A stretch of DNA of 64,000 nt from the NCBI GenBank assembly GCA_949841365.1, contig CATKZI010000005.1:1-64000 (forward strand). Direction: 5' to 3'. The notes below the pieces were generated by a model, which was not told the origin of the DNA, made no database searches, and saw nothing but the letters and a program-made list of their open reading frames with translations. A program made the translations under genes and the position numbers. This DNA is from an uncultured Candidatus Melainabacteria bacterium (lineage in GTDB: Bacteria > Cyanobacteriota > Vampirovibrionia > Gastranaerophilales > Gastranaerophilaceae). Of the stretch, positions 1-64,000 are shown piece after piece. Numbering within the stretch: position 1 is the first letter of the stretch; every line of letters begins with the position of its first letter.

Positions 1-702
1 CCCCGACAGGATGATGATATTATAGTAAGGGTTCCGGCATTTACATTAGCGGAAGTACTTATTACACTAGGGATTATTGGTGTTGTTGCGGCAATCACTA
101 TGCCTGTATTAATCAGCAAATATCAAAATAAGGTTTACGTTACACAGTTAAAAAAGGCTTATAGCGAAATATCTCAGGCTCTTAAGCTTTATATGGTTAA
201 TAACGGTGCAGAAACATTAACCGATGCCGGTATGACCTCACAAGATGCTGCAAATGAATTTATAAACAAATATATGACAAAAGCAACAGAATGCACTGCT
301 GAAAATGCAAATAAATGTTTTGCACATACTTATAAAAGATTGGATGGTACATCTAAGGTTGAAGAAGTACAGGCAAACTATGCAACTTCAAAATCATACG
401 TTTTAGCAAACGGAAGTGTTGTAAGATTTCATCACAGGATATCAGGCAGTAAAGTAGCAAATTTGCAGGTAGATGTTAATGGCAAAAAAGGACCAAATGT
501 TTATGGTAAAGATAAATTTGTTATCTATATTTACAATAACGGTTTATTAGATGATATTGTAGGCAATACCGGCAATAGCAACGGTAATGCTCCATTAACA
601 AAAGAGCAACGTGAAGAAAGTTTTAACACTTGGTGTATAAATAACGGCACAGGCGGTTGTTTTGGCAAAATTTTAAATGACAACTGGGAAATAAATTATT
701 AA
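1..702 (+). CDS. Type IV pilin-like protein, 5' end cut by window edge
   Basis: This is a prepilin-type protein whose start lies outside the window. The reading frame is open from base 1. It carries the prepilin cleavage/methylation motif AFTLAEVLITLGIIG followed by the hydrophobic helix, so it should be processed by a prepilin peptidase and packed by its N-terminal helix into a pilus or pseudopilus. The C-terminal half has the motif VDVNGKKGPN-x2-GKD-x-F shared with five other proteins in this window. The window begins with CCCCG, which matches the end of the C tract that two sister genes carry just before the FTLAE motif, so this copy may have the same kind of leader. Its stop overlaps the convergent PHP gene by 4 bases. 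The family is secure. Which pilus or secretion machine it belongs to is unknown. Confidence 0.85.
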   Translation, partial: PRQDDDIIVRVPAFTLAEVLITLGIIGVVAAITMPVLISKYQNKVYVTQLKKAYSEISQALKLYMVNNGAETLTDAGMTSQDAANEFINKYMTKATECTAENANKCFAHTYKRLDGTSKVEEVQANYATSKSYVLANGSVVRFHHRISGSKVANLQVDVNGKKGPNVYGKDKFVIYIYNNGLLDDIVGNTGNSNGNAPLTKEQREESFNTWCINNGTGGCFGKILNDNWEINY

Positions 703-1307
703 CACAAAAACTTACCATGCAAATCAGTACCGCCTGTTTTAATCAGGTTATATTTGTCTGCGATTTTTTCAACATTATCGGGATGAGAAAAACGAATATA
801 TTTACGCCATCTGGGGTACGGATAATAAACCTCAATTCCGTCAAGTCCGTAAGAAACAAGTTTTTTTACAAATCTGTCCAAACTTAAAGCCCAGCAGCAG
901 CAAGGATGCGCAAGCACTGCAATTCCGCCTGCATTATGAATTGAGCGAATAAGTTTTTTAATATCGCGTTTTGAGAAAAATCTTATTATATCAAGTTCGG
1001 TTTCTTTTTTTGATTTTGCACAAAAAGCCTGCAATTCCTCATTATTCACATCAATTCCGTAAGCCAAGAGGTGCATAAAAACATACCCGCACCAAACATC
1101 AAATTCAACGGCAGTGATTAAAATATCATCTTGAATAACTTTATGCGCTTCCATTGTATTATGGTCGCATATTGCAATTTTCTTATAACCCTTTTCTTTA
1201 GCCTGTTTTATAATATCAAAAACATCAGCCTGTCCGTCTGAAAATGTGGTGTGAATATGCAAATTAACTTTATTATTTATATAATCTTCTCTTGTGAAAT
1301 TTCTCAT
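699..1307 (-). CDS. PHP-domain metal-dependent phosphoesterase
   Basis: This is a short PHP (polymerase and histidinol phosphatase) domain protein of 202 residues. The metal-binding signatures are visible: HIH at residues 17-19, CDHNT near 46-50, LAHPC in the middle and GTDLHG close to the C-terminus. Family members such as YciV hydrolyse phosphoesters, for example nucleoside 3',5'-bisphosphates or short RNA, but the substrate cannot be read from sequence. The start codon has no Shine-Dalgarno. Instead a TATTAT-like -10 element lies about 7 bases upstream, suggesting a leaderless message that diverges from the membrane-protein gene at 1328. At its 3' end it overlaps the pilin-like gene by 4 bases. 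Confidence 0.85.
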   Translation of the reverse strand: MRNFTREDYINNKVNLHIHTTFSDGQADVFDIIKQAKEKGYKKIAICDHNTMEAHKVIQDDILITAVEFDVWCGYVFMHLLAYGIDVNNEELQAFCAKSKKETELDIIRFFSKRDIKKLIRSIHNAGGIAVLAHPCCCWALSLDRFVKKLVSYGLDGIEVYYPYPRWRKYIRFSHPDNVEKIADKYNLIKTGGTDLHGKFLC

Positions 1308-1327
1308 ATTTGTAATAATATAATTAT
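1308..1327. promoter_or_regulatory. Compact divergent promoter region between 1307(-) and 1328(+)
   Basis: Only 20 bases separate two divergent ATG codons. The interval is a run of A and T containing TAATAT (1316-1321), which ends 6 bases before the plus-strand ATG, and TATTAT on the other strand at a similar distance from the minus-strand ATG. There is no room for a Shine-Dalgarno on either side. Both messages are therefore predicted to be leaderless. The -10 calls in such AT-rich DNA are inference. Confidence 0.4.
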
Positions 1328-2323
1328 ATGATAAATAAAAGTGTTTTGAAAATATTTTTTGAGGGTTTGAAAATATACGCGCTCAATATACACAAATTTC
1401 TGTTGTATATGGCATTTCCTGTTTTAGGACAGGCTATCGGTTTATTCCTGATTTTTGGTATGACTTACTGGTTTACACAAAACTATCAGGATTTATCAAT
1501 TAAATATCCTGCTCTCAAAGAAATGTCAACCATGCTTATTACAAGCATCGCCCTTGTCATCCCTGGACTTCTTATTTTTGTGAAAGCTTTTTGGGATTAT
1601 TTGGTAGCATACGGCGCACTAAACTCAATGACTGAAGGTTATTTAAACACAGGCAGAGTTTATGATTTCAGGGCACACAATGACGTAATATTGAAAAAAA
1701 CTTTTTCATTCATTGCATTGTGGTTCATAATCGGTATATTTTCTATAATTGCTATAATTCCCGTATTCTGGATTTTTGCGTTTATATTTTTTGTTTATTT
1801 TATATTGGTTTTTCAAGTATTTACATTTGAAAACGGGCTTTCACCCGTCGGATATTTTAAAAGAAGTTTTGAACTCATCAAAGGTAAATTTGCAAGAACC
1901 TGTTTATTAATGGGAGTTCTCGGACTTTTTACTTATTATCTTTTACCTGCAGGTTTGTCGGTAATTTTTGACTACTTGAACTTCACAAATCTTTTATCAA
2001 AATCCTTTGAAGCGTGGGCATTTACGCTTCCTCTTGAACACGTTGAACAATTCGGGGTTACTCCTGCAGTTGTCGGCGAAAATATCGTTAAACAGCTTGT
2101 ATTCTTTTTAGCCATCGGGTTCACACTGCCTTTAAGAAGTATCTGCTGGACTTTGTGGTACAACAATTTTGCAGAACCCGTTGAAAAACCTAAAAAAATA
2201 AGAAAAAAAACTACGAAAAAAACTGTTAAAGGGAAAAAACTTCCCGAAAACTTTAAAATCGAAAAAAGAGGAATAGATCCTGAAATCATCAGACGCGCAA
2301 GGCTGGAGGATGATGAATATTAA
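1328..2323 (+). CDS. Polytopic membrane protein, function unknown
   Basis: I do not recognise a named family. The 331-residue product has about six hydrophobic segments (roughly residues 20-50, 70-95, 125-165, 190-215 and 255-280) and a soluble C-terminal tail from about 285. The tail is very lysine/arginine-rich (for example KKIRKKTTKKTVKGKK) and probably faces the cytoplasm or binds nucleic acid or phospholipid. The segment FENGLSPVGYFKRSFELIKG resembles the loop of DUF975/YIP-type permease-like membrane proteins, but this is weak. It overlaps the next ATG (zinc-ribbon protein at 2323) and is probably co-transcribed with it and with rph. Confidence 0.75.
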   Translation: MINKSVLKIFFEGLKIYALNIHKFLLYMAFPVLGQAIGLFLIFGMTYWFTQNYQDLSIKYPALKEMSTMLITSIALVIPGLLIFVKAFWDYLVAYGALNSMTEGYLNTGRVYDFRAHNDVILKKTFSFIALWFIIGIFSIIAIIPVFWIFAFIFFVYFILVFQVFTFENGLSPVGYFKRSFELIKGKFARTCLLMGVLGLFTYYLLPAGLSVIFDYLNFTNLLSKSFEAWAFTLPLEHVEQFGVTPAVVGENIVKQLVFFLAIGFTLPLRSICWTLWYNNFAEPVEKPKKIRKKTTKKTVKGKKLPENFKIEKRGIDPEIIRRARLEDDEY

Positions 2324-2550
2324 TGTTTATATGCAAGAACTGTAAATCCGTTGATAAATTTGAATTAATGTTTTCACCCGATTATACGGGCGAAAAAAGA
2401 TTTTTGCAGGAATATAACAAAGACGGAGATATAGAAATCACTGTCGACGGATACAAATTTATTCCAGATTTGCAGTTTATGAATGAACATGCAGTTTGCA
2501 GATACTGCGGACAGATTTATATGTGGGATTATGAGGGCAAAAAATTATGA
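2323..2550 (+). CDS. Small zinc-ribbon-like protein
   Basis: This is a 75-residue protein with two CxxC pairs, C4/C7 (CKNC) and C59/C62 (CRYC), the spacing of a zinc ribbon or knuckle with a β-rich middle. The ATG overlaps the stop of the upstream membrane-protein gene, and its own 3' end overlaps the rph start by 4 bases, so the three genes are translationally coupled. Its partner is unknown. Linkage to RNase PH hints at RNA metabolism, which is only context. Confidence 0.7.
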   Translation: MFICKNCKSVDKFELMFSPDYTGEKRFLQEYNKDGDIEITVDGYKFIPDLQFMNEHAVCRYCGQIYMWDYEGKKL

Positions 2551-3248
2551 GAGAAAACAGAAAAAACAACGAAACCAGAGAAATTAAATTCACAAAAGAT
2601 TTTACAAAACACGCATTAGGTTCGGTTCTGGTAGAATTTGGTGACACCAGAGTAATTACAACAGCATCGGTTGAAGAAGGCAAACCTAAATGGATGGACA
2701 GAGATGAAAAAAGAGGCTGGGTAACGGCTGAATATTCACTTCTTCCGTCAGCACCAAATACAAGATGCCAGCGCGAAAGAACAAAAATTTCAGGCAGAAC
2801 TCAGGAAATTCAACGACTTATCGGAAGAAGCCTCAGAGCTTGTGTTGATTTAGAGAAAATACCTGATTTAACTATAACGATTGATGCGGACGTAATTCAG
2901 GCAGACGGAGGAACCCGCACGGCAAGTATCTGCGGAGGGTTTTTAGCTTTAAAAATCGCGGTAGAAAAATTGATTGCACAGGGCAAACTTGTTGAAAACC
3001 CGATAATTGAACCAATCGGTGCAATCTCTGCAGGTATTGTCGACGGCGATGTAAGATTAGATTTGGATTACATTGAAGATTCTCATGCTCAGGTTGACAG
3101 CAACATTGTGCTTACCAAAAGCGGTAAAATTATAGAATTTCAAACCACAGCAGAAGGCGAGCCTTACGAGCAGGAACAAATGCTACAAATCTTTAACACT
3201 GCAAAACAAGGTATTGACAAAATTATAGATATGTATGATAAAATCTAA
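2547..3248 (+). CDS. rph: Ribonuclease PH
   Basis: RNase PH is a phosphorolytic 3'-5' exoribonuclease that trims the 3' ends of tRNA precursors, using phosphate and releasing nucleoside diphosphates. The 233 residues cover the whole single-domain family. Recognisable segments are the early LGSVLVEFGDTRVITTASVE strand, the arginine-rich SGRTQEIQRLIGRSLRA helix, the DADVIQADGGTRTASICGG core that forms the phosphate-binding site, and the late EFQTTAEGEP segment. It is the last gene of a three-gene overlapping operon. Confidence 0.95.
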   Translation: MRENRKNNETREIKFTKDFTKHALGSVLVEFGDTRVITTASVEEGKPKWMDRDEKRGWVTAEYSLLPSAPNTRCQRERTKISGRTQEIQRLIGRSLRACVDLEKIPDLTITIDADVIQADGGTRTASICGGFLALKIAVEKLIAQGKLVENPIIEPIGAISAGIVDGDVRLDLDYIEDSHAQVDSNIVLTKSGKIIEFQTTAEGEPYEQEQMLQIFNTAKQGIDKIIDMYDKI

Positions 3249-3327
3249 AAAAAGAAAGCAACGGAGGCGCCAGCCTCAGACAAAAATAATAAAAATGTGA
3301 CGAAAATCGTCAGAAAGGGTAAAAAGA

Positions 3328-3663
3328 ATGAAAAAATTATTAGTTTTAGCTTTAGTTATGGTTATGGCAAGCATCACAGCAGTTCAAGCAGCTACAACAT
3401 CTTCAACTCCTTTAGCAGATAGAATCGGAGCTAAAGAAAAACAATTACAACAACAGCAAAAAGCTCGTCAGGATGCAAGAGCAAAACAACAAGCCGATTG
3501 GCAGAAACAACAAAAAGCAAGACAAGAAGCTCAAGCTAAACAAAAAGCAGACTTCCAAAAGAAAATAGAAGCTGATAAAAAAGCAAGAGAAGATGCTTCT
3601 AAAGCAAGACAACAAAAATACGAACAAAAGAAAAAACAATGGAATGACTTAATTAACAATTAA
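3328..3663 (+). CDS. Secreted Gln/Lys/Ala-rich helical protein with internal repeat
   Basis: This is a 111-residue protein with a clear signal peptide (MKKLLVLALVMVMASITAVQA, cleavage after residue 21). The mature part is almost entirely Q, K, A, R and E. An 18-residue unit beginning QQKARQDARAKQ is repeated immediately with a few changes (QQKARQEAQAKQ), each ending in ADWQK or ADFQK. This predicts a long periplasmic α-helix or coiled coil. AAAGGG upstream is a good ribosome binding site. Two small hairpins sit in its 5' region (3263-3276 and 3298-3312), and a strong terminator follows. The function is unknown. An envelope-stress or chaperone-like role is only a guess. Confidence 0.75.
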   Translation: MKKLLVLALVMVMASITAVQAATTSSTPLADRIGAKEKQLQQQQKARQDARAKQQADWQKQQKARQEAQAKQKADFQKKIEADKKAREDASKARQQKYEQKKKQWNDLINN

Positions 3664-3670
3664 TAAAAAA

Positions 3671-3692
3671 GCGCCGACAAGGCGCTTTTTTA
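3671..3692 (+). terminator. Rho-independent terminator
   Basis: The stem GCGCC / GGCGC encloses loop GACAA and is followed by a run of seven T. It ends the transcript of the Gln/Lys-rich protein just before the ilvB promoter. Confidence 0.85.
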
Positions 3693-3695
3693 TGA

Positions 3696-3701
3696 TAAAA
3701 T
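3696..3701 (+). promoter_or_regulatory. -10 element predicting a leaderless ilvB message
   Basis: TAAAAT ends 6 bases before the ATG at 3708, and there is no Shine-Dalgarno between them. The expected -35 position falls in the upstream terminator stem and is poor, so this call rests on the -10 and on the identical spacing seen at several other genes of the window. Confidence 0.4.
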
Positions 3702-3707
3702 AAATGT

Positions 3708-5279
3708 ATGCAAACACTAACCAAAACATATACAGGTGCAAAAATACTTACAGAAACCCTAAAACAGCTCGGCACAGATACCATTTTCGGCTATCCGGGC
3801 GGTATTGTTTTGAGTGTTTATGATGAACTTGCTCAACAGTCAGCTATAAAACATTATCTTGTGCGCCACGAGCAATCAGCCGTACATGCAGCAGAGGGGT
3901 ATGCAAGAGTGTCCGGCAAATGCGGAGTAGTACTTGTAACATCAGGTCCCGGGGCAACAAACATTGTAACGGGTCTTGCAAACGCTTACCTTGACGGATT
4001 CCCGCTCGTTGTAATTACAGGTCAGGTATCAGCAGAATTATTGCATCAAGATGCTTTTCAGGAAGTTGATATCATAGATATTACAAAATCCTGCACAAAA
4101 AAGAATTTTCAGGTTAAGTCTGCAGAAAATCTGCAACAAACATTACAAGAAGCTTTTAAAATTGCAATGTCAGGTAAAAAAGGCCCTGTCGTTGTTGATA
4201 TTACAAAAAATGTTTTCTCTGAAAAAGCTGAATTTCAAGAACTTACACAAAATCAACCCGAACCCTCAACCGTTCCGTCTGTTGAACAAGCATTAAAAGC
4301 CGTATCATCGGCTAAACGACCTATTATAATTACAGGAGGCGGGGCAATTAATGCATCAAAAGAAGTTCGAGAATTTGCACACTCTCTTAATATCCCCGTG
4401 GTTTCAACCATGATGGGACTTGGAGTTTATCCTGCCGATGATGAAAATTACCTTGGTATGGTCGGAATTTTTGGCAGTGCAAACAAAGCGGTCAGAGAAA
4501 GCGACTTAATTATTGCAATCGGGACAAGGTTTAATGATAGAGTTAAGGGGTGTTTGGGAAATCTTGAAAATAAACTTATTCAAATTGATATTAACAAGGT
4601 TTTGCCCGAAGCTTCAGGACTTATAGGTGATGCTAAAGAGATTTTATCGGAAATAATTTCTAAAAAATGTGAAGTTAAAGATTTCACAGACTGGATACAA
4701 CATGCAAAAGCTCTTGTCACTCCAAATTACCAAAAACGTTCTGACAGAATGCATTCTTTTGAAGTTCTTTCAGAAATTCAAGAGTGTATAAAAGATAAAA
4801 TTATAACAACAGAAGTCGGTCAGCATCAGGTTTGGGCATCAAGATGCTTAAAATTTAACGAGCCGCGTAAATTTATCACATCAGGCGGTCTCGGCACAAT
4901 GGGATTTGGCTTCCCGTCAGCAATTGGTGCAAGTATAGCAAGCAATCAACCTGTTGTATGCATTGCGGGTGACGGCTCTTTCCAAATGAATTTGCAAGAA
5001 ATAGCAACTTGTATGGACTACAATTTACCTGTAAAAATATTTATCCTAAACAACGGTTATTTAGGTATGGTCAGACAATTTCAGGAAAAAATCTGTGAAC
5101 AAAGATATTATGCAACAAAAATTTCCAATCCCGATTTTGTAAAGCTTGCACAAAGCTATGGTGCACTCGGTCTAAGAGTTGAAAAATTTGAAGATATAAA
5201 ACTTGCACTAAAACAAGCAATGGATTATAATGGAACTACATTAATAGATTTTGTTATAGAACCTGAGGAATTGTTATGA
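3708..5279 (+). CDS. ilvB: Acetolactate synthase large (catalytic) subunit
   Basis: This ThDP-dependent enzyme condenses two pyruvates to 2-acetolactate, or pyruvate with 2-ketobutyrate, at the head of valine/leucine/isoleucine synthesis. The 523 residues contain the N-terminal pyrimidine-binding domain with catalytic glutamate E55 (RHEQSAVHAAEGYAR) and SGPGATN. The central domain follows, then the C-terminal pyrophosphate domain with GDGSFQMNLQE...NNGYLGM. It is slightly short for an IlvB (usually about 560). No regulatory small subunit or ilvC is adjacent, so a catabolic (AlsS-like) role is possible. It overlaps the next gene by 4 bases (ATGA), an odd coupling to a pilin-like protein. Confidence 0.9.
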   Translation: MQTLTKTYTGAKILTETLKQLGTDTIFGYPGGIVLSVYDELAQQSAIKHYLVRHEQSAVHAAEGYARVSGKCGVVLVTSGPGATNIVTGLANAYLDGFPLVVITGQVSAELLHQDAFQEVDIIDITKSCTKKNFQVKSAENLQQTLQEAFKIAMSGKKGPVVVDITKNVFSEKAEFQELTQNQPEPSTVPSVEQALKAVSSAKRPIIITGGGAINASKEVREFAHSLNIPVVSTMMGLGVYPADDENYLGMVGIFGSANKAVRESDLIIAIGTRFNDRVKGCLGNLENKLIQIDINKVLPEASGLIGDAKEILSEIISKKCEVKDFTDWIQHAKALVTPNYQKRSDRMHSFEVLSEIQECIKDKIITTEVGQHQVWASRCLKFNEPRKFITSGGLGTMGFGFPSAIGASIASNQPVVCIAGDGSFQMNLQEIATCMDYNLPVKIFILNNGYLGMVRQFQEKICEQRYYATKISNPDFVKLAQSYGALGLRVEKFEDIKLALKQAMDYNGTTLIDFVIEPEELL

Positions 5280-5899
5280 TAGCTGATAAAAAACCGATTT
5301 TGACAGGTATTTTAGCTCTTGTATTAATATATGCAGTTGTATTTTATACAAAACAACTTATTAATAAAGAAGCAGTTGTTGCTTTTAAAAAGCTTTATAC
5401 GACATATTCGCAGATACTGGATTTAACGATTTTAGAAATGAGTGGAGAAACAGGTTGTTACTTTTCTTCAGACAGTAATATTGATAGTAAATTTGACGGA
5501 TGTGATAACTTTTATAAGCGTTTTGCAACAAATTTAAGAGTAACAAAATATTGCAAAGACAACTCTCTAAGCAAAGGCTGCCTGCCTGCTTATAAAAATT
5601 ATGCAACAAACCCCTCCTGTGCAGGATATTCCGAAAGTATGATGAACAGGTTCAATCAAACCTTTGTAATGAGAGATAAAAGTACATTAACCGTATTTAA
5701 TCAACCTGCTAATCAGCCGAAACCAATCTTTGCAGTTGACAGTAACGGTAAACTATTTCCAAATAAAAGCGGTTATGACCTGTTTAGTCTTGTTATAATC
5801 CGCAATTCTAACGGGCATTACAGTTTTCATCCTAATGTAACTCATTGCCTTCCTCAAGAAAAAGGAGGTATTCAAAAACTTCAGGATGTTTATAATTAG
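5276..5899 (+). CDS. Pilin-family homologue lacking the prepilin motif
   Basis: This 207-residue protein has a single N-terminal transmembrane helix (about residues 9-28) and a cysteine-rich outer domain. Its C-terminal FAVDSNGKLFPNKSGYDLF matches, with changes, the D-x-N-G-x-K-G-P-N-x2-G-x-D-x-F motif of the pilin-like paralogues in this window. The segment FKKLYTTYSQIL matches their post-helix KVYSELSQAV. It has lost the FTLAE prepilin cleavage site, so it should remain membrane-anchored or act as a non-processed relative. It is coupled to ilvB by a 4-base overlap and converges with the UDG gene, overlapping it by 4 bases. Confidence 0.7.
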   Translation: MIADKKPILTGILALVLIYAVVFYTKQLINKEAVVAFKKLYTTYSQILDLTILEMSGETGCYFSSDSNIDSKFDGCDNFYKRFATNLRVTKYCKDNSLSKGCLPAYKNYATNPSCAGYSESMMNRFNQTFVMRDKSTLTVFNQPANQPKPIFAVDSNGKLFPNKSGYDLFSLVIIRNSNGHYSFHPNVTHCLPQEKGGIQKLQDVYN

Positions 5900-6492
5900 T
5901 CCATCTGTGAATAAACTTTTTTAATCTCCTGAATATCTTGCCACATAAGCCATTTTGGGCTTCCTTTTTCACGGCTGTCGTTTCTGAGCAGATATGACGG
6001 GTGAAAAATCGGCATCATTTTGGAGTTATTAGGGCCTGCAAACCATTTACCGCGAATTTTTGTAATCCCCTGATTAGTATCAAGCATAGACTGAACAGCA
6101 ACACGTCCGCAAAGCAAAATTATACGCGGTTTTAGGATTTCGATTTGGGCATCAAGATATTCTCTGCAGGCTTCTTTTTCCTCAGGAAGGGGGTCGCGAT
6201 TGTCCGGCGGGCGACATTTTAGGGTATTACAGATATAAACATCATTTTGACGAGAAAGTCCGACAGATGCAAAAATTCTGTCCAAAAGCTGACCGGCTTT
6301 GCCAACAAACGGTTCTCCTTTTTGATCTTCATAATATCCTGGCGCTTCACCTATCAGCATAAGTTTATGATTAGGCACACCGCCTGAGAAAACGGTCTTT
6401 GTGCGAGTTTGCCCTAACGGACATTTTTGACATGAAAGACATTTCTCACGAATTTGTTCTAATTGTTGAATTTCTTGTTCAGTTGCCTGCAT
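5896..6492 (-). CDS. Family 4 uracil-DNA glycosylase (Fe-S)
   Basis: This enzyme removes uracil from DNA to start base-excision repair. The 198 residues show the family-4 pattern: an N-terminal CLSCQKCPLG cysteine cluster for a 4Fe-4S centre, the catalytic loop GEAPG, EPFVGKAGQLLD, NTLKCRPPDNRDP with a further cluster cysteine, and the C-terminal HPSYLLRN loop that contacts DNA. It begins directly at the end of the upstream M16 peptidase gene (shared base 6492), so the two are co-transcribed. Confidence 0.92.
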   Translation of the reverse strand: MQATEQEIQQLEQIREKCLSCQKCPLGQTRTKTVFSGGVPNHKLMLIGEAPGYYEDQKGEPFVGKAGQLLDRIFASVGLSRQNDVYICNTLKCRPPDNRDPLPEEKEACREYLDAQIEILKPRIILLCGRVAVQSMLDTNQGITKIRGKWFAGPNNSKMMPIFHPSYLLRNDSREKGSPKWLMWQDIQEIKKVYSQMD

Positions 6493-7820
6493 TATTTTTC
6501 AGGCTCCAGAATTGAAACAACTGCATTATCAAGACTTAAATACTTGCGGATTGTATTTTCCAAATCTGTAACTGTAATTTCCTCCAAATCATTCAAATAA
6601 TTTTCAACAAGTTTCAAATCCTCGCATACAGTCATATAATATCCGATATTTTCGCCTATTTCAGATACAGTTTCTGCTTCATAAGCAAAACGCGATTTGA
6701 TTTTCTTTTTAGCCTTTGCCAATTCATCATTCGTAATCCTGTTTTCAAGCAAAGCGTTAACTTCTTTTTTTACAAGCTCAAGCGCAACATCTTTTTTCTC
6801 AGGTTTGAAATTAGCCTGAACAAAGAAATTGTTACCATCTTTAAACTGGTAGTGCTCGGCATTTGCCATATTAAAAATCGGTTCTGACTGTTTTTCGATT
6901 AAGTTTTGATACATTCTTGAACTTGTACTCTCACCTAAAATAATACTTATTATATCAAGTTCAATATTCTCTTTAAGTTCGCTTGCTTTTGGTCCGAGCC
7001 AGCCGAGCATCAAATAAGACGTATTAACTTTTGATGTATTTTCAACTAATATTGTTTTCTCTGTCGGAGCATCAATTTCATTTATGCGTTTTTCAGCATT
7101 TGGTCTGCCTTTAAAATCAAATTCCTGCTCAACTTTTTTCAATACAGCTTCTTTATCAAAATCGCCGACAATAATTGTTGTCATATTTTCAGGCGAATAG
7201 AATGTTCTGTAATAATTCATAATTTCAGCCTGAGTAACTCTTGAAATAATTTCGGGAGTTCCGATTACATCACGTTTATAAGGATGTTTTGTATACATAT
7301 TATAGTTACATGCGTTATAAACTTTAGTCCAGTTCTGGTCTTTGCGCATCCTGATTTCTTCTATAACAACGTGGCGTTCACGTTTATCCGTAACCTCCGG
7401 ATTGTTCAAATCAAAAGGTGCGCCGATTTCTTCTTCAGGCAAAACAGGATCAAGCATCATATCTGCATGAAGTTCTATTGCAAGGTTCAAATCTTTGCAA
7501 TTTTCACCTTTCGGCAAAGTTACATAATAAAAAGTATAGTCTTTCCAAGTCGCCGCATTTACAATTGCGCCTTTAGCTTCCAAAATCCTGTCAAAGTCGC
7601 CCGCTTTATGTTTATGAGTACCCTTAAACATCAAATGTTCAAGAAAGTGAGAAATACCGTTATTATTGTCATCCTCATTAATAGAACCTGTTTTAACCCA
7701 AGTACTGACGTTAACAAGTTCGCCTTCTTTGTGCGCAAGAACTATTTTATGACCGTTTTCTCTCTCATAAACTTCTACATCTTCTGTAAGGTACGGATAT
7801 TTAACTAAACTTTTTTTCAT
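6492..7820 (-). CDS. M16 family zinc metallopeptidase
   Basis: This is a pitrilysin-type processing peptidase of 442 residues, the usual length of the two-domain (active plus inactive) bacterial M16B enzymes. The inverted zinc motif HFLEH is at residues 58-62, and a downstream EE for the third ligand lies in RHVVIEEIRMRKD. Members degrade peptides or process exported proteins. It has a conventional leader: TATAAT lies on the minus strand near 7846-7851 and AAAGAGGG precedes the ATG. It diverges from nanE. Confidence 0.92.
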   Translation of the reverse strand: MKKSLVKYPYLTEDVEVYERENGHKIVLAHKEGELVNVSTWVKTGSINEDDNNNGISHFLEHLMFKGTHKHKAGDFDRILEAKGAIVNAATWKDYTFYYVTLPKGENCKDLNLAIELHADMMLDPVLPEEEIGAPFDLNNPEVTDKRERHVVIEEIRMRKDQNWTKVYNACNYNMYTKHPYKRDVIGTPEIISRVTQAEIMNYYRTFYSPENMTTIIVGDFDKEAVLKKVEQEFDFKGRPNAEKRINEIDAPTEKTILVENTSKVNTSYLMLGWLGPKASELKENIELDIISIILGESTSSRMYQNLIEKQSEPIFNMANAEHYQFKDGNNFFVQANFKPEKKDVALELVKKEVNALLENRITNDELAKAKKKIKSRFAYEAETVSEIGENIGYYMTVCEDLKLVENYLNDLEEITVTDLENTIRKYLSLDNAVVSILEPEK

Positions 7821-7866
7821 TTTTTTTGCCCTCTTTACAGTTATTATACAATAAAAATTTTTAGGT

Positions 7867-7872
7867 TATAAT
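7867..7872 (+). promoter_or_regulatory. -10 element predicting a leaderless nanE message
   Basis: A perfect TATAAT ends 6 bases before the nanE ATG at 7879, with no Shine-Dalgarno in the gap. Transcription starting 7 bases after the hexamer would begin at the ATG itself. The -35 region (TTATAC at 7844-7849, 17 bases upstream) is weak. Confidence 0.55.
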
Positions 7873-7878
7873 AATCTT

Positions 7879-8565
7879 ATGAATATGATTAATCGTTTAA
7901 AGGGTAAAGTAGTGGTTTCGGTTCAGGCAATGCCTTCTGAACCTTTGTATTTGGAAAAATGCATGGTCGCAATGATGAAATCCGTAATCAAAGGCGGAGC
8001 GGGAGCATTGAGAGTTGCAGGAGCACGTGATGTAAGAAACGCAAAACGTTTATTTGAAGTGCCCGTCATAGGACTTACCAAACCTGATGTAATTCCTTCA
8101 AATTGGCAGGAAATTGTTTATATCACACCTACAATAAAAGAAGTTATTGAACTTGTTGAAGCAGGTGCTGACATAATTGCATTTGACGGCACAATGCGCC
8201 CAAGACCCGAAGGGACAAAACTTGAAGATTTGATAAAATACGTCAAACTGAACAAAAGAGTTTCCATGGCTGATATTTCTACTTTGGAGGAAGCACAGAA
8301 TGCCGAAAAACTCGGTGCTGATATTTTATCAACAACACTTTCGGGATACACACAATTTTCACAAAACCGCGGGGATGGTCCTGATTTTGAACTTTTAAAA
8401 GAATTAGTTGAAAATACTAACCTTCCGGTTGTTCTTGAAGGCAGAATCTGGAATCCCGAAGAAGTTACAAAAGCGTTTGAACTTGGTGCACACTGTGTTG
8501 TAATAGGTTCGGCAATTACCCGTCCGCAGTTAATAACAAAGAGGTTTGTATGCGCAAAGCGTTAG
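7879..8565 (+). CDS. nanE: N-acetylmannosamine-6-phosphate 2-epimerase
   Basis: NanE converts ManNAc-6-P to GlcNAc-6-P in sialic acid and ManNAc catabolism. The 228-residue TIM-barrel shows the family landmarks VSVQAMPSEPLY at the N-terminus, GGAGALRVAG, PVIGLTKPD, ADIIAFDGTMRPRP and ADILSTTLSGY. The C-terminal VVIGSAITRPQLIT is the phosphate-binding end of the barrel. It overlaps nanK by 16 bases, forming a two-gene unit. No sialic acid lyase or transporter is in the window. Confidence 0.93.
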   Translation: MNMINRLKGKVVVSVQAMPSEPLYLEKCMVAMMKSVIKGGAGALRVAGARDVRNAKRLFEVPVIGLTKPDVIPSNWQEIVYITPTIKEVIELVEAGADIIAFDGTMRPRPEGTKLEDLIKYVKLNKRVSMADISTLEEAQNAEKLGADILSTTLSGYTQFSQNRGDGPDFELLKELVENTNLPVVLEGRIWNPEEVTKAFELGAHCVVIGSAITRPQLITKRFVCAKR

Positions 8566-9416
8566 CAATAGATGTAGGCGGAACTAAGATTTATTCCGCG
8601 ATAATAAACGAAAAAGGCGAAATAATTTCAGAAATCGAAAAACATCACACGCCAAAAACTTTTGCAGAAATAAAATCGCTTTTTGAAGATATAATCAAAC
8701 GCCACGAGGATAAAGTTGAGATAATTGCTTTTGCAACCTGCGGAGCAGTAAACAATACTAATGACGGGATTTTAGGTTCGACAGGAAATATCGCAAAAGA
8801 ATATCCTTCAATGGATTTTAAAGCTTTGAGTAAAAAACCTGTCTTTGTAGAAAACGATGCCAATGCAGCAGCCTGGGCAGAACACATTATCGGCGCATCA
8901 AAGGGAATGCCGTATTCTATAATGCTTACACTCGGAACAGGGGTCGGCGGCGGAATTATCTTAAACAATAAGCTTTATAAAGGCAAAAACGGAGCAGCAG
9001 GCGAAATGCATTTTAAAATGCGTACGGACAAACACAGAAAATGTACCTGCGGGTCATGGGACTGCTTTGAAATCTATGCATCAGGTACAGGATTAAAGAA
9101 AACAGCAGAAGAAATTTCGGGCAATCCTGATATTACAACTTATGATGTTATTGAAAAAAATGACCGCAAAATTCTCGACAGATGGCAGGACGATATTTTA
9201 GCGGGAATTATCGGACTTTCAAATATTTTTGACCCTGATGTCATTGTACTATCAGGTTCAATGGCAGAGTTTGTTGATATTGATTATCTTGAAAAACAGG
9301 CAAACAAAGAAATTGTTACAACACCTTTCAAAGTTGCAAAAGCTACTGCGGGCAATTATTCTGGAATGATTGGCGCGGCACTTTTAGCTCTGGATTATTC
9401 AAAAAGCCAACTGTGA
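8550..9416 (+). CDS. nanK: ROK-family kinase, probable N-acetylmannosamine kinase
   Basis: This sugar kinase of 288 residues would phosphorylate ManNAc for the adjacent epimerase. It has the N-terminal phosphate loop AIDVGGTK, the ROK signature region GTGVGGGIILNN, the catalytic segment ENDANAAAWAE, and the zinc-binding HRKCTCGSWDCFE. AGAGG inside nanE serves as its ribosome binding site. The NanK assignment rests on coupling to nanE. A glucokinase-like specificity is the alternative. Its 3' end overlaps the convergent pilin-like gene by 22 bases. Confidence 0.87.
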   Translation: MRKALAIDVGGTKIYSAIINEKGEIISEIEKHHTPKTFAEIKSLFEDIIKRHEDKVEIIAFATCGAVNNTNDGILGSTGNIAKEYPSMDFKALSKKPVFVENDANAAAWAEHIIGASKGMPYSIMLTLGTGVGGGIILNNKLYKGKNGAAGEMHFKMRTDKHRKCTCGSWDCFEIYASGTGLKKTAEEISGNPDITTYDVIEKNDRKILDRWQDDILAGIIGLSNIFDPDVIVLSGSMAEFVDIDYLEKQANKEIVTTPFKVAKATAGNYSGMIGAALLALDYSKSQL

Positions 9417-10062
9417 TAATAACAGGGCGGTTTATTGCAATATGCATTTTGATTTGTAACATCTGAATTCCAACCAGGCATAATTTTTGCTGGCATTCCC
9501 GATTGTAGCATACTACCTTTTTCATCTGCAAATACAAAAGTAAACCTGTCTTTTCCAAAGATATTCGGACCTTTCGAGCCGTTAATGTCTACAAAATAAA
9601 TACTTGAACCGGTGACTTTTTGAACCCACACCCTGCCCGAAGCATCAATAAATGCGCGACTTGAACTGTTTGTAGGGTATCCTGTCCATGTATTGTTTCG
9701 ATTATCAACCCAGCATATATTTAACATGCTGCGAGGATCATTACACTCTTTTACAACTTTGAAACGCGATTTTATAGCATTCCATGCAATTTCAGCGGCA
9801 ACATAATCAAACGTATTACTTTCTTGTGCTATAATGTCATTATTATTAAGAGCATCCTCAAATACTTGTGAAAAATCCGAATAAGACTTTTTATAACCTA
9901 CCTTAAATTGCTTATCATTTATTTTATTAATCAAAGACGAAATTGTAAGTGCTGCAACAACACCAATAATACCAAGAGTAATTAAAACCTCTGCTAAGGT
10001 GAAGGCTAAGCGCGGTTCAGTGCCCCCCCCCCGAAAAACCGATTAATAATTGAGTATTCCAT
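9395..10062 (-). CDS. Pilin-like protein, out of frame at a G10 tract (candidate phase-variable, OFF)
   Basis: The ATG at 10062 follows AAAGGCTGG and opens a frame that runs into ten consecutive G (minus strand) and then hits TAG. The prepilin motif (AFTLAEVLITLGIIG) begins a few codons later in a different frame that is closed by TAA upstream and has no start codon. One extra G would join the two frames. The body carries the family motif VDINGSKGPN-x2-GKD-x-F and ends with a cysteine-rich tail. A good promoter precedes it. The gene is therefore silent as assembled, either a true phase-OFF state or a homopolymer sequencing error. An internal TTG at 9934 is not a credible start because it would omit the signal. 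Confidence 0.75.
10023..10032 (-). repeat. Homopolymeric G10 tract in a prepilin leader
   Basis: Ten C on the plus strand (G on the coding strand) lie between the start codon and the prepilin motif of the gene at 9395-10062. Gain of one G, or loss of two, restores the frame. Poly-G/C tracts of this length are classical slipped-strand mutators in AT-rich genomes. Confidence 0.85.
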
Positions 10063-10087
10063 ATTTCCAGCCTTTCTTATTATTAAT

Positions 10088-10116
10088 AATTATAAACTAT
10101 ATTCTCATATTTTTCA
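10088..10116 (-). promoter_or_regulatory. Promoter of the G-tract pilin gene
   Basis: On the minus strand, TTGAAA (10111-10116) and TATAAT (10088-10093) are separated by 17 bases and lie about 25 bases upstream of the ATG at 10062. A promoter this good argues that the gene is not a decayed remnant. Confidence 0.6.
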
Positions 10117-10165
10117 ATATATTTATTATATTTTTTGATACAATAGATGTAAGGAGAATATAAAT

Positions 10166-10384
10166 TTGGGTAAAGCTAAAAAAAGAATTATCTATAGAGG
10201 AAAAAATGAACAGTTTTCAAGCATGACAAGAGCCGAAGCTGTTCAAAATACCGCAAAAATGCTAAACGACGGCGACAAAGAAGCTTATTCTCTGATTACA
10301 CTGTTTGGACTTAGCGCAGAAGAAGTGTTGGAAGCAGGTGCAAGCTATGAGACCGTGAAAGGAATGGAAAATCTTTTTAAATGA
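10166..10384 (+). CDS. Small conserved-looking protein, unknown
   Basis: This 72-residue basic-to-acidic protein begins MGKAKKRIIYRGKNEQFSS and has a helical C-terminal half (LFGLSAEEVLEAGASYETV). The start is TTG, chosen because AAGGAG lies 9 bases upstream and TACAAT precedes that. The last codons overlap the ATG of the UbiA-type gene by 4 bases, so the pair is coupled. I recognise no family. The C-terminal half resembles a small helix-turn-helix without clear DNA-binding residues. Confidence 0.6.
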   Translation: MGKAKKRIIYRGKNEQFSSMTRAEAVQNTAKMLNDGDKEAYSLITLFGLSAEEVLEAGASYETVKGMENLFK

Positions 10385-11241
10385 TATGGTTTTGGCTTAA
10401 AAATTCACGCATTTTTTCTTTACCAATGGCTATTTTATCTTGGCTTGTTATTTTTGTTTATGCACTAAAAAACGGCGGAAATATACTAAACGGGATTATG
10501 GCATTAATAGGCATTTCTTTTGCACAATTAGCAACAAACCTTTTTGATGATTACATTGATTATAAAAATTTACCGTCAAATTCACAACAGTCAAAATGTT
10601 TATACATAAAAAAGGGTAAAGCCACACTGAATGATATATTAAAAGTTGTAATAACTTATCTGGGAATTTCATGTCTTACAGGGTTATTTCTGCTTTTCAG
10701 ATGCGGACTTCCTGTAATTTGGCTTGCATTAATCGGAGGAATTTTTGTTTTACTATACGCAAAGCTTTCACAGCACGGTTTTAGCGAACTCGCAGTCGGT
10801 ATTACCTTCGGGCCATTGCTTTTTGAGGGTGTATATTTTGTTATGACCGGACATTTTTCACTTGATGTATTTATTATGTCGCTAGCTGTTGTAATGTTTA
10901 CTATAGGTTTGATGTACACTCACACTGTCCTCGATTTTGAAGGAGATATGTGCTCTCATAAAAAGACTCTTGTCTGCCGTTTAGGAGATAAAAAGAAAGC
11001 AATCAACGGCGTTTTCATTGTTTATGGACTAGGATATTTATTTACATTAATTCTTGCCCACTCAATGCATAACTATGATATCCTTGCAACATTTGTACTC
11101 ATTCCGCTTGTTTTTAATCTGAGAAACTCATTAAAAAGTTTTGAGTGCGGAGAAGATAAAAAAGAATTTTATTTCAGACTACTAAAAGCTAGAAACTTGA
11201 TGGTTTTTTATTCAATAATTTTAACCCTTGCAATAAAATAA
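10381..11241 (+). CDS. UbiA-superfamily prenyltransferase
   Basis: This is an integral membrane aromatic or lipid prenyltransferase of 286 residues with about eight hydrophobic helices. The first aspartate-rich motif is NLFDDYIDY (N-x3-D-x3-D type) and the second is DFEGDMCSHKKTL, the two sites that hold the Mg-diphosphate of the prenyl donor. MenA-like quinone synthesis is plausible, but the motifs do not settle the acceptor. No other quinone gene is nearby. It is coupled to the 72-residue protein upstream. Confidence 0.8.
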   Translation: MIWFWLKNSRIFSLPMAILSWLVIFVYALKNGGNILNGIMALIGISFAQLATNLFDDYIDYKNLPSNSQQSKCLYIKKGKATLNDILKVVITYLGISCLTGLFLLFRCGLPVIWLALIGGIFVLLYAKLSQHGFSELAVGITFGPLLFEGVYFVMTGHFSLDVFIMSLAVVMFTIGLMYTHTVLDFEGDMCSHKKTLVCRLGDKKKAINGVFIVYGLGYLFTLILAHSMHNYDILATFVLIPLVFNLRNSLKSFECGEDKKEFYFRLLKARNLMVFYSIILTLAIK

Positions 11242-11242
11242 T

Positions 11243-11263
11243 AGAGGCTTTCATTAAGCCTCT
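11243..11263. terminator. Inverted repeat between convergent genes
   Basis: AGAGGCTT and AAGCCTCT pair around TCATT, just after the UbiA-type gene and before the 3' end of the hook-protein gene. The T run is weak on both strands, so it may be a poor bidirectional terminator. Confidence 0.4.
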
Positions 11264-11293
11264 AATGGAGTTTAAATGTATATATCAAAAGTC

Positions 11294-12130
11294 TTAGTTA
11301 CCTACAAGTCTCAATGCTTCTTGCAGAAGTTCTTTTTGAGATGAAATCAATTTATTAGAAACTTCCATTTGCAATTTTGCCATTTGATAGTACGAAATGT
11401 TTGCTTTAAAATCTGCGTTTGACATTTCTAACAAACCTGAACGAATTTCACCAACACCGATAAGCGGTTTACCTGATTCAGCTGTTTCTAAAAATTGTCC
11501 ATCTTTAAATTCATACAAAGCAGCAGCGTTATGGAAGTTACGTGTTGTTACGCGATACAACGGAACGGAACGTTTTCCGCCGTCAGCTTTACCATAAATT
11601 GTTCCGTCGCCTTTGATTTCATAGTCATCGTATTTTCCTAAATATTTACCGTTGTTAGGGTCAATCCACAACTTAATATTTGTTGTCGGAATATCCATAG
11701 CACCGCCTTTAGCGGCAGTTTCCTGATAAAGATCTGCAGAAATTGATTTTGTACCCTGCATAATTTCACCTTTATCATTCAGGATATAACCTTGAACGGT
11801 ATTTCCGCTTCTGTCACGGTAAACACCTTCTTTATCAAAAGTAAATTCTCCCAATCTTGTATAAATACTCTTACCTTCAGAGTTTTTCACAAGGAAAAAT
11901 CCTTTACCTTCAAGGTACAAATTCTCTTTAGAAGTACCGGGGGTAGATTTACCCTGATCTATTTTTTTATCATAATCGTCAGCAATTGCACCGCCGAGGA
12001 AAGTTTTAAAGTTTACCTGCTGTTCTCTAAAACCCGGAGTATAGACATTCGTCATGTTATGCGCAATAACATCCATCCAGTTTACTGTTGATTTTTGTGT
12101 ATTAAGTGCCGTAATAAACGAATCATTCAT
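11294..12130 (-). CDS. Flagellar hook/rod protein (FlgE/FlgF/FlgG family)
   Basis: This 278-residue flagellar axial protein has the N-terminal rod motif IAHNMTNVYTPGFREQQVNF (residues about 22-41), the GKGFFLVKNSEG and YTRLGEFTFDKEGVYRD strands of the family, and a C-terminal helix of the axial type (LLEMSNADFKANISYYQMAKLQ...). Assembly would be outside the cytoplasmic membrane as rod or hook. FlgG/FlgF are about 240-260 residues and FlgE usually longer, so exact identity is open. It overlaps the FliK-like gene by 8 bases. The order fliJ-fliK-hook protein suggests a hook role, but flgD, normally between, is absent. Confidence 0.87.
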   Translation of the reverse strand: MNDSFITALNTQKSTVNWMDVIAHNMTNVYTPGFREQQVNFKTFLGGAIADDYDKKIDQGKSTPGTSKENLYLEGKGFFLVKNSEGKSIYTRLGEFTFDKEGVYRDRSGNTVQGYILNDKGEIMQGTKSISADLYQETAAKGGAMDIPTTNIKLWIDPNNGKYLGKYDDYEIKGDGTIYGKADGGKRSVPLYRVTTRNFHNAAALYEFKDGQFLETAESGKPLIGVGEIRSGLLEMSNADFKANISYYQMAKLQMEVSNKLISSQKELLQEALRLVGN

Positions 12131-12920
12131 TGTCGTTCTCCTTCTTACGTCTTTGTTGTCTTTGTTCTCGTGAATTGCTATAGCTTAATTCTGAATATGA
12201 AAGATTTTCATCATCAAATCTTTGTCTTAAACTTGCAATATTGTTTTTTAAATACTGCTCTACAGCTTTATCCCCGGGAATAAAGTTTGCCATTAAACTT
12301 CCGTCCTTATTCACTTTTATAATGACAGAAACGTCTTTGTCAAAATCTATCCTGAACGGTTGATTTGTTTTAAGAGATTCAGCAAGTTTTTCCATCAAAA
12401 CGGACGATACCTGAACTGATTTTGCTGTTTGAACATTAGAATTTTCCATAACCTGTGATGCAATATCTTTCATTGACATATCCGTATTTTGAACAAGATT
12501 TGCAAAGAAATTTGCATCGTTGTCAGACATATTTATAACATCATAATCAACCGTAGATGCAGAATTTACGGTTGATATCAAATCTTTTGTATTCAATAAA
12601 TTTTGAATATTTTGAGATAGTAATGATTGACTTTCATTGTGATATTTAAAATCTGTGAAATTTACAGCACCTGAAATCATTTCCTGAGAAATTAAGTCAT
12701 TAAGCTGTTTGTCCTCTGCCTTAACTTCGTTTTTTTCAACTTTGTTTTCAGACTTGTCGTCTTTTTCAGGCGTTTTTGTTTCTTCAGTTTTTGACACGTT
12801 TTTCATTTCTTCGTCAAAAGATTTTTCGGATGTTTTTGAAGCGTCAGATTGTGCAGTTTGTGCAGTACTCATATCTGATGTGCTTGATGCGCTTGCTGTT
12901 GATGTACTTACATTCATCAT
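12123..12920 (-). CDS. fliK: Probable flagellar hook-length control protein FliK
   Basis: This 265-residue protein has a low-complexity Ser/Thr/Lys/Glu-rich N-terminal half, as usual in the secreted ruler protein FliK. The C-terminal domain reads VSVIIKVNKDGSLMANFIPGD...VEQYLKNNIASLRQRFDDENL, matching the pattern of the FliK C-terminal substrate-switch domain. The end is very basic (REQRQQRRKKEN). It lies between fliJ and a hook/rod gene, which strongly supports the call. It starts ATG two bases after the fliJ stop, with GAGGTAG as ribosome binding site. Confidence 0.8.
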   Translation of the reverse strand: MMNVSTSTASASSTSDMSTAQTAQSDASKTSEKSFDEEMKNVSKTEETKTPEKDDKSENKVEKNEVKAEDKQLNDLISQEMISGAVNFTDFKYHNESQSLLSQNIQNLLNTKDLISTVNSASTVDYDVINMSDNDANFFANLVQNTDMSMKDIASQVMENSNVQTAKSVQVSSVLMEKLAESLKTNQPFRIDFDKDVSVIIKVNKDGSLMANFIPGDKAVEQYLKNNIASLRQRFDDENLSYSELSYSNSREQRQQRRKKENDNE

Positions 12921-12921
12921 T

Positions 12922-13410
12922 TTAACTACCTCTGTCTAATTCTTCCAGTTGTTTCAGGATTGCTTCCTCTTCTTCTGCTCTGTCCTGACTTTGTCTGAAA
13001 AACCTTGTTACACCGAGTTCCGAATATTTTTTCAGTTCTGCGGCTTTTTCTTCTGCAATATAGGCTTCTTTGTTCTTTTCTTTGTGCTTTTCAAGAACTT
13101 TAACACCCTGCTCGAGTTTTACAAGTTTTACCTTTTCTTCATCAAGTATTCTTTGTTTTTCTTTACGAATTTCCTCAAGCTGTTCTGCTTTTTCCCAAAG
13201 ATGCACAAGATATTTATCGTAAGATTCGTACATCATAGGGTCAGCCTGACGCATATTCAATTTTGTTGTTCTGATTTCTTCTTCATTTTTACGGATATTT
13301 TCCTCCGCTTCCAGAACCGCCTGCTGAGCCTTCTGCACAACGAGAAGCTGTTCTTCTTTTTTTCGAATTCTGAATTCCAGAACTTTTTGTAACCTGTATC
13401 TGAAAGGCAT
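12922..13410 (-). CDS. fliJ: Flagellar export chaperone FliJ
   Basis: This is an almost wholly coiled-coil protein of 162 residues. The N-terminal FRYRLQKVLEFRIRKKEEQ matches the F-x-Y-x-L-x2-V-L-x3-R signature of FliJ, the general chaperone and ATPase-stalk-like part of the flagellar type III export gate. It is the first gene of a three-gene flagellar operon. No clear Shine-Dalgarno is seen. CATAAT about 18 bases upstream may be the -10. Confidence 0.82.
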   Translation of the reverse strand: MPFRYRLQKVLEFRIRKKEEQLLVVQKAQQAVLEAEENIRKNEEEIRTTKLNMRQADPMMYESYDKYLVHLWEKAEQLEEIRKEKQRILDEEKVKLVKLEQGVKVLEKHKEKNKEAYIAEEKAAELKKYSELGVTRFFRQSQDRAEEEEAILKQLEELDRGS

Positions 13411-13496
13411 TTTTATATCACTCGCATGTATTATGACTTATATTCAGACCTGTTTAAACATCTATATGTATGAGATTAATGATTTTTCAGACAAAG

Positions 13497-14228
13497 TCAA
13501 TCTAAAATCGTAACACCTACCCCGCTTCCCCGATTAACGTTTGAGCGGTGATACCCGTGATTTGTTCTGTAATCGACACTTTCTCCATTCCCCATCATAG
13601 CTCGTTCAGCCTCAAAATAATCCATATAAGCAGGGTCCATAGCCGGAGTAAACCCTGTAGGCATTCCCACAAATTGATTTCTAAAGTTACCTAAAAGCAT
13701 ACTTTTCCAACTGCTTCCCGCAGTTCCCGTAAAAATTGGCGGTCTGTATTGGTTGTATGCAGACTGAGGGACATAACCGTCAGGACTATAAGCTTTATAA
13801 TTTTTCACAGCACTTTTTAATACAACAAAACGCTCCTCCAACGTACCATTTTGGATAGCACCAAATATTTTTTGTTCAAGTCTTTCAATACGAATTTTCG
13901 GGGCATCAAACCCGAATGTATTATTAAATATTTGTCTTTCCATATTATCAAGTCCTGAAAACTGGACTGAAACAGGTGTTTCACCTTCTGCCATACTGCG
14001 TCTTACGCCCTGCCTGTAAATTACTGGCTGCTGGTTATAATAAAAGTTCCTCGGGTAATTATAATATCTGTTATTGTAATACCTTCGCGGATGATTGTAA
14101 TAAACTCCGTTATACCTTGCAGGATAATTATTATTATAATAACGTGGAGTATAGTAATTTTTGAATATTTTAGCCTCTGCACACTGCGCAATAAAAAGTA
14201 AACCCAATAATAAAAATATTTTCTTCAT
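13497..14228 (-). CDS. Secreted Tyr/Asn-rich protein, unknown
   Basis: The start at 14228 gives a signal peptide (MKKIFLLLGLLFIAQCAEA). The next 60 residues are extraordinarily rich in Y, N, R and P (NYYTPRYYNNNYPARY-like), suggesting a disordered, possibly surface-exposed or adhesive stretch. A folded part follows, with FGFDAPKIRIERLEQKIFG, a short leucine/glutamate/IFG-type motif that I associate with uncharacterised secreted proteins of this lineage. A -10-like TAATAT sits about 7 bases upstream of the ATG without a Shine-Dalgarno. Longer upstream starts would destroy the signal peptide. Confidence 0.65.
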   Translation of the reverse strand: MKKIFLLLGLLFIAQCAEAKIFKNYYTPRYYNNNYPARYNGVYYNHPRRYYNNRYYNYPRNFYYNQQPVIYRQGVRRSMAEGETPVSVQFSGLDNMERQIFNNTFGFDAPKIRIERLEQKIFGAIQNGTLEERFVVLKSAVKNYKAYSPDGYVPQSAYNQYRPPIFTGTAGSSWKSMLLGNFRNQFVGMPTGFTPAMDPAYMDYFEAERAMMGNGESVDYRTNHGYHRSNVNRGSGVGVTILD

Positions 14229-14289
14229 AATAGAAATATTAAAATGGTAAAATAAATTTATCATTGCTCTAAAAGGCAATATTTTATGA

Positions 14290-14295
14290 TAAAAT
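14290..14295 (+). promoter_or_regulatory. -10 element predicting a leaderless message for 14302
   Basis: TAAAAT ends 6 bases before the ATG at 14302 with no Shine-Dalgarno. The 12-base context TATGATAAAATA is the same as upstream of ilvB, so the two genes may share a promoter class. Confidence 0.45.
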
Positions 14296-14301
14296 AGATT
14301 T

Positions 14302-15375
14302 ATGAAAAAATTATTTATTTTGATTTTATTACTATTTGGTTTGGTTTTACCGGTGTTTTCAGAAGAAGTATTGCATTCTGAAACGGGACTGGTAACAAAC
14401 CTAAAATATGACGATACAAAACAGGAAGTTACCGTAAAAATTCTCACAGGTGATTTTAAAGGCTCTGAAAGAATTATTGACAATATGCTGACAGGAAATC
14501 CTGCTTATGACATACTTCTTTCAAAAGGTGACAAGGTAATTTTGCATACAGAAGCAAACACAGATGTAGTTGCAACAGCAGATGATGTGGATTTTTTCAT
14601 AGCTGACATCAAACGCGACAATCAAATATGGCTTTATGCAGGAATTTTTTGCGCACTGCTTTTGCTTATCGGACGTAAAAAAGGATTGCGAAGTATAATT
14701 TCAATTATAGCAACTCTGGGGTTAATATTTGCTGTACTTGTGCCAATGGTTTTAAACGGCTTCTGTCCGATTGCATCTGCAGTTTTGACAGGGATTTTAT
14801 CAACGGTTATAACAATTTATTTAGTCGGCGGACTTAATTCAAAAAGTTCATCTGCAATAATCGGAACATCAGTCAGCCTTATTTTTGCAGGATTGTTATC
14901 TTTGATTGCGATTTATTTTGCGCACCTGACAGGTTTTGCGGGTGAGGAAAACATGTTTTTATACACGGTTCGACCTGATTTAAGCTTTACAGGCATTCTT
15001 TCGGCATCAATGATAATAGCAGCACTCGGTGCATTAATGGATACAGCGGTTTCAATTGCAAGTACTATTAACGAAATTCACGAAACAGACAACTCTTTGA
15101 GCGTGAAAGAACTTTTTAAATCAGGAATGAACGTAGGTCATGACATTATCGGAACAATGTCAAACACATTAATTCTTGTATATTTAGGAAGTTCACTGCC
15201 TTTGGTTTTACTATCCAACAACATTGACTTAAACAAATTTTTTAATCTCAATCAAGTTGCAACAGAAATTCTTTCAGCCCTAATCGGAAGTATCGCAATT
15301 TTGATGTGCGTACCGATTACGGCAATCGTCGCATCTGTTTTGATAAAACGACATAAAGAAAAAGAGGGCTTTTAA
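14302..15375 (+). CDS. YibE/F-family membrane protein
   Basis: This 357-residue protein has a signal-like first helix (MKKLFILILLLFGLVLPVFS), an extracytoplasmic β-rich domain (about residues 22-108) and then seven or so transmembrane helices. Family hallmarks are GRKKGLRSIISIIATL after the second helix, AALGALMDTAVSIASTINEI and the GTMSNTLILVYLGSSLPL segment. The YibE/F family has no established biochemical function. A shared terminator separates it from metK. Confidence 0.88.
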   Translation: MKKLFILILLLFGLVLPVFSEEVLHSETGLVTNLKYDDTKQEVTVKILTGDFKGSERIIDNMLTGNPAYDILLSKGDKVILHTEANTDVVATADDVDFFIADIKRDNQIWLYAGIFCALLLLIGRKKGLRSIISIIATLGLIFAVLVPMVLNGFCPIASAVLTGILSTVITIYLVGGLNSKSSSAIIGTSVSLIFAGLLSLIAIYFAHLTGFAGEENMFLYTVRPDLSFTGILSASMIIAALGALMDTAVSIASTINEIHETDNSLSVKELFKSGMNVGHDIIGTMSNTLILVYLGSSLPLVLLSNNIDLNKFFNLNQVATEILSALIGSIAILMCVPITAIVASVLIKRHKEKEGF

Positions 15376-15390
15376 AACCCTCTTTTTTTT
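15361..15390. terminator. Shared terminator between YibE/F gene and metK
   Basis: AAAGAGGG pairs with CCCTCTTT around a self-complementary TTTTAAAA. T runs on both sides make it usable in both directions, and it lies between convergent stops. Confidence 0.8.
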
Positions 15391-15395
15391 ATTAT

Positions 15396-16664
15396 TTACA
15401 CTTGAGCTAAAGAACAAGCTTGTGATTTTAAGGCATCTGCCTTATCTGTTCTTTCCCAAGGGACATCAATATCAGTTCTGCCCATGTGACCGTAAGAAGC
15501 TAACAATTGATAGAACTTACCGCCGTTTTTAGCAGGCAATCCGCGAAGGTCAAACTGATTGATGATTGAAGCAGGTCTCAAATCAAAGTTTTTAGAAACT
15601 AATGCTGAGATTTCATCATCAGAGATTTTACCTGTTCCGAAAGTATCAACCATGATTGAAATAGGTTCTGCAACACCAATTGCATAAGCCAATTCGATTT
15701 CGCATTTTTCAGCCAAACCTGCTGCTACAACGTTTTTAGCAACCCAACGTGAAGCATAAGCTGCAGATCTGTCAACTTTTGTAGGATCTTTTCCTGAGAA
15801 AGCTCCGCCGCCGTGACGAGAGTAACCGCCGTAAGTATCAACGATGATTTTACGTCCTGTCAAACCTGCATCACCTTGAGGTCCACCAACTACGAAACGT
15901 CCTGACGGATTAACAAGAATTTTTGTTTCGCTGTCTAGTTTGATAGCTTCGTTTTCAAATACATAGTCAATAACTAATTTTTTAATATCGTTTCTGATAA
16001 TTTCTTGAACTTTTGAATTATCAGTAACTCCGTTGATTTCAGGGTCGTGTTGAGTTGAAATCAATACTGTATGAATTCTTGAAGGTTTTCCGTCAACATA
16101 TTCAACAGTAACCTGAGATTTTCCATCAGGTCTTAAGTAATTTAATAAGCCTTGTTTTCTAACTTGAGCTAATCTATAAGACAATTTGTGAGCCAAGCTG
16201 ATAGGTAACGGCATTAATTCAGGTGTTTCGTTACAAGCGTAACCAAACATAATACCCTGATCGCCTGCACCGATATTTTCAGTTTCTGAAACTGAAGTAT
16301 CAGCATTATCACTTCTTGTTTCAAGAGCTTTATTAACTCCGCCTGCGATATCGCAAGATTGTTCGTCAATACTTGTCAAAACAGCACAGGTTTTATAATC
16401 AAAACCTCCGCCTTCTCTGCCGATATAGCCGATATTTTTAATAGTGTTACGAACAACTGACGGAATATCAACGTAGCAATCAGCTGTAATTTCACCGCAA
16501 ACAAGAGCCATACCTGTAGTAACAGTTGTTTCTGCAGCTACTCTTGATTGAGGGTATTTTGTCAAAAATTCGTCCAAAATTGCGTCAGAAATCTGGTCGC
16601 AAACTTTGTCGGGGTGTCCTTCCGTAACAGATTCGGAAGTAAATAAAAAGTTTCTGGGTGTCAT
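15396..16664 (-). CDS. metK: S-adenosylmethionine synthase
   Basis: MetK makes SAM from methionine and ATP. The 422 residues carry [18 protein letters not shown] near the N-terminus (methionine and ATP binding), [12 protein letters not shown], and the [16 protein letters not shown] / [21 protein letters not shown] stretch of the active site. AAGGAG precedes the ATG. The 5' leader is GC-rich and can fold strongly (see the separate entry), suggesting regulation by SAM or methionine supply. Confidence 0.96.
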
Positions 16665-16685
16665 CTTTTTCTCCTTAATTTGTAT

Positions 16686-16750
16686 TTGGGTTCGGCGAAC
16701 CTTATCACCGTCAACCCGCCGGTAAGGTTTTTAATTCCGACCCGGCACAT
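16686..16750 (-). promoter_or_regulatory. Structured GC-rich metK leader, candidate riboswitch
   Basis: In otherwise AT-rich DNA, this part of the metK leader is GC-rich and highly foldable. On the RNA strand, GGGTCGG (16737-16743) pairs with CCGAACCC (16688-16695), with one A bulged. Inside it ACCTTA (16723-16728) pairs with TAAGGT (16699-16704) and CCG with CGG. An alternative pairing, GCCGG (16742-16746) with CCGGC (16718-16722), excludes the outer stem. It lies about 20 bases upstream of the metK start. I do not recognise the SAM-I, SAM-II, SAM-III or SAM-IV consensus in it. Confidence 0.5.
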
Positions 16751-16795
16751 TAATAAAGAGTGTACACCAGACAACTTTTAAAATCAAATAATGTC

Positions 16796-16960
16796 TTAAG
16801 ATATATTAATATATGAAACACTAACGGTCAAATATTCTTCGTCAACCGCAATAACAGCCCAACGTACATATTCTAAACCGAGCTTTTTAAGTTCTTGTTC
16901 AATATACAAATTATCAAAAGCATCTATTTTTTTGATTTTAACATTTTTAGATTTAATCAT
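16796..16960 (-). CDS. Small 54-residue protein, unknown
   Basis: An ATG at 16960 begins two bases after the stop of the 97-residue gene and runs 54 codons to TAA at 16796. It begins MIKSKNVKIKKIDAFDN and has a balanced globular composition (ELKKLGLEYVRWAVIAVDEEYL), which argues for a real coding sequence. Coupling to the upstream stop probably drives translation. Its place downstream of glmS and upstream of the metK leader on the same strand suggests an extension of the glmS operon. No family recognised. Confidence 0.6.
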   Translation of the reverse strand: MIKSKNVKIKKIDAFDNLYIEQELKKLGLEYVRWAVIAVDEEYLTVSVSYINIS

Positions 16961-16962
16961 AA

Positions 16963-17256
16963 CTACTTCAAAACCTTTTTTAATTTATTAATCAAACATA
17001 GAGCAACAGGAGCCCAAATTATACCTCCGGGCAATAAAGCACCTGCAACGCAAATTGGTCCTGTTAAAAGATTATGATGTCCATGCATATTTTTATATAC
17101 ATTTTTACTGCATACATAAACATCAGCCATCGGATTTTTTGAACCGGAGGCTTTATAGTGTTTGTGACCGGTTCTGCAACCGGCTATAACATCATTGACA
17201 TATCTTGACGTTTCTAATTTTAGAAAACGCCCTGTATTTTTAACTTGGGTAATCAT
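16963..17256 (-). CDS. Small protein with C-terminal membrane segment, unknown
   Basis: The product has 97 residues. The N-terminal two thirds are basic with several His and Cys (CRTGHKHYKASGS, NMHGHHN). The last third is one hydrophobic hairpin or helix (GPICVAGALLPGGIIWAPVALCLINKL). It starts 6 bases after the glmS stop and is probably the second gene of that operon. No family recognised. Confidence 0.6.
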   Translation of the reverse strand: MITQVKNTGRFLKLETSRYVNDVIAGCRTGHKHYKASGSKNPMADVYVCSKNVYKNMHGHHNLLTGPICVAGALLPGGIIWAPVALCLINKLKKVLK

Positions 17257-17261
17257 ATATA

Positions 17262-19106
17262 TTATTCTACTGTTACTGATTTTGCAAGATTTCTGGGCTG
17301 GTCAACATCTTTACCCAAAAATTCTGCAATATAATATGCCAGTAATTGCAACGGAATCATTGCAATTATCGGGGAGAACAATTCCTGAACTTCAGGAACG
17401 TACATGATATGTTCAAACAAATCTTTCAATTTTTCGTCTTTTGAATTTGTAAGAGCAATCATTCTTGCATTTCTTGCTTTAGCTTCTTCACTGTTAGAAA
17501 GCAATTTTTCATAAACAGAACCGTTCATCAATATTGATAAAACAGGCATTGTTTCATCAAGCATCGCAATTGGTCCGTGTTTCAATTCACCCGCAGGATA
17601 TCCGGTAGCATTGATATAGCTGATTTCTTTAAGCTTCAATGCACCTTCCAATGCAGTTGCAAAGTTTATTCCGCGTGCGATATAGATAAAATCTTTTGTT
17701 CCTGCATAAGCTCTTGCAACACACTGAATATTTTCTTTATGAGCCAGAATTTGTTCAATTTTTTGCGGTAAAACCATCAACTCAGCTTTCAAAGATGTCA
17801 AAGTTGAAGCAGCAATACTGTCTTTAATCTCAGACATATACAAAGCTAACAGATAAAATGCCATCAACTGTGCAATGTATGATTTTGTAGCCGCTACAGA
17901 AACCTCAATACCTGCATTTACAGGGATTAAACTATCTGCTTCACGTGCCATAGCACTGTCGGGACGGTTTGTAATAATCAAAATATGTGAACCGCGGGCT
18001 TTTGATTGTTTAATAGCTGTCAAAGTATCTGCAGTTTCACCTGACTGTGAAACACCTATTACAAGAGTGTTTTCATCAGTAACGGTTTTTCTGTAAATAT
18101 ATTCGCTTGATGCTTCAACATCAACAGCAATTCCACAAAAACTTTCAATTAAATATTTACCTACCATTGCCGCATGTAAAGATGTTCCGCAGGCAATAAT
18201 TTGAATTCTGTTTAATTTTTTCAAAGACTCTTTCGTAAGTTTAACTTCATTCAAAATAATATGTTCATCAGGAGCATGAAGTCTGCCTACCAGAATATTT
18301 CTGATAACATCAGGCTGTTCATGGATTTCTTTAAGCATAAAATGCTTGTAGCCCATTTTGCTTAAAGCAACAGGTTCCCAAGGAAGCAATTCAATTTTAG
18401 GTTCAACTCTTTCGCCTTCTTCATTAATAATTGTCATATTGTTTGGAGTTAATGTGGCAATTTGATTATCATTCAAATAAACAGCTTTCTTAGTATGTTT
18501 AATAATTGCAGGAACATCAGATGCTGCAAAAAATTCGCCTTCGCCAACACCAACAAGAAGCGGTGCATTACGTTTTGTAATAACTAATTTTTGTTTGCAA
18601 TCGTTATGCATTACGCAAAGTGCATAAGCACCTTCAATCTCCTGAGATGCTAAACGTACAGCTTCCGTTAAATCTTTACACTGCGCGTATTTTCTTGCGA
18701 CCAAATGTGCAACGGCTTCTGTATCGGTTTGTGAGCGGAAAACACAGCCCGTAGCCGATAACTCTTCTCTTAATTCTTTATAATTTTCAATAATCCCGTT
18801 ATGTACAATAACAAGATTTCCACATGTACATGTATGCGGATGAGCGTTCAAAACAGTCGGTGCACCATGTGTAGCCCATCTGATATGTCCTATGCCCATA
18901 GTAGATGCCGTAAATTCAGCTTCATGCCCGCGTAGTTCTTCGCGTAAATTCTGCAATTTACCGATAGCTTTATAAACTTTGATATCATCATCACACATAA
19001 CAGCAACACCTGATGAATCATATCCTCTGTATTCAAGCTGTTCTAAACCGTCTAATAATATATCAACAACAGATCTGTGACCTACATATCCGACTATTCC
19101 GCACAT
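17262..19106 (-). CDS. glmS: Glutamine-fructose-6-phosphate aminotransferase (isomerizing)
   Basis: GlmS makes glucosamine-6-P from fructose-6-P and glutamine, the first step to UDP-GlcNAc for peptidoglycan and lipid A. The 614 residues start MCGIVGYVG, with Cys2 as the glutaminase nucleophile, followed by EYRGYDSSG, IGHIRWATHG and HNGIIENY. The two SIS isomerase domains follow (IIACGTSLHAA, GVSQSGETADT, ARGINFATALEGALKLKEISYI) and the protein ends LAKSVTVE. GAGAGG lies just upstream. It links functionally with nanE/nanK and lpx genes in this window. Confidence 0.97.
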   Translation of the reverse strand: MCGIVGYVGHRSVVDILLDGLEQLEYRGYDSSGVAVMCDDDIKVYKAIGKLQNLREELRGHEAEFTASTMGIGHIRWATHGAPTVLNAHPHTCTCGNLVIVHNGIIENYKELREELSATGCVFRSQTDTEAVAHLVARKYAQCKDLTEAVRLASQEIEGAYALCVMHNDCKQKLVITKRNAPLLVGVGEGEFFAASDVPAIIKHTKKAVYLNDNQIATLTPNNMTIINEEGERVEPKIELLPWEPVALSKMGYKHFMLKEIHEQPDVIRNILVGRLHAPDEHIILNEVKLTKESLKKLNRIQIIACGTSLHAAMVGKYLIESFCGIAVDVEASSEYIYRKTVTDENTLVIGVSQSGETADTLTAIKQSKARGSHILIITNRPDSAMAREADSLIPVNAGIEVSVAATKSYIAQLMAFYLLALYMSEIKDSIAASTLTSLKAELMVLPQKIEQILAHKENIQCVARAYAGTKDFIYIARGINFATALEGALKLKEISYINATGYPAGELKHGPIAMLDETMPVLSILMNGSVYEKLLSNSEEAKARNARMIALTNSKDEKLKDLFEHIMYVPEVQELFSPIIAMIPLQLLAYYIAEFLGKDVDQPRNLAKSVTVE

Positions 19107-19238
19107 AATTTCCTCTCTTATATCTACAATGTCATTATAACACGAAATAAATTATCCTTATAAAAGTTTTACATCAATTTGCAAAATATTGTTTCTATGA
19201 AAAATTTTCCGCATCGGAAACAGAGTTTAATATCCGGC

Positions 19239-19279
19239 TTGACAAAAATTAAAAAATCATAAATAATTACAAATGGAGG
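19239..19279 (+). promoter_or_regulatory. Promoter and strong ribosome binding site of the 19287 pilin gene
   Basis: TTGACA (19239-19244), a 17-base spacer, AATAAT (19262-19267) and GGAGG (19275-19279) precede the ATG at 19287. The whole block is nearly the same as that upstream of the C-tract pilin gene at 61393. Confidence 0.75.
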
Positions 19280-19286
19280 TATTTAT

Positions 19287-19940
19287 ATGAAAAAGCTTAG
19301 AATCACCCCTCCCCACGAAGGTTTCACTTTAGCTGAGGTCTTAATTACTTTAGGGATTATTGGAGTTGTTGCTGCAATTACTATGCCTGTTTTGATGGCA
19401 AACTATAGAAACAAAGTATTAGTTACACAGTTACAAAAAGTCTATTCCGAATTATCCCAAGCTGTCGAGATGATAAATAACAATTTTGGCGAAATCTGTG
19501 ATTATATGTCATATGATGAGTTTTTTAACCAATTAACATCAAAAATACAAACAACAAAAATTTGTAAAATGAGTTCAGGATGTTTTGAATCTACACCCGT
19601 TACCTATTTACGAGGTGGTAAAGCTGCAAATTGGAATAGTTTGGAACTTTCCAAATTCGTAATGACAAACGGTGCATTTGTAATGTTAGAGTATGGAAAA
19701 GGTACTGACGATCCAAATTTTAACCTTACAGAACCTGTAAAATTTCCTATTACTGTTGACATAAACGGTCTAAAAGGTCCAAATCAATTTGGATATGACG
19801 TGTTTATATTTGCAATTCGAAAAGGCGAAGTTATACCGCTTGGCAAAGATGATGACAGTGCATTATGTGACAAAAAGGTAAATCAGTACGGATATACCTG
19901 TGCTTTTAAAGTACTAAAGGAAGGTAAAATTAATTATTAA
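19287..19940 (+). CDS. Type IV pilin-like protein, intact
   Basis: This 217-residue prepilin starts MKKLRITPPHEG and continues directly into FTLAEVLITLGIIGVVAA, so the peptidase site G|FTLAE is complete. After the helix come YRNKVLVTQLQKVYSELSQAV, a variable cysteine-containing domain, and the family motif VDINGLKGPN-x2-GYD-x-F. Its leader DNA has CCCC-T-CCCC where the paralogues have an unbroken run of ten, so this copy is frame-stable. The promoter and GGAGG block match the 61393 copy, and a terminator follows at once, so it is monocistronic. Confidence 0.9.
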   Translation: MKKLRITPPHEGFTLAEVLITLGIIGVVAAITMPVLMANYRNKVLVTQLQKVYSELSQAVEMINNNFGEICDYMSYDEFFNQLTSKIQTTKICKMSSGCFESTPVTYLRGGKAANWNSLELSKFVMTNGAFVMLEYGKGTDDPNFNLTEPVKFPITVDINGLKGPNQFGYDVFIFAIRKGEVIPLGKDDDSALCDKKVNQYGYTCAFKVLKEGKINY

Positions 19941-19968
19941 AAAAGACCTCAAATGAGGTCTTTTATTT
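19941..19968. terminator. Bidirectional terminator between pilin gene and clpB
   Basis: AAAAGACCTC and GAGGTCTTTT pair around AAAT, with T runs usable in either direction. It lies between the convergent stop codons of the pilin gene and clpB. Confidence 0.85.
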
Positions 19969-22557
19969 TTTAAATATAATTTCATCATTAGCAACATCAA
20001 TAGTCACCTTATCTCCGCGCAGGAATTTTTGTGACAAAATCTGTTTTGATAACGGATTTTCAATTAATTGACGAATTACACGTTTCAAAGGTCTTGCGCC
20101 ATATACGGGGTTAAATCCGCGTGTTGCAAGAAATTCTTTTGCTTCAGGTGTAATTTCAAATTCAATTTCCTGATCTTTCAATAAATGACGCAAATAGTCC
20201 ATTTGTATATCAACGATTTGTGTCAAATCCTGCATATTCAAAGCTTTAAAGAAAATTGTTTCATCAATTCTGTTTAAAAATTCAGGTTTGAAACGGCTTC
20301 TCAAAACTTCAAGAACTTTTTCTTTTGTATCTTCAAAATTTGACTGTGACACAAGAGAATTCAATGAATTTTCTAAGATAATATCAGAACCGATATTTGA
20401 AGTCATAATTATCAATGTATTTTTAAAATCTACGGTTCTGCCCTTGCTGTCTGTCAATCTGCCATCATCAAAGATTTGAAGCATGATATTAAATACATCA
20501 GGGTGAGCTTTTTCAATTTCATCAAAAAGCACAACTGAATATGGTTTTCTGCGAACAGCTTCAGTTAACTGACCGCCTTCATCATACCCGACATATCCCG
20601 GAGGCGCTCCGACTAATCTTGAAACATTATGTTTTTCCATATATTCAGACATATCAATTCTGATAAGCGCATCCTCATCATTAAACATGAATTCGGCAAG
20701 TGATTTTGCAAGCTCTGTCTTACCAACCCCTGTAGGTCCGAGAAATAAGAATGTACCTATCGGACGTTTCGGATCTTTCAAACCTGAACGCGCACGTCGG
20801 ATTGCATCGGAAACAGTTTCAACAGCTTCGTCCTGACCGATAAGACGTTTGTGCAAAATATCTTCCATATTAATAAGTTTTTGTTTTTCGCTTTCTACAA
20901 GTTTGTTAACAGGAATTCCTGTCCATTTGCTTACAACATTTGCAATATCATCGTCTGTTATTTCTTCTTTAAGAAGTTTATTTTCTGTGTGTTCTTTGTT
21001 TTGAACCGCCTTAAGCTGTTTTTCAAGTTCAAGAAGTCTGCCGTATTTAAGTTCTGCCGCAGTCTGCAAATCAGTATTGCGTTCAGCTTCTTCTATTTTT
21101 GCTTTTACATTTTCGATTTCTTCTTTTATACCAGCTTCGCCTGTAATTGAAGCTTTTTCCTGCTCCCATTGAGCTTTTAATTTAGAAATTTTACCTTCAA
21201 GTTCTGCGATTTGCTTAGACAAATCTTCAACTTTTGCACGAGCATCATCATCAGACTCTTTTTTCAAAGCTTCTCGTTCAATTTCAAGCTGGATTTTTTG
21301 ACGCATCATTTTATCAATTTCTTCGGGCATACTGTCAATTTCAATACGCAAAGATGATGCCGCTTCATCAATCAAATCAATCGCTTTATCTGGTAGAAAT
21401 CTGTCAGTAATATATCTGTCAGAAAGTTTCGCTGCCTGAATCAAAGCACTGTCTAAAATTCTAATACCATGGTGAACTTCATATTTTTCTTTAAGCCCAC
21501 GCAAAATGGAAATTGTATCTTCTACAGAAGGTTCGCCAACCAAAACAGGCTGGAAACGTCTTTCTAATGCAGGGTCTTTTTCAATATATTTGCGGTATTC
21601 GTTAATTGTTGTTGCACCGATTGTTCTCAAAACTCCTCTTGCAAGCATAGGTTTTAATAAGTTTCCCGCATCCATTGATCCTTCTGTAGCCCCTGCGCCG
21701 ACAACCGTATGAAGCTCATCAATAAACATGACAATTTCACCGTTTGAGGTTTCAACTTCTTTTAAAACAGCTTTCAAACGTTCTTCAAATTCACCTCTGA
21801 ATTTTGCACCTGCCACAAGTGCACCCATATCAAGAGATACAAGTTTAACATTTTTAAGGCTTTCGGGAACATCACCGCGCACAATTCTCTGCGCTAATCC
21901 CTCAACAATTGCGGTTTTACCGACACCGGGTTCTCCTATAAGTACAGGATTGTTTTTTGTACGGCGGTTTAAAACCTGAATAATACGTCTTACTTCCTCA
22001 TCACGACCGATTACAGGGTCTAATTTACCTTTTCTTGCAAGCGCAGTTAAGTCTGTTGAATATTTTTCAAGCGCTTTCATATTTTCTTCTGCATTTTTAT
22101 TATCCACTTTTTTATTACCTCTTATTTTTTTCATGGCATTCAAAACTTTGTTTGCATCAACACCTGCCGTGTGCAAAAGATTTTGAATATTACTGCTTTC
22201 TAACTTTGTCATGGCAAGAAGTATAGCTTCAATACCGATAAATTCATCTTTCAATTCCTCAGCCTGATTTTGCGCCAAATCCAAAAGTTTATAAGTCTGC
22301 GTTGATAGAAACACCTGCCCCGACGGCGGTGTAGATATTGTCGGGAAAGCCTTAACAGCTTGTACAATCTTTGATACAAATCCCTGATTTAAAAGTTTTA
22401 ATTCAGTTAAATAATCTCTGATAATTCCGTCATCTTTAATCATGGCAAGCATGACATGCTCAGGTTGTAACTCTGAATTTTTATATTCGTTCATGACTGC
22501 GCCTGCGGAATTCAAAATTTCCTGCGAATAATTAGTAAATTTATTAAAGTCTGCCAT
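19963..22557 (-). CDS. clpB: ATP-dependent disaggregase ClpB
   Basis: ClpB is a hexameric AAA+ chaperone that, with DnaK, extracts proteins from aggregates. It has the N-terminal Clp-N domain, the first AAA+ domain with [15 protein letters not shown], the coiled-coil middle domain (about residues 400-525), and the second AAA+ domain with [15 protein letters not shown] and [12 protein letters not shown], then the D2-small domain. The start is put at 22557 (MADFNKFT) because AAGGAG lies 9 bases upstream. The earlier in-frame TTG and ATG are too close to that site. I see no CIRCE element upstream. Confidence 0.96.
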
Positions 22558-22641
22558 ATACATCAACTCCTTATAGTATTATTCTAACGTTATTTTTCCA
22601 AAAGTCATGAAAATTAATTTTAAATTAATTATTCAAAAGTG

Positions 22642-22670
22642 TTGACAATGAAAATTTTTTTGCATAGAAT
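22642..22670 (+). promoter_or_regulatory. Promoter of tRNA-Glu
   Basis: TTGACA (22642-22647), a 17-base spacer and TAGAAT (22665-22670) place the transcription start a few bases before the tRNA at 22687. It is a near-consensus housekeeping promoter and a useful reference for the window. Confidence 0.8.
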
Positions 22671-22686
22671 AGAAATTGTCGATTGA

Positions 22687-22762
22687 GCCCCCATCGTCTA
22701 GAGGCCTAGGACAACACCCTTTCACGGTGTAGACAGCGATTCGAATTCGCTTGGGGGTACCA
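22687..22762 (+). tRNA. tRNA-Glu (anticodon TTC)
   Basis: This is a 76-base cloverleaf. The acceptor stem is GCCCCCA / TGGGGGT with G-T at the first pair. The D-arm is GTCTAGAGGCCTAGGAC, the anticodon stem-loop is ACACC-CTTTCAC-GGTGT with anticodon TTC, the T-arm is AGCGA-TTCGAAT-TCGCT, and the discriminator is A. CCA is encoded in the DNA. A terminator follows. Confidence 0.97.
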
Positions 22763-22772
22763 TATAAAAAAC

Positions 22773-22798
22773 AACACCTTTAATAGGTGTTTTTTTAT
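22773..22798 (+). terminator. Terminator after tRNA-Glu
   Basis: AACACCT / AGGTGTT stem with a five-base loop, followed by seven T. Confidence 0.85.
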
Positions 22799-22817
22799 TA
22801 TGCAAACATTCTACAAA

Positions 22818-22893
22818 CAACTTTTGCTTAGCGCAAGTGAACTGAGACTTGAGCCCTTTTGCGTTTGTGATGTAATCACATTAGCAAAAGTTG
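22818..22893. other. Long-range inverted repeat enclosing a palindrome, no gene
   Basis: In the 170-base space between the tRNA-Glu terminator and the TonB-C gene, CAACTTTTGCT (22818-22828) is perfectly inverted at 22883-22893. Inside it lies TGTGA-TGTAA-TCACA, a 15-base palindrome resembling a CRP/FNR-type half-site pair but with a 5-base spacer. No credible coding sequence is present. It may be a structured RNA or a regulatory region. Confidence 0.35.
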
Positions 22894-22969
22894 ACCGTTA
22901 TATGCGAACGAACATGGGGTAATGTTTGAAAAATATGAGCACCCAAGAGGCGCTTTTTAACGCTTAAAG

Positions 22970-23647
22970 TTAAGGCTGACAAGCATAGTTATAAATTTTC
23001 AAATAAATATCATTAGTATCAGCTGACTGCATTTTTATATTTTCATGAATATCCAAATAATTAGTAAATTCTACATTGTCACAATGCCTATTAGAATAAT
23101 ATGCCTGAGCTCTTTTTAATCCAATCAGCCTATTTTTACAATCAACCTTGACACGCAACAAATATTTTACATTATTTTGCCGGGGAAATCGGTCAAACGC
23201 ATTTAAAAATCTATACCCCTCATAGTCTTTTATATACTTTTTAGATGTCACTTCTAAAAAGGGATGAACTAAACTTTGATAAAACTTTAATTCATTATTA
23301 GCAAATACGTTATAATCAAACTTAAACTGAATATCTATACTTTCACCTTTAAATTCTAAAGGGAGCGGTCTAAAAGGGCTTGACGCCTTAACAGCATTTA
23401 ATGCTGCTGTATCCATATCCTTATCACCAGAGGATCTATATATACTACTTGAAATTAGCGCCCCGTCTTTTGCAACTTTAAAAAGCAGTATCACACGTCT
23501 GCCTTGATAAACTGAAGGTGGATTCCAATTCGCTTTTAATCGCAGTTGAAGTTCTCTCATATAAGACGTAAAGTCAACTTCACCATCCGCCAAAACACAA
23601 TTACACAATAAAAATAAAATTCCAAATAATAAACAAATCTTTTTCAT
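22970..23647 (-). CDS. Secreted TonB/TolA C-terminal-domain protein
   Basis: The start at 23647 gives a signal peptide (MKKICLLFGILFLLCNCVLA). Residues about 25-110 form a TonB-C-like domain: LRLKANWNPPSVYQGRRVILLFKVAKDG, SSIYRSSGDKDMDTAALNAVKASSPFRPLP. There is no long Pro-rich linker or N-terminal membrane anchor as in true TonB, so it is a periplasmic stand-alone version, possibly TolA-like. Residues 110-225 are of unknown type. TATAAT (minus strand, 23654-23659) ends 6 bases before the ATG with TTGTAA 17 bases further up and no Shine-Dalgarno, so the message should be leaderless. Confidence 0.75.
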   Translation of the reverse strand: MKKICLLFGILFLLCNCVLADGEVDFTSYMRELQLRLKANWNPPSVYQGRRVILLFKVAKDGALISSSIYRSSGDKDMDTAALNAVKASSPFRPLPLEFKGESIDIQFKFDYNVFANNELKFYQSLVHPFLEVTSKKYIKDYEGYRFLNAFDRFPRQNNVKYLLRVKVDCKNRLIGLKRAQAYYSNRHCDNVEFTNYLDIHENIKMQSADTNDIYLKIYNYACQP

Positions 23648-23653
23648 ACAAAA

Positions 23654-23703
23654 ATTATACAACATATTTAGGCTCTTTACAAGAAAAATATTTATTATAT
23701 AAT
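23654..23703. promoter_or_regulatory. Divergent promoters sharing a -35 region
   Basis: On the minus strand, TTGTAA (23677-23682) - 17 bases - TATAAT (23654-23659) drives the TonB-C gene. On the plus strand, TTTACA (23676-23681) - 16 bases - TATAAT (23698-23703) points to the small transcript at 23710. The two -35 boxes overlap almost completely, so the two start sites probably compete. Confidence 0.6.
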
Positions 23704-23709
23704 ATAATT

Positions 23710-23840
23710 ATGGCAAAATTAATCCGACGAAATGTAAGATATTTTATGAAAGGCTTGTTATAAAAATAAGACGCTTACATTCTGTCGTAAAAAAGATTTT
23801 TTTATTACTTGACCTTTCCCCCCGAAAGGTCATTTTTTTA
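23710..23840 (+). ncRNA. Candidate small structured RNA with a 17-codon leaderless ORF
   Basis: A good promoter predicts a start at about 23710 and a strong terminator ends the transcript near 23840. The first bases are an ATG that opens MAKLIRRNVRYFMKGLL then TAA (23710-23763). Bases 23725-23738 pair with 23774-23787 (13 of 14 positions including one G-U), so the RNA should fold into a long hairpin followed by the terminator hairpin. It could be a regulatory RNA, a small basic membrane-active peptide, or both. The family is unknown. Confidence 0.5.
23811..23840 (+). terminator. Strong terminator of the small transcript
   Basis: GACCTTTC (23811-23818) pairs with GAAAGGTC (23824-23831) around CCCCC, followed by ATTTTTTTA. 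Confidence 0.88.
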
Positions 23841-23923
23841 TGTAAAAAATCGTTAATAAAAACTGCCGTTTATGGCAATAAATAATATTCAGTGTACTTA
23901 AAGATAAAGTGAAAGGTAGTAAT

Positions 23924-24007
23924 ATGAGAAATAATATTCGACGAAATTCAATAATCAAGGCGAATGCCCCAATCGTCAAATTAATGAACTTAATTTGGGG
24001 TCTGTAG
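23924..24007 (+). CDS. Possible 27-residue basic peptide
   Basis: The ATG at 23924 has a good GAAAGG site 7 bases upstream and opens 27 codons ending TAG at 24007. The start MRNNIRRNSIIKANAP shares an IRRN element with the 17-residue peptide encoded at 23710. The end of the ORF can form a hairpin (AAATTAA / TTAATTT), and a further hairpin ACGGCA / TGCCGT (24022-24040) sits just before the ribosome binding site of the gene at 24055. It could therefore be a leader peptide for that gene. Short length limits confidence. Confidence 0.35.
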   Translation: MRNNIRRNSIIKANAPIVKLMNLIWGL

Positions 24008-24054
24008 TACTTAATTATTGAACGGCATATATTTTGCCGTCGAAAGGACCAAAA

Positions 24055-25362
24055 ATGATTCCCGCATTAAATGCAAGTAAAATATATTCAACATTAGGAA
24101 ATAATAATTCACTAGTCCCCATGGCAATCAAGGATGTTGCAAACAGCTTAGGGCTTACGGCAGGTTCGTATATTACAGGCGACTCTCTTGAAGGCAAAGA
24201 CAGATTTATAGACGAGTTCGGAACGCAAGCTATTTGGCTTTTCGGTATTCCGGCTTATAAAAAATTACTCGATTTAACTTTATATAAGGCATTAAAAATC
24301 GATCCGAAATTTGATGTCAGAAACCTTTCACAAAAGAGAAGCAAACTGCTTGATAAATCGATTAAATATGCAGATTCTTCAATCAAAGAGAGCATGATCC
24401 AAGCTGTAAAAAATCCGAAATTCAGCAAAAACCTTGCAATGGGAAAATTCATTGTCTCAACTGCTTTGACCATCCTTACATACGGCGGACTTACAAAATA
24501 CAGACACCATTTAACAAAAAAAGCCGCAGAAAAAGAAATTCTTGCAGAAATGCAAAAAGAAGAAAATAAAAAAGATTTTTCTTACACAAAACCAGAAAAG
24601 AATTTCCTAAACAACAAACAACCATCTTTCACCGGCGGGATACAGGATTTTATGTATAATCCAGTAAAAAACCTCATGATTCTTGACGGGTCTATCACTG
24701 CAGAAAGACTTTCAAGTTCAAGAAACAAACAGGAATTTATCGGTTACACAATCAAAGAAGGTACTGTTTGGGCATTTATGTACTTTGCAAGCAAACCTAT
24801 CCAAAAATTCTTTGAAAAATCAGTTGAAAATAACAAGAAAAAACCTGCATCAATTGATCTGGATGCAAGAGTAATCGAAAGCAAAGAACTTGAAAAAGCC
24901 TTCAAAAACGGCGAATTGAAATCAAGTGTTCAAAAAGTTTTGAATATTAGCACACAAGAAGGACTTCTTGATTTTATCCACAATAACCCGAATGATTTTA
25001 CCGTTAAAATGGCAAAAATGTCAGAAGTGCTTCCGACATTAAAAAATGCAACACAAGCGGATAATATAGATTACAGACAATTTATCGACCTTGATGAGTT
25101 TAAAGGTGTTGCTGAAAAATTAAATAAATTACATGACAAATTTGATGCGTTTAAAGCAACTGACGCAAGCGACAAATCACTTGAAGCATTTTTGAAAAAC
25201 GTTAAAAAATTCAAAAGATCGTCAATCTTGAAAAACATGGGAATTTGTATAGGCGCGTTGGGAATTCTGGCACCTGCTGTTATGATTGCTGTTAGAAAAC
25301 TTGGCAAAGATAATGACGCATTTCAGGTTAAAGAGGATTTGAGAAAACAGATGATGAAATAA
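24055..25362 (+). CDS. Lineage-specific membrane-associated protein
   Basis: Start placed at 24055 (MIPALNASKIY) because AAAGGA lies 8 bases upstream. The result is 435 residues. There are hydrophobic segments near residues 45-65 (TQAIWLFGIPAYKKLL), 125-145 and 395-415 (ILKNMGICIGALGILAPAVMIAV), and the rest is Lys-rich and helical. A PSFTGG element occurs near residue 192. The architecture (few weak membrane helices in a long basic helical protein, with an FTG element) resembles the products of 45271-46290 and perhaps 40984-42279. I do not recognise a described family. Its 3' end overlaps the convergent flavoprotein gene by 35 bases. Confidence 0.7.
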   Translation: MIPALNASKIYSTLGNNNSLVPMAIKDVANSLGLTAGSYITGDSLEGKDRFIDEFGTQAIWLFGIPAYKKLLDLTLYKALKIDPKFDVRNLSQKRSKLLDKSIKYADSSIKESMIQAVKNPKFSKNLAMGKFIVSTALTILTYGGLTKYRHHLTKKAAEKEILAEMQKEENKKDFSYTKPEKNFLNNKQPSFTGGIQDFMYNPVKNLMILDGSITAERLSSSRNKQEFIGYTIKEGTVWAFMYFASKPIQKFFEKSVENNKKKPASIDLDARVIESKELEKAFKNGELKSSVQKVLNISTQEGLLDFIHNNPNDFTVKMAKMSEVLPTLKNATQADNIDYRQFIDLDEFKGVAEKLNKLHDKFDAFKATDASDKSLEAFLKNVKKFKRSSILKNMGICIGALGILAPAVMIAVRKLGKDNDAFQVKEDLRKQMMK

Positions 25363-26410
25363 TTCCCTGCGCAGCCAAATAACCTGTTGACCAACAGTTT
25401 TGGAGATTAAACCCTCCGCAAAATCCGTCAATATCCATAACTTCACCGCAAAAATACACATTATCGACAAATTTTGACTGCATTGTTTTCGGATTAATCT
25501 CATTCAAATCCACACCGCCGGCTGTTACGACTTCGCCGTCAGGAACTGTTCCAACTGCAGTGACAGTAAAATTCTGTAATTTATCAAGAATTTTATCCCG
25601 CATTTTGCCGTCAATCCTGTGACATTTCTCATCGGGATTATCAAGAATAAATTCCGCAAATGATTTGGGAACATATTCTGACAAAAGATTTTTAACAGTT
25701 TTATGCGGGTTTTCATTCAAAGCTGTTTGCAAATCAATATTCCCGACAAAATTAAAGCTTAATGTATACGGAAATTTTTCACGCGCTTTGACTGAAGAAA
25801 TTTTGTAAACCGCAGGTCCTGAAATCCCTTTATGTGTAAACAAAACATTATTTATACTAACGCCGCTCAATTGCGAAAAATTCTCTTTTGTCACAAGCCC
25901 TGTCAACGCGGGTTTTGGCTCAACAATTCTATGTCCGAGTGCCCTGATAATATTATATGATGCATGCCCGCCCGTTGCGATTACAACATAATCGGCATCG
26001 GGAATATCTAAAATCTCTTTTTTCACAAACTTAACTTTATTCAAAGCTTTCAAAAATTTTTCACGTAAGTCTTTCGCACTGTTTGAAACGGGAAAAATTC
26101 TCATATCATCTTGAATATAAATTTCCACACCGATTTTTTCGAAAAACTCAACAGTATCTGCCGTAGAAAACTTAGAAAAAACCGAATACAAAAACTTTTC
26201 TCCGCGCGGATAATTTTTTGCTAGCTCTCTAAAATCATATTCCGCGTGCGCAAGATTGCACCTACCGCCTCCTGTCGGCAAAAGTGTCAGAAGCGGAGAT
26301 TTTTTATCATAAACGGTTACATCAAAATCATTTTGCAAAAAATACGCGCAAATACACCCCGCAGGTCCGCCCCCGATAATTGCAACCTTAGATTTCAACC
26401 CTTGTTCCAT
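25328..26410 (-). CDS. NAD(P)/FAD-dependent oxidoreductase, HI0933/YhiN family
   Basis: This is a flavoprotein of 360 residues. The FAD dinucleotide fold is at the N-terminus (VAIIGGGPAGCICAYFL), followed by the family signature TGGGRCNLAHA. Further on are YVVIATGGHASY and the C-terminal VYFCGEVMDIDGFCGGFNLQNCWSTGYLA, which closes the FAD site. The family (YhiN/BaiN-like) has few characterised members. The start overlaps the end of folK by 23 bases on the same strand, so the two are likely co-transcribed. Confidence 0.88.
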   Translation of the reverse strand: MEQGLKSKVAIIGGGPAGCICAYFLQNDFDVTVYDKKSPLLTLLPTGGGRCNLAHAEYDFRELAKNYPRGEKFLYSVFSKFSTADTVEFFEKIGVEIYIQDDMRIFPVSNSAKDLREKFLKALNKVKFVKKEILDIPDADYVVIATGGHASYNIIRALGHRIVEPKPALTGLVTKENFSQLSGVSINNVLFTHKGISGPAVYKISSVKAREKFPYTLSFNFVGNIDLQTALNENPHKTVKNLLSEYVPKSFAEFILDNPDEKCHRIDGKMRDKILDKLQNFTVTAVGTVPDGEVVTAGGVDLNEINPKTMQSKFVDNVYFCGEVMDIDGFCGGFNLQNCWSTGYLAAQGIISSSVFSNPL

Positions 26411-26891
26411 ATAAAAATACCATTTCAGGGTTCTCTAAATCATTATGAAGTTCAGATATCGTTTTGTGCAAAACGGGATGTTCAAAATTCGGAATTAATT
26501 CCAACAGAGGAACAAGCGTAAACGCACGTAAATGAACGTATTTATGAGGTACAATCAAATTTTCCTCATTAATTATATCTTTATTATAAAAAAGAATATC
26601 AATATCAATAGTTCTGTCAGTATAGCCGTTTTCAGAGCGTTTACGTCCGAGTTGACTCTCAATCCGCTGACATTCCTCAAGCAGTTTTTTAGGCGGAAAA
26701 GTTGTTTTAACCTCTAAAACTGCATTAACAAACCAGTTTTCGGAATTCATTCCCCACGGTTCGGTTTCATAAAATGCAGAAGTTCTGACAATAGATATCC
26801 CCTCACAAGCTCCGAGTAAACTCGCTGCCTGTTGGACGTACCCGATACGGTCACCGAAATTTGATCCTAAACTCAAATAAACTATTGCCAT
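26388..26891 (-). CDS. folK: 2-amino-4-hydroxy-6-hydroxymethyldihydropteridine pyrophosphokinase
   Basis: HPPK transfers pyrophosphate from ATP to the pterin in folate synthesis. The 167 residues show LSLGSNFGDR at the N-terminus, SAFYETEPWG, NWFVNAVLEV, GRKRSENGYTDRTIDIDILFY (Arg and the two Asp that bind Mg) and VPHKYVHLRAFTLVPLLEL. It is a complete stand-alone enzyme, not fused to folB or folP. Confidence 0.95.
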   Translation of the reverse strand: MAIVYLSLGSNFGDRIGYVQQAASLLGACEGISIVRTSAFYETEPWGMNSENWFVNAVLEVKTTFPPKKLLEECQRIESQLGRKRSENGYTDRTIDIDILFYNKDIINEENLIVPHKYVHLRAFTLVPLLELIPNFEHPVLHKTISELHNDLENPEMVFLYGTRVEI

Positions 26892-26978
26892 AACATTATT
26901 TTAAAAGTTTTGAGAGATTATGTCAATATGGGTACAAATTTCATGTTTGTGTTAATATACAAATAAGGAAGTCTTTAT

Positions 26979-27983
26979 ATGTATATTAATAAAGAACAAT
27001 TAGTTTCATATATCAAAAAATTATCAGAACCGAAGGTTCTTGTTGTGGGCGATTTAGCTATTGATGAAATGATTTACGGTGATGCGGAAAGAATTTCCAG
27101 AGAAGCACCAGTTTTAATCCTTCGCCACTCTAATACAAAATTAATTCTAGGCGCGGCTTCTAACGCTGCTCATAACGTTTCTGCCTTAAACGGTGGAAAG
27201 GTGAGCGTAATCGGTGTTTGCGGTGATGATTTTCAAGCAGGACAACTACGAGAAACTTTTGAAGAAGCAAATATTAACTGCGGACGCCTTGTTGTTGATC
27301 CTTCAAGAAAAACTACTACAAAGACAAGAATTTCAGGTTCAATTACAACATCTATTACTCAACAGATTGTAAGAATTGACAGACAGACCGACGGTTTCTT
27401 AAGTCCAGAAATTGAACAGGAAGTTTTAAAACAAATTGAAAGAGCAATCCCCGAACACGATGCAATTATTTTATCAAATTATCATATAGGAACGCTCACT
27501 CCTAATATTATTCAGGAAACAATCAGATTGGCAAATCAACATAATAAGATTATTGTTGTTGATGCTCAGAAAGAATTGGAAGTTTATAAAAACGTAACTT
27601 CTATGACGCCAAACTTGCCTGATACTCAAAAAGCAGTCGGTTTCTTTATTGAAAATGAAGAAGATTTGAAACGCGCAGGTGATAAACTTTTAAAAGAAAC
27701 AAACGCTAAATCAATACTAATTACCTGTGGTGCTGACGGAATGTTTGTTGCGCGTGCTCACGGAAATTATACAAAAATCCCTGTATTCAACAAATCTGAA
27801 GTATTTGATGTTACAGGTGCAGGCGATACAGTTACTGCAGTTTATACACTTGCTCTTGCGACAGGGGCAGATCCTGCTTATGCGGCAATCATCGGAAATA
27901 TTGCGGCAAGTCAGGTTGTTAAACAATTTGGATGTGCCGTAACATCTGTTGATGAACTTTTAAACGCCGTTGAAAAACTTTAA
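26979..27983 (+). CDS. PfkB carbohydrate kinase, heptose-7-phosphate kinase-like
   Basis: This 334-residue ribokinase-fold kinase resembles the N-terminal half of HldE (RfaE1): KVLVVGDLAIDEMIYGDAERISREAP, LGAASNAAHNVSALNG, the anion hole and catalytic Asp in DVTGAGDTVTAVYTLALATG, and AASQVVKQFG. It lacks the nucleotidyltransferase domain of bifunctional HldE. In LPS synthesis it would phosphorylate D-glycero-β-D-manno-heptose-7-P. It leads an operon with DUF4330 and an O-antigen ligase-like gene, which supports an envelope polysaccharide role. AAGGA lies upstream. Confidence 0.85.
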   Translation: MYINKEQLVSYIKKLSEPKVLVVGDLAIDEMIYGDAERISREAPVLILRHSNTKLILGAASNAAHNVSALNGGKVSVIGVCGDDFQAGQLRETFEEANINCGRLVVDPSRKTTTKTRISGSITTSITQQIVRIDRQTDGFLSPEIEQEVLKQIERAIPEHDAIILSNYHIGTLTPNIIQETIRLANQHNKIIVVDAQKELEVYKNVTSMTPNLPDTQKAVGFFIENEEDLKRAGDKLLKETNAKSILITCGADGMFVARAHGNYTKIPVFNKSEVFDVTGAGDTVTAVYTLALATGADPAYAAIIGNIAASQVVKQFGCAVTSVDELLNAVEKL

Positions 27984-27998
27984 GATGGAGAAAACTTT

Positions 27999-28544
27999 AT
28001 GAAAAATTTTAAAACCGTAGATTTAATTATTATTGCAGGCATAATTCTTGCATTAATCGTCGGCTTTTTTACATTCAAAAACTTTAGACAAACTGCTCAA
28101 AATCAAATTGAAGCAACTTCAAAAATCTCGTTTCAGGTATTTATCAGAGGCGTAACCCTTACAGGTAACGAAATCCCGCTACAGGCTAAAGATAAAACAT
28201 TTATCAGCATAAGAAACGTTCCTTATTCAGATTTGGATATCGTTGCTGTAAAAGCGGACCGTAAAAAAGTTGTGCTGCCTATTTTAAACAGCAAAAAAGT
28301 TATGGTTGTCGAAGATGTTTCACAGGCAAATATGTATGATATCACGGTAACTTTGACAGATACTGCAAAAATTACCAAAGACGGTGCAGTTGTAGGCGGG
28401 AACAAGATTAAAATCGGCTTGCCTATCACTTTAGAAGGTAAAGATTATAAATTTAACGGCACAGTTTCAGATTTGAAAGTTATGCCTGAAACTAACGATA
28501 ACAAATTTCATGACGCTATAAATACAAACAACGATGTTCAATAA
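27999..28544 (+). CDS. DUF4330-family membrane-anchored protein
   Basis: This 181-residue protein has one N-terminal transmembrane helix (LIIIAGIILALIVGFFTF) and a β-rich outer domain. It matches my memory of DUF4330, a family common in cyanobacteria and relatives, with no known function. GGAG precedes the ATG. It follows the heptose-kinase-like gene by 15 bases and overlaps the O-antigen ligase-like gene by 11 bases, so the three form an operon. Confidence 0.72.
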   Translation: MKNFKTVDLIIIAGIILALIVGFFTFKNFRQTAQNQIEATSKISFQVFIRGVTLTGNEIPLQAKDKTFISIRNVPYSDLDIVAVKADRKKVVLPILNSKKVMVVEDVSQANMYDITVTLTDTAKITKDGAVVGGNKIKIGLPITLEGKDYKFNGTVSDLKVMPETNDNKFHDAINTNNDVQ

Positions 28545-29844
28545 AATAATAGAATTTACTCAAAATAAAACAAAATATTTATATGAAAACAGCTTGTTTT
28601 TACAACATATAGACAAACTTATTTTGGCATCTATTGTCGCAGTCTTTTTATCATCCACAGTAATGTCATCAGATGTGATAGGTTTCATTGCTTTAATCAC
28701 AGTATTTTTGACATTTATAAAAATCATTTTCAAACCTGATGAGAGATTAGATTGTAAAACTTTTGAATTGTGGCTTTTAGCATATTTTATGATTGTAATA
28801 ATAAGCCTTGCAGGTTCTACATTATTTGCATTGAGTTTAAAAGGGTTTTTCAAAACATTCACATACCTTGCGTTTTATGCATCACTTGTTCAATACTTAA
28901 AAAACAATAAAGCAAAAACTCCAATACTTTTGGGTACAATAGGTGTTTGTGTCAGCTTTGAAGCTGTTATCGGATTTATGCAAAACTTTGCACAGGTATC
29001 TGAAATTTCAACCTGGCAGGATGTTTCAAACCTTAATCCCGAACAGGTCATGACAAGAGTTTACGGAACCTTAAAACCACTAAACCCCAATTTGCTCGGC
29101 GGATATTTTGTTGCGGGAATTCCTGCTTTATACGGTTTATCAGCATATTTTTTAAATAAAAAAAGTTTTAAAAGCTCTGCCGTGACCCTCGGACTTGCAT
29201 TATTGTCAACAATAACACTGTTTTTGACAGGCTGCAGAGGTTCTTATATCGGAATGATGGTTATAATGACAGGAATGTTCACCGTTTCCGCCAAATATCT
29301 CTGGCAGAATTACAAACAAATTTATTTATCTATTGTCGGCGGAGTTGTTGCACTATCAACTTTTGCAATACTTTTAAGTTCATCACTACGCGCAAGAGTT
29401 TTATCAATATTTGCAATGCGTCAGGATTCTTCAAACTCGTTCAGATTTAATGTATATCAGTCTTCTTTTGAAATGTTTAAAGATAACTGGCTTTTAGGAA
29501 TTGGTGTTGGAAATAAAAACTTCCGCGAAATATACGGACTGTATATGAAAACAGGCTTTGATGCCTTGAGTGCATACAATATTTATCTTGAAATTGCTGT
29601 TGAAAGCGGAATTTTTGCACTTATCGCATACTTGGGATTTTTAATCACATTAATTAAAGATGCCATAAAATTCATATTAAAATCAACCGATACAAACGCG
29701 GTAATCTTTGTTGCAACAGCTTTAATTTCAATATGCGCGGTAAGTATCCACGGGCTTGTAGACACTGTATTTTTCAGACCGCAAATACAATTCGTTTTCT
29801 GGACAATGGTGGCAATCGCAAGAGCGTTTATTAAGCTTATATAA
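28534..29844 (+). CDS. O-antigen ligase / IctB-like Wzy-C family membrane protein
   Basis: This is a polytopic protein of 436 residues with about ten to eleven membrane helices. The segment RVYGTLKPLNPNLLGGYFVAGIPALYG and the large periplasmic loop after TGCRGSYIGM (with SSSLRARVLSIF and SFEMFKDNWLLGIGVGNKNFREIY) match the Wzy-C family and the cyanobacterial IctB subgroup. Such proteins join O-antigen or other glycans in the periplasm. IctB was once proposed as a bicarbonate carrier, but the fold is that of a ligase. It is the third gene of the operon starting at 26979. Confidence 0.85.
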   Translation: MFNKIIEFTQNKTKYLYENSLFLQHIDKLILASIVAVFLSSTVMSSDVIGFIALITVFLTFIKIIFKPDERLDCKTFELWLLAYFMIVIISLAGSTLFALSLKGFFKTFTYLAFYASLVQYLKNNKAKTPILLGTIGVCVSFEAVIGFMQNFAQVSEISTWQDVSNLNPEQVMTRVYGTLKPLNPNLLGGYFVAGIPALYGLSAYFLNKKSFKSSAVTLGLALLSTITLFLTGCRGSYIGMMVIMTGMFTVSAKYLWQNYKQIYLSIVGGVVALSTFAILLSSSLRARVLSIFAMRQDSSNSFRFNVYQSSFEMFKDNWLLGIGVGNKNFREIYGLYMKTGFDALSAYNIYLEIAVESGIFALIAYLGFLITLIKDAIKFILKSTDTNAVIFVATALISICAVSIHGLVDTVFFRPQIQFVFWTMVAIARAFIKLI

Positions 29845-29902
29845 AGGCATGGAAATCCTGTGGTAAACTATATACATAGGCATAGGTAAAAAGGAGAGAT
29901 AT

Positions 29903-31027
29903 ATGATACCAATTTTAGATTCAAAACGTCAGTACGCAACTATCGGTGCGGAAGTAGAAAAAGCTGTTTGTGAAGTTTTACGTTCGGGTTCTTACATCTT
30001 AGGACCTAATACAAAAGCTTTTGAACAGGAAATGGCAGATTTTTACGGCTGCAAATATACTGTAGGCTTGAACTCAGGAACAGATGCATTGCATCTTGCG
30101 TTACGTGCATTAAATATCGGAGCAGGTGACGAAGTTATTACTGTTGCATTTACATTCGTAGCTACAACAGAAGCTATCGGAATCGTCGGTGCAAAACCTG
30201 TTTTTGTTGATATCGACAAAGACACATTTAACATGGATGCTTCAAAATTAGAAGCTGCAATCACTTCAAGAACAAAAGCAATTATCCCTGTTCACCTTTA
30301 CGGTCAGCCTTGCGATATGGATACAATTATGTCAGTTGCTAAAAAACACAACTTACACGTAATTGAAGACTGCTGTCAGGCAGTAGGCGCATTGTACAAA
30401 GGTAAAATGGTCGGAACATTCGGCGACTTCGGTTGTTTAAGTTTCTATCCGACTAAAAACTTAGGCGGTATGGGTGACGGCGGTTTAATCATGTGTAATG
30501 ATGAAAAACTTAAAGACCGCGTAATCGCTTTAAGAAACCACGGCGGAGCAATTCGTTATCACCACGACGAAATCGGTGTAAACAGCAGACTTGATGAAAT
30601 TCAATCAGCAATTTTACGTGTAAAACTTCCTCACATCAAAGAATGGAACGAAGCAAGACGTAAACACGCTTATTACTATAACGAACTGTTCAAAGATTGT
30701 GCAGATGTTCAAACACCTGTTGAATTGGATGATACATACTGTGTTTACCACCAATACACAGTAAAAATTCCTAACCGCGACGAAGTTCACAAAATGCTTC
30801 AAGAACGCGGTATTGGCGCAATGCTTTACTACCCAATTCCATTACACTTACAAAAAGTTCACGAATACTTAGGAGTTGGTAAAGGTTCATTGCCTGTATC
30901 AGAAAGAAATACAGAACTTGTAGTATCACTTCCGATGTTCCCAGAACTAACAGAAGAAGAACAAAGAACAGTAGCATCAACATTAATCGATTGCATCGAA
31001 AAATCTAAATCTGTTGCGGCAGTTTAA
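29903..31027 (+). CDS. DegT/DnrJ/EryC1/StrS-family sugar aminotransferase
   Basis: This PLP-dependent aminotransferase of 374 residues would make amino sugars for LPS or capsule. It shows GSGTDALHLALRAL-type substrate pocket residues (NSGTDALHLALRALNI), GDEVITVAFTFVATTEAI, PVHLYGQPCDMD, the aspartate of VIEDCCQAVGA, and the PLP lysine in FYPTKNLGGMGDGG. RLDEIQSAILRVKL and YYPIPLHLQ follow. AAAGGAGAG gives a strong ribosome binding site. The exact sugar cannot be told. Confidence 0.92.
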   Translation: MIPILDSKRQYATIGAEVEKAVCEVLRSGSYILGPNTKAFEQEMADFYGCKYTVGLNSGTDALHLALRALNIGAGDEVITVAFTFVATTEAIGIVGAKPVFVDIDKDTFNMDASKLEAAITSRTKAIIPVHLYGQPCDMDTIMSVAKKHNLHVIEDCCQAVGALYKGKMVGTFGDFGCLSFYPTKNLGGMGDGGLIMCNDEKLKDRVIALRNHGGAIRYHHDEIGVNSRLDEIQSAILRVKLPHIKEWNEARRKHAYYYNELFKDCADVQTPVELDDTYCVYHQYTVKIPNRDEVHKMLQERGIGAMLYYPIPLHLQKVHEYLGVGKGSLPVSERNTELVVSLPMFPELTEEEQRTVASTLIDCIEKSKSVAAV

Positions 31028-31048
31028 TTAATTAATATAACAAAAACA

Positions 31049-31076
31049 GCGATACTTTCGAGTGTCGCCGTTTTTT
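31049..31076 (+). terminator. Terminator after the aminotransferase gene
   Basis: GCGATACT and AGTGTCGC pair around a TTCG tetraloop and are followed by CG and six T. The T run reaches the stop of the convergent 116-residue gene. Confidence 0.85.
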
Positions 31077-31425
31077 ATGCTAATCCGAAGAAATTAAATC
31101 CTGCTCCTTTTTCCTGATATAGCATTCGATTAAAATCATCATTTGAAAAAGGATTAGTTCCGTATGTATTTTGATTCAGAGCGTTTCTGGCTATATCATA
31201 AGCATATCCATTGTTTCCGTATGCATCAGCCTGACTCCACCCCGCCACATTTCCTGCATATTTTGCACTTTCATCAGGAGCTGAAATTTCAGGAGTTGTT
31301 GCAGGATCAACAGCCGGATAAACTTTGGTATCAAAAGAATCTACACCATCGACAGTACCATTTGACGGTTTATTGTCCGCGGTTGTAGGCATTCCTATTG
31401 AAGCTATTGCATCTTGATATCCCAT
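31075..31425 (-). CDS. Small Asn/Gly/Ala-rich protein, unknown
   Basis: This is a 116-residue acidic protein without signal peptide or membrane helix, rich in N, G, A, T and D (VDPATTPEISAPDES, YGNNGYAYDIARNALNQNTYG). It follows the 80-residue gene by 3 bases. The composition resembles secreted structural or flagellar-type proteins, but no family is recognised. Confidence 0.6.
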   Translation of the reverse strand: MGYQDAIASIGMPTTADNKPSNGTVDGVDSFDTKVYPAVDPATTPEISAPDESAKYAGNVAGWSQADAYGNNGYAYDIARNALNQNTYGTNPFSNDDFNRMLYQEKGAGFNFFGLA

Positions 31426-31428
31426 CTC

Positions 31429-31671
31429 TTAAGCCCAGCATAATGTTTTTTGGTGATATTCTTCACCTGTTTCAGGATTATATTCGGTCGGGTCGACCTG
31501 CCCGCCTTCACCATAGTTCCAAGCATATAAACCCCAGCTTACAGTGCCTTTAAACGGGTTTTCCGAACTTACAGCGCCAATATGTTTATTTGTAGTTGCA
31601 TATAATTTAACAGCATCTACAGGGTTAAACACCCTGCGTGAAATACCGCCAATTTTTTCAGTAGCTGACAT
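31429..31671 (-). CDS. Small protein, unknown, paired with 31075-31425
   Basis: The product has 80 residues, begins MSATEKIGGISRRVFNPVD and contains TVSWGLYAWNYGEGGQVDPTEYNPETGEE. There is no signal peptide or membrane helix. AGGAAAG precedes the ATG. It is translated just ahead of the 116-residue gene, from an AT-rich promoter region. No family recognised. Confidence 0.6.
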   Translation of the reverse strand: MSATEKIGGISRRVFNPVDAVKLYATTNKHIGAVSSENPFKGTVSWGLYAWNYGEGGQVDPTEYNPETGEEYHQKTLCWA

Positions 31672-31890
31672 AATTCTTTCCTATTTTATACTCTTATATA
31701 TATAAAGTATATACTATTTAAATAATTGCTTTTTATTTTGTTTTAAGTTAACAATTGTTAACATATCCCAAGTGCAATATTATATTCCCTGATTTAATAA
31801 GTACCAAACAAAATATTAAGTTTTGTAAAGTGTAGATTGTACACTATATGCGCATTTTCAGGATTGGCAAAAATTTATTAATCCATTCTA

Positions 31891-32067
31891 TTGACATTTA
31901 AAATGCGATGTGCAATAATAATTAAGTAAGATTTAAGTGTAGTCGAAACACTAAATATAAATAGATTCATTAACCCCAAAAACATATAAACTCCTAAATA
32001 ATAAACACTAAAAGAGACCATTAGGATGCAGAAAACGACCCACTCAATTTATTGAGTGGTTTTTTTT
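31891..32067 (+). ncRNA. Candidate intergenic small RNA (promoter to terminator)
   Basis: This lies in the 400-base space between the 80-residue gene and rsmG. TTGACA (31891-31896) - 17 bases - AATAAT (31914-31919) predicts a start near 31926. A strong terminator, CCACTCAA-TTTA-TTGAGTGG (32040-32059) plus eight T, ends it. The predicted RNA of about 140 bases contains a hairpin AGTGT / ACACT and a 9-codon ORF (MQKTTHSIY) whose stop lies in the terminator. No protein gene is present. The remaining 31672-31890 is AT-rich and shows only the likely promoter of the minus-strand pair. Confidence 0.5.
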
Positions 32068-32078
32068 GTGCAATCGTA

Positions 32079-32651
32079 TTATATATGCTTAATAATAATC
32101 AAATTACGAGTATGGTTTTCTTCAAGCGGCAAATCATACTCTATAATATCAACAATTTCAGCCTTATACTTTTTCAATGTGTTTTGCGCATCTGCAATTT
32201 CTTCTTGCGCACGCAATGATTTATATGCCACAAAATAACCGTCTTTATTCAACAGCGGCATTGCATAACCTGTAATTTTATCAAGAGTTGCAACGGCACG
32301 TGAAGTAATTATATCAAACTTCTGCTTTATATTTTCCACCCTGTCACAAATGGGGTGAAGGTTTTGTATATTTAATTCTGTCCTTATATTTTCGATAGCA
32401 TTAATCTTTTTTCTAATACTGTCTAGAGCGTAAACCTCGATTTCAGGATACTTCAGAGCAATCGGAACTGACGGAAAGCCGCCGCCTGTTCCAATATCAA
32501 GCAGAGTTTTTCCTCTTCCGTATTTTTCAAAAAATTTTTCTATAGACAAACTGTCAAAAATATGTTTTTCCCATAAAAATTTCTCGTCATTTTTGGAAAT
32601 TAAGTTTAATTTTGCATTTTGATTTAAAAACGCCTCAATATATTTATCCAT
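32079..32651 (-). CDS. rsmG: 16S rRNA (guanine-N7) methyltransferase RsmG
   Basis: RsmG (GidB) methylates G527 of 16S rRNA using SAM. It has 190 residues, with the SAM-binding loop LLDIGTGGGFPSVPIALKYP, YALDSIRKKINAI for the acidic ribose contact, and ITSRAVATLDKI in the middle. It starts within the last codons of the NTPase-TPR gene (8-base overlap). The terminator at 32040-32059 may also serve it, though its T run is better on the other strand. Confidence 0.93.
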   Translation of the reverse strand: MDKYIEAFLNQNAKLNLISKNDEKFLWEKHIFDSLSIEKFFEKYGRGKTLLDIGTGGGFPSVPIALKYPEIEVYALDSIRKKINAIENIRTELNIQNLHPICDRVENIKQKFDIITSRAVATLDKITGYAMPLLNKDGYFVAYKSLRAQEEIADAQNTLKKYKAEIVDIIEYDLPLEENHTRNLIIIKHI

Positions 32652-34941
32652 TGTATACCTTTTTGATATCGTTTATTCTAGTTTGTATTTTCTCTTTATT
32701 AAAATCATTTTCCGCAGTTTTGAGAGCATTTTCATAATATTGAAGTGCTGTTTTGTAATCTCGTTGTTTACCGTAGTAATCACCGAGAGCAATATCTGCA
32801 GAAGTTATATAAAACTGTTCATTCAGCTCCTGTGCACATTTTTTTGCACGCATTAAATATTCAAGAGTTTTTCCCTTATTTATTTCGGCAAGCTTCATTG
32901 CTGAAACATAAATTCCGTTATAGTTCTTAGACAATTCATCCAGTCTTAAACTTTCATGCAAATATTTAATCGCAAGTTCTGTTTTGCCGTTTTCATCATA
33001 AATAGAGGCAAGATTTGTCAAGGATGATGATAAATATGCATTTACTTTAACATCTTGAGAAGTTTCAACACATTTTTTGTAATATCTTACGGCAGTTTCA
33101 ACATCGCCTTCATCATCTTTATTAACAGCATATTTAAAATATAGTTCAGCAAGAACCGGTTTTTCTATACCTTCAACAGAGTCAGGGAGTTTCAACTCCA
33201 TGCCCGTAATTGAAACCATAAGCAGTTGAGCTTTTGTTTGGAGATTAAAAGATACATTTTCTGACAAAATCTCTTTAAGTAATTTCTCAGCCCTGTCAGT
33301 TTTGAAAGTAATATAGAAAATATTTGCTATTTCATATTTATATTCGTTAATTTTCTCAGTATCGCCTGTTGAAACATAAAACTCTACAGCGAGTTCAAAA
33401 TATTTTTGAGCATTGAACCAATCCGACATATTCTTAAACGCTTCTGCAATTCTTGAATAAAGTGTCGGCAGGAATGTATAATAATCATCATCATTATTAA
33501 GCGTAAGAGCTTTTTGATAAATCATTACAGCTTTAAGATATTCAAAATTCTGTTCTTCTTTTTTAGCCAGATTTATCAAATCAACAAGCGATAAATCTTT
33601 AACTTCATCCAATGCTTGCGATTTTTTATCTGAAATATCAACAAATTTCGTAATAGAGTTTGCGATTTTATTCATAACAGCCATTTCCTCAGCTTCAGTT
33701 TCAAAGACAAAAGAAATATGCTTAATCTGCTCGTCTTTTTCCTGAATTGTCGGCTGTACCGGTTGAACAGGCTGTATATATTCAGGCTGAATTACTGTTT
33801 TTTGAGCAATTACAGGCTTTTTCGGCAAATAAAGACTGTGATATTCAATTTCTCTGCGCATTGTCTGTCGTGATATCAACAAATCTCTTTCAAGCGGTTT
33901 CAGCGGGAGCTGGGTGTTATACAAATCTACACAGCTTTTGTGAATTTTCACCGCAATATTCTCGGTAATAGAATTTTCCGCAATAATTTTGTAATAATCC
34001 TGCAGATAAATCATAGAACCTTCTCGGGTCAGGACAAGATTATCAACAAAATACGCAATTCTGTCAGCATCATAAAGATTTAATGTCTGCAAAAGTTTTA
34101 CATTTACAGGATGACGCATAATTGTTAAAAATCTGAACAGGTGACCGCTTACAGGATCTACGAGAGAAAGAGCTTCCCTGAGAATAAAATCGTTAAAAGT
34201 CTGAAAACTTTGAGTGTAGCCTGACATAAAATCAGCAAGCGAAAGTTTTCTAAACTGCATGATTTTAACGGATAAAGTCGTATAGAACCAATATCCGCGA
34301 GTGTATTTATATAATTCATCGGAAAGCGGTCCGATTTGTTTGAACCCTTCTTCACGCAGATATTTTTCAAAAATACCTTTTTCAAGCGCATTAATTGAAA
34401 CTCTTTGAAAATTTTGTTTGAAATCCTCATAATCAAACTTTCTTGAAATAATAAGGGTTTTAATCTTGTAAGACTTTGACAGATGAAAGAAAAAGTCTAA
34501 AATATCCTGCTTGTAATCTTTTAAGATTTGTTCAAAAGAATTTATAACAATTAAAACAGGCTTATCTATGCTGTCAAAATAAGCATTAATCTTTTGCGTA
34601 AAGTTTTCTGATTTTACTTTTGGTGTAGGAATTGTTCCTTGGGCTGTGAGCTTTTTAAAATTATCAAAAAACTCCAACAAAATATCATCAAGTATAGTTG
34701 TTTCAAAACAGTTATATTTAAGAGTAATTACATCTTCATTCAAAAAAGACAGGGCTTGATTTACAACCTGAACCTTACCCGTTCCCATAAACCCGTTAAC
34801 AAGCAAAAGCGGTGACGGAGTATTGAAAAATTCAAGAATACTCTCAATCTTGCCCAGATTATTCTCGATTAAAATCGGATTAATCCCGATATCCTGCTTT
34901 TGTATTGTTTTTTTATCAACAACCTCTTTTATGAATTCCAT
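32644..34941 (-). CDS. Large NTPase-like protein with C-terminal TPR repeats
   Basis: The product has 765 residues. The N-terminal 300 resemble a STAND/AAA-type P-loop NTPase, but the Walker A (GFMGTGKVQVV) has V where S/T is expected, and the Walker B strand (KPVLIVINSFEQ) has N for the usual acidic residue, so nucleotide hydrolysis is doubtful. A helical winged-helix-like middle follows, then a Pro/Gln-rich linker near residues 375-400. At least five tetratricopeptide-like repeats cover about residues 450-760 (for example DYKTALQYYENALKTA). It is probably a scaffold or regulator. The gene overlaps rsmG. Confidence 0.75.
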   Translation of the reverse strand: MEFIKEVVDKKTIQKQDIGINPILIENNLGKIESILEFFNTPSPLLLVNGFMGTGKVQVVNQALSFLNEDVITLKYNCFETTILDDILLEFFDNFKKLTAQGTIPTPKVKSENFTQKINAYFDSIDKPVLIVINSFEQILKDYKQDILDFFFHLSKSYKIKTLIISRKFDYEDFKQNFQRVSINALEKGIFEKYLREEGFKQIGPLSDELYKYTRGYWFYTTLSVKIMQFRKLSLADFMSGYTQSFQTFNDFILREALSLVDPVSGHLFRFLTIMRHPVNVKLLQTLNLYDADRIAYFVDNLVLTREGSMIYLQDYYKIIAENSITENIAVKIHKSCVDLYNTQLPLKPLERDLLISRQTMRREIEYHSLYLPKKPVIAQKTVIQPEYIQPVQPVQPTIQEKDEQIKHISFVFETEAEEMAVMNKIANSITKFVDISDKKSQALDEVKDLSLVDLINLAKKEEQNFEYLKAVMIYQKALTLNNDDDYYTFLPTLYSRIAEAFKNMSDWFNAQKYFELAVEFYVSTGDTEKINEYKYEIANIFYITFKTDRAEKLLKEILSENVSFNLQTKAQLLMVSITGMELKLPDSVEGIEKPVLAELYFKYAVNKDDEGDVETAVRYYKKCVETSQDVKVNAYLSSSLTNLASIYDENGKTELAIKYLHESLRLDELSKNYNGIYVSAMKLAEINKGKTLEYLMRAKKCAQELNEQFYITSADIALGDYYGKQRDYKTALQYYENALKTAENDFNKEKIQTRINDIKKVYNG

Positions 34942-35019
34942 AAAGCTATATTAATAGATTTCTTAAAATTTTGCAAATAGAATATTTTTATAGTACACTG
35001 TAGTAGAAGGGGAAAAGGT

Positions 35020-35124
35020 ATGGAATTTTTTAGAAAACACCAAAAAGCTATAGTTGCAATAATTGCCGTAACTTTTATTGCCTGGACTGTAGGACTGATG
35101 TTACTGCCTCTTATGATAAAATAG
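35020..35124 (+). CDS. 34-residue single-helix membrane peptide
   Basis: The ATG at 35020 follows a strong GAAGGGGAAAAGG site. The product starts MEFFRKHQKAIVAII and is one transmembrane helix flanked by basic residues, ending in MIK. It strongly resembles the N-terminal anchor of SurA/PpiD-type chaperones (F-x-RKHQKAI), but no chaperone follows. It lies 7 bases upstream of the EnvC-like gene and is probably co-transcribed and translationally linked with it. Confidence 0.6.
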   Translation: MEFFRKHQKAIVAIIAVTFIAWTVGLMLLPLMIK

Positions 35125-35131
35125 GTAAATT

Positions 35132-36250
35132 GTGAATAAATTTATAAAAAAATTGTTTATAGTTACACTTTGTTTGCTTATAGGAAATATAAGCCAGTTT
35201 GCAAGCGCAAATCAGCTTAAAACAATTCAGCAGAAACAAAGAGTTACGCAGGAAAAAATCAGACGTTTGAAAAATCTTGAAAACGCTGAAAAAAGCAAAT
35301 TATCAAAAAATCAGCGCAAACTTGAACAAGCTTCAAGCAGTCTGCAAAATTCACAAAAGCAGTATACAACACTTGAAGCTCAAATCGCAAAACTGGAAAA
35401 AGATTTAGCGGTTTCTGTTGCTGAATATAACAGCGCAAATGCAGGTATGAGAACAAGAATAAGACAGGTTTATAAAAATCAGCGTACAGGCATGTTTGAA
35501 CTGATTTTTACGGCAAAAGACTTAAATTCACTACTGGATGTTGTTTATTTTGAAAAAATCGTCTTGAAAAAAGACTACGCAAACATGATGGCTGTTAAAG
35601 CAAAATCACAAAAAATTGCAATGATGAAACGGGATATGCAAAGTAAAAAAATTGCTCTCGCACAATCAATTGAAAATATTAACTCACAACAAAAAAATAT
35701 TAAGTATGCAATTGCGCAAAATCAAAATCTGATTAATAAATATAAAACTGACAGAAGAACTTATGAGCAGGCAGAAAGAGAACTTGCAAGACAATCAGCA
35801 AGTATTCAAAGCATGCTGGCAAGAAACAAAGGTGACAGCTCAATAAGAGTATCCTCAACAGGGTTTATGCGCCCTATAAACGGACGTGTCACATCACCTT
35901 TCGGTTGGAGAACACACCCGATATTTAACAGCAAAACTTTCCACTCCGGTATTGACATTGCAGGTCCGAACAAGGGAAGTATAAGAGCTTCAAACTCAGG
36001 AAAAGTAATTTATTCAGGCTGGTACGGCGGTTATGGAAAAGTTGTAATACTTGACCATGGCAACATAAACGGAAAACCTACAACAACACTTTATGCACAC
36101 ATGTCATCCATTAAAGTAGGTCAAGGACAATATGTTAATAAAGGTGACGTAATAGGTTTTGAAGGTTCAACCGGTTACAGCACAGGTCCTCACGTACACT
36201 TTGAAGTGAGAATTAACGGTAAACCAAACGATCCAAGACACTATATTTAA
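35132..36250 (+). CDS. EnvC/NlpD-type murein hydrolase activator with M23 domain
   Basis: This 372-residue protein starts with GTG and has a signal peptide (to about residue 26, SQFASA). Residues about 28-220 are a long coiled coil, as in EnvC. Residues about 250-372 are an LytM/M23 peptidase domain with HSGIDIAG (H-x3-D) and GPHVHFEVR (H-x-H) intact, so it could be an active peptidase and not only an activator. It acts on peptidoglycan at division or separation. A weak ribosome binding site suggests coupling to the 34-residue peptide upstream. Confidence 0.9.
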   Translation: MNKFIKKLFIVTLCLLIGNISQFASANQLKTIQQKQRVTQEKIRRLKNLENAEKSKLSKNQRKLEQASSSLQNSQKQYTTLEAQIAKLEKDLAVSVAEYNSANAGMRTRIRQVYKNQRTGMFELIFTAKDLNSLLDVVYFEKIVLKKDYANMMAVKAKSQKIAMMKRDMQSKKIALAQSIENINSQQKNIKYAIAQNQNLINKYKTDRRTYEQAERELARQSASIQSMLARNKGDSSIRVSSTGFMRPINGRVTSPFGWRTHPIFNSKTFHSGIDIAGPNKGSIRASNSGKVIYSGWYGGYGKVVILDHGNINGKPTTTLYAHMSSIKVGQGQYVNKGDVIGFEGSTGYSTGPHVHFEVRINGKPNDPRHYI

Positions 36251-36262
36251 GAAGGTTAAAAT

Positions 36263-38359
36263 TTGAAAAAACATTTATTAATAACAGCATTAATACTGGC
36301 AATAACTACAAATTGTGTACAGGCAAGAGATCTTGTTGAAACTCCTCAAGATTTAGAAAAGCTTGAGACACAGTTTTTTGAAGAGCCTGCATCTCCGATA
36401 CCAACCGTTAATGTTATTGAAGGAAGTACGGCAAAACCTATCAAAACAATGCCGCTTTTTAAGAAAACCAGAATTAAAGTTACTAATTACCTTAGAGAAA
36501 GAGAATATAATAAAGCTCAAAAACTGCTTGAAAAAGAAAAACAGTTTCAAAATCCGCAAGAAGAAGTTAAAAAAACGGAAAACGCAATTGGTTTGCAGGG
36601 CGGAGTTACACAACAGGTTACAAGCAATAATGTTCAACTTGATGCGGATAACATTGATTATAATGAAAAAACAATGGATTTAATCGCAACAGGTTCTCCA
36701 ATTTTAACATTTCCTGCCCAAAAGGTTTCAATTAAAGCCGACAAAATTATTTATAATACAGCCTCAAATACCTTAACCGTACCTGATAAAGTTGAAATCA
36801 TAAAAGACGGACACAGTATTTTTGGTGAAAACCTTAACGTAAATCTTAACGAAGAAAATGCACTTCTTGATAATGTTGAAACTAAAGCATCATTTATGAC
36901 AGTTACAGCTCGTAAATCCGAAATGGATGAAGATTTGATTACTCTCTATAATGGTCAATTGGTATCTAAAGATTCATATATTATGAGTTTTCATACCAAA
37001 ATGGTTGGAGGCGACCGTTTCGCAAGAATGTTTGTTGATGAAGAGGACAGAACATATATAAGAGACGAAGTAGGTGAAACCCCCGTTACAATTAAAGCAA
37101 AAGAAATTATTGTTGATGCAAAGAAAAATACTGATACTATTACTTTGAAAAAAGCACAAATTCATTTTGGCGACTTCAAATTATTTACCTTGCCCAAAAT
37201 AAAAATGCATACTAATAAACAACAGGAATACTTTGAAGGTAATTACCCCGAATTCGGTTCGCGCGGTAGATTTGGTATGTTCTTAGGACCGGGTTATACA
37301 ATAGATACTCCGTTACAAAACGGTTCAACAGTAAAGCTTATGCCGATTATCAATAAAAAAAGCGACTGGGGTATCGGAGGCTTTTTAAAATATCGAAGCG
37401 CAACAAACTTTACAGATTTCGGTTACGGCTCAGGTTCTGATATGTTTTTCTTAAGAGGTAAACAATATTTAGACGACAAACTCTATATGCAATATGGTAT
37501 GAATTCATATATGGATGAATGGTTTTTAGGTCGAAGAATGGCTAAATATGATGCAGAATTAATATATGAAGACAGAGGAATAATACCTTCAACTATAGGC
37601 GAAAAACTTGATTTAAGATTCAGACATCGTTTGGGTTTCGGTTATATGCATAACAGTGACTTTAACAGATACGGAGAAACTCTTGACCCGTCTAATATAG
37701 GCACTACAAGAACCCGATATATGGCAGAAGCTGCACAAACTTTATATGAATATAAAGATATAGAAAATAAAAAATCTGTTTCATTAGCATTTGTATTACA
37801 AGGCAGTGCTGCTTTATACGGTACAGGCGACACACAATTTATCGGTAGAGTAGGCCCAAGATTACATACACAATATAAATATTGGATGCAAGATATTGGA
37901 TATTATGCATCTGCATTTGAAGATAATACTCCATTAAAAGTTTATGATACATATAGATATGGTCAAGGAAGTATTTATATAAGAGAAGCTTTAAGACTTC
38001 ATAAATATTTATCAATAGCTTGGTCAGGAAATATAAATGTTACAGGCGACTCCCCTAACGGTAAAGCATTCCAGGAATGTACATTTCTTGTATCTATAGG
38101 ACCCGATGATTTAAAATTCAATATCGGATATGACTGGGTAAGGGAACATACATATTTTGCAATTGCAGTTGCAATGGATACAAAAGGCTCGGGGATACAA
38201 TACGACAAAATGGTAATTAAACATCCCGACAAACTGGCAAAACGCAACGATGAACCTGTTGAATTAAAAGTTTTCGGAGAAACTCAAACATCAACTCCTA
38301 AAAAAATGATGTACGCGGAAGTTATTGATATAGAAGATCCGAACAGGGAAGAATTATAA
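36263..38359 (+). CDS. LPS-assembly OstA/LptD-like outer membrane protein
   Basis: This 698-residue protein starts with TTG behind AAGG, with a signal peptide ending VQA (residue 21). After a variable region, residues about 115-310 form an OstA/LptA-type β-jellyroll (NVQLDADNIDYNEKTMDLIATG, KADKIIYNTASNTLTV, LDNVETKASFMTVTARKSEM). Residues about 330-660 look like alternating β-strands of a barrel rich in Tyr and Gly. This is the LptD layout, fitting lipid A export to the outer membrane. It is a lineage-divergent version and lacks clear paired cysteines in the jellyroll. It overlaps the aldolase gene by one base. Confidence 0.8.
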   Translation: MKKHLLITALILAITTNCVQARDLVETPQDLEKLETQFFEEPASPIPTVNVIEGSTAKPIKTMPLFKKTRIKVTNYLREREYNKAQKLLEKEKQFQNPQEEVKKTENAIGLQGGVTQQVTSNNVQLDADNIDYNEKTMDLIATGSPILTFPAQKVSIKADKIIYNTASNTLTVPDKVEIIKDGHSIFGENLNVNLNEENALLDNVETKASFMTVTARKSEMDEDLITLYNGQLVSKDSYIMSFHTKMVGGDRFARMFVDEEDRTYIRDEVGETPVTIKAKEIIVDAKKNTDTITLKKAQIHFGDFKLFTLPKIKMHTNKQQEYFEGNYPEFGSRGRFGMFLGPGYTIDTPLQNGSTVKLMPIINKKSDWGIGGFLKYRSATNFTDFGYGSGSDMFFLRGKQYLDDKLYMQYGMNSYMDEWFLGRRMAKYDAELIYEDRGIIPSTIGEKLDLRFRHRLGFGYMHNSDFNRYGETLDPSNIGTTRTRYMAEAAQTLYEYKDIENKKSVSLAFVLQGSAALYGTGDTQFIGRVGPRLHTQYKYWMQDIGYYASAFEDNTPLKVYDTYRYGQGSIYIREALRLHKYLSIAWSGNINVTGDSPNGKAFQECTFLVSIGPDDLKFNIGYDWVREHTYFAIAVAMDTKGSGIQYDKMVIKHPDKLAKRNDEPVELKVFGETQTSTPKKMMYAEVIDIEDPNREEL

Positions 38360-38985
38360 TGTTAAAGAAATTAAAACAAGAATTAATTGAATATGGTAAA
38401 CTTGCCGGAGTAAAAAATTTTACTCCCGGCTATTCTGGGAATTTTTCCGCACGTTACGATGATAAAATTCTAATCACTTCATCAGGTTCGGCAAACGGAT
38501 ATCTATCGGAAGATGAACTTGTTTTAATGGATTTTGAAGGCAATTTGGTTGAAGGCAATAAAAAACCGTCATCAGAAAAAATGCTTCATGCAGAGTTTTA
38601 TAAACAACGACCTGATGTAAATTATATTATTCATGTTCATTCACCTTATTTAAGCTCATTTGCATGCTGTCATATACCTTTAGATGAACCCGTAATGGCT
38701 GAAAATGTTTTTTATTTCGGACAAATTCCGCTGGCTGAATACGGTCTGCCTTCTTCTATGGATTTAGTAGAAAAAACTGCAAAATATTTTAAGGATTATG
38801 ATGCCGTTTTGATGGCAAACCATGGATTTATAGTCGGTGACAAAACGATAAAAGATGCGTTCTTGAAACTTGAACTTGCAGAAAGTTATGCTCAGGTTGT
38901 ATTAAATACAAAACTTATGGGCGGAGCAGTTTTATTTAATCAAAATCAGGTTGATGAGATTAATTCATTAAAGAAAAAGTTGTGA
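38359..38985 (+). CDS. Class II aldolase/adducin-family protein
   Basis: This zinc-dependent aldolase of 208 residues is of the fuculose-1-phosphate / ribulose-5-phosphate epimerase type. It has TPGYSGNFSARY and ITSSGSANGY (phosphate loop), PSSEKMLHAEFY with the catalytic Glu, and the zinc ligands HVHSP and ANHGFIVG. The substrate is unknown. Fuculose-1-P aldolase and MtnB dehydratase are both possible. It sits in an envelope cluster between the LptD-like gene and lpxI. Confidence 0.88.
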   Translation: MLKKLKQELIEYGKLAGVKNFTPGYSGNFSARYDDKILITSSGSANGYLSEDELVLMDFEGNLVEGNKKPSSEKMLHAEFYKQRPDVNYIIHVHSPYLSSFACCHIPLDEPVMAENVFYFGQIPLAEYGLPSSMDLVEKTAKYFKDYDAVLMANHGFIVGDKTIKDAFLKLELAESYAQVVLNTKLMGGAVLFNQNQVDEINSLKKKL

Positions 38986-39007
38986 TATAATTTATGAGAG
39001 GAAAAAT

Positions 39008-39823
39008 ATGTCTTTAATGTTGGAAAATAAACAGGGATTAATAGCGGGCGACGGAATTTTACCGGTTGAAATGGCACGTCATGCCAAAGAAAACGGTTTT
39101 GAAGTTATCTGCGTATCTCTTGCTAATGATAATTTAAAAGAATTGAAAAAATATTGTTCAAAAGTCTATTCCTGCCACCCGGGGGAAATGACTAAAATCG
39201 AAAATATTTTCACAGAAAACGAAATTAAACAGGTAACTTTTTTGGGCAAAGTTCATAAACGAGTTTTATTACAACTGCATAAATTTGATAAACGTGCTAT
39301 AGAAATCTTAAAATCAGTTAAAAGGCTTAATGATGATGAAGTTATGCTTTTGATTGTTAATGAATTTGAAAAACGTGATATTAAAGTACTTGAGCAAACT
39401 ATCTTTATTAAAAACTTAATGATTCCTTCAGGAGTTTTGGGCAAACACAAACCTACAGAAGCTCAGATGGAAGATGTCAATTACGGTTTCTGGCTTGCTA
39501 AAGAAATGGGTAAAGTTGATGTAGGTCAATCTGTTGTAATCAAGGACAAAATGGCAATGGCAGTAGAAGCAATTGAAGGTACTGATATGTGCATCAAACG
39601 CGGCTGTAAAAACGCTAAAAAAGGTGCAGTAATTGTAAAAGTTGCCAAACCTTCACAGGATAAAAGATTTGATATCCCGGCAATCGGCTTGAGAACTTTA
39701 AAAACAATGAGAAAATATAAAGCTTCGTTGATTGCGGTTGAAGCAAATGAAACAATCATTGTTAATCAGGAAAAAGTTATTGAGTATGCCGACAGGCACA
39801 ACATAGTAATAATGGCTGTTTAA
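39008..39823 (+). CDS. lpxI: UDP-2,3-diacylglucosamine pyrophosphatase LpxI
   Basis: LpxI hydrolyses UDP-2,3-diacylglucosamine to lipid X, replacing LpxH in lipid A synthesis. The 271 residues match the DUF1009 family: GLIAGDGILPVEMARHAKENG at the N-terminus, FLGKVHKRVL, and the C-terminal domain with SVVIKDKMAMAVEAIEGTD, RFDIPAIGLRTLKTM and IDRHN-like AYADRHNI (EYADRHN). GAGAGG provides the ribosome binding site and TATAAT lies upstream. It overlaps lpxB by one base. Confidence 0.9.
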   Translation: MSLMLENKQGLIAGDGILPVEMARHAKENGFEVICVSLANDNLKELKKYCSKVYSCHPGEMTKIENIFTENEIKQVTFLGKVHKRVLLQLHKFDKRAIEILKSVKRLNDDEVMLLIVNEFEKRDIKVLEQTIFIKNLMIPSGVLGKHKPTEAQMEDVNYGFWLAKEMGKVDVGQSVVIKDKMAMAVEAIEGTDMCIKRGCKNAKKGAVIVKVAKPSQDKRFDIPAIGLRTLKTMRKYKASLIAVEANETIIVNQEKVIEYADRHNIVIMAV

Positions 39824-40956
39824 TGAAAAAATTATTTATCGTAACAGGAGAATATTCGGGAGACATTCACGCATCACATGTTGTAAAAGCATTACGTGAG
39901 CAAGATTCTGATATCATAATTGAGGGTATCGGCGGAGAAAATATGGCTCAAGCAGGCGTAAAACTTTTTGAGAATCACTCAAAAATGTCATCTGTCGGAC
40001 TTTCACCTCAAATAATTATTAATCACATTATGCTAGGCAAAAGGCTTGTGGATTATCTTACAAAAGAATTCAAACCTGATGCGGTTTTATTGATTGATTA
40101 CGGCGGATTTAATATAAGAATTGCAGGATTTTTGAAAAAAGCCGGAATTAAAGTTCTTTATTATATTCCTCCACAGGTTTGGGCAAGCAGGAAAGGCAGA
40201 ATTCACAAAATCAAAAAGAATATTGATGAAGTTCTCTGCATTTTCCCATTTGAAAAACCTTTATATGAAAGTTACGGTATAAAATGCCACTATTGCGGGC
40301 ATCCGCTTGTTTCACAGCTGCCTGCAAAAGCTGACAGAAATGAATTTTTTGAAAAACATGGTTTTGATAAAAACAAAAAATTAGTTTCAATTTTCCCCGG
40401 TTCAAGAGTTTTTGAACTTAAGTATTTAATGAATACTTTTATTAAAACAGCGCAAGAATTACAAAAAAAACATCCAGACTTGCAGTTTTGCATATCGCAT
40501 GCTCCAAATCTATCGGATGAAGTTTATAATAAATTTTTGAAAAAGACTGATTTTAAAATAATTAAAGGAGAAAACCAAGCATTACTGAGTGTATCTGATG
40601 CATTGATTTTGGCTTCGGGAACGGTAGCATTGGAAGCTTGTTTATATCAAACTCCAATGATTATTGCATATAAAGGTCCTTGGTTATTCTATTTGATTTA
40701 TCTGCTTGTAAGATGTATTAAACGCGTGTCTTTGCCGAATATTATTTCCGACAGATTAATTGTGCCCGAATTGTTAATGGCAGACGTAAATGTACACAAG
40801 ATTTCCTATGAAATTGAACGCTTATTATATGACATTGATTACAGACAAAAAAATATTTCAGAGCTGGGCGATGTAAAAAATTTATTATCTGATAAGATTT
40901 CCTCAGAAGAAGCCGGCAAAGAGGTTTACAAAGCTTTACACAACAGTCAAATTTAA
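39823..40956 (+). CDS. lpxB: Lipid-A-disaccharide synthase
   Basis: This GT19 glycosyltransferase joins UDP-diacylglucosamine and lipid X. The 377 residues show VTGEYSGDIHASHVVKAL at the N-terminus, GIGGENMAQAG, SSVGLSPQI, LLIDYGGFNIRIA, YYIPPQVWASRKGRI, FPGSRVFELKYL and ASGTVALEACLYQTPMI. It forms a lipid A pair with lpxI and confirms that the organism makes a Gram-negative outer leaflet. Confidence 0.95.
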   Translation: MKKLFIVTGEYSGDIHASHVVKALREQDSDIIIEGIGGENMAQAGVKLFENHSKMSSVGLSPQIIINHIMLGKRLVDYLTKEFKPDAVLLIDYGGFNIRIAGFLKKAGIKVLYYIPPQVWASRKGRIHKIKKNIDEVLCIFPFEKPLYESYGIKCHYCGHPLVSQLPAKADRNEFFEKHGFDKNKKLVSIFPGSRVFELKYLMNTFIKTAQELQKKHPDLQFCISHAPNLSDEVYNKFLKKTDFKIIKGENQALLSVSDALILASGTVALEACLYQTPMIIAYKGPWLFYLIYLLVRCIKRVSLPNIISDRLIVPELLMADVNVHKISYEIERLLYDIDYRQKNISELGDVKNLLSDKISSEEAGKEVYKALHNSQI

Positions 40957-40983
40957 TGTATTTTTTGTGTTTATATATATGTA

Positions 40984-42279
40984 ATGATTAATCAGGTAGG
41001 CAGTGATAATTCTATGCGCGTATTTCGCGATTTTAAGCAGCCGCAAAGCGGTTACTTTATAATGCCTCAACAACAAGAAGAGAAAAAAGGAGTTTCAGGT
41101 AAAAAGATTGCACTATATGCAACAGGAGCAGGTTTCGGCGTACTTGCCCTAATGAAAGGGGTAATGTCAAAATCCTTTACCAAAGTCTTGAACAAGTGGA
41201 AAATTTCACTGGAACAGAAAGTGCAAAAAAACAGTAAATTAACAAACTTTTACAAGTTTATAATTGATAAAATTACTGTTTTCAGAAACCATTTTGAAAG
41301 CATAAACAACTTTACTACATTAAAAGATGTTGCATTGCAGCGTTTAATGTTCGGCAAAAAAGGCGAACGTACATTTACGCGCAAAATCCATGAAGGAATT
41401 ACAAGAGTTTTCGATAAAATAAGCAGACGTACGGTAAATACATCTTATGCCAAAACACACAGACGTTTCGCAGGTCTAAACGACCAAATGGCAGCGATTA
41501 ACGAAAGACTTTTGCGCGAAAATCCAAATGATCCGCGAATTAAAGAAATAATTAACCAAATAAAAACCCAAATAAGTACAGTAAATACAAGTTTGAATGA
41601 CGGTTTTGGCATAAATGCAAGAAATGCCCGACTTCGTCAAATGAATGAAGCTTCAGAAGGATTATTTGAAAACTTCTGGAATGCAAGTTTAAGCAGTGTA
41701 AGAAATTTCCGCTCCAGAAATATGTACAGTTCATTTATAGCAGAGGATTATCTGCTGCCTCATAAAACCAGAATGATTAAAGAAACAACCGCTCTTGCAA
41801 AAACATCAAGAGAAGGTTTGGATGAAATTTTAAAACTCTATAAAGAAATTTTACCGGAAAAAGAATATCTGCAATTGGAAAAACAAGTTCAAAAAGCTTC
41901 TAAATCACTCAAAAAATCCATTGATATAGAAACTAATAAATATTTTGACAAATCTCGCGATTTAAAACTTGGAGCTGCTCCGACAGATGTACTCTCAATT
42001 CTCGCTACAGCCGGTACTGCTGCCTGGTTTGTCGGTAAATCGAAAGACAAAGATGAAAGAATTTCAGCATCATTAAAATACGGAATTCCTGCAGTCGGCG
42101 CAATTGCAACATCACTTTACTGCAGTGCAAAACTTATCTCAGGCGGTAAAGCTTTACTATTCGGCTTGCTTTCAGGATGGGCAATAAATAAAGTCGGAGT
42201 TTTTGCAGATAATGTTCGCAAACAATATGCTGTTAATGTTTCCTTCCAAAACAAAAAAGCTCAACCGGATAAAGTATAA
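40984..42279 (+). CDS. Lineage-specific membrane-associated protein
   Basis: This 431-residue basic protein has no family I recognise. The N-terminus is disordered (QPQSGYFIMPQQQEEKKG), followed by a hydrophobic helix (IALYATGAGFGVLALMKGV). A long helical region runs to about residue 325, and the C-terminal part has three to four short membrane segments (TDVLSILATAGTAAWFVG, AVGAIATSLYCSAKL, ALLFGLLSGWAINKVG). The layout recalls the proteins of 24055-25362 and 45271-46290. TATATA ends 6 bases before the ATG and no Shine-Dalgarno is seen. Confidence 0.7.
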   Translation: MINQVGSDNSMRVFRDFKQPQSGYFIMPQQQEEKKGVSGKKIALYATGAGFGVLALMKGVMSKSFTKVLNKWKISLEQKVQKNSKLTNFYKFIIDKITVFRNHFESINNFTTLKDVALQRLMFGKKGERTFTRKIHEGITRVFDKISRRTVNTSYAKTHRRFAGLNDQMAAINERLLRENPNDPRIKEIINQIKTQISTVNTSLNDGFGINARNARLRQMNEASEGLFENFWNASLSSVRNFRSRNMYSSFIAEDYLLPHKTRMIKETTALAKTSREGLDEILKLYKEILPEKEYLQLEKQVQKASKSLKKSIDIETNKYFDKSRDLKLGAAPTDVLSILATAGTAAWFVGKSKDKDERISASLKYGIPAVGAIATSLYCSAKLISGGKALLFGLLSGWAINKVGVFADNVRKQYAVNVSFQNKKAQPDKV

Positions 42280-42311
42280 CAATTTATTTATTTTCTGCTA
42301 AAATCTTTGTC

Positions 42312-43325
42312 ATGAATATTAAGGAAAAATTAGAACAACGAGAAATTGACAATTTATCGGAATTTGCGACAAAAAGCAGATTTACAAAAGGCAGAAAAAA
42401 AGTATACACACCCTGCGATGTAAGAACAGAATTTCAACGTGACAGGGATAAAATATTGCATTCAAAAGCGTTCAGACGTTTAAAACACAAAACTCAGGTG
42501 TTTTTATCACCGTTTGATGATCATTTCAGAACCCGTTTGACACATACTCTGGAAGTTTCGCAAATCGCCAGAACAATTGCACGCGCATTGGATATGAATG
42601 AGGATTTGACTGAGGCAATTGCTCTTGGGCATGATTTGGGGCATACACCGTTCGGGCATTGCGGAGAAGGTGTGTTGAACGAACTTGTAAAAGGCGGATT
42701 TCACCACAATATCCAAAGTGTCAGAGTTGTTGAAGTTTTGGAAGATTTGAACCTTTGCGCGGAAACAATCGACGGTATTTTAACCCACACCTGGGGCTAC
42801 ACCCCGAAAACTCCCGAAGCACAAATAGTTCAACTTGCGGATAAAATTGCATATATTAACCACGATATAGAGGACAGCATCCGCGCAGGAATTATTTCTG
42901 AAAGTGACCTTCCCAAAGACTGCATTGATTACTTTTCATCAGTACAAACAAAACGCTTAAACATAATGATTAATGAGATTATAAAAAATTCAGTCGGTAA
43001 ACCAAATGTCACAATGAGCGAAGAAGCATGGCATTACACAACAAAACTCAGAGAATGGATGTTTGAAAATGTTTATATTGATTCGCCCGCGAAATTAGAG
43101 GAAAAGAAGGCTAAAAACGTTATAAAAGAATTATTTTTCTTGTACTGTGACATGCTCAAACCCGTTTGCGAAGAAAGAAAAATAGAACGCATAGTAACAG
43201 ATTACATTTCGGGTATGACTGACAGATATGCCGTTGAAAAGTTTAAAGAAAACTTTATCCCGAAAGGTTTGCAGACAGGTGCAAGAGAAGATTACCTTTT
43301 CAAACTTGCAAATTTAGTTGATTAA
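42312..43325 (+). CDS. dgt: dGTPase-like HD-domain triphosphohydrolase
   Basis: This is an HD-domain protein of the deoxyguanosinetriphosphate triphosphohydrolase family (337 residues). It has FQRDRDKILHSKAFRRLKHKTQVF, HFRTRLTHTLEVSQIARTIAR (first His), ALGHDLGHTPFGHCGE (His-Asp pair) and the late Asp in KIAYINHDIEDSIRAG. Family enzymes cleave dNTPs to nucleoside and tripolyphosphate and tune nucleotide pools or limit phage. TAAAAT lies 8 bases before the ATG with no Shine-Dalgarno, so the message is probably leaderless. Confidence 0.92.
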   Translation: MNIKEKLEQREIDNLSEFATKSRFTKGRKKVYTPCDVRTEFQRDRDKILHSKAFRRLKHKTQVFLSPFDDHFRTRLTHTLEVSQIARTIARALDMNEDLTEAIALGHDLGHTPFGHCGEGVLNELVKGGFHHNIQSVRVVEVLEDLNLCAETIDGILTHTWGYTPKTPEAQIVQLADKIAYINHDIEDSIRAGIISESDLPKDCIDYFSSVQTKRLNIMINEIIKNSVGKPNVTMSEEAWHYTTKLREWMFENVYIDSPAKLEEKKAKNVIKELFFLYCDMLKPVCEERKIERIVTDYISGMTDRYAVEKFKENFIPKGLQTGAREDYLFKLANLVD

Positions 43326-43340
43326 AACTATAATAAACTT

Positions 43341-44030
43341 ATGAGAGCAGAATTATTAGGCTTTAAAATAGACACATACGATTTTGAAAGCGCAGTTCAA
43401 TACGCCAAAACAATATCAGGTCAGGTAGTTACAATTAACCCCGAAATGATGTCAAATCCTGATATGAAAGAAATTGTAAATTCAGCAGAACTTGTAATAC
43501 CTGACGGTATCGGAGTTGAAATCGGATTAAGGATTTCAGGCTATAACGTTAAAAGGATTCCGGGGATTCAGTTTGCACACAGAATGCTTCAAGAATGTAA
43601 ATCTGTTGCCTTAATCGGTGCAAAACCTGAGGTTAATAAATTGGCTTGTGAAAACCTTAAAGAGGAATTTGAAAATTTAAACATTGTATATGCTCAAGAC
43701 GGATATTTTAAAGATGATGAAAGAGTTTTGGCTGAATTAAAACAGGCAAATCCCCGACTTGTCCTATGCGCCCTCGGCTCTCCAAAACAAGAATTATTTA
43801 TACTTGAAGCAAAAAAATTGTTACCGAATGCTTTGTTTATCGGTGTTGGCGGAAGCTTTGATGTCTGGTCAGGACAGGTTGAAAGAGCACCCGAAATCTG
43901 GCAAAAATTAGGATTGGAATGGCTTTATAGAACAATCAAAGAACCTCAAAGGTTTAAAAGAATTTTTCCTACCCTTCCGCTATTTGTGTTGAGAGTCTTA
44001 CGCGACAGAATTATTCCAAAAGGAGTTTAA
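43341..44030 (+). CDS. WecG/TagA/CpsF-family glycosyltransferase
   Basis: This GT26 enzyme of 229 residues transfers N-acetylmannosamine(uronic acid) or a similar sugar to a lipid-linked acceptor. It has TINPEMMSNPDM, IPDGIGVEIGLRISGYNVKRIPGIQF, LCALGSPKQELFI, and GVGGSFDVWSGQVERAPEIWQKLGLEWLYRTIKEPQRFKR, which is diagnostic. A promoter TTGCAA - 17 - TATAAT (43306-43334) ends 6 bases before the ATG, giving a leaderless message. The ManNAc theme matches nanE/nanK elsewhere in the window. Confidence 0.92.
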   Translation: MRAELLGFKIDTYDFESAVQYAKTISGQVVTINPEMMSNPDMKEIVNSAELVIPDGIGVEIGLRISGYNVKRIPGIQFAHRMLQECKSVALIGAKPEVNKLACENLKEEFENLNIVYAQDGYFKDDERVLAELKQANPRLVLCALGSPKQELFILEAKKLLPNALFIGVGGSFDVWSGQVERAPEIWQKLGLEWLYRTIKEPQRFKRIFPTLPLFVLRVLRDRIIPKGV

Positions 44031-44852
44031 ATGTTAACAGATATTGAAGTTGAAAAACTAAAAGAACTATGCAGAGAAAGCAGACAAAATATTCTAAAAA
44101 TGGTTTATAACGCACAATCAGGACATATTGGCGGTGCATTATCATCAACAGAGATTATGACCGTTCTATATCACAAGTGCATGAAAACCTGCCCGAAATG
44201 GACTAAAGATAAAGAATTTCAAAACCGCGACAGATTTGTACTTTCAAAAGGTCATGCTTCTTCAATTCTTTATTCGGTTCTCGCGCAATTAGGGTTTTTC
44301 CCTAAAGCAGAACTTATGACATTCCGTCTTTTCGGTTCAAGATTACAGGGACACCCTGTTCCAATCTGCCCGGGGATTGATGTTGCAACAGGTTCTTTAG
44401 GACAAGGTTTGTCTATCGCCTGCGGAATTGCAATGGCATTGAGATTGGACAAAAATCCCGCTCATGTATTTTGTCTTATGGGTGATGGAGAACTCCAGGA
44501 AGGCAGTGTTTGGGAAGCTTTTATGCACGGAGCTCACGAAAACCTGAACAATATCGTAGCAATTATCGACAGAAACCGACTTCAAATCGATGGTTGTACT
44601 GAAAATGTAAAATCTTTAGACAATTTATCAGACAAAATTAAATCTTTCAATTGGGACGTAATAGAAATTGACGGACACGATATTCGTGCAATTTATGATG
44701 CAATAGAAAAAGCGAAACAACACAACAAACCGATTGCAATTATTGCAAATACTGTTAAAGGCAAAGGCGTTTCGTTTATGGAAAACAATGCAGGTTGGCA
44801 CGGTAAAGCACCTAACAAAGAAGATTTTGAAAGAGCAATGGCAGAATTATGA
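44031..44852 (+). CDS. Transketolase, N-terminal subunit
   Basis: This is the ThDP diphosphate-binding half of a split transketolase (273 residues). It shows SGHIGGALSSTEIMTVLYH, SKGHASSILYSVLAQLG, GSLGQGLSIACGIAMALRLD, the ThDP motif GDGELQEGSVWEAFM...IIDRNRLQIDG, and NTVKGKGVSFMENNAGWHGKAP. The partner C-terminal subunit, normally next, is missing. Instead the stop overlaps a YhcH gene by 4 bases. AAGGAG precedes the ATG, right at the stop of the glycosyltransferase gene. Confidence 0.9.
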   Translation: MLTDIEVEKLKELCRESRQNILKMVYNAQSGHIGGALSSTEIMTVLYHKCMKTCPKWTKDKEFQNRDRFVLSKGHASSILYSVLAQLGFFPKAELMTFRLFGSRLQGHPVPICPGIDVATGSLGQGLSIACGIAMALRLDKNPAHVFCLMGDGELQEGSVWEAFMHGAHENLNNIVAIIDRNRLQIDGCTENVKSLDNLSDKIKSFNWDVIEIDGHDIRAIYDAIEKAKQHNKPIAIIANTVKGKGVSFMENNAGWHGKAPNKEDFERAMAEL

Positions 44853-45274
44853 TTACAGATAATATCAAAAACCTTAAAAATTACAATATAGTATCTGAAA
44901 ATGTTATTAATTTTCTAATGAACCTGCCAACAGAAGCCGGACATTATGAAATTGACGATACTGCTTATGCAAATATCGATGTTTATAACACAAAACAAGA
45001 CTGTAAATTTGAAGCTCACAAAAAATATATTGATATTCAAATGCTTCTTGAAGGTTCTGAAGAACTTGACTACATTTCAGTCGACGATTTAAAAATCAGT
45101 GAAGCTTACGATGAGAAAAGAGATGTAATGTTTTTTCACAACCCTAAAAAAACTCCCGACACTTTACAGTTAGAACCATTCAAGTTTGCACTAATATACC
45201 CGCACGAAGCTCACAGACCTCAAATGGGCAACGGTCAGCAAGTTAAAAAAGTTGTGGTAAAAATTAAAGTTTAA
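44849..45274 (+). CDS. YhcH/YjgK/YiaL-family protein
   Basis: This is a 141-residue cupin-like β-protein: FEAHKKYIDIQMLLEGSEELDYI, and the metal-site end IYPHEAHRPQMGN. Relatives include EbgC and the sialic-acid-cluster protein YhcH, thought to act on sugar anomers or N-glycolyl sugars. In this genome nanE-nanK are 36 kb away. Here the gene is coupled to the orphan transketolase half. It overlaps the convergent gene at 45271 by 4 bases. Confidence 0.88.
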   Translation: MITDNIKNLKNYNIVSENVINFLMNLPTEAGHYEIDDTAYANIDVYNTKQDCKFEAHKKYIDIQMLLEGSEELDYISVDDLKISEAYDEKRDVMFFHNPKKTPDTLQLEPFKFALIYPHEAHRPQMGNGQQVKKVVVKIKV

Positions 45275-46290
45275 GAATTTAACTCAATCCTTTTAGGTAC
45301 TTGCATAACAGCTCGTTGTTGGTCATTTTTATTGAACACATTATTCAAATTAGGTTCAACAACTTTTTTGATTACGACTTTTTCTACAAAATGGTCAATA
45401 GGCTTAATTGCAATACCAAGTGCAACAAATCCGCCTACAGTTTTTAGCATTTTAGCTTTAGTCATTTTGCTTTTTTGGAATTTCTTAATAATATCTTCTG
45501 CCGCATCTCTCAGATAAGTTGTTTTATAATCAGGATCTTTAGCATACTTTTCTTTAAGTTTATTAAACTTCTTCCACATTTTATCTGAAAATTCTTGGGG
45601 TCTTCTGCCTGCCATCAAATCATCATACATTTTGAACATAGAGTTGATATTTTCGTCCGCAAATTTTAAAACTTTATCTTTTTGCGACATCGCAATCGCT
45701 TCCGGATGACGAGATGTAAATATAGCATCAGTTATAAATTTTATAGGATTTTTAATTTTGTGTTCTCTGATTAACTTTTCACGCTTAGTAGTAAAAGATT
45801 CTATAAAATGTTCTTTAAAAACTTGCTTTTTATCGGTAAATTTACCAAAATGTCTTCTACTGTTGAACTCATCTAAAAAGTTAATGACCTCTTCCTGAGT
45901 TTGAAGTGAAAGTCCTGTTTTACCCATAGAGCCCATTACAGAAGCCGTCTTTTGACCTGTAATTACCGCAGCAGTCGGCAAAACTACACTTGCAAGCAGT
46001 TGAAATATAGCCTGTTCCGTTCCTCTTTGCGCATTCGGGTCATAAGATGTTTTTTCATTTTTATATTTATCATAAATATCAGCCCCAAAATAAAGCATTG
46101 CAGGAAACCAGAGTAAAACCCCAAGTTTTGGAGCAATTTCACTTAATGCAGCACCTAATTCATTTGTATATGCAAGCCCGCGTACCGGCCAGTTCATTAA
46201 CGGGTCAGTATATTTTTTATCTTTTTTATTTTGCTCGCCTGTAAATCTTGGTACAGACACGCCGATATTATAGGGGGCTACCTTTAACAC
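45271..46290 (-). CDS. Lineage-specific membrane-associated protein
   Basis: About 339 residues if GTG at 46290 is used (GGAG lies 9 bases upstream). TTG at 46305 is the alternative. Near the N-terminus is SVPRFTGEQNKKDKKY. Hydrophobic segments follow (LGVLLWFPAMLYFGADIY, AIFQLLASVVLPTAAVITG), then a long Lys-rich helical part, then AKMLKTVGGFVALGIAIKPIDHFVEKVVI. The FTG element and layout match the 24055 product (PSFTGG, TQAIWLFGIPAYK). Function unknown. Confidence 0.68.
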   Translation of the reverse strand: MLKVAPYNIGVSVPRFTGEQNKKDKKYTDPLMNWPVRGLAYTNELGAALSEIAPKLGVLLWFPAMLYFGADIYDKYKNEKTSYDPNAQRGTEQAIFQLLASVVLPTAAVITGQKTASVMGSMGKTGLSLQTQEEVINFLDEFNSRRHFGKFTDKKQVFKEHFIESFTTKREKLIREHKIKNPIKFITDAIFTSRHPEAIAMSQKDKVLKFADENINSMFKMYDDLMAGRRPQEFSDKMWKKFNKLKEKYAKDPDYKTTYLRDAAEDIIKKFQKSKMTKAKMLKTVGGFVALGIAIKPIDHFVEKVVIKKVVEPNLNNVFNKNDQQRAVMQVPKRIELNS

Positions 46291-46310
46291 TTTAATTTTC
46301 TCCAAGTCTG

Positions 46311-47168
46311 TTATTTATTATAATGAATTTCTTCCACAAGTGCAAGCATGCGGTTGATAAATTTTCTGTAAGCTGCTCTGTCAGCTTCACCAGATAAAAT
46401 TATATCAGCTTTCATTGCTGTCGGATGAATATGAGTTATTGCTTTGTTCGAAGCATTCATATACACTTCATCCGCGGAATCGCCAAGTCCTCTTTCCTCA
46501 GCTCTTTTATAAAATCTTTCTTTCTGCGCGTGAGTCGAAACATCTACATAAATCTTAAAATCAAATGCATCGACTACTTTTTCGGTTAAGGTGAATAATC
46601 CTTCAGAAATAATAATTTTAGACGGTTTGGCAAGTTTTACATTATCAGTTCTTTTAGCAGTTCCTGACATATCATATTCGGGAAGATATACCGCATCGCC
46701 ATAGACAAGTGTTTTAATATGCTTTTTCATTAATTCAAGTTCAAGAGCTTCAGGAACATCCAAATCATAATGTTTTGCAAATTCCGCAAAACTACCGGCT
46801 TTTTTTACCATTTCCGAACGGTCATAGTAATAGTCATCAGTATTAATTCTTGCAATAGCATCTTTTATAGAATATTCATTAGCAAATTTTTGAATTGTAT
46901 CAATAATATCATATGTAATAGTTGATTTTCCGCTTGCAGTTTCTCCTGCAATACCGATTGAACAAGATCTTGTAACAGCACCCGATAAAAATAATGCCAT
47001 TTTATGTATAGCAGAAGGTTTAACCTTACGGAATATAGAATTATGTGAATTTAATTCATCAGAAAAAATTTGTTTTAACCTTTTTTCAATATAAAAACAA
47101 AGGTTTGTTTCGGACTGTAGAAAACTTTTTGTATTCTTAATTTCATTACGAGTTAAAGTATTTTGCAA
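46311..47168 (-). CDS. Uridine kinase / phosphoribulokinase-type P-loop kinase
   Basis: This 285-residue kinase begins with TTG behind AAAAGGAT. The Walker A is GIAGETASGKSTITYDII (about residues 73-90). Downstream are RINTDDYYYDRSEM, the DLDVPEALELELMKKHIKTL segment and SKIIISEGLFTL, matching uridine kinase. It has about 70 extra N-terminal residues and a longer C-terminus than Udk, so the substrate may differ. The C-terminal part includes FYKRAEERGLGDSADEV. Confidence 0.78.
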   Translation of the reverse strand: MQNTLTRNEIKNTKSFLQSETNLCFYIEKRLKQIFSDELNSHNSIFRKVKPSAIHKMALFLSGAVTRSCSIGIAGETASGKSTITYDIIDTIQKFANEYSIKDAIARINTDDYYYDRSEMVKKAGSFAEFAKHYDLDVPEALELELMKKHIKTLVYGDAVYLPEYDMSGTAKRTDNVKLAKPSKIIISEGLFTLTEKVVDAFDFKIYVDVSTHAQKERFYKRAEERGLGDSADEVYMNASNKAITHIHPTAMKADIILSGEADRAAYRKFINRMLALVEEIHYNK

Positions 47169-47281
47169 TTTGTAAATCCTTTTCCGCTATTAAAAAAAAT
47201 GAACAAAAAATTTTTTGCTATTTCTTTTATATGTTACCAAAAAAATTTACAAAAAAAACATAGTATGTATAAATGTAAATA

Positions 47282-47310
47282 TTGCATATTAAGAAAAAAT
47301 GTTTTATAAT
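47282..47310 (+). promoter_or_regulatory. Promoter of 47317, spaced for a leaderless message
   Basis: TTGCAT (47282-47287), a 17-base spacer and a perfect TATAAT (47305-47310) end 6 bases before the ATG at 47317. Initiation 7 bases after the hexamer falls on the A of the ATG. An ATG at 47299 lies within the promoter and cannot be the start. Confidence 0.7.
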
Positions 47311-47316
47311 GTAAGT

Positions 47317-47775
47317 ATGGATTATAAAAAACTTTGTTTTATTTTAATTGGCATTTTGGTTTTATTGTTGGCAGCTTATGGAGTATACAGCTATAAAGTA
47401 ACGCAGGCTAACATTGAAGAGCAAAATATTTGTGCGGACGATGAATTAATTGCAAGATTAATTGTTCAAAATACTAATCCGTTTAGTAAGTTTAAATTTA
47501 TAAAAAAACGTAATACTGACTGTAAAGTTCTTTTGATTACTAACAAGCCGGAACCTCAAGGTGAGCATAATATAGAGTTTTGCCCAGTACTTGATGCTTC
47601 AACAAACTCTGTAAGCATGCTTATTTATACTTATGTACATGATATGTATGACCGTGAAACCGCTTCAAAAGAACTGAAAAAAATGGTTCCTTTAATGACT
47701 CCTTATGATTATTGTCCTCAATATTTTAACAATATGATTACTCTTGTTAAAATGAAAAAACGTTTAGGCTTATAG
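47317..47775 (+). CDS. Membrane-anchored small protein, unknown
   Basis: The start at 47317 gives 152 residues: a short cytoplasmic N-terminus, a transmembrane helix (LCFILIGILVLLLAAYGVYSY) and a periplasmic domain with four cysteines (for example ICADDE and DYCPQY). The promoter forces this start instead of one 18 bases upstream. The outer domain is not recognised. It resembles single-helix anchored proteins such as the pilin-family homologue at 5276 only in layout. It is followed by the histidine kinase gene. Confidence 0.7.
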   Translation: MDYKKLCFILIGILVLLLAAYGVYSYKVTQANIEEQNICADDELIARLIVQNTNPFSKFKFIKKRNTDCKVLLITNKPEPQGEHNIEFCPVLDASTNSVSMLIYTYVHDMYDRETASKELKKMVPLMTPYDYCPQYFNNMITLVKMKKRLGL

Positions 47776-47826
47776 GCTATTGCCAAAGTTTGGTAAATAT
47801 TATACAATGCTTCCTGAGGTAAGTTT

Positions 47827-48534
47827 ATGTCAAGAAGTTTAGGAGCATCAGATAAAGAAGAACTGTTTTTTGCTACACTCGCACACGATCTGAAAAATCC
47901 CGTACAAGCTCAACTGTTAAGCTTAAAGATGTTATCAGACGGAGCATTCGGGAAATTAAACAACCGGCAAAAAGATATACTTAATATAATATTAGAATCT
48001 TCAAATTACATGAATAACATGCTTTTATCGGTACTTAATTCATATAAATTTGATAACGGGATTATATATTTAGACAAAAAAGAAGTTTTGGCAGACGAAT
48101 TAATTCACAACTGTATAAATGAAGTAAAAACATTTGCCCATAGTAAAAATATAAAAATAATATATAAACCTTGTAAAATAAAACTTTTTGCTGACAAAAT
48201 ACAACTTCGGCGTGTAATTTCAAACTTATTGAATAACTCTATAACATACTCGTTTAAAAACAGCGATTTAACTATTTCTACGACCGGTAATGATACAAAT
48301 GTTATTTTCAGTTTTGCAAATAATAGTCCTGAAATTCCTACAGATATTAAGAAGCATATTTTTGAAAAATATGTTTCAGGAGCTTCAACAGGCATTGGAC
48401 TTGGTTTATATTTTTCAAAACAAGTTGTAGAAGCTCATAACGGAAAAATATATTGTGAAGGTAACGGTACATCTAATAAATTTATATTTGAAATACCTTT
48501 AAAAAATATAAAACAAAGTTCAATTGACTTATAA
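47827..48534 (+). CDS. Soluble histidine kinase without sensor domain
   Basis: This 235-residue sensor-less kinase has an H-box LAHDLKNPVQAQ (phosphoacceptor His20), an N-box RRVISNLLNNSITYSF, and the G-box GIGLGLYFSKQVVEAHNGKIYCEG. There is no transmembrane, PAS or HAMP region, so it must receive its signal through a partner. GAGGTAAG is the ribosome binding site and TATACAAT lies near 47801-47808. No response regulator is adjacent. The one at 63590 is 15 kb away. Confidence 0.88.
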   Translation: MSRSLGASDKEELFFATLAHDLKNPVQAQLLSLKMLSDGAFGKLNNRQKDILNIILESSNYMNNMLLSVLNSYKFDNGIIYLDKKEVLADELIHNCINEVKTFAHSKNIKIIYKPCKIKLFADKIQLRRVISNLLNNSITYSFKNSDLTISTTGNDTNVIFSFANNSPEIPTDIKKHIFEKYVSGASTGIGLGLYFSKQVVEAHNGKIYCEGNGTSNKFIFEIPLKNIKQSSIDL

Positions 48535-48538
48535 ACAT

Positions 48539-48739
48539 TTAATCCGTTATTTTAAATAAATCATCTAATGTACAGTCCAAAGCTCTGCATAAATTTTCTA
48601 ATGTATTAAAACTGACAGTATTTGTTCTGTCATAATACAATCTTGTTATTGTGCTTCTGCTTACACCCGACATTTCTGCAAGTTCATATATTTTAATTCT
48701 TTTAGCTCCCATTATAGCTGATAAATTATTCTTTAGCAT
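48539..48739 (-). CDS. XRE-family helix-turn-helix regulator
   Basis: This 66-residue Cro/C1-type protein consists of little more than the HTH: KIYELAEMSGVSRSTITRLY (helices 2-3), then NTVSFNTLENLCRALDCTLDDLF. It is divergent from the pilin-like gene at 48849, and a large palindrome lies between them, so it probably represses itself or the pilin gene. A promoter CTGTCA - 17 - TAAAAT ends 6 bases before the ATG without a Shine-Dalgarno, predicting a leaderless message. Confidence 0.9.
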   Translation of the reverse strand: MLKNNLSAIMGAKRIKIYELAEMSGVSRSTITRLYYDRTNTVSFNTLENLCRALDCTLDDLFKITD

Positions 48740-48745
48740 AAGATA

Positions 48746-48774
48746 ATTTTATCAGTATGCTATAAATTTGACAG
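48746..48774 (-). promoter_or_regulatory. Promoter of the XRE regulator gene
   Basis: On the minus strand, CTGTCA (48769-48774), a 17-base spacer and TAAAAT (48746-48751) end 6 bases before the start codon at 48739. Confidence 0.6.
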
Positions 48775-48781
48775 AATTAGT

Positions 48782-48810
48782 CAATAGTGATATATCATAA
48801 ATCACTATTG
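48782..48810. promoter_or_regulatory. Large palindrome, candidate operator
   Basis: CAATAGTGAT (48782-48791) and its exact reverse complement ATCACTATTG (48801-48810) flank a 9-base AT-rich centre. It lies in the divergent space between the XRE regulator and a pilin-like gene. No T run follows, so it is not a terminator. The arrangement is typical of a dimeric HTH operator. Confidence 0.6.
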
Positions 48811-48848
48811 ATGCGTTAAAATTAATAAAACTTATTAATGGAAAATAT

Positions 48849-49577
48849 ATGAATAAAGGTTTCACACTAGCCGAAGTGCTTATTACTCTTGGAATAATCG
48901 GCGTAGTTGCTGCAATTACAATTCCTACGATAATTTCAAATACTCAAGACAAACAAAATATTGTTCACTGGCGAAAAATGTATTCTGTCATCAATCAAGC
49001 ATTTCTTCAAACTATAGAAGAAGGTTATTCTCCGTGTATTCCATTTGTTAATGGCGAAACCTGCACAAATTTAATTGAATCTGCCCCACACAATTTAAAC
49101 ACTGAATTTATAAACAAAATGTTGGAAAAATTTAACGTAGTAGAAACTTGTGATAGTGGAGAATGTTATAATGGAAAGACTGTTTGGGCACCTGACTATT
49201 ATCGCAGATACAAAACTCTCGCAGGAGGGAAAATTAACAGTTACAATCTTTCAAGCTACAGAGCCAGACTTGCAACAGGAGAATTAATTATGTTTGGAGG
49301 AAGTCATGGCAGACATTGGATAACTGTAGACGTTGATGGATTTGGCAATGGAAAAGATACTTTAGGAAAAGATGTTTTTGTTATGAAAATTCATGATAAA
49401 TACTTAAAACCTATGGGAGCTGATGGCACTTTTAACAAAAATAAAAATGGTAAAATCTGTGAATGCAGTAAGAATAAAGGGGCAGTTAATGAAAATTATA
49501 TTGGTGGAGCCGGCGGAAGCAGCGAGGTAGCATCAGGTGCCTGCTGCAGCGCATATTACTTATTAAATGATAAATAA
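48849..49577 (+). CDS. Type IV pilin-like protein, intact
   Basis: This prepilin of 242 residues has a minimal leader: MNKG then FTLAEVLITLGIIGVVAAIT. The outer domain is longer and Cys/Gly-rich near the end (GGAGGSSEVASGACC). The family C-terminal motif is present in altered form (ITVDVDGFGNGKDTLGKDVF). It lacks the MKKL-x-I-x-PP leader and C tract of its sisters. It lies behind a palindrome and a divergent XRE repressor-type gene, so its control is probably transcriptional. Confidence 0.88.
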   Translation: MNKGFTLAEVLITLGIIGVVAAITIPTIISNTQDKQNIVHWRKMYSVINQAFLQTIEEGYSPCIPFVNGETCTNLIESAPHNLNTEFINKMLEKFNVVETCDSGECYNGKTVWAPDYYRRYKTLAGGKINSYNLSSYRARLATGELIMFGGSHGRHWITVDVDGFGNGKDTLGKDVFVMKIHDKYLKPMGADGTFNKNKNGKICECSKNKGAVNENYIGGAGGSSEVASGACCSAYYLLNDK

Positions 49578-49605
49578 AGAGAGGTACTGATAAGTACCTC
49601 TCTTT
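49576..49605 (+). terminator. Strong terminator after the 48849 pilin gene
   Basis: A 13-base stem, AAAGAGAGGTACT / AGTACCTCTCTTT, with GATA loop begins in the stop codon region and runs into the repeat element. Confidence 0.88.
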
Positions 49606-49819
49606 ATTTGCCGAAGGCCGGACTTGTCTTGGATTTGCTCCACGCTCGAATAGTTTCGTTTATGAGCCTCTGGCTCACTAAACTCAATATTCTCGCTATC
49701 CGGACTCGTTTCACTCCGTCCGTCCGCAAATCCGCCGAACCTCAATGTTTCTCACCTGCTATTCAAGCAAATAAAAAGAACACCTAAAGGTGTTCTTTTT
49801 ATTTGCCGAAGGCCGGACT
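49603..49819. repeat. Duplicated tRNA-Leu 3' end enclosing an imperfect palindrome
   Basis: A 22-base segment at 49603-49624 is repeated exactly at 49798-49819, where it forms the 3' end of tRNA-Leu (acceptor and T-arm). Between the copies lies an imperfect palindrome: GGATTTGC (49631-49638) is inverted at 49726-49733, and GAATA, GTTTA and TGAGCC are nested with their complements around TCT (49663-49677 core). The tRNA terminator follows within. No integrase is present. It may be a remnant of an integration at the tRNA or a small non-autonomous repeat. There is no credible coding sequence. Confidence 0.55.
49773..49802 (-). terminator. Terminator of tRNA-Leu
   Basis: AAAAAGAACACC / GGTGTTCTTTTT with loop TAAA lies immediately downstream of tRNA-Leu on the minus strand and is followed by T-rich sequence. 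Confidence 0.8.
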
Positions 49820-49887
49820 CGAACCGGCACGTGGTTGCCCACACAAGATTTTGAGTCTAGCACGTCTACCAATTTCATCACTTCGGC
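49804..49887 (-). tRNA. tRNA-Leu (anticodon CAA)
   Basis: This is an 84-base class II tRNA. The acceptor stem is GCCGAAG / CTTCGGC with discriminator A, the D-arm carries AAATTGGTAGA, the anticodon loop is CTCAAAA (anticodon CAA), the long variable arm is TGTGG-GCAA-CCACG, and the T-arm is GCCGG-TTCGAGT-CCGGC. CCA is not encoded. The anticodon stem CTAGA / TCTTG has one T-T mismatch at its second pair, which is unusual but tolerable. Confidence 0.93.
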
Positions 49888-50038
49888 TTATTTAATTGTC
49901 ACCTCATTATAATAACAGAAACATTTTAAATTTCAAATATTATTTTAAAAAATTTTTTATTAAACTTTTTTCCCGCTCTAAGATTGATTAAATTAGCATT
50001 CTTGCATTTTAAAATTTTTTCATTAAGAGGATTTATAT

Positions 50039-50806
50039 ATGAGAATTTTAGTTATTTTATTGTTATTTTTAGCAATTCCTGTCCATGCAACGGTCATGGA
50101 AGGCGGGGTTTCAAAAGTCGGTGATGTCAAAAGAATTGTCGACACAGAAACAAATATGCCTGTCGCGGGAGCTAAAGTCAGCTTGCCAAAGCATAATTAC
50201 ACCACCTATTCTGACAATAACGGAGTATTTAATCTTAGAGCAAATGTAAAAGACAACTCTGTACTATCAGTGGAAAAAGACGGTTACAGACCGTTCTCGC
50301 TTACTATTAACGAAAAGCTTGCAAGTCAGCCGCTTGTTCTCGGAATTGAAAAAAGCAATGTTCAAGATATAGTAATTTCTACCGAAATGTTTCATTTGGG
50401 CGATGATAATTTTTCGGAGGCTTCTGCAAATTCAGGTGAATTTAAAGGGAAATCAATCGGACCTTTTTATTCAAAAACCTTTATGATGGCAGCAAATGCA
50501 CTCTCAAAAAGCAATTATCTTGTAATAGGCTCAATAATAGGCGTTGATACTTTGATGGCTCGTTCAATGAGACAGAATTCCATTGTAAATTCTTTTGCAA
50601 GCCCGCCTGAAGTTTATTTTAACGGCAAAAAGATTGCAGAAATCCAGCTAAACGGTGACGGACAGCGAATAAAACTGCCAAATAACCTGTTACGAGCAGG
50701 ACAGATGAATGAGATTACAATCAAAACAGGACATAATCTCAAACAAACCGCATATATTGATTATGATGACATTGAATTTATGAATTTATCTGTGCAATCC
50801 GAGTAA
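50039..50806 (+). CDS. Secreted protein with carboxypeptidase-regulatory-like domain
   Basis: The product has 255 residues. The signal peptide MRILVILLLFLAIPVHA is followed by an immunoglobulin-like carboxypeptidase-regulatory domain (residues about 30-105: DTETNMPVAGAKVSLPKHN, TYSDNNGVFNLRA, VEKDGYRPFSL). The C-terminal half (about 115-255) is a β-rich domain with VYFNGKKIAEIQLNGDGQRIKLP, reminiscent of a carbohydrate- or surface-binding jelly roll. It probably acts in the periplasm or on the surface. AAGAGG is the ribosome binding site. Confidence 0.78.
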   Translation: MRILVILLLFLAIPVHATVMEGGVSKVGDVKRIVDTETNMPVAGAKVSLPKHNYTTYSDNNGVFNLRANVKDNSVLSVEKDGYRPFSLTINEKLASQPLVLGIEKSNVQDIVISTEMFHLGDDNFSEASANSGEFKGKSIGPFYSKTFMMAANALSKSNYLVIGSIIGVDTLMARSMRQNSIVNSFASPPEVYFNGKKIAEIQLNGDGQRIKLPNNLLRAGQMNEITIKTGHNLKQTAYIDYDDIEFMNLSVQSE

Positions 50807-50860
50807 CACCAACATTCATAAAATATGTTCAACATCTGATGTGGCTACGTGCGTAGCACA

Positions 50861-50888
50861 ATAAAAAACGACTTTGGGTAAAAGTCGT
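50861..50888 (-). terminator. Terminator of the 51001-52080 gene
   Basis: On the minus strand, ACGACTTT / AAAGTCGT with loop TACCC is followed by TTTTTTATT. Further small hairpins lie in the same 190-base gap (GCTACG / CGTAGC at 50844-50857, and GTAGGC / GCCTAC around 50991-51005). No gene is visible there. Confidence 0.7.
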
Positions 50889-51000
50889 AGGGAAAAAAGG
50901 AAACAAAAATATATATTGAAGCGTAAGGCTTCGTAAAATTCGTAGTATTTGGGCATTCGAATAAATACTTCCAAAACCCAAGTGAGGGAGTAGGCTTCGC

Positions 51001-52080
51001 CTACCCGAATGTTTTGAATGTGGATTCAGTGTTCTTTTCAATAACTTTTTGAACTGCATCCATTTCGGTTTGGATTGCTGCTTGTTCAGTATCTAACTGT
51101 TTCAAGCGTAATTCAAGGTTTTTATCTTCTGATTGAATAATTTCGATTTTAGAGTTAATTTCTTGAATTGATTGATCGTATTGATATTTATCATATTCAT
51201 ACTGGTTCATCGCATCGTCATATTTAGCCTGATCTGTAAGTGTATTTGTTGTTACTGCATAAGTAACTTCATCATCTTGACCCGGTTTTAGAGTAACACT
51301 GATTAAACGACCGGTAGAATCTTGCTCAAATCTTGCAGTGATACCTTTAACTTCCTCAGTTTCTTGAGCTGAACCTACTGTATAATTAGGAATAAAACTT
51401 TGAGATGAACCTGTTTCATTATATTCTGCCTTATCAAGAATATCTCTTTTAACAAAGGTTGGTGTCCAAGTTTTTGTAGAAGTATTTTCTGTGTATCTTA
51501 CTTCCCAACCGTTTTTAGGTTCACCGTATTTTTTATTTAGTATTTTAATATATTCATCTTCGTCTTCTTCCAATTTGTCTAATTGGTCTTTTGACAAAGT
51601 TCTGAGGTATTCATCATAATATGTTGTACCATCACCATTATCAATACCTGCATAAGTACCATCTGCGTTTCTCGGAATAGGGTCTCCAAGCTTTCTTAAT
51701 CTTTTAGCACCGACAAAGTATACATTATCAGCATCAGTAGCACCTTCTTTTCTTGTATAGATAGTCGGAGATGCTGAAACAACTGAAAAATCATTAGTCC
51801 AGCTTGATGTATAACTGATTAAATATGTACCGTCTTTTTGAGCAATCATAGTAGAAATTGAATTGCTCAAAGCGCCATCATCAAATGTATAAACTGTTTT
51901 AGTAAAATCTGCAACTGAAGGAGGAACAGGTACTGTCATACCAAGAAGCTGGTTGTAGTAGTTAGCAGATTGGTTAGACAAAGTAGTTCTTTGCTGGTTG
52001 ATCTGCTGACCTTCATATTCGGTATTTGTTTTTCTTGCAGTCAAGCCCAAAAAGCGTGCCTGCGAAGCTGCCATACCCAT
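51001..52080 (-). CDS. Lineage-conserved protein with MGMAASQAR N-terminus, unknown
   Basis: The product has 359 residues. The N-terminus MGMAASQARFLGLTARKTN followed by EYEGQQINQQRTTLSNQS is a helical pattern I associate with uncharacterised structural proteins of this lineage and that resembles flagellar hook-associated N-termini. The middle (about 70-270) is β-rich and acidic and includes EEDEDEYI. The C-terminal 90 residues form a coiled coil (YDQSIQEINSKIEIIQSEDKNLEL...). No signal peptide is present, consistent with type III-type export if it is a flagellar accessory. A TACAAT promoter and AAAGGAA lie upstream. Confidence 0.7.
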   Translation of the reverse strand: MGMAASQARFLGLTARKTNTEYEGQQINQQRTTLSNQSANYYNQLLGMTVPVPPSVADFTKTVYTFDDGALSNSISTMIAQKDGTYLISYTSSWTNDFSVVSASPTIYTRKEGATDADNVYFVGAKRLRKLGDPIPRNADGTYAGIDNGDGTTYYDEYLRTLSKDQLDKLEEDEDEYIKILNKKYGEPKNGWEVRYTENTSTKTWTPTFVKRDILDKAEYNETGSSQSFIPNYTVGSAQETEEVKGITARFEQDSTGRLISVTLKPGQDDEVTYAVTTNTLTDQAKYDDAMNQYEYDKYQYDQSIQEINSKIEIIQSEDKNLELRLKQLDTEQAAIQTEMDAVQKVIEKNTESTFKTFG

Positions 52081-52222
52081 GACCTGCGTTCCTTTCGTTT
52101 TGTTTCCTTATGTTATTTGTTACGGCACAACACACGGAAATCTTTAATTATTGTACCAGAAAAGTTAACATTTCGTAATAAAAGTCATTCGTATGGTGTA
52201 TGAGAAACAACTTAAATCATTA

Positions 52223-53443
52223 TTATAAAGTAGCTTTCAGACGATTAATAACAAATTCCAAAGCGCCCTGCTGTTCTTCAAAAATTGTTTTACAATCTGA
52301 GCAGGCTTTAGTATAAAATTCTTTATCCGATAAAAGCTTGCGCATGTAATCAGTTAATTCTTGAGGAGTCTTAACCACTTTTCCTGCATCAGATTGAGTT
52401 AAAAGCCAGTAAATATCTTTAAAGTTATGAATTGACGGACCTGAAATTGCAGGTTTTTCGTAAACAACAGCTTCCAGTGGGTTATGCCCGCCTGTTTTGT
52501 TAAAACTTCCGCCGATAAATGCAAAATCACAAATTTGATATATTTTGCTCAATTCGCCAAGTGTATTTAAAATAATTATGTCATTTTTATCAAACCTGTC
52601 ATTATTTGAGCGCAAGCCATATGACAAACCTGTTTTTTCTGTCAAAGATTTAACCTCAGCTTCTCTGGTCAAATGACGGGGAGCAAGAAGCAATTTTATA
52701 TCGGGGAATTCTTTTTTAAGTTCAGAAAAAGCATTAAGAACAATTTCGTCTTCGCCTTTGTGAGTGCTTCCTGCAATAATAATTCTGCCTTCACCCAGAT
52801 CAAAATCTGCCTGAACCTTTTTAACATCAAATTTAAGATTTCTCATGACTTGAGTTTTATCGGCAGGTGCACCGATTTTTATAAATTTTTCATTATCCTG
52901 TTCGCTTTGTGTAAAAATTCCCGCATAGTTTTTAAATAAACCTTTAAAAAATGGGGTTAATAAGCGGTATGAACGGTATGTACTATCTGAAATTCTGCCG
53001 TTTATAACAAAAAGCTGAATGTTTTTCTTTTTGCAATAATGAGCAAATGTCGGCCAGAGTTCTGTTTCCGCCATTAAAACCACATCCGGCTTAATTTTAT
53101 TTAAAAACGATTTAACACAAAAAGTTATATCAAGCGGAAAATATGTAATAAAATCAGCGACTCCTTCAAACTTTTTCTTGGCAATCTCCTGCCCTGTTTT
53201 TGTGCCTGTTGTAACTACAAGCTTGCAATCAGGAAAAATTTCTTTAGTTTTTTTGATTAAATTTTCAAGCGCAATGACTTCTCCGACAGAAACGCCATGA
53301 TACATAATAACTTTGCCATCTAAATTCGGAGCATCAAACTTTCCAAACTTTTCTAAAGGCAATGCTTTACCCTTTGAAGCTCTAATAAGTGCATATACAG
53401 GCAAAATTGCCAAAAATATTATTGTTGAAAAAAATCTATACAT
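52223..53443 (-). CDS. waaA: 3-deoxy-D-manno-octulosonic acid transferase
   Basis: This GT30 enzyme adds Kdo to lipid IVA at the cytoplasmic face. The 406 residues start with a membrane anchor (FFSTIIFLAILPVYALI), then VIMYHGVSVGEVIA, TTGTKTGQEIAKKKF, YFPLDITFCVKSFLNKIKPD, MAETELWPTF, GRISDSTYRSYRL and AGSTHKGEDEIVL. FIGGSFNKTGGHNPLEAVVYEKP near the C-terminus is diagnostic. It completes the lpxI/lpxB lipid A route. It shares its first base with the end of the phosphodiesterase gene. Confidence 0.94.
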   Translation of the reverse strand: MYRFFSTIIFLAILPVYALIRASKGKALPLEKFGKFDAPNLDGKVIMYHGVSVGEVIALENLIKKTKEIFPDCKLVVTTGTKTGQEIAKKKFEGVADFITYFPLDITFCVKSFLNKIKPDVVLMAETELWPTFAHYCKKKNIQLFVINGRISDSTYRSYRLLTPFFKGLFKNYAGIFTQSEQDNEKFIKIGAPADKTQVMRNLKFDVKKVQADFDLGEGRIIIAGSTHKGEDEIVLNAFSELKKEFPDIKLLLAPRHLTREAEVKSLTEKTGLSYGLRSNNDRFDKNDIIILNTLGELSKIYQICDFAFIGGSFNKTGGHNPLEAVVYEKPAISGPSIHNFKDIYWLLTQSDAGKVVKTPQELTDYMRKLLSDKEFYTKACSDCKTIFEEQQGALEFVINRLKATL

Positions 53444-54177
53444 TAAACATGCCTCCGAGTAGGTTTCAAAATCATCTGAGCAAGCTCTTCACAACCGTCA
53501 AAATTACGCATTTTCATAATTGATGCAGCCATTTCTCTGTCATAATCTACAAACCTGTGCTCAATAGAAAATCCGCCGTTTTCAAAATTTGCGACAACAT
53601 AGCAAGCTTGAGGATTTGATGTCATCGGACGTCCAACACTGCCAACATTTACAAGAGTTTGTTTTTTATTGGTCTGGTATCCGCAGGGAACATGGGTGTG
53701 TCCGCAAAAAATCAAATCTGCATCAACACCTTGCAAAATTTCCTCAATCTGCTCAAGCGGCATATCTGGGAGAATATCCTCGTTATTGCGTCTTGGAGAA
53801 CCATGAACCATTAAGATTTTTACACCCTCAATTTCTAAATTCATTTGTGCAGGAAGATTTTTCAAATATTCTTTTTTATTTTCTTCCAAAATCAAAACAT
53901 CATCTAAAAGCGCATTAGCCATAACAGGAAAAGCACTTTTCATTTTATCAACCAGCTGGGGAGAAAAATCACCGATAAGTTTATCGGTATTTCCCTGAAT
54001 TACTGTCCAATTATTTTGAGATCTTACATAATCAATAATCATTCTCGGCTGAGGTCCTGCCATCGCAAGATCTCCCAAACATAAAACTTTTTCACAACCC
54101 TGTTTTTTTATATCATCTAACACAGCTTCCAGCGCCTGCCAGTTAGCATGAATATCAGAAACAATTGCAACTCTCAT
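53443..54177 (-). CDS. YfcE-type calcineurin-like phosphodiesterase
   Basis: The start at 54177 (MRVAIVSDIHANW) has AAAGGAG 7 bases upstream. An earlier ATG would add a spurious hydrophobic stretch. The 244 residues carry the metallophosphoesterase motifs DIHANWQALEAVL, LGDLAMAGPQP, QGNTD, MVHGSPRRNNED and FCGHTHVPCGY. YfcE-like enzymes hydrolyse phosphodiesters, but the physiological substrate is unknown. It is co-transcribed with waaA. Confidence 0.9.
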   Translation of the reverse strand: MRVAIVSDIHANWQALEAVLDDIKKQGCEKVLCLGDLAMAGPQPRMIIDYVRSQNNWTVIQGNTDKLIGDFSPQLVDKMKSAFPVMANALLDDVLILEENKKEYLKNLPAQMNLEIEGVKILMVHGSPRRNNEDILPDMPLEQIEEILQGVDADLIFCGHTHVPCGYQTNKKQTLVNVGSVGRPMTSNPQACYVVANFENGGFSIEHRFVDYDREMAASIMKMRNFDGCEELAQMILKPTRRHV

Positions 54178-54206
54178 GATTTTCTCCTTTGTGTTATTAT
54201 AATAAT

Positions 54207-55262
54207 ATGATAAAAAGAAGAAAATCAAAAGAACTTTTAATAGGAAATGTAAAAATCGGTAACGGAGCGCCAATCAGCGTTCAATCTATGTGTAATACCG
54301 ACACCAGAGATGTCAATGCGACATTGAACCAGATTAATGAAATGGCAGATAAAGGCTGCGAACTTGTCAGACTTGCTGTTTTAAATAAAGATGCGGCAGA
54401 TGCAATAAAAAATATTGTAAAAAAATCTCCAGTGCCCTTGATAGCAGATATTCATTTTGACTACAAACTCGCAATTCAATGTATAAACAACGGAATTTCA
54501 GCACTAAGACTCAACCCCGGAAATATCGGCAAACGCGAGAATGTTGAAAAAGTCGTAACGCTTGCAAAGCAGCAACAAATCCCTATCAGAATAGGCGTTA
54601 ATGCAGGCTCTTTAGAAAAAGATTTGCAGGATAAAGATATTCCGTTATCCGAAAAAATGGTTCAAAGCGCAATCGGACACATCAAAATCCTTGAGGATTT
54701 GGATTTTGATTTAATAAAAGTTTCACTAAAATCATCAGATGTTCTGACAACAATTGAAGCTTACCGCTCAATTGCCGAAAAAATTCCTTATCCGCTTCAT
54801 TTAGGTGTAACAGAAGCGGGAACGATGCGCGGCGGATTGATTAAATCATCAGTAGGTTTAGGAACACTTCTTGCAGAAGGAATAGGCGATACAATCAGAG
54901 TTTCTCTCACAGAAAATCCCGTCGAGGAAGTCAGCGCAGGATTTGATATTTTAAAAAGTCTCGGGCTTCGAGAACGAGGAGTGAATTTTATCTCCTGCCC
55001 GACTTGCGGAAGAACTCAGATAGATTTAATAAATTTAGCCAAAAAAGTTGAAGAAAAATTCAAAAACCTTGATAAACCGATAACTATTGCCACAATGGGC
55101 TGTGCAGTAAACGGTCCCGGAGAAGCTCGCCATGCTGATTTTGGTATTGCAGGCGGGGTTGGTGAAGGAATTGTTTTTAAAAAAGGTGAAATTATTGCTA
55201 AAGTTCCGGAAAATCAACTTCTTGAAAAATTGGAAGAGATTATAACAAAATCATACGAATAA
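54207..55262 (+). CDS. ispG: 4-hydroxy-3-methylbut-2-en-1-yl diphosphate synthase
   Basis: IspG (GcpE) converts MEcPP to HMBPP in the MEP isoprenoid pathway, with a 4Fe-4S cluster. The start at 54207 (MIKRRKSKELLIGNVKIG) gives 351 residues. Landmarks are ISVQSMCNTDTRDV, PLIADIHFDYKLAIQ, LRLNPGNIG, RIGVNAGSLEKD and LGVTEAGTMRGG. The cluster cysteines lie in SCPTCGRT and TMGCAVNGPGEA. TATTAT or TATAAT lies 4-7 bases before the ATG and there is no Shine-Dalgarno, so this is another possible leaderless start. Confidence 0.96.
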   Translation: MIKRRKSKELLIGNVKIGNGAPISVQSMCNTDTRDVNATLNQINEMADKGCELVRLAVLNKDAADAIKNIVKKSPVPLIADIHFDYKLAIQCINNGISALRLNPGNIGKRENVEKVVTLAKQQQIPIRIGVNAGSLEKDLQDKDIPLSEKMVQSAIGHIKILEDLDFDLIKVSLKSSDVLTTIEAYRSIAEKIPYPLHLGVTEAGTMRGGLIKSSVGLGTLLAEGIGDTIRVSLTENPVEEVSAGFDILKSLGLRERGVNFISCPTCGRTQIDLINLAKKVEEKFKNLDKPITIATMGCAVNGPGEARHADFGIAGGVGEGIVFKKGEIIAKVPENQLLEKLEEIITKSYE

Positions 55263-55343
55263 TATATGGCAGAAACTTTGTAAAGAATTTATAATATCTT
55301 TGTAACTGCTCAAAAATGTATTATAATTACAACTGAGGTGGAA

Positions 55344-55664
55344 ATGAAAAAAAGATTTTTAATTATTGGTTTATTAATATTATTCGCATTACCGTCATTT
55401 GCCGAATTGACAGTAGAAGATACCGTAAATCCCGAGTACATGAAAAATAACGGATATTCTCAGGCAACAATCAATGCAACCCGAAAAGTTGTAGCACAAT
55501 CAAATGGAGAACCTTTGGCTGAACCTGTTGAACATCCTTTGTATGAAAAAGCTCCAATTAAATTTATCAGACGAGTTTTCATGTATATCGACCCATCATT
55601 GGATGACCACACATTCATGAACGACCATGAGATACATACTTCTCCGAGCATTGATGATTTATAA
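55344..55664 (+). CDS. Small secreted protein, unknown
   Basis: The start ATG at 55344 follows GAGGTG and gives 106 residues with a signal peptide (MKKRFLIIGLLILFALPSFA). The mature part is acidic and ends in DDHTFMNDHEIHTSPSIDDL. Its last codons overlap the start of the TPR gene by 11 bases. It is the first gene of an apparent run that continues through the TPR protein, the GHL10-like protein and comEC. Confidence 0.7.
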   Translation: MKKRFLIIGLLILFALPSFAELTVEDTVNPEYMKNNGYSQATINATRKVVAQSNGEPLAEPVEHPLYEKAPIKFIRRVFMYIDPSLDDHTFMNDHEIHTSPSIDDL

Positions 55665-56286
55665 ACATTTACTGGTCATAACAGCATTACTTCTAACCAT
55701 AAACACCTCACTCGCGATTCAATCCGGTAAGATTGAATATAATTCCGTGCTGTTTGATTATAAAAAATTAAACTTTACTCAAATCCAAAAAGAAGCTGAT
55801 AACTATTTTGCGTTATCAAGAAAAAGTACAACACCTGAAAGCAAAGAGCAATATCTTAACAGCGCATCAGGAAAATATTACATTCTGACCAAAGTTGACA
55901 ATACTAAAATTCAGCCATACATTCAGCTTGGAAGAATTTATGATGAGAAAAACAAACCCCGTCTTGCAAAAGAAAATTTCTGCAAAGCTATTAATATAAA
56001 CTTTAAAGACCCTTCAGCAAACTATTATTACGGTGAATTTTTCTATAAACGCAGAGAATACAAAAAAGCACTGTATCATTATAATATTGCTTACAATAAC
56101 GGTTATAAAAATAAATACACCTTAAATTTAAGACTTGCAACAATTTATGAAAAATTTGCAGATTTAAGTAACGCAAAAAAGTTTTATGATGTATCATATT
56201 CTATGAAGCCCTCAACTGAGCTTCAAAAAAAAATCCGCTCACTCAGTGATGCGGAATACCGAAAATCCGGATATTACAGGGAGTAA
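55654..56286 (+). CDS. Secreted TPR protein
   Basis: The start at 55654 (MIYKHLLVITALLLTINTSLA) gives a signal peptide, and a longer start would bury it. The mature 190 residues include two to three tetratricopeptide-like units (VDNTKIQPYIQLGRIYDEKNKPRLAKENFCKAI, YYYGEFFYKRREYKKALYHYNIAYNNG, LNLRLATIYEKFADLSNAKKFY). It is probably a periplasmic adaptor for the neighbouring secreted proteins. It overlaps the gene before it and is 3 bases from the next. Confidence 0.8.
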   Translation: MIYKHLLVITALLLTINTSLAIQSGKIEYNSVLFDYKKLNFTQIQKEADNYFALSRKSTTPESKEQYLNSASGKYYILTKVDNTKIQPYIQLGRIYDEKNKPRLAKENFCKAININFKDPSANYYYGEFFYKRREYKKALYHYNIAYNNGYKNKYTLNLRLATIYEKFADLSNAKKFYDVSYSMKPSTELQKKIRSLSDAEYRKSGYYRE

Positions 56287-56289
56287 GAG

Positions 56290-58221
56290 ATGAAAAAAAT
56301 AATAATAATTTTAGCGGTAATGCTGATTGCAAATTTGGCATGCTCTGCAGATGAGCTTACAACAGCTTTGACTGCAAAACGCGAAATAAAAACCCAACCG
56401 CTTATAATGAATACAAAACCCGAAGCAAATGATTATATTGAAGTAAATTTACCCGAAGAAATTTTGCCTCCGGTATTTAAACCATATCAGCCTTCTAAAA
56501 ATGAAGTGGTATTCAGTTATACAAAAAATCTTATTAATGCCATCAACCCGACAGCACTTACAAACAAAACAGGAAGCTATCTCCCCGGTGCTCGCGGAAT
56601 TAATCAACTCGTTATATATACTCCAAATTACGGCATTAGAACAAATACCAATGAATTTGGGGCAGAAGCCGTTGTTGAAGGCAATACCGTAACCGAACTT
56701 TCGGGAGCAGATTCATTTATTCCAAAAGACGGACTTGTAATAAGCGGTCATGGCAGAGCTAAAACCTGGATGAATTCGGTTATTAAAGTCGGTACAAAAA
56801 TTTATATTGATAAAGAATCTAATCTTATTTATACATATACAACTTCCGAAAGTTATATTTTCGAATCTGAAAAGAAAATATCGGAAGCGGAACAAATGCT
56901 TGAATACTACCGTTCTTCAAGTCCCGACTATAACTGGAAATTGCCTTACAGCTATATAAGCGATGCAAAAAATTATGTAAAAAGAGCCAAAAAAACTCCT
57001 GAAGATGTTCAAAAATATTCCCAACTTGCAATAGAAGCTTCAAATGATGCTCTAAAGAGCGTTTTGCCATACAAAAACGGAGAACTTAAAGGCATCTGGC
57101 TCCGCCCGACAGAAAAAACCGAAGCTGATATTAAAGCTTCATTAGACAGACTAAAATCTGCAGGTATTGATAATATTTTCTTAGAAACTTATTATCACGG
57201 GAAAACAATTTTCCCGAGCAAAACTATGGAAGCATACGGTTTTATACCTCAGTACGAACAGTTTGTCGGAATTGACCCGTTGGAGATTTGGATTAGAGAA
57301 GCTCACAAGCGCGGTATGAAAGTTCACACCTGGTTTGAAACCTTCTATGCAGGAAATCAAAACCCTGACACTAATCCTCAAAGCATACTTGCAATGAACC
57401 CATCCTGGGGAAATAAAACCCAAAAAGATGCTGATTTACTGACGCCTTCACGTTCAACATCAGAACATAACGGATATTTTCTTGACCCTGCAAATCCTTA
57501 TGTACAAGATTTTTTAGTAAAACTTCTGGAAGAAATTATAACACGTTACAAACCTGACGGTATAAATCTTGACTACATCCGCTACCCGAATTGCATAAGT
57601 TCTAATGAAAGCGCAAATTGGGGATATACGGAATTTGCAAGAAACGATTTCTTTATGATTTACGGCGTTGATCCGATTACTTTGAAAAAAACAGATCCCT
57701 TATGGCAGGATTGGAACAATTACCGCAGAGAACAAATTACTAATATGGTTAAAAAAGCGGGTCAAATCGGCAAAAGAACAAACACTTATATAAGTGCTGT
57801 AATTTTTCCCGACCGACAATCTGCGCTTACCTCTAAGCATCAGGATTGGAAAATATGGTCAACAAGAGGTTATTTAAACGGCTTAACTCCATTATTCTTA
57901 ACCTGTGATTCAAAAACAGCAAACAAAATGATGACAGATGTTATAAACGCAAAATCAGGCAGTACTGATTTTTATGCAGGTTTGTTCGTAACCTTTATGG
58001 GCGGCTCTGACGAGGATTTAATCAGACAAATCCATGAAGCAAGAAAAGTTAACGCAAACGGTGTAATCCTGTTTGATTATGCACACCTTAACAATAAATA
58101 TATTAATACCCTGTCAAAAAGCGTATTCGCGTCACATTCACCAATAAAACAAAATAACAATAATGCAGCAGAACAACAATGCGAAAGACGCAAAGGCTGG
58201 TGGGTATTTGGTAAGGAATAG
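56290..58221 (+). CDS. Secreted GHL10-type glycoside hydrolase-like protein
   Basis: The 643-residue product has a signal peptide (MKKIIIILAVMLIANLACS). Residues about 90-260 bear an SLH-distant or fibronectin-like unknown region with a surface-type HGRAKTWMNSVIKVGTKIYID segment. Residues about 265-600 form a TIM barrel of the GHL10/DUF187 family: KGIWLRPTEKTEADIKASLDRL, NIFLETYYHGKTIFPS, RGMKVHTWFETFYAG and KPDGINLDYIRYPN (the conserved acidic residue). Members act on peptidoglycan-like or unknown glycans. It follows the TPR gene by 3 bases and overlaps comEC. Confidence 0.87.
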   Translation: MKKIIIILAVMLIANLACSADELTTALTAKREIKTQPLIMNTKPEANDYIEVNLPEEILPPVFKPYQPSKNEVVFSYTKNLINAINPTALTNKTGSYLPGARGINQLVIYTPNYGIRTNTNEFGAEAVVEGNTVTELSGADSFIPKDGLVISGHGRAKTWMNSVIKVGTKIYIDKESNLIYTYTTSESYIFESEKKISEAEQMLEYYRSSSPDYNWKLPYSYISDAKNYVKRAKKTPEDVQKYSQLAIEASNDALKSVLPYKNGELKGIWLRPTEKTEADIKASLDRLKSAGIDNIFLETYYHGKTIFPSKTMEAYGFIPQYEQFVGIDPLEIWIREAHKRGMKVHTWFETFYAGNQNPDTNPQSILAMNPSWGNKTQKDADLLTPSRSTSEHNGYFLDPANPYVQDFLVKLLEEIITRYKPDGINLDYIRYPNCISSNESANWGYTEFARNDFFMIYGVDPITLKKTDPLWQDWNNYRREQITNMVKKAGQIGKRTNTYISAVIFPDRQSALTSKHQDWKIWSTRGYLNGLTPLFLTCDSKTANKMMTDVINAKSGSTDFYAGLFVTFMGGSDEDLIRQIHEARKVNANGVILFDYAHLNNKYINTLSKSVFASHSPIKQNNNNAAEQQCERRKGWWVFGKE

Positions 58222-60574
58222 GATTTCTGAAGCTTTACAAAACAAAAATGCCGTAATGTTTATTACGGCGCTTGTTTTTATGGCAGGTATTCTAAGTTTC
58301 TTTAACGACAACGGGATTTTTTGTGCAGGAATTTTAACCGTTCTCGCGCTGTTTATAATAATAAAAAATTATATGCCGATAAAATATATACTTTTTTGGA
58401 TTTTTATATTTTATTTCGGATTTTTTAACTCATATTTTAGAATTCATTCAACAGATAAACTGGTAAGTCTTGCAGGACAACAAAAAGTTACACTGAAAGG
58501 TCAGATTGTATCTATCCCGAATTCTAACGACAAACTCAAAACCAAATTCTTTTTCAAAACTGATAATGGCAAAACACTTGTTACTGTTGCATCTGATGAT
58601 GAGGACTTTTCCGAATTTCAAATCGGTGATTTTTATGAAATAACAGGCAGTTTAAGAACGCCTTTTAAATCAGGAAATCCATCGCAGTTTGATTACGGTA
58701 AATATTTAAGAAACTTTGATACATTCACCGTATTTTATGCAGATAAAACAAACTGTAAACAGCTTGATGAGAAATTAACTTTCAAATGGAACTTTCTGCA
58801 AAATTTAAATATCCTGCGAGATAAAATTGTCGGTGTACACAGCAAGTATCTGAAATCACCAAACCTTGAAATCTTAGGCGGAATTGTTTTCGGTGACGAT
58901 GCTGTTGCTCCGCCCGATTATATCAAAGCTTCTTTTGTAAACTCGGGATTACTGCATATACTTGCCGCATCGGGAATGAACGTAGCATTTATATACGGTT
59001 TTTGGGTATTTTTTATGCGCAGAGTACGCATGCCTTTCAAACTGACGGTTTTGACGGGTATGGGAATTGTACTGATTTATACATTTATGACAGGACTCGG
59101 TGCATCTGTTATCCGAGCCGCACTTATGCTTTTGCTTGTTCTTGCAGGAAAACTAATTGATAGAGATGCGCACAGTGTATCGCTTCTGGCACTTGTTGCA
59201 ATGCTTATGCTGATTTATAATCCCGCATTCATCAATAACGTAGGATTTCAGCTTTCTTTTATCGTAACTTTCGGTATATTAACCACAGCAAACATTATTT
59301 TTGAAAGGTTTAAGGACAGCAAAATTCCGAATTGGCTGACGGGCGCAATACTTATCCCTGTTGTTGCACAAATCTGGGTTGCTCCCATTCAAATGTTTTA
59401 TTTCAACACTTTCAGCACTTATTCGGTACTTGCAAATGTGGGCAGTATGCCGTTTTTAAGTATTGTCAGTTTTGGAGGATTTATAAGTTCTATACTTGCA
59501 ATATTCACACCGTTTACCGACAAAATTTGTATGGTGCTTGACTTTGTATTGAATTACGTACTTCACTGTATTGTATTTATTTCAAACTTTTTCTCCACCC
59601 TTTCACATTCACTTTTAACAACAACTCATCCGAACATTTTACAAATTTGCATATATTACACAATTATTTTGTTAATAACACTTTCCATAAAAACAACTTT
59701 CAGCAAAAAGATTACGGCGATTTGCGTTTCCGGTCTTATAATACTTGCACTTACACTTGTAAATGTTCCGTCAAAAGATTTGCAAATTATTACATTTGAT
59801 GTTCAAAATGCAGACTGTTTTCTTATAAAAACCCCTGCAAACAAATATTTTGTAATCGACACAGGCAGAGCAAGCTATAGAGGAAGCAAAGCTCAGGCAA
59901 ATTCCATTATTATAAAATACCTGAAAGACAGAGGGATTAAGAATATTGAAGGAATGATAATCACTCACTTTGATAACGATCACTCGGGCGGTGCTGTTGA
60001 TATTATGAAAAACCTTAACGTAAAACAGGTTTATATTAATTCGTTCAAAGATAAATCAATGACATCAATTGAGATTTATAAAACATTGCGTGAAAAAGAA
60101 ATTTCTGCCCAAATCCCAAAAGGTATAATATATCAAGAACCCGATTTAACAATGAAAACATTCATTGCAAATTCAAAAGAGGATAACGAAAAATCAATAA
60201 TTACTCTTTTAAGTTACAAAGATTTTGATATGTTATTTACGGGAGATGCAGGAATTGAAGCGTATGAACAAATTAAATCCAAACTTCCGCGCGATATTGA
60301 GGTTTTAAAAGTCGCGCACCACGGCGGAAATAATGTGGTAAATTCTAAAATGCTTGAAGCAATGAATACAAAAGTATCAATAATTTCAACAGGCCCAAAC
60401 GCATTTGGACATCCGACTGCGGGAACTCTTGATGTGTTGAGAAATACGGATATTTACAGAACTGACCGCCACAATTCAATAAAAATTAACTCGGACGGAA
60501 AATCATACAAAGTCTACACTTACGATCCGTCTAAACATAAATACAATCTATCAAAGAGCTTTTCTATCCTCTAG
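58163..60574 (+). CDS. comEC: ComEC/Rec2 DNA-uptake channel
   Basis: ComEC carries single-stranded DNA across the inner membrane in natural transformation. The 803-residue frame has an OB-like N-terminal part, the polytopic Competence domain (about residues 230-520; ILGGIVFGDDAVAP, HILAASGMNVAFIYG, GASVIRAALMLLLVL) and a C-terminal metallo-β-lactamase domain with THFDNDHSGGAVDI, FTGDAG and VAHHGGNN. The start is uncertain: ATG 58163 overlaps the upstream gene by 59 bases without a Shine-Dalgarno, and TTG 58208 is the alternative. Type IV pilin-like genes in the window would be natural partners in DNA uptake. Confidence 0.92.
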   Translation: MQQNNNAKDAKAGGYLVRNRISEALQNKNAVMFITALVFMAGILSFFNDNGIFCAGILTVLALFIIIKNYMPIKYILFWIFIFYFGFFNSYFRIHSTDKLVSLAGQQKVTLKGQIVSIPNSNDKLKTKFFFKTDNGKTLVTVASDDEDFSEFQIGDFYEITGSLRTPFKSGNPSQFDYGKYLRNFDTFTVFYADKTNCKQLDEKLTFKWNFLQNLNILRDKIVGVHSKYLKSPNLEILGGIVFGDDAVAPPDYIKASFVNSGLLHILAASGMNVAFIYGFWVFFMRRVRMPFKLTVLTGMGIVLIYTFMTGLGASVIRAALMLLLVLAGKLIDRDAHSVSLLALVAMLMLIYNPAFINNVGFQLSFIVTFGILTTANIIFERFKDSKIPNWLTGAILIPVVAQIWVAPIQMFYFNTFSTYSVLANVGSMPFLSIVSFGGFISSILAIFTPFTDKICMVLDFVLNYVLHCIVFISNFFSTLSHSLLTTTHPNILQICIYYTIILLITLSIKTTFSKKITAICVSGLIILALTLVNVPSKDLQIITFDVQNADCFLIKTPANKYFVIDTGRASYRGSKAQANSIIIKYLKDRGIKNIEGMIITHFDNDHSGGAVDIMKNLNVKQVYINSFKDKSMTSIEIYKTLREKEISAQIPKGIIYQEPDLTMKTFIANSKEDNEKSIITLLSYKDFDMLFTGDAGIEAYEQIKSKLPRDIEVLKVAHHGGNNVVNSKMLEAMNTKVSIISTGPNAFGHPTAGTLDVLRNTDIYRTDRHNSIKINSDGKSYKVYTYDPSKHKYNLSKSFSIL

Positions 60575-61306
60575 AGCAGTTTCAATTTCATCAATAACAA
60601 GTTTAGCCGCAGCAATTCTATCTTCTGCGCTTGTGATAGGTCTACCGACAACCATAAAATCAACACCTGATAAAATTGCATCTCTCGGCGTATCAACTCT
60701 TACCTGATCATTAACAGAGGACCAGGTAGGACGGGTTGCGGGGCACAGGATAAGAAAATCATCACCTATTTCTTTTCTAATTCTTTTAGCTTCTTCTGCG
60801 CTTGCAATAACCCCGTCAAGCCCTGATTCTTTTGCGACTTTTGCAAGTTGTATAACAAAATCTTCAATATTTTTATCAACACAAAGTTCTGTAGTCAAAG
60901 TTTTCTGTCCAAAACTTGATAAAAGCGTAACTCCTAAAATTGTCGGCGCATCCAGCCCGTATGATTTTGCAGTCGCCCGCGATGCTTTTACAACAGCAGA
61001 AGTCATTTTAGACCCGCCCTGAATATGAACATTAAAGAAATTCACATTGTTTTTAACAAGGCTGATACAAGCTTTCTGAACAGTATGCGGAATATCATGA
61101 AACTTACAGTCGTAATAGCATCTTGCACCGTGCTCCTGCAACAGTCTGAAAGCATCAAAGCCGTAATTAACAATTAACGGTAAACCAACTTTAAAATATC
61201 CCACATAATCTTTTAATTCTTTAACGAGGTCTTCAGCCTCTTTCAAATTATCCACATCCAACGCAAGGATAATTCTGTCTTTTGCTGTATTCGGTTTTTC
61301 AATCAT
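60551..61306 (-). CDS. pyrF: Orotidine 5'-phosphate decarboxylase
   Basis: PyrF makes UMP from OMP. The 251-residue TIM barrel shows IILALDVDN, YFKVGLPLIVNYG, the catalytic YYDCKFHDIPHTV (a Cys stands where Leu is usual, while the Asp-Lys-x2-Asp set is intact), GVTLLSSFG, and the phosphate end DFMVVGRPITSAED. Its 3' end overlaps comEC by 24 bases. A promoter TTGATT - 17 - TAAGAT ends 6 bases before the ATG, giving a predicted leaderless message divergent from the C-tract pilin gene. Confidence 0.95.
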   Translation of the reverse strand: MIEKPNTAKDRIILALDVDNLKEAEDLVKELKDYVGYFKVGLPLIVNYGFDAFRLLQEHGARCYYDCKFHDIPHTVQKACISLVKNNVNFFNVHIQGGSKMTSAVVKASRATAKSYGLDAPTILGVTLLSSFGQKTLTTELCVDKNIEDFVIQLAKVAKESGLDGVIASAEEAKRIRKEIGDDFLILCPATRPTWSSVNDQVRVDTPRDAILSGVDFMVVGRPITSAEDRIAAAKLVIDEIETALEDRKAL

Positions 61307-61312
61307 GGAAAA

Positions 61313-61341
61313 ATCTTAGCACTCTGGCAGAATAAAATCAA
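61313..61341 (-). promoter_or_regulatory. Promoter of pyrF, spaced for a leaderless message
   Basis: On the minus strand, TTGATT (61336-61341), a 17-base spacer and TAAGAT (61313-61318) end 6 bases before the ATG at 61306. No Shine-Dalgarno is present. Confidence 0.6.
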
Positions 61342-61344
61342 GCC

Positions 61345-61384
61345 TTGACAAAATATTAAAAATCTTAAATAATAAAATTGGAGG
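61345..61384 (+). promoter_or_regulatory. Promoter and ribosome binding site of the C-tract pilin gene
   Basis: TTGACA (61345-61350), a 17-base spacer, AATAAT (61368-61373) and GGAGG (61380-61384) lie before the ATG at 61393. The block matches that of the intact pilin gene at 19287 almost base for base. Confidence 0.75.
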
Positions 61385-61392
61385 TATTTATT

Positions 61393-62267
61393 ATGAAAAA
61401 GCTTGGAATTGCCCCCCCCCCGAAAAGCCGAGCAGAGGCACGAATGTAAGTGAGAGACGAACAAGCATAAGCGGAAACCGCGTTTTTCGATTTGCTTGTG
61501 AGCGGTGCCATTTATCGCGAGGCGGAGTCTTAGCATTCACACTTGCAGAAGTTTTAATAACTTTAGGAATTATAGGTGTTGTTGCTTCAATAACTTTACC
61601 CGCATTAATTAACAACTTCAAAAATCAACAATATGTAAATCAATTAAAAAAATCATATTCGGAGATTGGCAATACTTTCAAATTTATGATGGCAAAAGAA
61701 GAAGTTGAAAGTTTAGATGAAACTGAATTTTTCAGAAATTTTCCGGGTGAGACTCAAAATTCATCAAGAGTTCCCGAATACTTAGACACTGCTCTGGGAC
61801 AATATTTTAATGTTGTAAAAAACTGTCATAAACACGACACAACTTGCAATTCAATTAAATATAAAAGCTTACACAATGCCCCTCTTACAAACGACCTTAA
61901 CGATTACAATTTCTACACAGCAGGCGGACAAATTATTTACATGGGTGAATTCAGACGTTCCAGACTGCCCGATCAATATAATAAAGATGCTCAACTGGCA
62001 GGCTGTCCTGCTATAATAGGAGTTATCAACATTGACGTAAACGGCGAAAAAGGTCCCAATAAATATGGCAGAGATTACTTTTCATATCGATTGTGCGTTA
62101 ACGGAAAGCTTCTTGCAGAAGGCAGTAAAGAACTAGCAATGACAGCAGGTGACAATTATACCGGCTACTGGTGGAAAACAAGTTATTCCTGCAGTGGAAA
62201 TAATAAAGGTATAGGCCACGGCTGTGCCGGACGTGTTATGGAAAATGGCTGGAAGATGGATTATTAA
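61393..62267 (+). CDS. Pilin-like protein, out of frame at a C10 tract (candidate phase-variable, OFF)
   Basis: The ATG at 61393 opens MKKLGIAPPP and runs through ten C into a TAA about 10 codons later. The prepilin motif (AFTLAEVLITLGIIG, from 61533) is in another frame that has no start codon. Eleven C would join them and give a long leader of about 46 residues, including a 37-codon insert that has no stop in that frame. The body ends with the family motif IDVNGEKGPN-x2-GRD-x-F and a Cys-rich tail. The promoter and GGAGG are intact. An ATG at 61686 lies far inside the mature domain and is not a credible start. Confidence 0.75.
61412..61421 (+). repeat. Homopolymeric C10 tract in a prepilin leader
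   Basis: Ten C lie at codons 7-10 of the gene at 61393. Gain of one, or loss of two, puts the start codon in frame with the prepilin motif 40 codons later. Confidence 0.85.
61437..61509. repeat. Nested imperfect palindrome inserted in the prepilin leader
   Basis: Three inverted pairs are nested: GGCAC (61437-61441) / GTGCC (61505-61509), ACAAGCA (61461-61467) / TGCTTGT (61493-61499), and GCGG / CCGC (61471-61481). The segment lies between the C tract and the FTLAE motif and has no stop codon in the pilin frame. The intact paralogue at 19287 lacks it, so it is probably an inserted small repeat element. Confidence 0.5.
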
Positions 62268-63337
62268 TCATTCTCTTCAACCTGAGGCAATTCTTTTGTA
62301 TAAGTACAGCCCAGTTTTTCAAGTTTTGTAATCTGATTGATTATATTGCCTGTTCCGTTAAGCTTTTTCAACGATGTATCAAGGTTATCACGAATTTTTA
62401 AAAGCTCTGACAAAAGTGATGCAAACTTATCATGAACACTTGTACAAAGTCTTGCCATTTCCAATACATTTTTATTCTGGCGGTCTACAACGTGGAATGA
62501 ATTGATAATTTTCAAAGCCGCAAGCAATGTCGAAGGCGATACAGGCATTACTTTATTTTTCCAGGCAAAATCCCACAATGCGCATTCGTCGCAAAACATC
62601 ATCGAATAACAGCTTTCAATAGGTATAAACATCAAAACATAATCAGGCGATGCATCCTCAACCGAATAATCACGTTTTGCAAGCCCCGTAATATGCGCTT
62701 TTGTAGAATCTATAAACTGCTTATAATGGATTTGTTTTTCCGTTTCATCTTCGGCATTTACAAACCCGTCCCAAGCAGAAAAAGAAGTCTTACTGTCAAT
62801 AAATATGCATTTTCCCTCAGGTAAAAATACGGTAGCATCAGGTCTGCCCTCAGCTGTTCCCATCTGAATTTTATATTCCTCATCTTTGCGAAGCCCAGAT
62901 GCTTCCAAAACTCTTTCAAGAACAATTTCACCCCACCTGCCTGAAGTTCTGTTATCGGATTTCATAACATTTACAAGAGAATTTGCATCGTGCGAAATTT
63001 TATTGCCTGTTTCAAGGAAATTTTTAATATTCATATCAAATTTTGTAAAATGTTCAGTTTCTGTTTTAAAGTTTTCCTCTGCGCGCTTTTCAAAATCCTC
63101 AATACGCTCTTTAAAACGTTTGAAAAATTCCTCTAACTTTTCCTTATTATGCTCGGAAAGCTCTGACGAACTTTCTTTAAAAATTCTGTTTGCAGTGTTT
63201 TCAAAATACAGCTTCATCTGCTCTAAGAGCATATCTTGCGAAGCTTTATTATTTTTATTAATAACTTTGAACGGAACAAATACGCACAAAGCACCGATTA
63301 AAAAACCAACCAAAAATATTAAAATTTGCATACACAT
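62264..63337 (-). CDS. rmuC: RmuC-family DNA recombination protein
   Basis: This 357-residue protein has an N-terminal membrane anchor (ILIFLVGFLIGALCVFVPF), a coiled coil (about residues 30-110) and a nuclease-like RmuC domain: RTSGRWGEIVLERVLEASGLR, GRPDATVFLPEGKCIFIDSKTSF (the PD-(D/E)XK-like core with D and K), YVLMFIPIESCYSMM and PVSPSTLLAALKII. RmuC limits certain genome rearrangements by an unknown mechanism. GGGAG is upstream, and either ATG at 63337 or 63331 may be used. Its 3' end overlaps the pilin gene by 4 bases. Confidence 0.93.
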   Translation of the reverse strand: MCMQILIFLVGFLIGALCVFVPFKVINKNNKASQDMLLEQMKLYFENTANRIFKESSSELSEHNKEKLEEFFKRFKERIEDFEKRAEENFKTETEHFTKFDMNIKNFLETGNKISHDANSLVNVMKSDNRTSGRWGEIVLERVLEASGLRKDEEYKIQMGTAEGRPDATVFLPEGKCIFIDSKTSFSAWDGFVNAEDETEKQIHYKQFIDSTKAHITGLAKRDYSVEDASPDYVLMFIPIESCYSMMFCDECALWDFAWKNKVMPVSPSTLLAALKIINSFHVVDRQNKNVLEMARLCTSVHDKFASLLSELLKIRDNLDTSLKKLNGTGNIINQITKLEKLGCTYTKELPQVEEND

Positions 63338-63402
63338 TTTCTCCCTTTAAAAGAATTATACCACAAGCGTATTAATTCAAAAATATTAGGAAATTTGAAA
63401 AT

Positions 63403-63449
63403 CAACCATGCGGTCACAAATTCTAAAAGCATGGTGTAGAGCATGGTTG
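63403..63449. other. Inverted repeats upstream of the response regulator gene
   Basis: The 250-base space before 63590 holds CAACCATGC (63403-63411) inverted at 63441-63449 and CCCTCTA (63533-63539) inverted at 63561-63567. The second ends just 22 bases before the ATG. GCATGG also recurs directly. They may be operators or RNA structures. No T run marks them as terminators and no convincing gene is present. Confidence 0.4.
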
Positions 63450-63589
63450 AGCTACTTTATCAATCCAAAGATGTAAGACAAATTCTCAAACCATTATTTT
63501 ACCAATATCAATCGAGGCATGGATGAAAACAACCCTCTAAAAGTTGTAGTATACAAAGTGTAGAGGGAACTAATTGAGGGAGATATAAA

Positions 63590-64000
63590 ATGAGAGAATT
63601 TAAAAGAAAATCCAGAATACTTTTAATTGATGATAACGCAGATCACTTAAGAGGTGTAAAAGAATTAATTACACTTGAAAGCAGTTACGACGTAGTAGGT
63701 GCTACAACAAGTGTAAATATGGGTATAAGCCTTGCTAAAAAATATCGCCCCGACATTATCCTAATGGACATTAATATGCCCGAAAAAGACGGCTTACAAG
63801 CTATTCAAGAACTTGAAAAATTAGACTTAGGTGTAAAAGTAATTGCATTAAGCGGTTATGATGATGCAGATTTAATCTTTAGAGCAATGAAACTTGGTGC
63901 TAAAGGTTATGTTTTAAAGACTATGGCATCAGCTCAATTAATCTATGCAATTGACGAAGTTGCATCAGGAAAAATCTATCTTCCTACAGCCCTTACATCA
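63590..64000 (+). CDS. Response regulator (NarL/FixJ-type receiver), 3' end cut by window edge
   Basis: The ATG at 63590 follows GAGGGAG and the frame is open for 137 codons to the window end. The receiver domain is clear: ILLIDDNADH (acidic pocket), IILMDINMPEKDG (phosphoacceptor Asp60), VIALSGYDD, and GAKGYVLKT (conserved Lys). The text after the receiver (QLIYAIDEVASGKIYLP) is typical of NarL/LuxR-type regulators, so a C-terminal HTH is expected beyond the edge. It is an orphan here, and the sensor-less kinase at 47827 could be a partner. Confidence 0.92.
   Translation, partial: MREFKRKSRILLIDDNADHLRGVKELITLESSYDVVGATTSVNMGISLAKKYRPDIILMDINMPEKDGLQAIQELEKLDLGVKVIALSGYDDADLIFRAMKLGAKGYVLKTMASAQLIYAIDEVASGKIYLPTALTS

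Follow-up and report, generated by a model that had tools for sequence, protein, structure and literature searches.

The window, by which we mean the whole stretch of 64,000 nucleotides analysed, carries several pilin genes, and two of them have a run of exactly ten G or C between the start codon and the pilin body. The features to which we refer are the following.

10071 to 10075, minus strand: AAAGG, ribosome-binding-like, preceding the ATG at 10062 (from sequence)
10006 to 10062, minus strand: short upstream open reading frame MEYSIINRFFGGGALNRA, start codon and leader of the first pilin gene at tract length 10 (from sequence and frames)
10023 to 10032, minus strand: G10 tract in the context TTTTTC-G10-CACTG (from sequence)
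9395 to 10003, minus strand: body of the first pilin, FTLAEVLITLGIIGVVAALT..., 202 aa (from profile match and frames)
61393 to 61449, plus strand: short upstream open reading frame MKKLGIAPPPKSRAEARM of the second pilin (from sequence and frames)
61412 to 61421, minus strand: G10 tract belonging to the second pilin, whose coding strand reads C10; it lies on the chromosome strand that also carries the first tract (from sequence)
61536 to 62267, plus strand: body of the second pilin, 243 aa, offset by one base from the frame of its leader (from frames)
19287 to 19940, plus strand: third pilin, MKKLRITPPHEG followed by FTLAEV, with a similar leader, in which the tract CCCCTCCCCAC (11 positions) is mutated; the gene is in frame
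48849 to 49577, plus strand: tract-free pilin with the short leader MNKG before FTLAEV
1 to 702, plus strand: pilin cut by the contig start, apparently within its C tract (CCCCGACAGG...)

Tract-bearing pilins of the window

Translation from the ATG at 10062 yields MEYSIINRFFGGGALNRA and ends at the stop at 10006. The pilin frame reads FTLAEVLITLG... from the F at 10003 to the stop at 9395; it is open only from 10042 onwards and contains no ATG, GTG or TTG after its opening stop. On re-reading the frames we could verify the preliminary description of this gene as a start, ten G, a stop and a pilin one base short of frame that lacks a start codon of its own. Eleven bases fuse the leader and pilin frames, as it had stated, and eight would do so too. 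The FTLAE-type motif with its hydrophobic helix matched the N_methyl family (PF07963) at C5:9944-10006 with an E-value of 0.007, which is under the family's curated cut-off, passed by 42 paralogues in the genome. A Pfam search with the isolated body at E 0.001 gave no match. The best orthologue (L153) is 54% identical and has no tract, and the nearest relatives are strongly diverged.

The locus at 61393, described earlier as a second pilin with a 10-base tract and an offset of one base, was re-read as stated: the ATG at 61393 is followed by C10 at 61412-61421, MKKLGIAPPPKSRAEARM runs to a stop, and the pilin starts from the F at 61536. No in-frame ATG lies between run and motif in either of these two genes. 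Their tracts have opposite orientations relative to the genes and lie on one chromosome strand. The first bases of the window, CCCCGACAGG..., appear to be left over from a further tract. Shuffling the window with its dinucleotides preserved gives an expected number of 0 runs of G9 or longer.

Census of runs, lengths and frames

We surveyed the genome (1.69 Mb, 19 contigs) and read the stretches around the runs; tract positions, lengths, frames, polarity and host genes were established directly in this way. The genome of this member of the Gastranaerophilales contains 50 runs of at least eight G, and 42 of these have a length of exactly 10; its matches to the N_methyl prepilin family number 63. 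About 40 runs fall in pilin leaders, which gives roughly two thirds of the pilins a tract, so the two loci that had been singled out are just two of about 40 pilin tracts. A coincidence between two loci is ruled out by the 50 runs, and the shared mechanism suggested for the pair is backed far beyond two. Typically, 19-45 bases separate a pilin tract from an upstream ATG that has a ribosome-binding-like site, and 6-194 bases separate it from the FTLAE motif downstream. The leaders of tract-free pilins are short, e.g. MKKG before FTLAEV.

For the count of frames we joined this genome (50 runs) with two contiguous relatives, G013 (47) and G029 (29), and accepted a pilin when at least 70 codons were open. 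The total is 126 runs, of which 104 have the exact length of 10 and 108 are held by pilins. Among the 107 scored pilin runs (one was unscored), 90 need +1 to be in frame, 15 are in frame and 2 need +2. The binomial p of the +1 excess is about 1e-27 against one third, uncorrected for shared ancestry; the offsets are not independent counts, because the leaders are related by descent. In genes with C on the coding strand alone, 27 of 32 show the +1 offset, and the off-by-one pilins include some with 12 or 13 G. The frames downstream of the OFF tracts are still open, at least 70 open codons having been required for detection. Most in-frame (ON) pilins have a G11 form of a leader that occurs as G10 in paralogues; for example, the paralogous leaders L203 (G11, in frame) and L251 (G10, off) are identical at 84 of 90 flanking bases. 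The FTLAEMMVV class is also in frame, at G10 and in two species. Its proteins are long, about 480-490 aa past the motif in this genome (G000:C1:259446 and C1:226633; also L186 of G013). One interrupted tract, CCCCTCCCCC (L092, G000:C6:121198), has 10 positions and is one base out of frame; it is probably a locked-off pilin.

Run length differs among paralogues (G9-G11) and in a sister species (G10-G16), a comparison across gene copies and species. In the sister species G026, whose pilins have another leader, the tracts are 10-16 long and occupy all three frames (4 in frame, 3 needing +1 and 12 needing +2), and this spread of lengths indicates that tract length varies at the DNA level. The leader flanks are uniform within one species and different between species. 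Off-by-one pilins with an in-frame ATG between tract and FTLAE make up 24 of 36 in G013, 10 of 21 in G029 and 2 of 33 in this genome, and in G029 eight of these ATGs have a GGAG-type site. The run may therefore act differently in G013 and G029, and judging from the sequences, their pilins could be expressed from these ATGs independently of the tract.

Across 33 genomes of the genus, the listed counts, summed by hand, give about 1,620 runs of exactly G10 vs 86 of exactly G7, and the G7-G8 intermediates are nearly absent. Of 26 genomes sampled from the genus, 22 contain the motif TC-G10-CRNTY. A second genus has it in two genomes, with 12 and 2 copies; in the rest of the order (more than 200 genomes) a handful have one or two copies. 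The reversed motif, used as a control, had almost no matches. An exact search of a species-level collection with a longer form returned Gastranaerophilales/Melainabacteria or unnamed MAGs, plus one Helicobacter. In the genome G027 (10 contigs), most of the 27 runs with nine or more G are flanked by A/T, and their strands are mixed; TC-G10-CRNTY was not found in this genome, which seems to be a relative without the system. Loss of mismatch repair was rejected as a cause, as MutS_I is present in 32 of the 33 genomes.

Regarding hosts other than pilins, six genes of this genome are open at n = 10. They encode an unnamed 360-aa protein, a TupA-like ATP-grasp protein, a DUF2142 membrane protein, a PMP-type autotransporter, an acyltransferase and a hexapeptide acetyltransferase. 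The relative G001 has more in-frame G10 hosts, including GT2 and GT9 glycosyltransferases, and two long proteins that are off by one. When GT2 and the acetyltransferase were aligned to solved relatives, G10 replaced native codons with no insertion, and from these alignments the run appears to have arisen in place in both genes. Taken together, the hosts are surface-structure genes of the contingency type (pilins, glycosyltransferases, acyltransferases, autotransporter).

Strand polarity and flanking bases

The strand that carries the G is constant along each contig of this genome, with a single switch on C1 between 259.6 and 297.9 kb. This interval contains dnaN (C1:272.3-273.4 kb), the local cumulative GC skew has a low nearby, and the interval is probably the replication origin. 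With the interval taken as the origin, the G strand is the leading strand. In all three genomes the G strand has positive GC skew, and the constant-strand pattern was seen also in G013, G029 and the G001 contigs with multiple runs (e.g. 10/10, 9/9 and 8/8). The exceptions are few, namely runs without C flanks and the genome G027. Because genes point both ways while the G strand is fixed, the pilin mRNA carries G10 in 76 and C10 in 32 of the 108 pilin tracts. The polarity tracks replication, with the leading strand inferred as above, and not transcription, as expected of a replication-level process. The earlier proposal that the tract had arisen or been kept in different leaders is incomplete in this light: the leader words do differ, and largely this is the opposite orientation of one C-Gn-C tract, set by replication direction.

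C precedes the run in most cases and follows it in 83-97%, and non-pilin genes are alike in this respect. Horton et al. 2025 reported that, for G runs on the leading strand, a T that follows changes to G at up to >1000-fold above baseline, and that C is the weakest 5′ neighbour for this GnT hotspot (PMC12344412). The hotspot was reported from Salmonella and Pseudomonas and concerns short G runs (PMC12344412), unlike the runs considered here. It lengthens runs that have a 3′ T, specifically on the leading strand, and predicts leading-strand polarity and a run end other than T, both of which were observed in these genomes. A change from GnT to Gn+1 could thus explain the polarity and the missing 3′ T, but it leaves the 5′ C, the exact length of ten and the missing G7-G8 unexplained.

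Polar genome motifs such as Chi and KOPS show a similar strand skew that switches at origin and terminus, but they are spread over the genome, whereas the runs here are concentrated in pilin leaders. We rejected a motif of this kind, since the leading-strand skew is present and the gene-independent dispersion is not, with 108 of the 126 runs in pilins.

A putative pilin switch and its alternatives

We consider it probable that the tract is a poly-G phase-variation switch in the pilin leader, operated by replication slippage, with OFF as the common length. At length 10, a ribosome starting at 10062 would hit a stop ahead of the prepilin motif and no pilin would be made; a change to 11 (or 8) would rejoin leader and pilin. 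Most tract-bearing pilins would be OFF by one and few ON, and the population could therefore be a mosaic of pilin repertoires. The G tracts would lie on the leading strand probably because tracts there grow or persist via leading-strand slippage together with the GnT-to-Gn+1 change. As in known poly-G phase-variable genes, runs of about eight or more lie in coding or leader sequence and the run length sets the open frame. High-rate length change in living cells, the equation of OFF with no pilin and the cause of the polarity are the parts that we infer. Several observations count against this reading: in most species the peak at 10 is sharp, sharper than the even 9-13 range of Helicobacter sp. 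15-1451, and G7-G8 are nearly missing, although freely slipping tracts ought to show a wider range of lengths; many off-by-one pilins of G013 and G029 have the in-frame ATG past the tract; and a few non-pilin genes are off by one too. A doubtful but possible variant takes the sharp peak at face value. C-G10-C would then be a discrete, actively maintained state, in which a replication-linked process writes or holds exactly ten G on the leading strand and G7-G8 are avoided; pilin leaders would have evolved so that the set-point is OFF, leaving about 40 default-off pilins per genome to be sampled by rare +1 events.

The offset might also be resolved in RNA: the DNA would stay at G10, and transcriptional slippage or -1 ribosomal frameshifting would bring back the frame, resulting in a low constant pilin output. 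Such programmed frameshifting fits the +1 offset in 90 of 107 pilins, which holds in both gene orientations and even at n = 12 and 13. However, the mRNA has G10 or C10 according to the gene while the strand is fixed by replication direction, G026 mostly has the other offset, and the in-frame G10 hosts would be mis-decoded. The combination of a constant slippery sequence on the RNA strand with a constant offset was not found. Given a replication-set strand and an offset that differs between species, we disfavour this explanation and regard it as improbable. Improbable, too, is a leader cassette spread through the pilins by gene conversion or insertion, which would have broken them, so that the off-by-one would reflect cassette length and slippage would rescue some genes only. 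The short leaders of tract-free pilins (MKKG before FTLAE), the tract-free orthologue L153, the species-uniform flanks that differ across species and the complete second start kept past the tract by some G029 pilins all agree with it, and an element of constant length would yield one offset in both orientations. On the other hand, the frames downstream remain open, G10 is better conserved than its flanks, and the non-pilin hosts are in frame and, where checked, without insertion. As for transposable elements or MITEs, both aligned non-pilin sites show replacement and the pilin leaders are without a close empty-site pair; an insertion element is unsupported at the non-pilin sites examined.

A platform that undercalls 11-base runs had been named as a condition that would overturn the description, and a homopolymer undercall or assembly artefact with a true length of 11 would indeed be in line with the difficulty of sequencing such long runs and with the position of four of the genome's contig ends, which fall on or next to a tract. 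It is nevertheless extremely improbable. The non-pilin genes read through exactly G10 in frame, which makes it a real sequence, not a truncated G11, and on this ground we rejected the undercall. In addition, lengths of 9, 11, 12 and 13 were called elsewhere (G11, G12 and G13 in some pilins), and many independent assemblies give a matching result, with the G10 mode recurring in those of other species, several with contig names of the short-read-assembler type.

The best-documented cases of poly-G phase variation come from Campylobacter, Helicobacter and Neisseria. The slippage switch proposed here resembles the contingency loci of Campylobacter jejuni and Helicobacter in that intragenic poly-G tracts in surface-structure genes set the frame by their length; it differs in having dozens of pilins as the main hosts, a mostly OFF common length, a near-fixed length of 10 and a strand that follows replication. 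In Neisseria pilC, poly-G lies in the signal-peptide region. The frame switching at the 5′ end of a pilus gene is alike, but one or two genes for pilus-associated proteins are concerned there, and here the tracts lie in the prepilin leaders of about 40 pilin genes in a genome. For scale, polyG/polyC runs of at least seven bases are found at 29 loci of C. jejuni NCTC11168 (PMC4965091). In Helicobacter sp. 15-1451 the poly-G runs have a GnCA flank in 12 of 19 cases, as here, and lengths evenly spread over 9-13.

A literature search for Gastranaerophilales together with phase variation found no paper, and the few matches for Melainabacteria/Vampirovibrionia with pili or phase variation were judged off topic by title and abstract. 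The putative poly-G switch described here belongs to an uncultured gut bacterium, a relative of Cyanobacteria that does not photosynthesize, and concerns about two thirds of a large pilin family. With its strict polarity throughout, the genus lends itself to tests of how the direction of replication affects the instability of G runs. Unless the tracts are taken into account, gene finding and proteomics will miss or truncate most tract-bearing pilins of the clade.

Several minor features of the leaders and contigs were also recorded. Four of the 38 contig ends lie near a G run, within about 215 bases (window 1-10, C1:7-17, C3:195154-195366 and C4:133-144); assembly may break at tracts owing to repeats or length heterogeneity. 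A repeated insert separates run and FTLAE in several pilins (window 61425-61530, L041, L053 and L067), and leader inserts of at least 40 bases have inverted repeats slightly longer than in shuffles. Two pilins of this genome (L083 and L095) have a duplicated motif, e.g. MTKRFGFTLAEGATHVAMPNSKLNFGFTLAEV, with the palindromic repeat CTACGCACGTAG between the copies of the FTLAE codons, resembling an insertion with duplication. Finally, a perfect hairpin, TTATAATAGTGAT-ATGAAAC-ATCACTATTATAA, lies between run and FTLAE in G013 loci such as L210 and L229 and in L209 of G029, with the ATG in its loop and a TATAAT-like stem.

Follow-up and report, generated by a model that had tools for sequence, protein, structure and literature searches.

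The window, by which we mean the whole 64,000-nucleotide stretch of DNA analysed, contains two C10 tracts, and each lies close to the start codon of a gene for a type IV pilin-like protein (Table 1). Runs of this kind are not expected in a sequence of this length: C9 should match 0.03 times by chance, and four overlapping matches are present, representing the two tracts. The first interrupts a plus-strand pilin gene, and the second appears as a G run on the coding strand of a minus-strand pilin gene that is also one base short as assembled.

Table 1. Positions of the features discussed in the window
Feature	Position	Strand	Remarks
Sigma-70-like promoter, TTGACA-17-AATAAT	61345..61373	+	consensus match alone, 11/12
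Ribosome-binding site GGAGG, 8 nt 5' of ATG	61380..61384	+	sequence
Window pilin ATG (61393) and assembled frame (10 C)	61393..61449	+	MKKLGIAPPPKSRAEARM-stop; sequence
C10 tract, proposed switch of the window pilin	61412..61421	+	flanks ATTG-C10-GAAA, fitting the genome-wide ANYG-C10-GA
Leader module of the window pilin	61422..61533	+	~105-nt repeat, dispersed and in part palindromic; no stop in the pilin frame
Type IV pilin-like body	61536..62267	+	243 aa, counted from the F that follows the predicted cleavage site; stop codon 62265-62267
Second C10 tract	10023..10032	+	G10 on the coding strand of the minus-strand pilin
Pilin with the second tract as proposed switch	9395..10062	-	ATG 10062-10060, MEYSIINRFF-G10-..., body 10003-9398; OFF at 10, ON at 11

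Direct reading of the window pilin gene bears out the features described in the initial annotation, namely the GGAGG, the ATG, the C10 tract and a prepilin motif, AFTLAEVLITLGIIGVV, whose F codon starts at 61536, 143 nucleotides from the ATG (143 mod 3 = 2) and so one base out of frame. As assembled, the ATG frame is closed after 18 codons by the TAA at 61447-61449. The claim that a single added C makes a complete prepilin is likewise correct, as at 11 C the frame is open through a 48-codon leader and 243 further codons to the stop at 62265-62267. The body joins the ATG frame only at tract lengths of 2 mod 3, so that 10 is OFF and 11 (or 8) is ON. Promoter-like sites were found five times in the window by consensus matching against 3.1 expected, and such a match is weak evidence taken alone.

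The window protein scores 17.0 bits against the NCBIfam prepilin model TIGR02532 (cut-off 16.3) and thus carries the prepilin cleavage/N-methylation motif; the Pfam N_methyl model gives 14 bits, under its cut-off of 21.2, and no Pfam family covering the protein was found. In the structure model (pLDDT 81.5) a helix spanning residues 3-54 is followed by beta strands forming a sheet, and a Foldseek search with this model places pilins among the first matches, but with E values of about 1 and without significance. Most other tract-bearing pilins in alignment A1 are 27-39% identical to the window pilin, which implies that switching between them would strongly alter the exposed surface. The diverged members of this alignment share the motif DVNGxKGPNxxGRDxF (window residues 167-180), two conserved cysteines and a C-terminal Y.

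Between the tract and the prepilin motif lies a leader module, which prepilin peptidase should remove along with the leader. The repeat that forms this module in the window gene (61422-61533; also L030, L031, L032, L034 and L276) is 77-90% identical in other pilin leaders and is found outside pilin genes in L032 and L034; we take it to resemble in-frame palindromic elements such as those of Rickettsia. In the orthologue pairs L100/L234, L074/L219, L102/L266 and L081/L206, the segment from tract to prepilin motif is entirely different, with flanks that are 77-90% identical, as if leader modules had been exchanged between orthologous pilin loci.

Distribution, strand and flank of the tracts

The genome to which the window belongs (G000, 1.69 Mb) contains 49 C tracts of at least nine, comprising 42 of length 10, four of 11, and one each of 9, 12 and 13. 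In a 184-kb sample of this genome, C runs of 4, 5 and 6 occur 216, 17 and 1 times, runs of 7 and 8 are absent, and runs appear again at 9-10; a run of exactly eight C is found once in the genome. This gap at 7-8 indicates that the C10 tracts form a separate class rather than the tail of ordinary runs, and both the window and the 184-kb counts place them far beyond chance length, as is expected of contingency loci. The pattern G-C10-GA gives 998 matches in 26 genomes of the genus, 25 of them positive, as against 31 when the pattern is reversed. Other genera of the family have it sporadically, and none of the 22 sampled genomes from other families contains it. Three members of the genus (G012, G023 and G045) had no match to the tract patterns used, and in the search for other strains viral contigs gave no result.

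The tracts share both a flank and an orientation. The base before the C tract is G in 48 of the 49 cases, and the flank ANYG-C10-GA is common to C-type pilins, G-type pilins and other genes, which argues that it belongs to the DNA itself rather than to any one coding frame. Neighbouring tracts carry their C on the same strand in 38 of 39 pairs in G000 and in 41 of 42 pairs in the second species examined (G046), and this is so with C on the coding strand of 17 G000 pilins and G on that of 22. The strand of the C tract predicts GC skew when coding direction is allowed for (coefficient -0.059, t = -9.0; 31 stretches from three genomes). If the usual skew holds, with a G-rich leading strand, the C run would lie on the lagging strand and the G run on the leading strand whatever the direction of the gene. 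The gene dnaA, considered as a marker of the point at which the strand switches, is located elsewhere.

Leading-strand G runs have been described in Pseudomonas and Salmonella as GnT hotspots, at which G takes the place of a T lying 3' of the run, in that orientation only (PMC12344412). Read as G runs on the leading strand, the tracts here have C as the 3' base in 48 of 49 cases and T in none; the lack of T fits such hotspots. That work concerns substitutions at short runs rather than switches, and the 5' context of the tracts here (C) is not its hottest; an origin of GnT type, which fits on the 3' side and not in the 5' context, is a lead rather than a demonstration. Insertion of the tract by a mobile element was also considered and set aside, as no clean empty site was found in homologues of the tract-bearing DUF2142 gene or in tract-free relatives of the glycosyltransferase fusion described below.

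Several tracts deserve separate mention. L085 (C2:217680) is the sole tract of its genome with a T before it; it lies outside any long open reading frame and adjoins a G6 run with which it could pair as a hairpin, and it may be a promoter-spacing or terminator feature. Three of the 49 tracts lie within ~220 bases of a contig end (C1 start, C4 start and C3 end), above chance, and repeats or mixtures of lengths may break the assembly at such positions. Two contigs of G021 that begin at one tract have 87 bases in common and then diverge, which indicates that they are not alleles.

Reading frame and selection in the pilin repertoire

The tracts are concentrated in pilin genes. There are 63 N_methyl matches in G000, and 39 of its 49 tracts are positioned between an ATG with a ribosome-binding site and the prepilin motif of 39 different pilins. 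Thirty-five of these 39 are in frame only at 2 mod 3 (that is, at 11), and as assembled 34 are OFF and 5 ON. G046 has 50 tract pilins with lengths of 9-12, of which 38 need 11 and 41 are OFF and 9 ON; in both genomes start codons were chosen by a simple ribosome-binding-site score, and individual ON/OFF calls may be wrong. Of 20 additional pilins examined in the genus, 19 need 11, with 16 at length 10 and two at 11. In the 39 and 50 pilins of the two genomes the tract is thus placed such that a change in its length joins or breaks an intact frame. The initial annotation had proposed one switched pilin in the window; the switch reading is supported, but its scale was understated, since some 40 pilins carry the device, and the second tract in the window went unmentioned.

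C runs and G runs alike show the need for 11, across three codon phases or more, and this suggests that selection has acted on the default state rather than that one frame was inherited. A single inherited cassette is an unlikely source of the common frame, as two codon phases are found among the C-type genes and a further one among the G-type genes, mostly still requiring 11. From the tract to the prepilin motif, 1,238 codons in 89 pilins contain no stop in the pilin frame, and 99 and 98 stops in the other two frames. An internal start 3' of the tract was rejected, as an in-frame ATG is present there in only 2 of the 89 pilins and none of ATG, GTG and TTG occurs in frame in this segment of the window gene.

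Open reading frames that are OFF as assembled are nevertheless under purifying selection. Across ten orthologue pairs, of which nine are OFF in both genomes, dN/dS is 0.11-0.33, and selection of this kind implies that genes OFF in the sequenced clone are expressed often enough for selection to see them. The window gene and its own orthologue, at 90% identity, give a dN/dS of 0.15, which contradicts the fixed and decaying OFF allele raised as a counter-reading in the initial annotation. Together with the genome-wide family, the dN/dS values rule out an isolated frameshift or pseudogene.

Departures from the common design were also observed. Some tract pilins have shortened bodies (e.g. 50 aa in L215). 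In L124 (C5:19320) the tract is interrupted and read through in frame, locking the gene ON and indicating that a longer leader is tolerated, and in L126 (C6:121198) the interrupted tract C4TC5 is fixed at 10 and out of frame, locking it OFF. L117 and L129, on contig C1, are tract-free pilins in which the prepilin start FTLAE occurs twice in tandem (e.g. MTKRFGFTLAEGATHVAMPNSKLNFGFTLAEVLIT) with a leader module between the two copies.

Seven tract genes of G000 encode proteins other than pilins: a glycosyltransferase-2/TupA-like fusion, another glycosyltransferase-like protein, a DUF2142 membrane protein, an Acyl_transf_3 protein, a hexapeptide-repeat protein that scores under the Pfam cut-off, a protein whose C-terminal part we read as resembling an outer-membrane barrel (with no Pfam match), and a product without an assigned identity. 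All seven are in frame at 10, and six are ON. The tract-bearing glycan and surface genes belong to classes that are often phase variable. Tracts outside recognised pilins in G046 are more mixed than in G000.

Proposed phase variation and alternative readings

Taken together, these sequence data make slipped-strand phase variation the highly probable explanation, acting on a large pilin repertoire that is OFF by default; this would be a familiar type of switch with an uncommon architecture. The ON/OFF translational switch proposed for the window gene is thus the best-supported reading, in view of purifying selection, a leader open only in the pilin frame, tract lengths of 9-13 that are unequal in some orthologue pairs, and the presence of the tract in glycan and surface genes as well. 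Replication slippage in a C10/G10 tract just 3' of the start codon would shift the reading frame, and about 40 pilins would carry this same device, nearly all of them OFF at the commonest length of 10 and ON with one base more, so that few pilins would be expressed per clone. The non-pilin tract genes, mostly with surface-glycan functions, would be set the opposite way, ON at 10. Slippage is presumed to occur within the population; a pilin would be expressed only when ON and assembled into pili, and the purpose may be surface diversity.

Seventeen orthologous tract pairs could be matched on both sides, in a comparison of species and not strains; of these, 12 are equal in length and 5 differ, with some ON/OFF calls uncertain because of the choice of start; the same locus thus differs in length between related genomes, at the species level, as contingency loci do. 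A further pair, matched on one side only, has 10 (OFF) vs 11 (ON). In the orthologue of the window gene the tract reads T-C11, and that gene too is OFF; the base before the C run differs, G being present in one and C in the other. Two counts speak against the switch: 42 of the 49 tracts have length 10, and only 5 of the 39 pilins are ON in the assembled clone. The more mixed non-pilin tracts of G046, and the dependence of ON/OFF calls on the scored choice of start, also weigh against it. Tracts are kept at 10 between species ~20% apart in DNA, and this conservation, with the concentration at 10, also fits a stable tract.

The main rival is programmed recoding, under which the DNA would remain C10, and RNA polymerase slippage (+1 nucleotide) or -1 ribosomal frameshifting would give a steady low level of every pilin; the one offset shared by nearly all pilins and the concentration at 10 would fit such a fixed decoding rule. 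Homopolymer slippage is known in bacteria (PMC5009743, PMC1088944). We nevertheless consider recoding improbable. A programmed frameshift or slippage gene is expected to have one fixed tract length in all genomes and loci, and lengths here range from 9 to 13 and are unequal at some orthologous loci; the same tract is in frame at 10 in glycan genes, where recoding would serve no such purpose. C and G runs also act alike here, although slippage in RNA and on the ribosome would be expected to differ between them.

Two other readings are both very unlikely. The first is an artefact of sequencing or assembly, in which the gene, with a true tract of 11 C, would be constitutively intact and one base would have been dropped by assemblers. 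Homopolymers are error prone, and a systematic undercount would produce a common one-base offset. A length of 10 is, however, called in many genomes of the genus, with 9, 11, 12 and 13 called too, and with a uniform undercount the non-pilin tract genes, which are in frame at 10, would have the opposite states, making a sequencing error an unlikely cause of the common pilin offset; the assembly error over a stable 11 C that the initial annotation had considered is unlikely for the same reasons. The second is antigenic variation of pilins by recombination, with tracts marking sites of leader or pilin-body exchange and the OFF genes forming a silent library. Leader modules that differ between orthologues with ~90% identical flanks, the many paralogues, and G-rich tracts in one replication orientation, recalling the guanine-rich site upstream of Neisseria pilE, would suit this reading. 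Against it, every copy has its own ATG and ribosome-binding site and nearly always a full-length open reading frame under purifying selection, only the pilin frame of the leader is free of stops, a property for which silent cassettes would have no use, and the tract also occurs in unrelated glycan genes.

Within slipped-strand phase variation, we tentatively propose a more specific arrangement, in which the strand-locked cassette ANYG-C10-GA, on the lagging strand, might be made and held at 10 by a genus-specific process linked to replication (either a dedicated factor or a balance between hotspot extension and contraction) and might serve as a standard switch, OFF by one base in a pilin repertoire of 40-50 members and ON in glycan genes; each cell would then bear a small set of pili of its own.

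Comparison with known switch systems

Type IV pili are known in the broader group to which this lineage belongs (PMC5877343). Our literature search, which covered mainly work outside subscription journals, found no report joining Gastranaerophilales or the broader group with phase variation. To our knowledge, the lineage is so far known only from metagenomes. A strand-locked tract with one common length and flank offers a natural system for the study of how homopolymer tracts arise and stay at one length, and in automatic annotation of the genus about 40 pilins per genome may be labelled as broken or be given wrong starts.

In Neisseria, pilE is one expressed locus fed from silent fragments, with guanine-rich DNA near the pilin start and a dependence on replication orientation. 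The tract pilins resemble it in type IV pilin diversity, in G-rich DNA by the pilin start and in replication orientation, and differ in that many complete genes are present, each with its own switch. The opa family of Neisseria gonorrhoeae comprises about 11 genes with CTCTT repeats in the coding sequence of the leader peptide (PMC3745409). The tract pilins would resemble opa as a family of surface-protein genes, each with its own leader repeat and each switched independently through the reading frame; in contrast to opa, the repeat here is a C10/G10 run, the products are pilins, the members number ~40-50, nearly all are OFF by one base, and the tracts keep to one replication strand. The reports on phase-variable G/C homopolymer genes in Campylobacter and Helicobacter describe runs in coding sequences, glycan and surface targets, and many loci in a small genome (PMC8355987, PMC2823697), all of which are found here. 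By comparison, one pilin family dominates here, most tracts have length 10, and genes of both directions share the flank and the replication strand. If the switching proposed here is true, the lineage would be a further heavy user of tract switches alongside Neisseria, Campylobacter and Helicobacter, with the switches concentrated in its case in one default-OFF pilin family.
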